Below, piece by piece: positions 1-24,136 of a stretch of DNA of 24,136 bases; within the stretch, counting starts at the first letter, position 1; each line of letters begins with the position of its first letter. Both the position numbers and the translations under genes were made by a program. This DNA is from a virus. The stretch lies in IMG/VR virus record IMGVR_UViG_3300033978_000764, positions 1 through 24,136 of that record; one strand, written 5' to 3'. The notes below the pieces were generated by a model that was not told where the DNA came from, searched no databases, and saw nothing but the letters and a program-made list of their open reading frames with translations.

Positions 1-1039
1 GGTCCTGCTCATAGTCGCGGTAGACCTGGCCCACCAGGTACAGCCCTGGAGGTGTATCGCTGTTGGTTACCGTCCATTCCGATTCGCCCGCCTGGCCCCG
101 GCACAGACACGGCACAGACCAGAGGCGTTTGCCGTCGTGGGTGTAGGCGGTGAGTGTTTTCAGGCGATCATCGGCAAGGAGGTGGTGATCGCCGGGCTTC
201 AGCGGTGGCTGCTTTTTGGGCCCGACCATCCCGGCAGGGACCGGGGCGCCCTGCTGCTGGAGCGGTGGCCGTTGCTGTGGGGCCAACAGCCGCCCGGATT
301 GCACCAGCCCCCACACGCGCTGAGCCTCGGCCTGGCGGCGGTCCAGGTGCGGCACGCCAGGGCGGAAGTATCCGGTGCGGCTGGCGGCTGATCCGGTCCA
401 GTATTCAGCAGCCTGTGCCGGTGTCATGTTCGGCGGCCGGTTCTCGAAAATTCGAGTCCAGCCGATCAGCGAACCCTGCGATGGGTCGTGTAGACCGGCG
501 TACTCCTCAGCGAAATACTGCTGTTGCCAGCGGTTGGAGTTGGGATCGATGCCACTGTTAAGGGCCGTCGAGCGTGCCTTGTCGTAGGCGATGCGCCTGA
601 CCGCGGTGTACTGCATCGCGCCACGCCCTGCACCAGAACCTGCCTCAACCACATCGAGGCGGTCAAGGTTGGGCCGTCCGGTTTCGATGATGATGCAGCC
701 GATGAACCCGCATGCTTCGGCTGGCGTCAGCGGTCGGATGCGCTCGCGTGATTCCTGCTGCACCTGCGGGCTAGTGAGGTAGGTGAGCCAGGATTGGAGA
801 TTCTCGAGGCTGGGATCCCTGCTCATCACGGTGGCAGGGGTGACGGGAGAGGCCGGGGCAGCGACAGGTCCGGAAGGTGGTGTGGGCTTCAGCCAGATGC
901 TGTTGCGGATCTGGCCACCCTCTTCGAGCTGCTGCCGCTGCGCCGGGGTGAGCATGAGCTCCACCGCCGACCAGAAGGCCTGATGCTGGGGGTTGCCCAG
1001 TTTGGTGGACAGGGCGTAGCGCAGAAGGGAGGGGTTCAT
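1..1039 (-). CDS. Endolysin-like protein (lysozyme-like domain plus start of a second domain), 3' end outside window
   Basis: The frame is open for 346 codons from ATG at 1039 to the left edge, with no stop in my codon-by-codon translation, so the C-terminus is missing. Residues 105-235 look like a phage tail-lysozyme/muramidase-type domain. A hydrophobic helix ends in IIIETG, with Glu119 as the likely catalytic acid, followed by a GAGRGAMQY segment that resembles the G-x-x-QW region of such enzymes. A Pro/Gln-rich linker (about 245-275) leads into a second domain (from about 285). Its HDGKR...DTPPGLY pattern recalls L,D-transpeptidase-like folds, but any catalytic motif lies beyond the window. 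It probably cleaves peptidoglycan at lysis. It follows three membrane-protein genes and is coupled to them through a duplicated ATGA start. The lysozyme assignment is fairly secure; the second domain is a guess. Confidence 0.8.
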   Translation of the reverse strand, partial: MNPSLLRYALSTKLGNPQHQAFWSAVELMLTPAQRQQLEEGGQIRNSIWLKPTPPSGPVAAPASPVTPATVMSRDPSLENLQSWLTYLTSPQVQQESRERIRPLTPAEACGFIGCIIIETGRPNLDRLDVVEAGSGAGRGAMQYTAVRRIAYDKARSTALNSGIDPNSNRWQQQYFAEEYAGLHDPSQGSLIGWTRIFENRPPNMTPAQAAEYWTGSAASRTGYFRPGVPHLDRRQAEAQRVWGLVQSGRLLAPQQRPPLQQQGAPVPAGMVGPKKQPPLKPGDHHLLADDRLKTLTAYTHDGKRLWSVPCLCRGQAGESEWTVTNSDTPPGLYLVGQVYRDYEQD

Positions 1040-1061
1040 GGGTTGAGGGAGGGGTTCATGG
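1026..1061. repeat. 16-bp direct repeat spanning the endolysin start
   Basis: The plus-strand string AGGGAGGGGTTCATGG occurs at 1026-1041 and again at 1046-1061, a period of 20 bases. Each copy carries an ATGA on the minus strand. Because 20 is not a multiple of three, the two ATGs are in different frames. It looks like a partial tandem duplication of the start of the endolysin gene. Confidence 0.9.
1036..1059 (-). CDS. 7-codon mini-ORF (MNPSLNP) between lysis genes
   Basis: The ATG at 1059 overlaps the stop of the 100-aa gene (ATGA, 1059-1056). It reads MNPSLNP and stops with a TGA (1038-1036) that overlaps the endolysin ATG (ATGA, 1039-1036). The endolysin itself also begins MNPSL. This is most simply a by-product of the start-region duplication. 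It may still pass ribosomes from the upstream gene to the endolysin by two successive termination-reinitiation steps. Translation is not proven. Confidence 0.35.
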   Translation of the reverse strand: MNPSLNP

Positions 1062-1358
1062 AATGGTGGGTTGTGTGGGTTGCTCACGACGCGCCAGGGC
1101 CGCCGGATCGAACAGCAGGGTGAGGATGCGCAGCTCCACAGCCAAGGGATCGCGATGCACCACCCGTTGCACCGCCGTAAAGAACAGCAGTGACACCTGA
1201 GCAGCGCCGGCCGTGATCGCCCGCTGCATCTGGGCATCGATCACGGCAAACACCTCCGGCAGTTGCTTTCGCAGGTCAGCCCCCAGGGCTTGCAGTAGCA
1301 GGGTGGTGAGATGCCTGAGCACCAAGCCAAGGACGGGTTTGAACAGGAAGCCGATCAT
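1056..1358 (-). CDS. Small membrane-associated protein of the lysis cassette
   Basis: This 100-aa protein is the third in a run of small hydrophobic proteins just upstream of the endolysin. Residues 1-22 are hydrophobic (FLFKPVLGLVLRHLTTLLL) and could be a membrane anchor or amphipathic helix. A second hydrophobic stretch lies near residues 52-62. Its ATG overlaps the previous stop (ATGA, 1358-1355), and its own stop overlaps a downstream ATG, so it belongs to a tightly coupled operon. I do not recognise a family. Position suggests a role in lysis (holin partner, antiholin or spanin-like), but this is inference from context. It has no signal peptidase II lipobox, which argues against a classical o-spanin. 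Confidence 0.7.
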   Translation of the reverse strand: MIGFLFKPVLGLVLRHLTTLLLQALGADLRKQLPEVFAVIDAQMQRAITAGAAQVSLLFFTAVQRVVHRDPLAVELRILTLLFDPAALARREQPTQPTIP

Positions 1359-1777
1359 GCTGGTTCAGGGTCATCGCCATCTCCAGCATGGCCCTGCCCG
1401 GGATCCGGCACGATGCCGATCGGGCCACTGAGGGGCTGTTCGCTTTCATCCTCCGTGCGGCGGCGGTTGAGCAGCACACTGCCGGCCAACCCACCCATGG
1501 CCGCAGCAGCTGATTCAGCGGGGCTGTGCACCACCAGGGCCAGCAGGGTGTCGGTGGATCGGCGGCCAATCTCTCCCATCTGCGACCAGGCCGGCAGGCA
1601 CTCCAACGGTCGGCGGCTGCGCATCTCGCACAGCATGGCTTGGGTGAGGCCTGCCACCAGCTGCCAGCTCACATTGGCCACCACTACCCAGCCGGCGATG
1701 GTGAGGCCGGCGCCGATCACAGGTGAAACGCTGGCAATCACACTGCGGCTGGCTTTCTGTTGAGAATGCGTGGTCAT
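1355..1777 (-). CDS. Putative holin (two hydrophobic segments)
   Basis: This 140-aa protein has a strong hydrophobic segment at about residues 13-46 and a weaker one at about 78-102, followed by Arg-Arg-Arg and an acidic, Pro/Gly-rich C-terminal tail (last 35 residues). Two membrane segments with a charged hydrophilic tail are typical of class II holins, which release endolysin across the cytoplasmic membrane. The start overlaps the stop of the 90-aa gene (ATGA, 1777-1774) and its stop overlaps the next start. The sequence alone does not identify a holin family. The assignment rests on topology and on the endolysin two genes downstream. Confidence 0.65.
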   Translation of the reverse strand: MTTHSQQKASRSVIASVSPVIGAGLTIAGWVVVANVSWQLVAGLTQAMLCEMRSRRPLECLPAWSQMGEIGRRSTDTLLALVVHSPAESAAAAMGGLAGSVLLNRRRTEDESEQPLSGPIGIVPDPGQGHAGDGDDPEPA

Positions 1778-2046
1778 AGACCCCCTTTGGTGAGGCGTAC
1801 TTCGTGTTCCTGAAGCTCCTCCTTCACGACCTCATAGCGCTTTTGCTGTAGGTCACTGTTTTTGATCAGCGTGCTCATCGATTCACGCATAACCGACACG
1901 TCTTTCCACACGCCAATGCTGGCGCTGGCAGCCGCCATAAAACTGAGCGCCGTGATTGTTGCTAGCACCGGCAGCAGATAACTGGCCAGCACCTGGGGTG
2001 GCCGAGGCTCGTGAGCCCCATTGGCTGGGTCGTATGGTTCGTGCAT
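1774..2046 (-). CDS. Small single-span membrane protein, first gene of the lysis cassette
   Basis: This 90-aa protein has a hydrophilic N-terminus, one membrane segment at about residues 23-47 (LLPVLATITALSFMAAA core), and a charged C-terminal helix (about 55-88) with heptad-like spacing that could form a coiled coil. This layout is like small phage holin-accessory or spanin-like proteins, but no family is recognisable. A modest Shine-Dalgarno (AGG) sits just before ATG at 2046 and lies inside the 3' arm of an 8-bp inverted repeat (2047-2078), so access to it may be controlled. It is the first gene of the ATGA-linked run that ends in the endolysin. Confidence 0.75.
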   Translation of the reverse strand: MHEPYDPANGAHEPRPPQVLASYLLPVLATITALSFMAAASASIGVWKDVSVMRESMSTLIKNSDLQQKRYEVVKEELQEHEVRLTKGGL

Positions 2047-2078
2047 GGCCTAGTGCTTCGTCATCACAAAACTAGGCC
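2047..2078 (-). promoter_or_regulatory. Inverted repeat covering the start of the lysis cassette
   Basis: GGCCTAGT (2047-2054) and ACTAGGCC (2071-2078) are perfect 8-bp complements separated by 16 bases. On the minus-strand mRNA the 3' arm contains the ribosome binding site (AGG) and ends immediately before the ATG at 2046, so folding would hide the start. It could be a translational switch, an RNA processing site or a protein operator. The pairing is seen directly; the function is inference. Confidence 0.5.
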
Positions 2079-2149
2079 TGTGGCCGTCAACTGATCGCGG
2101 CAGGTGCGGTGGCGATGGTTGAGGGCAGGTCACGGTCTGAGCGCTGTCT

Positions 2150-2167
2150 ACCTCAGTCTGCTGAGGT
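2150..2167. repeat. Short perfect hairpin in the fibre-lysis intergenic region
   Basis: ACCTCAG and CTGAGGT form a 7-bp stem with a 4-base loop, just downstream of the 52-aa gene in the minus direction. There is no T-run on either strand, so it is not a standard Rho-independent terminator. It could be an mRNA 3'-end or processing hairpin. The rest of 2047-2184 holds no gene that I can support. Confidence 0.45.
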
Positions 2168-2184
2168 GGTCTTAGCCGGACAGA

Positions 2185-2343
2185 TCAGCGCAGCGATTCC
2201 TCGATCGCCTGAATCAGGCCCTCGTCACGCGAATGGGCGGCGTAGGGGTCTGTGTTCATGCCGAGCAACCACTGGTACAGGGGGATTGCCAGCACCCGCT
2301 CATCGTCGGCGGCGGGAATGTAGCCAGGGTCAGAGGGAAGCAT
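2185..2343 (-). CDS. 52-aa hypothetical protein downstream of the fibre
   Basis: ATG at 2343 starts two bases after the fibre stop (TGATCATG), and the frame runs 52 codons to TGA at 2185. The protein begins MLPSDPGYIPAADDERVLAI and is acidic at both ends, with a central hydrophobic/aromatic patch (IPLYQWLLGMN). It has no signal peptide or membrane span. Tight spacing to the fibre and its coding-like composition support it as a real gene. I do not recognise it. By position it could be a small accessory of the fibre, such as a chaperone or attachment factor, but that is speculation. Confidence 0.6.
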   Translation of the reverse strand: MLPSDPGYIPAADDERVLAIPLYQWLLGMNTDPYAAHSRDEGLIQAIEESLR

Positions 2344-2345
2344 GA

Positions 2346-5300
2346 TCAGAGCACGACGTTTGGAGTGATGTTGAACCCGTGCTCAGGGCTGATGCCACGG
2401 GCGTAGGACCGCAGCGCCATGTTTAGAGCAAAGGTGCTGTCCGCTTGGTTCAGCGCGGCGTTGGTGATGACAGGGTTGTATCGCCTAGTGGAAGCGCCCA
2501 ATGGGTGAGGCTCGCCATAGAACGGCTCGACTAGGCCGGTTGTATCGGCCAGTGTTGAACCGTTCACGGCCGCCGTGATCCTATTGCCGACTGCATAGGT
2601 AAGGCCCGATGTTCCGGCAAGGGTGTTCCAGTTGGCCTGAGTGGTGCTGCCCAGCGACAGGATTTGATAGGTAACGCCAGCGGCTGCAGAGTTAACGTCA
2701 ATCCCGTACTTGGGCACGATCAGCGTAAATTGGTTGGCGGCTAAGCCCGCTACCTTAAAAATTGTGCGTTCTGGCAGAAATTGAGGTCCCAGAGCAGTCC
2801 TGGTGTCTATACCGAGAAGCACCGTGGCGCCGCGCTCTTGGTCAGAGATGCCCTCGTTGCCCAGCAGTACGCCGCGCACCTTGACGGAGTTATAGCCGTT
2901 AGAGCCAAATCGACCAACAAATCCCTCTGTAATGTTGCCAGTAGCTGACGATGAAAAGGACTGCAGAAAAGCAGTACGAACACTTAAAGAACGCTTGGCA
3001 TGAATGAACTGATCCAGGAACGGGCCAGAGTCGTTGTCAGCAGGCTCGGCACCAGTCGATGTGAGCAGGTGGATGTGATTTGGCAAGTAACGAGTATTGG
3101 TGGAGTTTTGATGCCAGGTCCTGGTGGCAGGATTTGATTGATCCTGCAGGTAGCTGACCCTTGAGCCTATCTGATCAATCACCACAGGCTCAGCAGTGAT
3201 CGGCCCGAGGAATGTGTGATGGAACTGGCGCCAAGTCCAGGGTGCTGCAACTGACGTTGATCCATAGTGCGTATCGCCAGACATCGGCACGTCATTTGTT
3301 ACCCCCATGCCGGCGCTGGAAATGGTCGTATTCCCGCGCAGATAAAGGGCGCTCCACCGCAGCTGGACCAGCCCGTTGGTTGCGATGTACGGCGGACGAG
3401 CGGCACCAAGTGAATCCTTGCGCGAAGGCAGCGGCGAGCCGAACACAATGCCGCGCAGGTCTGCCACGTCGGTGGGGTTGCCCTCTAGCTGGATTGGCGG
3501 GGTGGTGGTCCAACTGTCGTACGCCGGGTTGCGGCCATTGCTGATCCGCAGCTGGTTCAGGAATGTATCAACGTTCGTGGCGGTGTTGGTGGTGAATGCA
3601 CCGCTGGGGAGCGTGACGCTGCCAGTAATGAACTGCCCTGCGGTGATTGCGCCTTCAGCCACCAGCTTGATCAACTCGGACACGCCCAGGAAGTGGAACC
3701 CACCACGAAAGTCCACACCACGACGCCAGCGCATTTGCCGACCGAATGTGCTTACGTGCAGCTGATTGTTGGCGGTCTGGCTGTCGCGTAAAAACAGCGT
3801 AAATGCCCTGAAATTCACCCGAGTGCTGAGGTTGCCGTAACCTGAGCCATCAAACCAGGTTTCAGCGGTGGCAGGGTCGCCGGTTTCGGGGAAGATCAGC
3901 GGCCAGCCGGCCTGCGTCGGATCGCTGGCCCTGAACACCACATTGCATTCCCACACCGAAGCAGGATCGTAGAGCCCTGGCGCAATCCTGATTTCAGCGG
4001 TTTGGTTGCCGCTGCCAATCACTGCATTCGCGTACTCCGCCGCCCGCGCCAGGGTGGGAATGGCGGCAACCGGACTGGTTGGCGGGGTGTCGAACATTTG
4101 ATCCAGGGTTCGATCCGTCGCAGTGCTCTGCACGTAGATCGTGATTGTGCCGGTAGCGGCCGAGACCAGCCGTTGCGCCTGCCGCCAGCGGTTGAGGCCA
4201 GGGAGACTAACTAGCTTATTATTTGCCCGTGATAGTTGTTCATCATTTGCTGCAATGACTGTACTGTTTAGATAATCTGCGATTGGTGCCAGTTGGCCAA
4301 ACCCAAATTTGTTGGTTGTCATGCCCATGGCATCGCCGCCATCGAGCTCGGAAACACCGTTTACGTCGAACTTACCGGTTGCCGTAAGGTTGTCAACTGT
4401 TAGATTATCGAGCCGTGTTGGCGGCGGGGTATCACCTTCTTTGCCAATGTCATCAACACCAATGACCTCGCCGGTGTCGGTGTTGATCAGCCCTTGATTG
4501 GTTACATCAAAGCCATCCTTGTTGGTGCCGCGAATTTCTACCCTGCCGCCTTGTTCTGGTGCAAAGTTTGCATTGAACTCGTTCCTGGCACTCATCGTGC
4601 GGCGCCAACGAGGCAGCGCTCTGGTGTAATTCCAGAAACCCACACCGTTAAGATTCTGCCCCAGCAGCTGGATGAAGCTGGGCTGTCGAAACTCCAGGGC
4701 CCAGTTGGCGCGGCCACTGGCAGCACCACCACTTGGCGGTGTGGGAAAGTCTGTGGCAGATGCGGGATCGAGCTCGCGGCTTGCTTCCGTACGCGGCACC
4801 AGGGCGTTGTGCGCAGCCGTGCTGCTGAAGCCCAGAGCCAGGAGCATGGCCAGTGCGCCGCGATAGTCGGTAGCGCTGCGCAGCTGATCGCGCACGCTGC
4901 CGGAGCTGGTGTAGATGGTGGCCCAGTTGATGCCGCAGGTGGTGGTCAGGTCAGTGCCGCCGTCGGTATCGGTGTCGAAAATCAGCTGCGGCGCTTCCAG
5001 AGAGGTTGGATCCTCGGCGTTGTAGTCCGACGCCTGCTGCACATAGGATTCCTGCCAGAAAGCCTCATCAGGCGTGCTTCCAGCGGAAACATGTGTGACG
5101 GTGGCGGTGAAGTGCTTGCCGGCATGCTTTACCGTTTCCCCCTTGCGATAGAAGCGGCCGGCGGCGTAGACCTCATCGGGACAGGAGCGGCGGATTGTGA
5201 TCTCCGCCGACATCACCACCCCGGCACCTTCCGCTGGAATCTTGGTGGTCGTGGTCACGGCCAGCACCTCAGCACCACCAGGGGCCAGCACGCGATCAAT

Positions 5301-7208
5301 GCCGCCGCCAGTCACCCCAGGCCGGGTCTGAAGAATGCTGTTGCGCACCGGCACCCTGGAGTTGGTGGTGTTCGCCAGCCTCAGCGATACCCGCCGCTGC
5401 GCAGAGCTGCGGTTGTCCCACAACCGCCGGATGTAGACCTTCCGACCGACTGCCAAGGATGCTCCACCCGTTGCCGTGCCAATCGGGAGGTTGGTGCCGG
5501 CTTGCAGCGCCGCACCTGTGATGTCGATCTCGGTAGCTGAGGTGCTGACCCAGGCATTGGCCGCCAGAGTGGCGCGCCAATCGGGGCCCCCTGGGTTCTC
5601 AATCCAGATCAGCGTGCCAGCGGGCAGCGAGTAGCCCTGAGCGGCCAGCACGGCGGGTATAGCCGGATCATCGCTAGGGGCCAGCGGCAGCTGAAGCGTG
5701 ATCAGGCTGCCCGAAATGGCAGCCACGTTGCCGAGGCCAATCTGCCGCACGTTGCCGGTCTGATCGGCCACGCTGCGCGCCACCTTCAGGCGCCTGAGGT
5801 TCCAGTTCTGATCCAGCGGGTCGCTGTTGGGGGCATAGCCCTTGGCCACGGCAACGCAGCCACCGAAGTTGCTGGTGGAGTTGCTGAACTCCAGCTGGGC
5901 GCCGCTATCGGCAAAGTGATGGCGGCCAGCACCGATGGCAAACACGCTCACCATTTGCCCGAAGGCGCCGCTGATCAGGCTGACGTGGCGACTCATCCGC
6001 TGCGGCTTCATCCGCACGTCGTCGGCCTCGCTGTCGATCAGCTCCTGGTAGTTCACCGGCGCACGCCAGGCGCCCTCCCGGTAAATCTGCCAGCAGCTGA
6101 GATCGCGCTGCACGGAGATGCCGGTGAACTGGGCGATCACGATGGATTTCAGGCCCGTAACGCGGGCGCCATCCCAGAACGCTCCGCCCATGCCCCACTC
6201 GGTGCGCAGCGAGCAGTTGTAGACGTAAGGGCTGGCGCCCTTCACTGTGTCGGACGCCTCCGAAGGGTTGGCGCCGAACGGGCCCACAATTTCGTATTCC
6301 GACAGGCGGGGGACGGCCAGGGCGTTGGAGATGTTGCCGCTGTTGCTGGCGCCGCCCATGGCGGTGCGCACCTTGGCGTAGAGCTGATTCAGATCCGCCT
6401 GGCTGGCGGCCTGAAAGCAATCGATGAGGTGGTGGCTGGAGTTGGCGCCCAGCTGGTCACGAAACGTAAGCCCGTAGACGTAGCTGGTGTTGGTGATCTT
6501 GAGGATTGCCGCTCGGTTGCTGTAGTCGACTGCCTCATCCGCCGCGGCCGGCACCCAGGAGGGCCTCACCGTGCATTGCCTGAGGCTGAGCGGGGCGCTG
6601 GCAGTGGCGTAACGGGGCAGAACAATTCCGCCGCTGTTGGGGTTGAAGGCGATCAGGTGGTTTGGTGTGGGGTCAAACCCCTCGGCCGGCCATTCGGTGA
6701 TCGGAATGGCGCTGGGGCTGTTGCCGGGGTCGTTGTAGAAAATATGTGTGCCCGGGGCAAACTCAACCGCTGGGCAGTCAACCTGAGCGTCTTCTGAATT
6801 GAGGGTGAAATAACTCTTGCTGGTGGCCAGGACGATCTCAATCGCCACCCGGTTGATGGTGCGGAACGGTCGCTGCTTGCTGTAGCCACAGGTAAGGCGC
6901 TGGTTTTCGAGGCGCCTGAGCTTGGCCCTGATCTTGGCGGCGTCGCTGGCGCCGGCCGGCTCCTCAAACCAGTTGTAGGAACCACCCACGAAACGGTCCG
7001 TGCCGATGTAGGGGTTGACGTAGATCGTGAACGGGCTGTTGAGCGGATCGGCCGGCTCGGAATTGCCCGGGGCAATATTGGCGTTGCCCACCAGCTGCAG
7101 CAGGGCATCCACCACCGCCGAGAGCTGATCCTTTGCCCGCAGCTGCCCACCAGCACCCACGGCGTTGCGAATGCCGGCAAGGGCGTTGGCGACGCTGATC
7201 CGAGCCAT
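2346..7208 (-). CDS. Large modular tail fibre/tailspike, probable receptor-binding protein
   Basis: This 1620-aa protein is the distal, host-facing part of the tail. Near residue 59 a TIYV..TDR motif is followed by RPFRTI (about 113) and an FAPG turn (about 147). This is the pattern at the start of pectin-lyase-like beta-helices, and a related arrangement recurs at about 1022-1080 (TIYV..TDR, IAPGLYDP). Residues 672-722 (VYAAGRFYRKGETV...FW) resemble a CBM5/12-type carbohydrate-binding module. A linker (about 915-963) with repeated LDNLTVDNLT-type turns separates the halves. Residues 1510-1563 (TYQILSLGSTTQANW and on) match a motif I associate with cyanophage tail proteins. GGGGAG lies 14 bases before the ATG. 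The distal half is visibly less GC-rich than the proximal half. Fibre identity is secure; enzymatic activity is not shown. Confidence 0.85.
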   Translation of the reverse strand: MARISVANALAGIRNAVGAGGQLRAKDQLSAVVDALLQLVGNANIAPGNSEPADPLNSPFTIYVNPYIGTDRFVGGSYNWFEEPAGASDAAKIRAKLRRLENQRLTCGYSKQRPFRTINRVAIEIVLATSKSYFTLNSEDAQVDCPAVEFAPGTHIFYNDPGNSPSAIPITEWPAEGFDPTPNHLIAFNPNSGGIVLPRYATASAPLSLRQCTVRPSWVPAAADEAVDYSNRAAILKITNTSYVYGLTFRDQLGANSSHHLIDCFQAASQADLNQLYAKVRTAMGGASNSGNISNALAVPRLSEYEIVGPFGANPSEASDTVKGASPYVYNCSLRTEWGMGGAFWDGARVTGLKSIVIAQFTGISVQRDLSCWQIYREGAWRAPVNYQELIDSEADDVRMKPQRMSRHVSLISGAFGQMVSVFAIGAGRHHFADSGAQLEFSNSTSNFGGCVAVAKGYAPNSDPLDQNWNLRRLKVARSVADQTGNVRQIGLGNVAAISGSLITLQLPLAPSDDPAIPAVLAAQGYSLPAGTLIWIENPGGPDWRATLAANAWVSTSATEIDITGAALQAGTNLPIGTATGGASLAVGRKVYIRRLWDNRSSAQRRVSLRLANTTNSRVPVRNSILQTRPGVTGGGIDRVLAPGGAEVLAVTTTTKIPAEGAGVVMSAEITIRRSCPDEVYAAGRFYRKGETVKHAGKHFTATVTHVSAGSTPDEAFWQESYVQQASDYNAEDPTSLEAPQLIFDTDTDGGTDLTTTCGINWATIYTSSGSVRDQLRSATDYRGALAMLLALGFSSTAAHNALVPRTEASRELDPASATDFPTPPSGGAASGRANWALEFRQPSFIQLLGQNLNGVGFWNYTRALPRWRRTMSARNEFNANFAPEQGGRVEIRGTNKDGFDVTNQGLINTDTGEVIGVDDIGKEGDTPPPTRLDNLTVDNLTATGKFDVNGVSELDGGDAMGMTTNKFGFGQLAPIADYLNSTVIAANDEQLSRANNKLVSLPGLNRWRQAQRLVSAATGTITIYVQSTATDRTLDQMFDTPPTSPVAAIPTLARAAEYANAVIGSGNQTAEIRIAPGLYDPASVWECNVVFRASDPTQAGWPLIFPETGDPATAETWFDGSGYGNLSTRVNFRAFTLFLRDSQTANNQLHVSTFGRQMRWRRGVDFRGGFHFLGVSELIKLVAEGAITAGQFITGSVTLPSGAFTTNTATNVDTFLNQLRISNGRNPAYDSWTTTPPIQLEGNPTDVADLRGIVFGSPLPSRKDSLGAARPPYIATNGLVQLRWSALYLRGNTTISSAGMGVTNDVPMSGDTHYGSTSVAAPWTWRQFHHTFLGPITAEPVVIDQIGSRVSYLQDQSNPATRTWHQNSTNTRYLPNHIHLLTSTGAEPADNDSGPFLDQFIHAKRSLSVRTAFLQSFSSSATGNITEGFVGRFGSNGYNSVKVRGVLLGNEGISDQERGATVLLGIDTRTALGPQFLPERTIFKVAGLAANQFTLIVPKYGIDVNSAAAGVTYQILSLGSTTQANWNTLAGTSGLTYAVGNRITAAVNGSTLADTTGLVEPFYGEPHPLGASTRRYNPVITNAALNQADSTFALNMALRSYARGISPEHGFNITPNVVL

Positions 7209-7228
7209 CTGCTGCTGCTTCTCCCCGC

Positions 7229-7241
7229 AGGCTAGGCAGGG
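7229..7241. repeat. 13-bp junction repeat, copy 1
   Basis: AGGCTAGGCAGGG occurs here, spanning the TAG stop of the 360-aa gene, and again at 8744-8756 in the gap between two tail genes. The copies sit at gene junctions about 1.5 kb apart and flank the pair of tail-tube-like genes. Confidence 0.6.
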
Positions 7242-8314
7242 TCCATCTCTGACAAGGGATGAGTCCGATCAGCGATGACGTGGCGCACGTCGCCGATTGC
7301 TGCGAACTGGCCGGAGATCTTCATCGTGTCGCCGGCCCGGGCCGACAGCCTCGTTTTGGTGAGGGCGATGTCGAACTCATAGAAGAGGCATTCCTCGCGA
7401 ATAAACGCATGGCCATTGGAGTGGCCTCGCCGGCCATCGGCCACCAGCAGGCGGATTGTGGCGGTGCTGCCGTGCCGGCTGAGCTGCTGCAGCCTGAGCA
7501 TCGCGGCGCCGGAGCTGACGCCAGGGCTGTAGGTGTTGCTCACCTCGCCAACGAACGAACCAGCGCCTGATGCCTGGCTGGCGATCACCGACCCAAAGGC
7601 CTCGCCGATCGCCTCGGTTTTGAGCATGCCGGCGTCGTCTTCCAGGTCCCATTCGAGAAGATCGGCTTGCCGTTTCCAGCCTCGCTCGTCCGCATCGGCG
7701 CCGGCCTCCTGGATCACCGCCGGCAGGGCCGGCACCAGATCGGCCAGCAGGCTCTCGGGCTCCTCGGGCCGGGGCAGGGCCAGGGCCAGGGCGAGCAGGG
7801 CCTCGGCGTAGCCGTTGCGGGTGCTGGCGACGCTGAGAATCAGCCGATCAAAGCCCACCAGCCGCAGGGGCAGCCGGCTCAGCTCGCCGCCGTTCACGGC
7901 AGACACCTCGAGGCTGTAGAAGGTGGCCCGCTCCAGCGCATCGCGGTGGATGAACACCGTGGCCTGCTGGGCAAAGCCCACCGTGCCGGCATGCTCCCAG
8001 AAGGTGGCGTTGTCGTCGGGCCCCCAGAACGGGGCATCGGCGCCGAGCCGGTGCGCGGTGGCCGGGCCTCCGGAGGCTGCATCGCCCCAGAAGGTGTGGC
8101 CATCGGGGCAGTTGGCGTAGCCGGTGCCGAGCACGTCGAGCGGCAGGCCCAGGGGAGCGGTGAGCAGCACCTGGTCGCCGTTGAGAAAGCCGGGCTCCTC
8201 CAACCGCAGGCGCACCACCGTGGCGGGCGCATCGATCACCGCATCGGTGAGCACCACCGCCGGCGGCCAGCTGCGGCTGAGGCTGAGGGTGCCGATCGTG
8301 CCGTCGATCGCCAT
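7232..8314 (-). CDS. Tail tip protein with a tail-tube-like C-terminal domain
   Basis: This 360-aa protein starts three bases after the stop of the preceding 132-aa gene. The N-terminal half is beta-rich and has repeated short FWG/FWE motifs (about residues 75-110). From about residue 210, a stretch beginning RGWKRQADLLEWDLEDDAG leads into a region (about 235-350) with alternating strands ending KISGQFAAIGDV. This is the kind of pattern seen at the end of phage tail-tube proteins. I read it as a structural protein of the tail tip or baseplate with a tube-like domain. It lies between another tube-like gene and the fibre, which fits a connector role. No enzymatic motif is visible. The tail-tube relationship is judged by eye and needs a profile search. 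Confidence 0.6.
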   Translation of the reverse strand: MAIDGTIGTLSLSRSWPPAVVLTDAVIDAPATVVRLRLEEPGFLNGDQVLLTAPLGLPLDVLGTGYANCPDGHTFWGDAASGGPATAHRLGADAPFWGPDDNATFWEHAGTVGFAQQATVFIHRDALERATFYSLEVSAVNGGELSRLPLRLVGFDRLILSVASTRNGYAEALLALALALPRPEEPESLLADLVPALPAVIQEAGADADERGWKRQADLLEWDLEDDAGMLKTEAIGEAFGSVIASQASGAGSFVGEVSNTYSPGVSSGAAMLRLQQLSRHGSTATIRLLVADGRRGHSNGHAFIREECLFYEFDIALTKTRLSARAGDTMKISGQFAAIGDVRHVIADRTHPLSEMDPA

Positions 8315-8317
8315 CGA

Positions 8318-8716
8318 TCAGAAGCGACCGCTCATGTCGCCGTTCACCCGCATGCTGAGCGAGCAGGCGATCAATTCGCGCACCCGCACGGGTGCACCGA
8401 GAGAGGCCGTCAGCACCTCCATCGTGAAATCTCCACGGGTGGAGCCTCGGCGGGTGACGATGCGCAGGGTGTCAAGGGCTTCGTTGTCGTCCCAGATGCT
8501 GTTGGCCATTGCGCATGCGGCGGCGTTGTCGGGGTCGTAGAGGAAGGTGCAGCTCAGCTGGGTGGAGCGCACCCCCTTGGCCACAGTGCCCGCGGCCTGT
8601 CCGATGCCTGTCGTTTCAAGCTCATCGCGGGAAACCGTGGGCGTTACATCTGTGATCTTCCCCACCAGCGAGCCGTTCCAGTACACATCACTCTGGGTCG
8701 TGTTCCTGACGCCCAT
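8318..8716 (-). CDS. Small tail-tube-like protein
   Basis: This 132-aa protein shows the features of short tail-tube proteins: an early strand with VYWNGSLVG, a DELETTGIG loop, a GVRSTQLSCTFLYDPDN segment, and a closing strand that ends NGDMSGRF. Tail-tube subunits form stacked hexameric rings around the tape measure. Here the gene lies downstream of the tail hub, not upstream of the chaperones, and a longer tube protein is already encoded at 22391-23401. It may therefore be a specialised ring at the tail tip or an accessory ring protein. The ATG at 8716 is the first possible start after an in-frame TGA; its ribosome binding site is weak. Confidence 0.65.
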   Translation of the reverse strand: MGVRNTTQSDVYWNGSLVGKITDVTPTVSRDELETTGIGQAAGTVAKGVRSTQLSCTFLYDPDNAAACAMANSIWDDNEALDTLRIVTRRGSTRGDFTMEVLTASLGAPVRVRELIACSLSMRVNGDMSGRF

Positions 8717-8743
8717 TTCTGGTTGGCTTCATACCTCATCAGG

Positions 8744-8756
8744 AGGCTAGGCAGGG
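8744..8756. repeat. 13-bp junction repeat, copy 2
   Basis: This is the second exact copy of AGGCTAGGCAGGG (first at 7229-7241). It lies within the 46-base gap 8717-8762, which holds no other feature that I can identify. Confidence 0.6.
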
Positions 8757-8762
8757 CCAGGC

Positions 8763-9182
8763 CTATGGACTGTTCTGCAGCCGTGCCTGGAGCTGCACCG
8801 GCAGGTTGCAGCGGCGGCGGTAGACCAGGCTTTGCTGCGGCGTGGGGGCGTCCTGCCCCACAGGCCAAAACCACTTCAGGCCCGCTCCGGTGGTAACCGA
8901 CTCGATGAAGGTCCGATCGGTGCTCGAGTAGCCGGCAAAGAGGATGTCGGGCAGGTCCAGGTCCAGTACGCCGGAATAGCTGGCGTGGAAGCTGGCGAGG
9001 ATCAAGGTGGCGGCGTCCGTGCGGATGTTGCTGAACTCCAGATCAAACACCCCCCGCACCGCCACCGTGCCCCAGAGGCGCTGGTCTTCAAAGCCGGCCT
9101 CGCTCATCGCGCTGGTCACCGGATGGCGGGGCATGGTGAACCTGAAGCCCGTGGGTTCGATGGCAGGGAAGGGGATACCCAT
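8763..9182 (-). CDS. Minor tail protein (tail tip)
   Basis: This 139-aa protein begins MGIPFPAIEPTGFRF. I chose ATG at 9182 because it shares one base with the hub stop (TGATG, 9184-9180), the same coupling seen at neighbouring gene junctions. A longer start at 9218 would overlap the hub gene by 37 bases. The protein is beta-rich, with an internal segment (about residues 40-75) of strand-forming residues and an Arg-rich stretch near the end (YRRRCNLPVQLQARLQ). In size and position it is like lambda gpM/gpL-type minor tail proteins. I do not recognise a specific family. It is probably a structural component that joins hub and tip. Confidence 0.7.
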   Translation of the reverse strand: MGIPFPAIEPTGFRFTMPRHPVTSAMSEAGFEDQRLWGTVAVRGVFDLEFSNIRTDAATLILASFHASYSGVLDLDLPDILFAGYSSTDRTFIESVTTGAGLKWFWPVGQDAPTPQQSLVYRRRCNLPVQLQARLQNSP

Positions 9183-12100
9183 CAGCCGCGGATCACCCAC
9201 GCACTCGGCGAATCCCAATCTAGGGAAATCAGCTGGCGGTTTTGCTCGTTGGTGGGCATGAGCACCGCCTCGATTTTCTGCCGGCCGTCATCGGTGGGGG
9301 TGACGCGCATCACCCGGAATGTCCGCACCTGGGGAGGGGCAGTACGGGTCCACTGGGTGCCCAGCAGGTTGCCGCGGGTGCCGCCGCCGCTCACCGTCAG
9401 GGTCTGAATGGTGGGACCCGGCGGTGTGGTGCCATCCCAGGCCAGCACCTGGTAGCTGCCGTCCTCGAGCGGTTCGGAGGCCACCAGGGTGCCATCGGGC
9501 AACACCGCGCCGTTTGACCAGAGGTCGTTGAGCTCCTCGTCGAAGGCCACCGCAATGTGATCCTCCGGCGCAATCGGCCGCAAGATGCCCGCGTAGGTGG
9601 TTTCAAAGCTGATCGGGTCTCCCACCAGCCGCCGCCAGCGGATCAGCAGTTTGGCCGCATCGATCAGATGCCAGCGATTGGTGCAGCTGGCCTTCATGTC
9701 CAGCGGCTCCACAGGGTCGCTGTCGCTGGCGGATGCCTCGCGGATCGTGATCTCCCGCACGGTGGAGAACACCCCGGGAGACAGCAGGTCGTCATTGCTG
9801 CGCTCCTCCCGGTACAGCCCGCTCACCTGGATCGGTCGCCGCTGGTCGTCGTCGCTGGTGGTGGACTGGAAGGTGCCTTTCTTGATGTTCTGAGCGGTGA
9901 ACAGGTCTTTGATCTCCACCGGATCAAACGACAACGCCGGCTTGAAATAGAACTTCCCATTCAGTTCATAGAACGCGAGCAAATGCAGGCTGGCCTGGTC
10001 TGCTGCCCACTGCCGCAGGTTCTCCGGCTCCGGCAAAGAACCATCAAAGAAATACCGTCGATCAAAGCACCACTGGGCGGAAGTCAGAAAACTGGGTGCG
10101 TCGATCTGTTCGGCGCTCACGTCCTGCCCAGCGCCAAATCGTGGGCTCAAAGCCAACCGAGAGAAGATGTCGGGCAGCAGATGGGTGGGGCCATCGCTGG
10201 CCTCGATGTAACGGGGGCAGATGTGGCCGCCGATGATCTGGGCTGAGAGCTGATTCACGCTCTGAAGCTCCAGGGCCGAGCGGATGTTTTGCCCTACCAG
10301 AGCAATGTTCGAGTAGCTGGGTGCGGTGGGGTTGGTCTCGATGATGTTCACATAGCCGATCTCATGCTCTGGCCCCTGGTTGGCGGTGCTTTGGATCTCG
10401 TCGTAAACAAAACTTTCCGCCAACTTCCCCCACGGATCGACAAGGTTTTCACCATCGCTCCAACCCAACCCCAAATCGGTCTTGCCAATGATGGCGGTGC
10501 CGGCCCAGTTGGTGGTGGGGCCGTTAATTTGCGTTGCAGTAATCACACCACTCCCATTGCTGGTGATGCTGACGGGAGCACCGTCAGCGGTGAGGCCGAG
10601 GTTAAATTCCGTCTCGGCTGGTTTGCTCACCACGAAATAGGTAGTGGAGCTGTTCAGCCCATTTGGCAGACTGCCGGTACTGGAAAGGGTCACACGGTTG
10701 CCAATCCGCGGTGCAGGCTCCCCGTCTTCAACCATCGCGAATTGGTTGAAGACAAATGGGTCGGCAGGGACTAGCTCAACTACGAAACTGCGGGTGGCGA
10801 TTACTGGGAACGGAGCAGAACCCCCGGGCTTGCCATTGGCCAAGGTGATCGGTCCCACTTCATAGCCGCTTCCCCGGTTGGTAACATTGATATTGGAACT
10901 GTTGAAGCCACCGGAGCTCGGCACGGTCACGGTGACCCGGCCGCCCAGGTCGATGCCGCCTTGCAACACCTGCACACCGGTGTAGACCCCAGGCACAGCC
11001 CCCACAGCAGCGGTGGTGGTGGTCAAGCCGGCCAGGGCGTCACGCCGATCCGGTTCGATGGAACGGAGATCAAAGCGCTTTTGGGTTCTGGCAAACGGCG
11101 CCTTGCCCAGGTAGCGCACCGTGCAATCGCCATCTACAACGGTCCGCAGGCTGGTTATGCGGCTGTCGAGTACAGCCAGCAGGCCAGTGGCGGTGCCGGA
11201 GCGAATCTCCCAGCCGCTGAGCGGTTCCAAACGGATCTGCGCACAGCGTGCATTGGCGGGCAACTCCAGCTGTATTTGATTGTTCTGGGCCTGCTGCGTC
11301 AGCCCCCGCACGCCATAGATGGTGGGCAACTCCACAAACGTCGCCTGGCCCTCGGGGCGATAGCTGAGGCGAAGGAACGAGTAGCGCTCCTCGGGGATAT
11401 TGATGGTTGCACCCCTGTACTGGGAAACCTTCGGCTTCTCGCCCGACGGCAGGTTTTCGCCCTCTTGCTGCCCACCAGCAAGGCGATTGATCTCCTGCAG
11501 GGTGGGACACTTGCGAAGGTTGGCGAAGCCGCTGGTACGCATCCCCAAGGTGCTGCGGATGCCAATCTCAATGATGCGTGCGGGCTTGGTCAGGGTGAAA
11601 TCGGCAATGGCACAGCGATGAAGGTGAGGGCGGCTGGTGCCAGTGGCGTAGCGGGGCCCGGAATCCACAGCGGACCAGTCCCAGTCCTGTTCAGGGCCAA
11701 CCCGCTCGGGGAACTGTTCGGTGCCAGTGGCAGCCGGATCAATCTCCGAGTTGGGCGTCACGTAGATCGTGCCGGCGCGCACCACCCGGAAACGGGCGGT
11801 GATGTTCTGGCCATCACCCACCGGCTCGTTGTCGGCGTTGGAGGAGAAGAGATCATTGGACGGTGTGCGCTGCTCCAGCACTGCCAAGCAGCTGCCGGCC
11901 TTGAACAGCTCTCCCACCTGCAGGGCATCATCAGCACTGCGTTGGCGTGCACTGATCGCCGCGGCCACATCAGTGCAGTTTTCGCGGTGCTTGATATTGC
12001 TGTCGGTGTTGGTCTTGTCGAACTTCAATCTGGTGTTGGCATCGCTACTTTTCGAGAGCAAGTAGTCGAACGTGGCACCGACGGGCAGGGTGACCAATCC

Positions 12101-13132
12101 ACTTGCCCCGCCGATTGAGGTGTCGACCACGCCGCTGCGGCCGGACCACATCCGCTTGGCCTTCCAGATTGAGCCGAGTGCCACCGGATCATCAACCGGA
12201 TCGATGGTCTGATTGCCGCTGCTGCCCCGTGGTTTGGTGGTGATCTGCCGTGTGGCCTGCATCTCGGGGTTTATCCGCAGGCCCAGCCCGTTGCCGATGG
12301 TGGCGTAGAGCCCGCAGGCGGTAGAGCTGCTGGGGCGTGCGGTTGCGCAGGCATCGGGGCGGATCACGCCGCCGGTGCTGCGCACCTGGAAGACATCGCC
12401 GCCGCCGTCGTTCTCCATGTTGCCGATGTCTTTGGCGGCAAGGCGGCCGGCAATGCGATCGGTGGAACGGATCCGCCCGCCGCCCAGGCGGGCGTAGACG
12501 GTGACGCGGGCGGCGGCCTCATTGGCGGCGGCGGTGCCGAGGTCGTAGGAGCGGAGGGGGTTGTTGCCGATGGCAAAGCCGGCCGAGTCGACCTCGGCCA
12601 TCGGCCCTTCGCCCAGCATGTAGAGCGCGCGAAAAAGCTGGCCGCCGTCAACGGCCACCAGTTGAGACCACAGGAGCTCCAGATCGACGCGGCAGCCGCC
12701 GTACCAGCCCGCGGGCCGGCCATTGAGGGCGGGCAAATACTCACGCCGGGCGAACACGATGGGGATGACACTGCCAAGCCGCGCCACCTCCTGGGTGGAA
12801 TCGAAGCCGGGCCGTGGGGCGTAGCGCGCGCTGCGGCTGATGTTGTCGGCCCGGTTGGTCTTGGAGATGAATCGCCCGGGCTGCCTCGGCTTGGGCGCCA
12901 ACAGAGTGGACAGCACCGTGTAGCCCGTTGAGAGGATGGTGGTGGCCAGCGAGATGATCGCCCAGGTAGCGGCGGGCGTTGGACCGCAGGTGGCCAGTGG
13001 CGGGTTCCGCGTGTATTCGATCGCCGCGGCCTGCTGCCGTTCGATCTGATAGCGCAGCAGCTGGTCTTCGCTCCAGCCGAGCAGCTCCGCCAGGTAGGCG
13101 TCGCCAGGAAGGGGGCGGGGATGGCGCGTCAC
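9182..13132 (-). CDS. Tail hub/tip attachment protein (gpJ-like)
   Basis: This 1316-aa central tail-tip protein closes the tail tube and links it to fibres. The GTG at 13132 overlaps the NlpC-like gene stop (GTGA); the 13267 start would lie deep inside that gene. A hydrophobic helix (about residues 55-78) precedes a gpJ-like N-terminus with RYAPRPGFDSTQEVARLG and IPIVFARREYLP (about 101-135). Residues 1001-1065 (AQWCFDRRYFFDG...LNGKFYFKP) match the gpJ/phage-tail_3 type core. The C-terminal domain (about 1235-1316) has FRVMRVTPTDDGRQKIEAVL, typical of the end of the hub core. Between about 714 and 880 lies what looks like an inserted beta-domain (NRGSGYEVGPI, LPNGLNSSTTYFVV) in slightly AT-richer DNA. 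Function by family is well supported. Confidence 0.85.
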   Translation of the reverse strand: MTRHPRPLPGDAYLAELLGWSEDQLLRYQIERQQAAAIEYTRNPPLATCGPTPAATWAIISLATTILSTGYTVLSTLLAPKPRQPGRFISKTNRADNISRSARYAPRPGFDSTQEVARLGSVIPIVFARREYLPALNGRPAGWYGGCRVDLELLWSQLVAVDGGQLFRALYMLGEGPMAEVDSAGFAIGNNPLRSYDLGTAAANEAAARVTVYARLGGGRIRSTDRIAGRLAAKDIGNMENDGGGDVFQVRSTGGVIRPDACATARPSSSTACGLYATIGNGLGLRINPEMQATRQITTKPRGSSGNQTIDPVDDPVALGSIWKAKRMWSGRSGVVDTSIGGASGLVTLPVGATFDYLLSKSSDANTRLKFDKTNTDSNIKHRENCTDVAAAISARQRSADDALQVGELFKAGSCLAVLEQRTPSNDLFSSNADNEPVGDGQNITARFRVVRAGTIYVTPNSEIDPAATGTEQFPERVGPEQDWDWSAVDSGPRYATGTSRPHLHRCAIADFTLTKPARIIEIGIRSTLGMRTSGFANLRKCPTLQEINRLAGGQQEGENLPSGEKPKVSQYRGATINIPEERYSFLRLSYRPEGQATFVELPTIYGVRGLTQQAQNNQIQLELPANARCAQIRLEPLSGWEIRSGTATGLLAVLDSRITSLRTVVDGDCTVRYLGKAPFARTQKRFDLRSIEPDRRDALAGLTTTTAAVGAVPGVYTGVQVLQGGIDLGGRVTVTVPSSGGFNSSNINVTNRGSGYEVGPITLANGKPGGSAPFPVIATRSFVVELVPADPFVFNQFAMVEDGEPAPRIGNRVTLSSTGSLPNGLNSSTTYFVVSKPAETEFNLGLTADGAPVSITSNGSGVITATQINGPTTNWAGTAIIGKTDLGLGWSDGENLVDPWGKLAESFVYDEIQSTANQGPEHEIGYVNIIETNPTAPSYSNIALVGQNIRSALELQSVNQLSAQIIGGHICPRYIEASDGPTHLLPDIFSRLALSPRFGAGQDVSAEQIDAPSFLTSAQWCFDRRYFFDGSLPEPENLRQWAADQASLHLLAFYELNGKFYFKPALSFDPVEIKDLFTAQNIKKGTFQSTTSDDDQRRPIQVSGLYREERSNDDLLSPGVFSTVREITIREASASDSDPVEPLDMKASCTNRWHLIDAAKLLIRWRRLVGDPISFETTYAGILRPIAPEDHIAVAFDEELNDLWSNGAVLPDGTLVASEPLEDGSYQVLAWDGTTPPGPTIQTLTVSGGGTRGNLLGTQWTRTAPPQVRTFRVMRVTPTDDGRQKIEAVLMPTNEQNRQLISLDWDSPSAWVIRG

Positions 13133-13572
13133 AGGATCAGGATGGGCGCGGTGGTGGATGGAGCCACAGGCAGGAAGTGAAACCAGCGGCGCACCTGGCA
13201 GGGCGCCAACGGCCTCCAGTGCACGCCCTGGCCCTGGCAGGTGGTGAGGATTCCACCGGCCACGCACACACCCAGGGCGATCGGTTCACCGTCGGCCAGC
13301 AGCGCCACGTCGAGGGGCATGGCGCCGGGCACCGGTGTGGTGATGGCGGCAAGCTCCTCGAGCAGTGGCCGCCAGCGGCCACGGCTGGCGGCCCGATACC
13401 ACTCCCGTTTGATCAGCGGCGGCCGGGGGGCGTCATAGAGGCCCAGCACGGCGATCGTGAGGCGCAAGCAGTCGGTGGCGCCATGGCGATCCGGATCCCC
13501 CCCCCAGCGGTAGGGGAGGCCCATGTACCGCAACCAGGGGGCGGTCCGTGAGGCGTGCTGTGGCATGGGCAT
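13129..13572 (-). CDS. NlpC/P60-like tail assembly protein (gpK-like), probably catalytically degenerate
   Basis: This 147-aa protein contains YRWGGDP...ATDCLRL (about residues 21-38), the signature around the nucleophilic Cys of NlpC/P60 cysteine peptidases. Lambda gpK and relatives carry this domain and lie next to the hub gene, as here. The strand that normally carries the catalytic His (HVGIY pattern) reads LGVCV, and the later LHA pattern reads TTC, so the His appears to be lost. The start shares one base with the upstream stop (TGATG) and the stop overlaps the hub GTG. It may be a structural descendant that helps assemble the tip and no longer cuts peptidoglycan. The fold assignment is good; inactivity is inferred. 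Confidence 0.75.
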   Translation of the reverse strand: MPMPQHASRTAPWLRYMGLPYRWGGDPDRHGATDCLRLTIAVLGLYDAPRPPLIKREWYRAASRGRWRPLLEELAAITTPVPGAMPLDVALLADGEPIALGVCVAGGILTTCQGQGVHWRPLAPCQVRRWFHFLPVAPSTTAPILIL

Positions 13573-14036
13573 CAGGCGATGAAGATGGAGCCGGTGTCTG
13601 GCAGCTGGCCCACCAGCTCAGTGGTGAGGCGGCGGCGGGGCGCATCACCACGGATGGCATCCAGCGGTGATGTGAGGGTGACCTTGATGTACTCGCGCCG
13701 CTCGATCGGGCCCAGCCGCCAGAGATGGCGCGAGAGGAGGCGGACATCGGTGCCGGCGGCCACGTCGCACAGCACCACATCGGCGCGGAGCTTCCAGCGG
13801 TTGGCGCGGGCCTCGGCCAGCACATTCAGCGCCAGCTGGTTGCGGTTCATCGCAAGCCGGCCCTCGGAGCGATCACCACCGCGGGCACCGGCCGAATCGG
13901 AAATTCGGAAGCCCATCGAGGTATGGGGCCGGCCGTCGTAGGTGCGCGTCTGCCCGGTGAAGAGGTTCTGCCAGGCGTAGCCGGGCACTGGCGCGCCATT
14001 GGCCTGGAAGGAGATGTAGGCGCAGATGGCGATCAT
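13572..14036 (-). CDS. Minor tail protein (gpL-like position)
   Basis: This 154-aa protein begins MIAICAYISF. Its start overlaps the tape measure stop by one base (TGATG) and its stop overlaps the next start in the same way. It lies between the tape measure and the NlpC/hub genes, the place of lambda gpM/gpL-type minor tail proteins. A segment with NLFTGQTRTYDGRPH and SMGFRISDSAG (about residues 24-50) and a regular strand pattern after residue 80 (LRADVVLCDV, IKVTLTSPLD) fit a beta-sandwich tip protein. I do not recognise a named family. It is probably a structural component of the distal tail. Confidence 0.75.
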   Translation of the reverse strand: MIAICAYISFQANGAPVPGYAWQNLFTGQTRTYDGRPHTSMGFRISDSAGARGGDRSEGRLAMNRNQLALNVLAEARANRWKLRADVVLCDVAAGTDVRLLSRHLWRLGPIERREYIKVTLTSPLDAIRGDAPRRRLTTELVGQLPDTGSIFIA

Positions 14037-17000
14037 CAGCGCATCCCCACGCTGCTTTGAATGGAGGGGTTGTTGCGGAAGTCGTTGTAGACCGCTTCGC
14101 GGCTGGCTGCAGCGGCTGCGGCTGCGGCCTGGTGCACCTGCTCCACCGTGGCGTATTCCACGCCGTTGATCACCTGCGTTTCCACCTTGAGCCGCAGCGA
14201 CCTGGAGGGGCCCATGGCGCTGGGGGGAGCGCCACCAGGCCCAGACCCTGCCATGGCGCCGCCGCTAGGGGATGACTTGAGGAAGGGAATCGGCGGCAAG
14301 CCAGACCGGCCGCCAGCACTCTGGGCGGGCCCGGCGGCCATGAAGGGGACTGGCGGCGCGCCAGACCGGCCGCCAGCACTCTGGGCGGGCCCGGCGGCCA
14401 TGAAGGGGATGCCGAGCGAATCGCCACCGTCCGCCACCTGAGCACCGCCACCTGGGGTGCGCTGGAACGGCACACCCAGCGCCTTGGTGAGGGCCCGGTT
14501 GCTGTAGACCTTTCCGCCGGCCTTGTTGAACCGCACGATCTCCGCATTCTTCTCGCCCACCAGGTAGTCGAGCCCGTACTGGATCTCCCCCCCACCTGCG
14601 AAACCGGGGGTGAAGGAAAGGTTGGGGCTGCCCAGGTTGAGCATGGGACCAGCGGCAGACCAGTCAGGCCCCCCAAAAGCTGCTGCGCTGTTGAACGCGA
14701 CATCCAGGTTGCCGAGGCCAGCGAAGCCGCTGATCAGGCTGGGGATTTTGGTGGCCAAGCTCCCCCACACGTTTGCGCTGTCGCCCACGGCAGCAGCTCC
14801 GGATGCACCGGCCGCAGACAGCAACGCCGCACCAGCGTTCATCAGCTGCAATGCAGCGCCCTGGTGGGCGCTTGCAGCGTTCGTGTGCGATGCCGCGGCC
14901 ATCTCCAGTGCTCTGCCCGGGATGTCGATCCCGGTGAACGTTTTCACGATCCCGCCCTGCAGCTGGGATAGCAGCGGGTTGAGGAGAGAGTCGAGTGTGG
15001 CCTTCATCAGCGACTGCCCCGCTTGCGCCAGCGCGCTGCTCACCGCCTGCCTCACATCACCACCAGTGAGCAGTGCCTGCACGGCGCCGGAAATAGAGCC
15101 GCTGATGCTGCCGCTCACCGCGTCGCCGGCGGAGATGGCCAGGCGGCCCTGGGGAGTCTGCATCACCTCGGCAGTGAGTTGGGCCTTTGTTCGCTCGTAG
15201 GCCAGCTGTGCTCGCTCTGCCAGCTGCTGCTCGGTGAGGTTTTCATTCTCCAGGCTGTTGGTGTTTTGGAGGTCTTTCAGGGCCTGGGTGTTGTCTTCTA
15301 TGGCCCTGACCAGCCGGGTTTCGGCAGAATCCACGTCGTTCAGGCTCTGCTGCAGCGCTTCCGCCTGGTTGGCGGTGCTGGGCGCCACAACACCCCCAAC
15401 GGCGGCAACTGTGGTGGCAACTGAGTCAGCAGGGAGGGCAGCCGCGGCCCGGGCCTGGCCCATACCGGTGAAGGGCTGCACGCCCAGCGGGATGGCTGCT
15501 CCAGGGGCCACGCCAGGGGGTGGGGCCACCGTGGAAAACGCATCTATGCGCTGGCTATGAGGCAACTGCCCTGAAGGGCGAAGGATCGAGGCTGAAGGGG
15601 CACCGACACTGGAACCAGCGGCCTGGCCCTGCACCCTCCCCGTAACGAGAAGGTCAGCGCTGCGGCGGGCGGCTGCCGTTTCTGCATTGCGCTGCAACGC
15701 CCCATTCGTTCCAGGGCTATTGATGTCAACACTGTTATGTGCGCCAAACGTGCGGCCTGAACCATCAAAACGGCCCAGCACCTGCCCTCCAACTACGTGC
15801 TGTCCGACCTTTACGATTGCGGCCATGTGGCTATAGGTAGCCTCTAGTTTGTTGCCCAGGTCGTCAATGAACTCAATTACTGTGTAGTTTCCATTGTTAC
15901 CTGCTCTGCTTATTTCGGTCACCACGCCATTGTGGTAGCTGTGCATTTCATTGTTTGGTCCTACTGGCATGTCCGCGCCGTTCTGGCCGGACGCATCTAG
16001 CCGGCCACTGATGGAGCCCGGAAGCCGTGCAACACCTCCCAGCGATGGCACGCTGCTGGCCCCTGCCAGTCGTGGGGCGATTTCATCCTTCATCTGGGTC
16101 AGCCTGAGCCGACCCAGCTCTGCCGTCAGCTGCGCGCGCTGCAGGGCGATGTCCACCTTCTGCCGCTCCATCTGCAGCTTCTGGATCCGCAGCTCGCTCT
16201 CCTCTTTCTTGTGCTGCACCTCCTGCTGTTTCTGCGCCAGCTGGTGCTCGCGGGCCATCTGCCCCTCCTTGGCGTCGAACAGCCGCTGCTGCACTTCCGC
16301 CGCTGATTCCATCCCGCTCACCCCGGCCGCGGCCGCAGCGATCTGGGCCTCGATCACCGACGCGGTGCCGCCGCCACTGCGGGCGCGGTCTTGCAGCTCC
16401 TGCACTTCCGCGAGCCGCTCGGCGGCCTGCACCGCCGCCTTCTCGCGGGTCATGGCCAGATCGGCCTGGGCCTTCTCCAGCCGGCCCTGGCGCTCGAGGA
16501 GGGTGTTCTGACGGTTGATCGCGTCGCTCTGATCTTCCAGCTCTCGCTTTTTGGCGTTCTCCTTGTTGACGATCTCGTCGAGCGTGTTCGAGATGTTTTG
16601 CTCCGCACCGCTGATCTGGGCCAGGAGCAACTGCTGCTCACGGGTGTACTGGGCTTGCTGGCCCTGGATGTCGAGCTGCTGCTCCTGGAGGCCCAGTCGC
16701 TGGGCATCCAGAGCGATGATGGTGCCCAGCTGGCCTTCGGCCTCAAAAGCCAGCTGCACCTGCCGCCGGCTGCCCTCCACCTTGGCGTTGATGCGGGTCT
16801 GCTCGGCAGCATTGATGTTGAGCAGCTCTTGGTTCTTGCCCCACTCGGCGCTGTAGAGGGGCATATTTTTCTGCGTGCGCAGCAAAGCGTCTCGTTCCTT
16901 CTGCGCACGCACCTGTTCGGCCTGAGCTTCAGCCAGCTGGATCTTGAGCTGCTCCTGCTGGATCTTGATCTGCTTTTCCTGGATAAGCATCTGCCGCTGC

Positions 17001-19030
17001 TGCAGCTCCCGTTCGGTCTGGAGAATCCCCCGCCGTTCGGCGATAGCCTCTCGTTCCTGCCTGAGCTTCAGGTCAGCCAGGCGAGCCTCTGCAGCGGCTT
17101 TGGCCTCAGGGCTTGCAGCCACCTGCGCGCCCAGCTCATAACCACGGGCCTCTAGAGCGCGGCGGGCTCCGGCAACAGAGCTCATGGCTTCCGCCACCTC
17201 CCGCTGCTTGTTCATCAGGGTGAGGCCCTGCTCCAGCGCCTTGATTTCGTTCTGGTAGGCCTTCTGCTTGATCTCTGACCATTCCTTGGAGATGTTCAAA
17301 GCCCGGATTGCTCCAGAGCCAAGCCTCTGTTCTCTGGCCTCGATCCGCTCTAGAACATCAGCTGGCAGCTTGAGGCTGCGCAGCGTTACCGGCTCGCTGA
17401 GGTTGGTTTGCCGGTTGAAGTTCTCCCTGAAGCTGAGCTGGGCTTCCTGAATTTGCTTTTCTGATGCACCGCTCGCCATCATTTGGGCGCGCATCGTAAA
17501 CAAACGGAAGTTCAGAACGCTTTGCGCCCACTTCTTGTTCCAGTTGTCGATTGCTTTGCCGGCGCCTTCCGCGCCTGCTATGAGGTTGTCAAAGAATGTG
17601 TTAACGCCATCGGCATCTGCATCGGCACTGGCATTAAACAGTGCCTTGATTGGGGTGATTGTTCCACCGATTAGATTCGCGAGATTTTCAAATTGTTTGG
17701 CAATCAGTTCAACAAACCTTGCAATCGTTACAAGAACAGGCTGCAGCACAAAACCCAGCACTGCGGTTGCCACGCCTACTACATCCATGATCACCCGACC
17801 CACCGATGAAGCGATAGCACCTATAGATGTGAGAACTGAAATAACGGGGCCAAACACCTTGATAATTGGCCCAACAGCCTCGGCGATGCTCTTGAAGAAC
17901 CCACTAAAGCTGCTCTGCAGATTCTTGAAGGTGACCCCGATCGTTTGCAGCATCCTTGCCGTGTCGCGCTCCAGCGGCTGGCCAGCCTCAGATTGAATTG
18001 CCTGATTGGTTTCTTCAAAGTTGCTCAATACGTTTTCCATGCTTAGCGACAGCACCTTTTGGCCCTCGTAAAGTTTCTCCAGCCTCTGCATTAGGAAGTC
18101 GCTGAACGTCCCCTTGGCCTGTTGCTGGCGCACGTCCTCGTTGGAGATGCCTAGCTTTTGGGCCAGCATCGCGTCAGGGCCAATATTTCCCGTCATCAGG
18201 GCATTCACCTCCTGCCGCAGTTGGAAGGCAGGAATGCCAAGCGTGTTCATCCCGGCGGCTATCCTGGTGGCCAACTTGGCGGAATTTTCCAGCGTGCCCT
18301 TTTCGCCTAGAGCGCCGATGTTCTGGAGGATGATGTTGAAGCCGTCGTAGATTTCGCTGGCGGTGGCGCCGCTGATGTTGGCCACCTCTTTCTGGATGCC
18401 CTGGTATTCCTTCAAGATCGCGCCGCGCACGATCTGCATCTGGCGGGCAGTACCCTCCACCAGCTTCCCGTCTGGCCCGAGGATCGCAAAGCTCTGCGCC
18501 GCAAAGATCCCGGCCTCCGCCACCTGCTTGTTGAGCCGGCCGGCCTCGGCCGAAAGTTGCTGCAAAGGGCCCAGCACGGCGTTAACTGCCCCCTGCAGCC
18601 CCCCGAAGATGGCCTGCAAACCCGTGGCCGCCAGGCCGAGCTGGCCCAGGATCGGTATCGCCTTCCCGGCCATCCCAAGCATTCCGGCCAGGCCATTGGT
18701 GGCGCCACCAAAGCCACCGCTGCCGCCAGCTGCTGCCGCCGCCTGGCCGGCGCCGCGCAGCTGCTGCGAAAGCATCGTGAACGCCTCGCCATCGCCCTGC
18801 ACGCCGCGGCGCAAGGCCTCCATGGTCGCGGCCAGCCCTTGATAGCCGCGCTGCGTTTCCGGTGGCGGCGGCGGGATGTTGGGGGCCGGGATTTTGGTGC
18901 CCCGCTTTTCCATGTCGGCGATCACCGCCCGCATGCGCGCCAGGTCGCGCTCCAGCGGCTGCATGTCGCCGCGTAGGGTCAGCGTGGCTGTGCCCAGGCT
19001 GTATTCGCCGCCGCCGCCGCTCTGGGTCAA
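14036..19030 (-). CDS. Tape measure protein
   Basis: This 1664-aa protein sets tail length and occupies the tube lumen. The N-terminus (SLGTATLTLRGDM...LARM) is typical. Hydrophobic segments lie at about 383-445. Long charged coiled coils run from about 584 to 985. A degenerate M23-like domain lies at about 1020-1110, more hydrophobic helices follow, and the end has FAGGGEIQYGLDYLVGE (about 1474-1490), a common tape measure signature. A 20-residue repeat lies at about 1540-1580. The TTG start at 19030 is the first usable start after an in-frame stop, with AGGGA nine bases upstream; Met23 is an alternative. At about 0.15 nm per helical residue the tail could reach around 200 nm or more. It follows the chaperone genes as expected. 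Confidence 0.95.
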   Translation of the reverse strand: MTQSGGGGEYSLGTATLTLRGDMQPLERDLARMRAVIADMEKRGTKIPAPNIPPPPPETQRGYQGLAATMEALRRGVQGDGEAFTMLSQQLRGAGQAAAAAGGSGGFGGATNGLAGMLGMAGKAIPILGQLGLAATGLQAIFGGLQGAVNAVLGPLQQLSAEAGRLNKQVAEAGIFAAQSFAILGPDGKLVEGTARQMQIVRGAILKEYQGIQKEVANISGATASEIYDGFNIILQNIGALGEKGTLENSAKLATRIAAGMNTLGIPAFQLRQEVNALMTGNIGPDAMLAQKLGISNEDVRQQQAKGTFSDFLMQRLEKLYEGQKVLSLSMENVLSNFEETNQAIQSEAGQPLERDTARMLQTIGVTFKNLQSSFSGFFKSIAEAVGPIIKVFGPVISVLTSIGAIASSVGRVIMDVVGVATAVLGFVLQPVLVTIARFVELIAKQFENLANLIGGTITPIKALFNASADADADGVNTFFDNLIAGAEGAGKAIDNWNKKWAQSVLNFRLFTMRAQMMASGASEKQIQEAQLSFRENFNRQTNLSEPVTLRSLKLPADVLERIEAREQRLGSGAIRALNISKEWSEIKQKAYQNEIKALEQGLTLMNKQREVAEAMSSVAGARRALEARGYELGAQVAASPEAKAAAEARLADLKLRQEREAIAERRGILQTERELQQRQMLIQEKQIKIQQEQLKIQLAEAQAEQVRAQKERDALLRTQKNMPLYSAEWGKNQELLNINAAEQTRINAKVEGSRRQVQLAFEAEGQLGTIIALDAQRLGLQEQQLDIQGQQAQYTREQQLLLAQISGAEQNISNTLDEIVNKENAKKRELEDQSDAINRQNTLLERQGRLEKAQADLAMTREKAAVQAAERLAEVQELQDRARSGGGTASVIEAQIAAAAAGVSGMESAAEVQQRLFDAKEGQMAREHQLAQKQQEVQHKKEESELRIQKLQMERQKVDIALQRAQLTAELGRLRLTQMKDEIAPRLAGASSVPSLGGVARLPGSISGRLDASGQNGADMPVGPNNEMHSYHNGVVTEISRAGNNGNYTVIEFIDDLGNKLEATYSHMAAIVKVGQHVVGGQVLGRFDGSGRTFGAHNSVDINSPGTNGALQRNAETAAARRSADLLVTGRVQGQAAGSSVGAPSASILRPSGQLPHSQRIDAFSTVAPPPGVAPGAAIPLGVQPFTGMGQARAAAALPADSVATTVAAVGGVVAPSTANQAEALQQSLNDVDSAETRLVRAIEDNTQALKDLQNTNSLENENLTEQQLAERAQLAYERTKAQLTAEVMQTPQGRLAISAGDAVSGSISGSISGAVQALLTGGDVRQAVSSALAQAGQSLMKATLDSLLNPLLSQLQGGIVKTFTGIDIPGRALEMAAASHTNAASAHQGAALQLMNAGAALLSAAGASGAAAVGDSANVWGSLATKIPSLISGFAGLGNLDVAFNSAAAFGGPDWSAAGPMLNLGSPNLSFTPGFAGGGEIQYGLDYLVGEKNAEIVRFNKAGGKVYSNRALTKALGVPFQRTPGGGAQVADGGDSLGIPFMAAGPAQSAGGRSGAPPVPFMAAGPAQSAGGRSGLPPIPFLKSSPSGGAMAGSGPGGAPPSAMGPSRSLRLKVETQVINGVEYATVEQVHQAAAAAAAASREAVYNDFRNNPSIQSSVGMR
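14301..14409. repeat. Tandem 60-bp repeat near the tape measure C-terminus
   Basis: A 49-bp string at 14301-14349 is repeated without mismatch at 14361-14409, a 60-bp period. A weaker partial copy may extend to 14281. The period is in frame and encodes two copies of a 20-residue unit of the type PFMAAGPAQSAGGRSG. Exactness implies recent duplication or conversion. Confidence 0.9.
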
Positions 19031-19072
19031 ACCCGTTCATCCCTGCTTGGGGTCAGTCTGGCGCCGGGCTAG

Positions 19073-20109
19073 TCAGTAGCCAGAGCGCTGCAGCTCTTCG
19101 TGGGCCACCACCAGCACCCGTGGCGGCATCTGGTTGTTGCTGAGCAGCCAGCGGATCGTGGCGGCCGTCGCCTGGGTGATGCGAGCGTTCTTGCCCGGGG
19201 CGTCGGAGATCTTGAACGGCAGGAACTGATCCTCGCTGCGGCCCTTGTTGCCCAGGCCCGGGAAGGCAGCAATCTCAACCATCGAGGCCAACCGCGCCAT
19301 GGTGGTGCTCAGCTCGTTGGTCCGTTTGGCCCGTTCCTTCAGGGCCCAGGCGTAGGCCTTGAGCACCGCATCCACCGGCTGGTACGCGAAGCGCTCGGCA
19401 TGCCAGCGGGGGTCCTGCGTCAGCCCGCTGGTGAGGATCAGCTGGATCTCATCCCAGTCGGTAGGGGCAGTCTTGAGGTATGCCTCTATGCGGGCGCGGT
19501 GCTCGTCGCGGCTGAGGTTTTCTTCTGGCCTCGGGGCTTCGGCGCCGTCTTCGGCGCCGGCGGCTTTCCCCCCGCCGTCATCGCCGCCTTCTCATCGATC
19601 AGGAACTGCTGCAGCTCATTGATCAGGTCAGCTGGCAGCTGACTGGTGTCGTTCTCGCTCCAGTCGCCGGGCTCCAGCTTCACCCAGTCCTGGCTGTCGG
19701 GGTCGAGGTAGTCGCCGCGGCCGATCAGCAGAGTGGTGACAAGGGCTTTCTTCTGATCGTCCATGGTGGCCTGGGACGAGAGGAAGGTGATCAGCCTCTG
19801 CGGATCACTGTTGAGCAACCCGAAGGCCTGCAGGGTGCCCTGCAGCGAATCCGGATCGTTGGGGTTGGCCACCCTTGATAGATCCTGGATCAGCTTGTCC
19901 ACCTCCTCGATGGACATGCCGGTGTCCTTGGCGATGCCATCGGCCAGGCGGTAGAAGCTGCCGAGAGAAACGCACCGCTCCCGGTCGTGCTGCTCCATCA
20001 GTTCTGCTTCGCCCTGCAGCACCTTGCCGTAGACGGCGAGGCGGAACACGCCGCCGATCACCTTGTGGCCGGTGCGGAACGACGCCAGAAGGCGACTGGC
20101 TACGGTCAT
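19073..20109 (-). CDS. Tail assembly chaperone, frameshift fusion (gpGT-like)
   Basis: This product is read as join(20109..19564, 19564..19073). A -1 shift at GGGAAAG after codon 182 leads into 163 further codons that end at TGA 19073, for 345 aa in total. The frame after the shift has no stop and reads like real protein (EENLSRDEHRARIEAYL, TDWDEIQLILTSGLTQDP). Its downstream part has only an internal GTG (19375) as a possible independent start. Lambda gpGT and its relatives are made this way; the T part binds the tail tube protein while G coats the tape measure. It lies directly upstream of the tape measure gene, the conserved place for this system. The fusion is strongly supported by sequence but not shown experimentally. 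Confidence 0.88.
19486..20109 (-). CDS. Tail assembly chaperone, unshifted product (gpG-like)
   Basis: This 207-aa protein is the zero-frame product of the chaperone gene. It is largely helical and acidic (SIEEVDKLIQDLSRVANPND near residues 66-85). The last 25 residues after the slippery site are Pro/Lys/Ala-rich and low in complexity, which suggests they are a short tail. In lambda-type systems the unshifted protein is the abundant one and coats the tape measure before tube polymerisation. The ATG overlaps the stop of the 82-aa gene (ATGA, 20109-20106), so translation is probably coupled. The assignment rests on position before the tape measure and on the frameshift signal rather than on residue identity. 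Confidence 0.85.
   Translation of the reverse strand: MTVASRLLASFRTGHKVIGGVFRLAVYGKVLQGEAELMEQHDRERCVSLGSFYRLADGIAKDTGMSIEEVDKLIQDLSRVANPNDPDSLQGTLQAFGLLNSDPQRLITFLSSQATMDDQKKALVTTLLIGRGDYLDPDSQDWVKLEPGDWSENDTSQLPADLINELQQFLIDEKAAMTAGGKPPAPKTAPKPRGQKKTSAATSTAPA
19541..19570 (-). other. Programmed -1 ribosomal frameshift signal
   Basis: The heptamer GGGAAAG lies at 19570-19564 with zero-frame codons GGA AAG, which is the correct X XXY YYZ phase and the lambda G/T heptamer. After a 5-base spacer (CCGCC, 19563-19559) comes a perfect 7-bp stem, GGCGCCG (19558-19552), loop AAGA, CGGCGCC (19547-19541). One more C-G pair can extend it. The -1 frame is open for 163 codons. All three parts of a classic signal are present. 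Confidence 0.9.
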
Positions 20110-20354
20110 GTGAGAGGCCGGATGGCCGCACGGATCTGAAAGCCAACGTAGCGCTGGCCTTGGTTCAGGACATCCTCCGGCAGGGTCAGCCAGAACTCAG
20201 CGCCGCCCTGGGGCGGGGTGACAAGCACCTCTGCATCGGTGGCGCCGGCCTCCACCACCAGCATGCCCACCATCAGCTCCGGGGCGTTGTCGGGTGCCCT
20301 GCAGTCGATCGCCACCACGTTCTGCATGGGGGTGAGCAGCAGGCGATGGAACAT
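20106..20354 (-). CDS. 82-aa hypothetical protein upstream of the tail chaperones
   Basis: This protein begins MFHRLLLTPMQN and is beta-rich (ELMVGMLVVEAG, AEVLVTP, AEFWLTLPEDVL, RYVGFQIRAAI). Its stop overlaps the chaperone start (ATGA), which argues that it is translated. Neither ATG 20354 nor the internal ATG at 20327 has a good ribosome binding site, so the exact start is uncertain. I recognise no family. Its place between the tube gene and the chaperones suggests a small tail or ring protein, or a tail-tube accessory. Confidence 0.65.
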   Translation of the reverse strand: MFHRLLLTPMQNVVAIDCRAPDNAPELMVGMLVVEAGATDAEVLVTPPQGGAEFWLTLPEDVLNQGQRYVGFQIRAAIRPLT

Positions 20355-20380
20355 GGGGCTGGAGCTGCTGCTGCCAGTGT

Positions 20381-20401
20381 GGCCCGGGTCATGCCCGGGC
20401 C
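20381..20401 (-). other. GC-rich hairpin between the KilA-N gene and the tail genes
   Basis: GGCCCGGG (20381-20388) and CCCGGGCC (20394-20401) form a perfect 8-bp stem with a 5-base loop, 17 bases after the KilA-N stop in the transcription direction. No T-run follows, so it is at best a weak terminator or an mRNA-stabilising hairpin that separates the regulator transcript from the chaperone operon. Confidence 0.5.
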
Positions 20402-20417
20402 CTGCTGCAGGTGCTGC

Positions 20418-21413
20418 TCACACTCGCATGAACAGCCAGCTGGCGCAGCCCGGTGGATAGACGCTGCATTGCTTGCCGGCGGAGAGCTTGCCGCGGCCGA
20501 TGAGGCGCCAGCCGTCGCGTTTGGCGCCGACTGAACGGGCGGCGGCCCACTTGTTGATGGTGTGGGCCTCCAGGCCGAGCAGGTGGGCCAGCTCGGGGCC
20601 GGTGATCAGATCGCCAGGCCGGTAGCCGTCGGGCTGCTGCGCAGACTGCGGAGGCATGGGCGGCCCCGGGGGCGCCTGGTGCTGGCGAGGAGGACGCGGA
20701 CCAGGGGCCGGCGCCGCCGGCGCGGGTGCGGGGGGCCGGGGCGGAGCGGCCACGGCTGCCGCCACAGCCTGGCTCCTACGACTCGGCCGCAGGGTCATGG
20801 TGGGGTGCTGGTACACGAATTCCGTCCAGTCGTTGTGGCAGGCCAACCAGAACAGTCGCAGGCTCAGGCAGTTGTGCAGCTCCGTCAGCTGCTTCCGCTG
20901 CCGCCAGAGCTGATCAGCCACAAAGTCATGCGGCTGCGCAACGGCAGGCACTCCTACCGGTTCGCCAGCTGGTCGGACCCTGACATGCAGCTCGGTGCCA
21001 ATCCGTTCGATGGCCACCATCGGCAGTGTGGGCGCCTCGGTGCGATCAGCGGCGATCCTGGGGGTGAGGCTCTCCAGGAACCAGCCGTCCATCCACACGG
21101 CGAAGGCGGGGGAAATCCAGCGGGCAAGGTCGACGGCGAGCTGGGGGTGAACCCAGGTGCCCTGCAGATGGGGAAGGCCACCCTGGATGGTCTGGATCAA
21201 ACCATCGGGGCCCGTTGTGGGGATCTGCACAACGGCTGCCAGAGCAGCGATGTAGGCCTGTGTGCGGTCTAATCGGATGTAGTCGGGCCAGCGCTTGCCG
21301 TTGGCCTTGCACATTGCCGTGGCGTTGACATAGCCGTCGGCCGGCCGGCGCTGAATCTCCACACCGTTCCAGGTGCGCGACTCCATCCCCTTGGGGGTGA
21401 GGGTGCTGTTCAT
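20418..21413 (-). CDS. KilA-N domain protein with C-terminal HTH-like domain
   Basis: This 331-aa protein runs from ATG 21413, which has GGGAG six bases upstream; a GTG at 21461 without a ribosome binding site would add 16 residues. Residues 10-125 form a KilA-N domain: DGYVNATAMCKANGKRW, then WVHPQLAVDLARWISPAF. KilA-N is a DNA-binding fold found in phages and large DNA viruses, often in regulators and antirepressors. A Pro/Ala-rich linker (about 215-270) leads to a C-terminal segment (about 275-331) with LITGPELAHLLGLEAHTINKWAAARS, a helix-turn-helix-like pattern. It sits between tail tube and tail chaperone genes, next to a divergent plus-strand gene. It probably acts as a regulator or antirepressor; the target is unknown. 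Confidence 0.85.
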   Translation of the reverse strand: MNSTLTPKGMESRTWNGVEIQRRPADGYVNATAMCKANGKRWPDYIRLDRTQAYIAALAAVVQIPTTGPDGLIQTIQGGLPHLQGTWVHPQLAVDLARWISPAFAVWMDGWFLESLTPRIAADRTEAPTLPMVAIERIGTELHVRVRPAGEPVGVPAVAQPHDFVADQLWRQRKQLTELHNCLSLRLFWLACHNDWTEFVYQHPTMTLRPSRRSQAVAAAVAAPPRPPAPAPAAPAPGPRPPRQHQAPPGPPMPPQSAQQPDGYRPGDLITGPELAHLLGLEAHTINKWAAARSVGAKRDGWRLIGRGKLSAGKQCSVYPPGCASWLFMRV

Positions 21414-21657
21414 CAATGGCTCCCGCTCGAAGCGGGCGTATGAGTTGCCCGGTGCTGCCACCAGGTTTCGCCAGAGTACAGCAGATCACTTTGTCAAGGG
21501 GTGGCGGGTGGGGCCTCCAGTACCGAGCCCGAACGGCGACTCACGGCACCGCTCCCGGCGCCCAGCCTTGCGGGGAGGGCCGACCCCACCCACCAGTGCA
21601 AGAGTACGGGAGGCGGGGCAACGCCAGCCATCCCGCGATCACCTTGCTTCGGATCCG
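21414..21657. promoter_or_regulatory. Divergent intergenic region between the KilA-N gene and the plus-strand gene
   Basis: These 244 bases separate two divergent genes and must hold their start signals if both are expressed independently. A short hairpin CCCGCT-CGA-AGCGGG (21422-21436) lies just upstream of the KilA-N start and overlaps its ribosome binding site. A minus-strand TTGACA (21497-21492) is present but lacks a good -10 at normal spacing. I find no convincing plus-strand promoter. Regulatory role is inferred from layout. Confidence 0.35.
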
Positions 21658-21930
21658 ATGCGACCACGCCGCTTCGCCTTTCTGCTCGCCGCGGCTGCCT
21701 TGGGAGTCAGCGTGCTCGCTTCAACAAGCGCAAAGTCGCAGGTAAGTACGTTTGATTGTTCAGTTTACCTGGAAAGTATTGAAGCATTTAGAAGTTGCCT
21801 AAAGTCCAATCGTATTGCGGAAGACGCAAACCGCAATATCTGTATTTCATACATTGACTTGGCTCGGAAAGCTGCTGCAAGAGGAGACAGCTCTGGTTGG
21901 AGCAGGGTCCCGACCTGGTGTCTGTACTAA
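21658..21930 (+). CDS. Small secreted cysteine-containing protein on the opposite strand (moron candidate)
   Basis: This 90-aa protein is the only plus-strand gene I support. ATG 21658 starts a clear signal peptide: MRPRR, a hydrophobic core FAFLLAAAALGVSVLA, and a small-residue region around residues 22-27. The mature part (about 62 residues) has four Cys (VSTFDC, FRSC, RNIC, PTWC), enough for two disulfides, which fits export to the periplasm or outside. From about 21740 to 21930 the DNA is visibly AT-richer than all neighbours, a sign of separate origin. The ribosome binding site is not obvious. Phage morons with this look often alter host surface or block superinfection, but I recognise no family, so function is open. 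Confidence 0.6.
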   Translation: MRPRRFAFLLAAAALGVSVLASTSAKSQVSTFDCSVYLESIEAFRSCLKSNRIAEDANRNICISYIDLARKAAARGDSSGWSRVPTWCLY

Positions 21931-21945
21931 AGCCCCTTGCGGGGC
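21926..21945 (-). terminator. Probable terminator of the 63-aa gene
   Basis: On the minus strand GCCCC-GCAA-GGGGC is followed by TTTAGT, just after the stop of the 63-aa gene. The stem is only 5 bp and the T-run is short, so the terminator is modest. It lies in the 21-base gap between convergent genes and would also separate their transcripts. Confidence 0.5.
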
Positions 21946-21951
21946 GCCCTC

Positions 21952-22143
21952 TCAGCAGGTCCACTCCTCCTCGATGGCGGCCATGTCGCGCAGGCGGTGC
22001 GCGGTGGCAAGCTGCTCATCGATGAGCTGGTCCCACTCCTCGAAGAGAACCTCGATCTCGGCGAAAATCGCGTCGACCTCCGGATCTCCCGTCGGGGGTC
22101 CGAAGATGGACTCCTTTTGAGGGGTGCGGGTGGGGTTGGTCAT
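21952..22143 (-). CDS. 63-aa acidic hypothetical protein
   Basis: ATG 22143 follows a strong ribosome binding site (GGAGG at 22152-22148). The protein is acidic and helical after residue 20 (DPEVDAIFAEIEVLFEEWD) and ends with WTC. It has no signal peptide or membrane span. It has its own leader and a downstream hairpin, so it may be a monocistronic unit between the tail tube gene and the KilA-N gene. I do not recognise it. Size and charge would suit a small inhibitor or DNA-mimic type protein, but there is no direct evidence. Confidence 0.65.
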   Translation of the reverse strand: MTNPTRTPQKESIFGPPTGDPEVDAIFAEIEVLFEEWDQLIDEQLATAHRLRDMAAIEEEWTC

Positions 22144-22335
22144 GGTGCCTCCGGTGGTGGGTGAGCCCCCTGGCGGGACTCAGAGGTGCCAGGGATCGGC
22201 ACCACCGGGGCGGGCCAACCGCCCGCGGGATATTCAGCTGTCCAGGTCCTGGGGGTGTCCCCCGATGACTGCACCGTAACGGCTGCGGGCGGCCCTGCTG
22301 GGCAGTTTTCGCGCGAAAGACCAGAGGCCACCCAT
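22144..22335 (-). promoter_or_regulatory. Structured leader upstream of the 63-aa gene
   Basis: These 192 bases hold no gene that I trust but several pairings. CCGGTGGTG (22151-22159) pairs with CACCACCGG (22200-22208). GGTGCC (22185-22190) pairs with GGCACC (22198-22203). GGGCGG pairs with CCGCCC around 22208-22224. GGGGG-TGT-CCCCC lies at 22251-22263. The first arm overlaps the GGAGG ribosome binding site, so the leader could hide it. I could not place a promoter with confidence. Confidence 0.4.
22307..22318. promoter_or_regulatory. 12-bp perfect palindrome, possible operator
   Basis: TTTCGCGCGAAA is a perfect 12-bp palindrome between the tail tube terminator and the 63-aa gene leader. A dimeric regulator could bind such a site. 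No second copy was noticed, so operator function is unproven. Confidence 0.4.
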
Positions 22336-22360
22336 GAAAAAGGGGCCCCGCAGGGCCCCT
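22336..22360 (-). terminator. Rho-independent terminator after the major tail tube gene
   Basis: On the minus strand, AGGGGCCC-TGCG-GGGCCCCT (22360-22341) forms a perfect 8-bp GC stem with a 4-base loop, followed at once by TTTTT (22341-22337). It lies 30 bases after the tube gene stop. It marks the end of the upstream structural transcript. Confidence 0.88.
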
Positions 22361-22390
22361 CTCTTTGCTCTGGCGGCCGCGGCCTGGTGA

Positions 22391-23401
22391 TCAGGCGGTG
22401 CGGAAGGTGGTGGAGAAGCCTGCCAGCGGCCGGCGGATGCCGGCGGCATCGGCCACCAGGGAGGCATTGACGGCCTGGGTGATCGCCCCGTCGCGCACCA
22501 CCAGACGGTAGATGGTGGCGGCCGCCAGGTCGGCGGAGGGGTTGATCGTCACCACACCACCAGCCAGGGTCACCACCGCCGGCACGCGCACGCCGGAGCT
22601 GGCCACCTCGAGGCGGAAGCCGCTGCCATCGGCCGCGCCCAGCGCCAGCTGGGTGAGCGGAGCGGTGCCATCGCTGGTGTAGGTCACGGTCAGGTTGTTG
22701 CCTACCACCACCGCCGTGCCGTTGTCGGCCGGCACCACCGCATAGCGACGGCTGCCGCTGGAGGGGGCCGTGCTGAGAATCACGCTCTGAACCGCACCGG
22801 TGGCCAGCGGCGCGCTGCCGGCGTTGAAACGGCCGAACATCGCCCGGCCGCGGCTCATGCCATCGAAGGTGACGTTGATCAGGTCTTCGGCGGCCTGGGG
22901 CTCCTTGTAGTTGCGCAGCGCAGCGTTGAAACAGGCGTAGTCGTAGATGTAGTCGCCGGTGTTGCCGCCAGCGCGGCCCAGCTCCTTGAACATCTCCACG
23001 AACACTTCCGAGTCGGTGTCGTAGCGGGCCTGCTCAACAATGGCGAACTCCTCGGAGTAGTCGCCGCGGAACTCAGGGCAGCCACCAGCGGCGCCCTGCA
23101 CGATCAGCTTGGAGAAGAAGGTGTCGAACGAGGCGCTCACCTTGCTGCCGGTGGTCACCGAATCGCTCCAGCCTTCGTCACCGATCAGGCGAAACTCCCG
23201 ATCGTTGTTGTCGACATTGAACGACACCTGTTTGACGGTCTGCAGCTCCCGGGCCCAGTCGCCAGGGTCGAGGGTGGGGCGGGTGATGAAGCCGGACTCA
23301 TCGCGCGTGGCGAAATAGCGGCAGGGGGCGCGCAGGGGGGTCATCAGCAGCACACTGCGGTGCGCCTTGACAAAGCTCTGCCCGATCGCGGTATCAGTCA
23401 T
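22391..23401 (-). CDS. Major tail tube protein with C-terminal Ig-like domain
   Basis: This 336-aa protein has an N-terminal tube-like domain (about residues 1-205). Its segments include VKQVSFNVDNNDREFRLIG and VSASFDTFF, followed by a closing EDLINVTFDGMSRG. The C-terminal part (about 215-336) matches the SbsA-type Ig-like pattern: VVTINPSADLAAATIYRLVV, then a D-AG turn and a final FSTTF strand. Such Ig-like domains often decorate the outside of phage tails and may bind host or surface sugars. The ATG at 23401 follows AAGGA at suitable distance. It sits downstream of the tail-terminator-like gene and is followed by a strong terminator, which suits a highly expressed structural gene. Confidence 0.82.
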   Translation of the reverse strand: MTDTAIGQSFVKAHRSVLLMTPLRAPCRYFATRDESGFITRPTLDPGDWARELQTVKQVSFNVDNNDREFRLIGDEGWSDSVTTGSKVSASFDTFFSKLIVQGAAGGCPEFRGDYSEEFAIVEQARYDTDSEVFVEMFKELGRAGGNTGDYIYDYACFNAALRNYKEPQAAEDLINVTFDGMSRGRAMFGRFNAGSAPLATGAVQSVILSTAPSSGSRRYAVVPADNGTAVVVGNNLTVTYTSDGTAPLTQLALGAADGSGFRLEVASSGVRVPAVVTLAGGVVTINPSADLAAATIYRLVVRDGAITQAVNASLVADAAGIRRPLAGFSTTFRTA

Positions 23402-23463
23402 GGTGGGGTCCTTGAAGGGGTCGGGGTAAAGGAGAAAGGCGGCCGCTGTGCAGCCCGTGGCTG

Positions 23464-23901
23464 TCAGCCGGAGGCTGCCAGGGAGGCGATGTAGACGGGA
23501 TCGGGCAGCTCCACGATGAGCCGCTCGTAGGTGTCATCAGTTTGTGGCTGGTGACGTTGCTGGGCGGTGGGCCAGGCGCGGAACGCCAGCAGCCGCACCG
23601 CCTCGAGGTTGCTGCTGGTATCGAACTGGGTGAAGGTCACCGTCCAGGTGCGCATCGTGGCCATGGTGCGCGTGGGGGCACCCAGGAGCTCGCGCTCCGG
23701 GGCCTCGGTGAGCACTGCCTCGATGCCGGTAGCGGTGTAGCTGGGCCGCACCTGCCCCTTGCCCACCGTCCAGAAGGCCTGAATCGGCGGGCCTTCAGAA
23801 CGGTGGTACTGACCCAACAGTGGGCCAAACAGCATGCGCAGCTCATCGGCCACCTGCCGCAGGCTGGCGCCCAGCTCCACCTGGCACTGGGCCTGGGTCA
23901 T
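23464..23901 (-). CDS. Tail terminator/tail completion-like protein
   Basis: This 145-aa protein has a short helical N-terminus (LGASLRQVADELRMLFGP), followed by a beta-rich core (MRTWTVTFTQFDTSS, ERLIVELPDPVYIAS). Proteins of this size directly upstream of the tube gene are usually tail terminators, which cap the tube and join it to the head. The ATG overlaps the stop of the upstream gene (ATGA, 23901-23898). A 62-base gap to the tube gene holds that gene's ribosome binding site and nothing else I can identify. The assignment depends mostly on gene order. Confidence 0.65.
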   Translation of the reverse strand: MTQAQCQVELGASLRQVADELRMLFGPLLGQYHRSEGPPIQAFWTVGKGQVRPSYTATGIEAVLTEAPERELLGAPTRTMATMRTWTVTFTQFDTSSNLEAVRLLAFRAWPTAQQRHQPQTDDTYERLIVELPDPVYIASLAASG

Positions 23902-24136
23902 GCTGCACCTCCAGCCGGCGGCAGGGCCGAGGGCCCCGCCGGAGCGGCGCCACCACGGCGGGTGCCGCCCAGGCCCCGGCGCTTGGCCGAAAGGGTGAAG
24001 TGCAACTGAAAGGCGCGCTGCAGCTTCACGCGCTCGCGCTGCAGCTCCCGCGTCCAGGGCCGGGCCGGCCTGGTGCGGGGCTGCCCCTCGCTGTCATTGG
24101 CCTTGTAGACGGCGCCGTCGTGCACCGCAGGGGCAT
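23898..24136 (-). CDS. Head-tail joining or tail-completion protein, 5' end outside window
   Basis: The frame is open to the right edge (codons for A-P-A precede the internal GTG at 24125), so the N-terminus is missing. The visible 78 residues contain a basic helical segment (RPARPWTRELQRERVKLQRA) and a low-complexity, Ala/Gly/Pro-rich end. The stop overlaps the terminator-like gene start. In siphophages the gene before the tail terminator is often an HK97 gp10-like tail-completion protein, and this could be one, but too little is visible to decide. Confidence 0.55.
   Translation of the reverse strand, partial: APAVHDGAVYKANDSEGQPRTRPARPWTRELQRERVKLQRAFQLHFTLSAKRRGLGGTRRGGAAPAGPSALPPAGGAA

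What the first reader, a model, noticed from the sequence alone, without database searches (positions are those of the whole stretch)
19541..19570. Lambda-type programmed -1 frameshift in the tail chaperone gene
GGGAAAG in the right phase, a 5-base spacer and a perfect 7-bp GC stem-loop precede a -1 frame that stays open for 163 codons. The same heptamer is used in lambda G/T. Ordinary annotation would leave the second part as a truncated GTG ORF at 19375 or miss it. The mechanism is known in siphophages; the exact lambda heptamer in what looks like a cyanobacterial phage deserves recording.
Basis: partly seen in the sequence, partly recalled or inferred. Interest (0 to 1): 0.72.

Follow-up and report, generated by a model that had tools for sequence, protein, structure and literature searches.

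The report
Conserved cyanophage tail-chaperone ribosomal frameshift
This virus very probably makes two versions of a tail-building helper protein from one gene by having a few ribosomes slip back one base, a known phage trick that here runs through a large, mostly unannotated group of viruses related to phages of cyanobacteria.

Summary
Heptamer and open frame are unremarkable alone at 64% GC; conservation decides. T-frame codons before any ATG/GTG/TTG evolve as protein: dN/dS 0.10 over 1340 codons in 48 disjoint pairs. Of 156 loci found by homology, 6 are truncated; all 150 others keep the extension in the -1 frame with an in-phase heptamer. The heptamer turns over: of 108 distinct extensions A_AAA_AAA 62, G_GGA_AAC 20, G_GGA_AAG 18, others 8. 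The stem is not conserved. Cultured cyanophages S-CBS4 (A_AAA_AAA) and P-SS2 (G_GGA_AAG) have the same arrangement, annotated as separate hypothetical genes, so the lambda heptamer in a cyanophage is not unique. Verdict: a -1 frameshifting tail assembly chaperone that works like lambda G/GT without detectable homology to it; a new member of a known kind, in a family without functional Pfam or PHROG annotation in our scans. Nothing was tested at the bench.

The parts
19486..20109 (-). 0-frame 'G' ORF, 207 aa: predicted tail assembly chaperone, short form
   Evidence: 47-100% identity to 8 relatives aligned; distant match to S-CBS4 (64.9 bits)
19564..19570 (-). slippery heptamer G_GGA_AAG, correct phase for tandem -1 slippage
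   Evidence: GGGAAAG in phase in 20 of 20 closest relatives and 10 of 12 distant ones, GGGAAAC in the other 2
19567..19573 (-). alternative in-phase heptamer G_GGG_GGA, seen in the window and its nearest relatives L012-L022; slippage here would give the same fusion peptide
19540..19559 (-). downstream hairpin CGGCGCCG-AAGA-CGGCGCCG, 8 bp, spacer 4 nt (or 7 bp, spacer 5 nt); not conserved beyond the window clade and L023
   Evidence: MFE -20.7, z -3.2; pair counts
19073..19564 (-). -1 frame 'T' extension, 163 aa plus stop; with 182 aa of G gives a predicted 345-aa fusion
   Evidence: purifying selection
19076..19591 (-). whole open stretch of the -1 frame (172 codons); it opens only 21 nt upstream of the heptamer
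19373..19375 (-). first possible start codon (GTG) in the -1 frame, 63 codons inside the conserved extension
14036..19030 (-). tail length tape measure protein gene, 1664 aa, starting 42 nt after the T stop
   Evidence: PHROG 1272 tape measure, E 1.4e-4 for its first 500 aa; tblastn to tape measure proteins of two cyanobacterial phages
20106..20354 (-). small gene (82 aa) directly upstream of G; its relative gp031 lies directly upstream of G in S-CBS4, so the gene order is shared
   Evidence: BLASTP 30% over 56 columns, E 3e-6 for the single comparison

Best explanation
[quoted passage not shown] Most ribosomes read the 0 frame and make a 207-aa G protein. A minority slip back one base at G_GGA_AAG (the two tRNAs re-pair on GGG and AAA) and go on in the -1 frame, making a 345-aa G-T fusion. 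By analogy with lambda, G binds the tape measure protein and T recruits the tail tube subunit, and the ratio of G to G-T matters for tail assembly. Shown here by comparison: the -1 frame is translated, it stays linked to the G gene, and an in-phase slippery heptamer is kept. Inferred: slippage at this base, its efficiency, any help from the hairpin, and the chaperone function.
For: Phase and geometry. -1 frame aa identity 68-100% in 20 relatives and 29-40% in 12 more. T-frame codons that lie after the 0-frame stop and before the first ATG/GTG/TTG of either partner: dN/dS 0.10 over 1340 codons, 48 disjoint pairs; the window against L021, L023, L024, L027, L031 has 0, 2, 1, 1, 1 nonsynonymous and 8, 4, 4, 4, 4 synonymous changes in 36, 15, 15, 14, 11 such codons. 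L042 has no ATG/GTG/TTG anywhere in its 158-codon extension. The heptamer costs rare codons: GGA is 5.5% of Gly codons in the window, and the exact heptamer is expected in 1.4% of X-Gly-Lys contexts. 150 of 150 usable loci, from 156 found by T homology and not by motif, have -1 geometry and an in-phase heptamer. A tape-measure-sized ORF follows T in 121 of 121 loci with at least 3 kb downstream. Cultured S-CBS4 and P-SS2 share the arrangement. The P-SS2 G/T genes (064/065) are missing from the published list of ORFs with hits or virion peptides while 061-063 and 066 are listed, as expected for chaperones absent from virions.
Against: No protein or reporter data exist. Window G and T match no Pfam family and only sub-significant PHROGs of unknown function; relatives likewise match no named tail-chaperone family above a cut-off. 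hhalign to lambda G and T gives probabilities below 1%. The G model (pLDDT 78) has no PDB match at E 0.001 or better; its best viral match is an unnamed protein (E 2.2e-4), and named tail assembly chaperones appear only at E 0.16-0.6. The T model was too poor to use (pLDDT 55). The hairpin is not conserved. Homology of P-SS2 T is weak (12.1 bits). Cr-LKS4 has the G/T overlap but no canonical heptamer. No such G/T pair was seen in the stretch read before the tape measure gene in CL131 or PaV-LD, nor in the region read of Nodularia phage 2AV2.
Confidence: 0.92

Rival explanations
1. T is a separate gene, translated from its own start (GTG 19375 or a non-standard start) by reinitiation after G stops.
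For: A GTG ORF of 100 aa exists at 19375; the G stop lies only 110 nt upstream; public annotation of P-SS2 and S-CBS4 treats the second part as a separate gene.
Against: Codons before any ATG/GTG/TTG evolve as -1 frame coding sequence (dN/dS 0.10). The first start lies at least 20 codons inside T, or is absent, in 104 of 108 distinct T proteins. Separate initiation does not explain 150 of 150 in-phase heptamers.
Confidence: 0.04
2. The frame change is an assembly or sequencing indel, or a decayed gene.
For: A single contig could carry an error in a G6 run.
Against: The same -1 relation occurs in 150 usable loci (148 contigs), including the isolate genome S-CBS4, and in P-SS2; the -1 frame is under selection.
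Confidence: 0.01
3. The frame change is made by RNA polymerase slippage on the homopolymer, not by the ribosome.
For: Relatives with A_AAA_AAA carry runs of at least seven A; transcriptional slippage on such runs is known elsewhere (recalled).
Against: The window clade has only G6A3. GGGAAAG, GGGAAAC, GGGAAAA and AAAAAAC share the X_XXY_YYZ form that suits tRNA re-pairing, not one long homopolymer.
Confidence: 0.03

Closest known systems
Phage lambda G / G-T tail assembly chaperone frameshift
   Same: Identical heptamer G_GGA_AAG in the same phase (NC_001416; also stated in PMC7618472 passages); the order G, overlapping T in -1 frame, tape measure.
   Different: No detectable sequence homology of G or T; lambda G is 140 aa against 207 here; the window has a strong hairpin next to the site (lambda was not folded here).
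Synechococcus phage S-CBS4 gp032/gp033 (unannotated G/T)
   Same: Homologous G (64.9 bits) and T (82.3 bits) in -1 relation, directly before the tape measure gene; the small gene before G is also related (gp031).
   Different: Heptamer A_AAA_AAA; annotated as hypothetical genes, G from a later start and T cut short.
Cyanophage P-SS2 gp064/gp065 (unannotated G/T)
   Same: G_GGA_AAG in phase 2 of gp064 with a 224-aa -1 frame extension; weak homology of G (23.1 bits) and T (12.1 bits).
   Different: The pair does not lie directly before the tape measure gene (077); T is longer and gives a sub-threshold match to Pfam Phage_tail_T (20.5 bits, cut-off 25.9).
Phage N15 gene 14/15
   Same: A -1 slippery site annotated in the record, between G and T, before the tape measure gene.
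   Different: Site GGAAAAG, lambda-family proteins.

Membership tests
Programmed -1 ribosomal frameshift sites (X_XXY_YYZ) | in-phase slippery heptamer inside an ORF overlap | tested here: met
   conserved in 150 of 150 usable loci
Programmed -1 ribosomal frameshift sites (X_XXY_YYZ) | -1 frame under coding selection before any start codon of its own | tested here: met
   dN/dS 0.10 pooled, 48 disjoint pairs, 1340 codons; within the overlap itself T-frame omega is uninformative (0.5-3.3 where both classes changed)
Programmed -1 ribosomal frameshift sites (X_XXY_YYZ) | conserved stimulatory structure (common, not universal) | tested here: not met
   present in the window clade and L023, weak elsewhere; covariation score reached by 26 of 500 and 90 of 500 shuffles
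Programmed -1 ribosomal frameshift sites (X_XXY_YYZ) | measured fusion product or slippage rate | not testable with these tools
   needs experiment
Siphophage tail assembly chaperones with G/G-T organisation | two-frame gene directly upstream of the tape measure gene | tested here: met
   121 of 121 loci with at least 3 kb downstream have an ORF of at least 600 aa (or at least 400 aa running off the end) right after T; identified as tape measure in the window and S-CBS4, not checked one by one elsewhere
Siphophage tail assembly chaperones with G/G-T organisation | protein absent from mature virions | tested here: inconclusive
   P-SS2 064/065 are absent from its published table; nothing is known for the window phage
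Lambda gpG/gpT protein families (Phage_tail_T, PF06223) | sequence or profile homology | tested here: not met
   hhalign probability below 1% for G and T against seven-sequence lambda profiles; Pfam none for window G/T; only P-SS2 T gives a sub-threshold PF06223 match
Cyanobacterial phage | closest relatives among cultured phages infect cyanobacteria | tested here: met
   tape measure: 3 of 3 matching records, two phages; G of a relative: S-CBS4, E 7e-13; terminase of a relative: top 11 of 20 rows listed, 536 records matched
Cyanobacterial phage | photosynthesis genes (supporting, not defining) | tested here: not met
   Photo_RC and NblA in 0 of 13 records, of unknown completeness
Cyanobacterial phage | direct host link (infection, prophage, spacer) | tested here: inconclusive
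   T profile search of bacterial and archaeal genomes confirmed no relative; spacers not tested

The most novel reading that the evidence does not exclude
These phages form one old tail-chaperone family in which the -1 frameshift is fixed but the slippery heptamer has been swapped repeatedly (11 changes on the best T tree). The swaps include repeated use of A_AAC-ending sites (G_GGA_AAC and A_AAA_AAC, 24 of 108 distinct T), a second codon called mammalian-like (PMC5009743, passage). If so, cyanobacterial decoding, perhaps through tRNA-Asn modification, tolerates A_AAC slippage that E. coli is thought to disfavour (recalled), and the family is a natural experiment in how phages tune slippery sites to host tRNAs.
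Probability: 0.35. Interest if true: 0.6.

Novelty: new member of a known kind. Interest (0 to 1): 0.42.

Why it matters
The mechanism is textbook, but in our scans this chaperone family matched no functionally named Pfam or PHROG tail-chaperone family above a cut-off, and its members are annotated as hypothetical proteins even in the reference cyanophages S-CBS4 and P-SS2. Recording it gives a way to find and name tail chaperones in cyanophage-like genomes. It also offers about 100 natural variants of one frameshift site for testing how heptamer identity follows host decoding.

Tried and rejected
Stem as the conserved signal: rejected. z is -2.4 to -3.3 for the window, L017, L018, L019, L021 and L023, but -0.7 to -1.5 for L024/L026/L027, -0.25 for L031, about 0 for the six of L032-L041 folded, and -1.2 for L042. 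Over 105 distinct sites mean z is -1.1, with 31 below -2. The window hairpin may also be a by-product of two tandem Ala-Pro-Lys linker repeats built on the self-complementary GGCGCC (read by eye). An S-CBS4-clade hairpin looked promising, but covariation was no clear excess: 26 of 500 shuffles as high, and 8 of 11 rows break two of its pairs.

Selection test: my first test used the window's own first start codon (codon 63). L023, L024, L027 and L031 have a start earlier (codons 39-42), so only part of its 36 codons precedes every start there; its omegas 0.13, 0.10, 0.14 and 0.23 must be read so. One search repeats it strictly. Heptamer phase control: with overlapping matches counted there are 112 in phase, 62 and 5 out of phase in 107 sites, but 66 of the 67 out-of-phase ones are one- or two-base shifts of an in-phase one; without overlaps 100, 1 and 6 in 105 sites.

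S-CBS4 gp031: at first I took it for a piece of G. It is a separate small gene, related to window 20109-20354.

Structure: the T model was too weak to search; the G model gave no significant PDB match. Homology to lambda G/T: not found.

Prophage search: a T profile in genome contigs (84,980 species) found 167 pattern matches, none confirmed. P-SS2 T in viral contigs: none confirmed. Window G and T, and the 1361-aa tail protein, in the phages collection: no match. CL131, PaV-LD and Nodularia 2AV2: no similar pair in the stretches read.

Literature: searches listed no paper whose title or shown abstract reports a tail-chaperone frameshift in cyanophages. I read listings, of which up to 20 rows were shown, and the library lacks most subscription journals. 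In P-SS2 paper PMC2784084 the held main text has 0 hits for 'frameshift' and 'chaperone'; PMC6157547 and PMC7156551 have 0 for both. PMC11237433 (Mic1, passages) mentions chaperone genes gp18/gp19 and uses 'frameshift' only for host mutations. The original lambda papers were not seen (one looked up and not held).

Full report
What was checked. The finding lies on the minus strand of a 24,136-base viral record. Reading that strand, a 207-codon ORF starts at ATG 20109 and ends at 19486. G_GGA_AAG lies at 19570-19564 with the first G in third codon position. After a 4- or 5-base spacer comes a perfect 8- or 7-bp stem with loop AAGA. The -1 frame opens at 19591, just upstream, and runs to 19076; 163 codons follow the slip site. 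The 1664-aa tape measure ORF starts at 19030.

Chance. The heptamer is expected 2.94 times in the window and occurs twice. Long open frames on the opposite strand are common here, so openness is weak evidence. The hairpin beats 300 of 300 shuffles but is matched by 3.9% of sampled 45-nt stretches of the strand. In-phase X_XXY_YYZ heptamers (Y = A or T) occur 5 times in 6511 codons of 12 other window ORFs. Hence the comparative test.

Relatives. The T extension found 20 contigs at 68-100% aa identity. GGGAAAG is in the right phase in 20 of 20. A profile added 12 contigs at 29-40%, with GGGAAAG in 10 and GGGAAAC in 2, all in phase. Selection was measured by Nei-Gojobori counts. The strict test takes T-frame codons after the 0-frame stop of both partners and before the first ATG/GTG/TTG of either: 48 disjoint pairs (50-95% T identity) give 1340 codons, pS 0.605, pN 0.117, dN/dS 0.103. 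For the window against L021, L023, L024, L027 and L031 these codons number 36, 15, 15, 14 and 11, with 0, 2, 1, 1 and 1 nonsynonymous and 8, 4, 4, 4 and 4 synonymous changes. An earlier looser test agrees. Inside the overlap, T-frame omega is 0.5-3.3 where both classes changed, as expected for a two-frame linker, and is no evidence either way. L042 has no ATG/GTG/TTG at all in its extension.

Cultured phages. The tape measure protein matches 3 of 50,697 phage records, from two cyanobacterial phages. G of L042 matches Synechococcus phage S-CBS4 at 30% (E 7e-13). Its other matches are weak: Cylindrospermopsis phages (E 0.2), P-SS2 (E 0.7) and two Salmonella phages (E 4). In S-CBS4 the G frame holds A_AAA_AAA in phase and T lies in the -1 frame. 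In P-SS2 the G frame (gp064) holds G_GGA_AAG in phase and T lies in the -1 frame. In Cr-LKS4 the pair overlaps in the same relation but lacks a canonical heptamer; G_GGG_GAG is a candidate read by eye. Profiles of the window family score the T domains of S-CBS4, P-SS2 and Cr-LKS4 at 82.3, 12.1 and 33.2 bits, and their G proteins at 64.9, 23.1 and 24.9 bits (best domain), in a search of six sequences without filters; the P-SS2 T score is weak. So the lambda heptamer in a cyanophage had a precedent in P-SS2, published in 2009, where our reading of the held text found no mention of frameshift. The P-SS2 table lists 061-063 and 066 onwards but not 064 or 065 (PMC2784084, passages), as expected of assembly chaperones absent from virions (PMC5009743, passages). 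The small gene before G is also shared with S-CBS4 (gp031, 30% over 56 columns).

Survey. S-CBS4 T brought 80 loci (81 confirmed, best 80 kept, so the true number may be higher) and L042 T brought 44. With the first 32 this makes 156 loci; two contigs occur twice (L042/L133, L043/L134). Six are truncated before the site. In all 150 others (148 contigs) the extension is in the -1 frame of the upstream ORF and at least one heptamer of the set AAAAAAA, GGGAAAG, GGGAAAC, AAAAAAC, AAAAAAG, GGGAAAA lies in phase in the overlap. In four of them the upstream ORF is short because the contig begins there. The loci were found by protein homology, not by motif. By 108 distinct T proteins the counts are 62, 18, 20, 4, 2 and 2 in that order; four loci hold two such heptamers and were counted by the later one. 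With overlapping matches counted, heptamers fall 112 in phase, 62 and 5 out of phase, but 66 of these 67 are one- or two-base shifts of an in-phase one. On a maximum-likelihood tree of the 108 T proteins the heptamer labels need 11 changes; GGGAAAG alone needs 4. The window's clade (10 distinct rows) is uniformly GGGAAAG and sits on a long branch. In 121 of 121 loci with at least 3 kb downstream, an ORF of at least 600 aa (or at least 400 aa running off the end) starts within 700 nt of T, median 33 nt for the former.

Stem. In the window clade and L023 a 7-bp stem keeps its place, with one double change (C-G to U-A) in L023, but shuffles reach the same covariation in 90 of 500. L024-L027 have a longer bulged stem that does not beat shuffles; L031 and six of L032-L041 have nothing notable. 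Pooled mean z is -1.1 with 31 of 105 below -2. A stimulator may exist in single lineages; it is not the family's hallmark.

Relation to lambda. Lambda has GGGAAAG in the same phase between G and T (PMC7618472 passages). Profile-profile comparison of 110-111 T sequences, and of up to 98 distinct G sequences, with seven lambda-family ones gave no similarity; the lambda profiles are shallow. P-SS2 T alone touches Pfam Phage_tail_T below its cut-off; its truncated form matches a PHROG of unknown function (34388). So it works like lambda G/GT; common descent is unproven.

Host. Evidence points to cyanobacteria: tape measure, G and T, and the terminase of the record holding L030, whose best 11 of 20 listed rows are Nodularia and Cylindrospermopsis phages (some phages listed twice; 536 records matched, mostly cyanophages but also Vibrio, Pseudomonas and others). 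No Photo_RC or NblA gene was found in 13 records. I rate a cyanobacterial host at about 0.85.

Verdict. A conserved programmed -1 frameshift, by all comparative signs, in a tail assembly chaperone gene. It is ordinary in kind, apparently unnamed as a family, and most interesting for its repeated heptamer swaps.

Noticed in passing
window 15539-17530, minus strand, inside the tape measure gene: The tape measure protein carries a Peptidase_M23 domain (35.3 bits, cut-off 28.7), so it may also cut peptidoglycan during DNA entry.
   Followed up: no
window 20418-21461, minus strand: A KilA-N domain gene (74 bits) sits inside the tail module, one small gene upstream of the chaperone; Nodularia phage 2AV2 also has an annotated KilA-N gene between terminase and portal genes.
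   Followed up: no
L051 (S-CBS4) 6001-6971; L052 (P-SS2) 4935-6163: Public annotations look incomplete: S-CBS4 gp032 appears to start late and gp033 to be a shortened T; P-SS2 gp065 is a T cut short at its first start codon.
   Followed up: partly
L053-L071: The S-CBS4 clade has a hairpin 11 nt after A_AAA_AAA with varied stem sequences (such as GGCGAGGC/GCCTCGCC and GGCAACGC/GCGTTGCC), though other members break it; covariation not clearly above shuffles.
   Followed up: partly
L050 29771-29807 (Cylindrospermopsis phage Cr-LKS4): Homologous G/T overlap in the -1 relation without any X_XXY_YYZ heptamer; the slip site may be G_GGG_GAG or another mechanism may act.
   Followed up: no
window 8321-8716, minus strand: A protein matching a major tail protein family (PHROG 10528, E 3e-6) lies downstream of the tape measure, while an Ig-like (Big_5) protein at 22391-23401 lies upstream; which one is the tail tube protein is unclear.
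   Followed up: no
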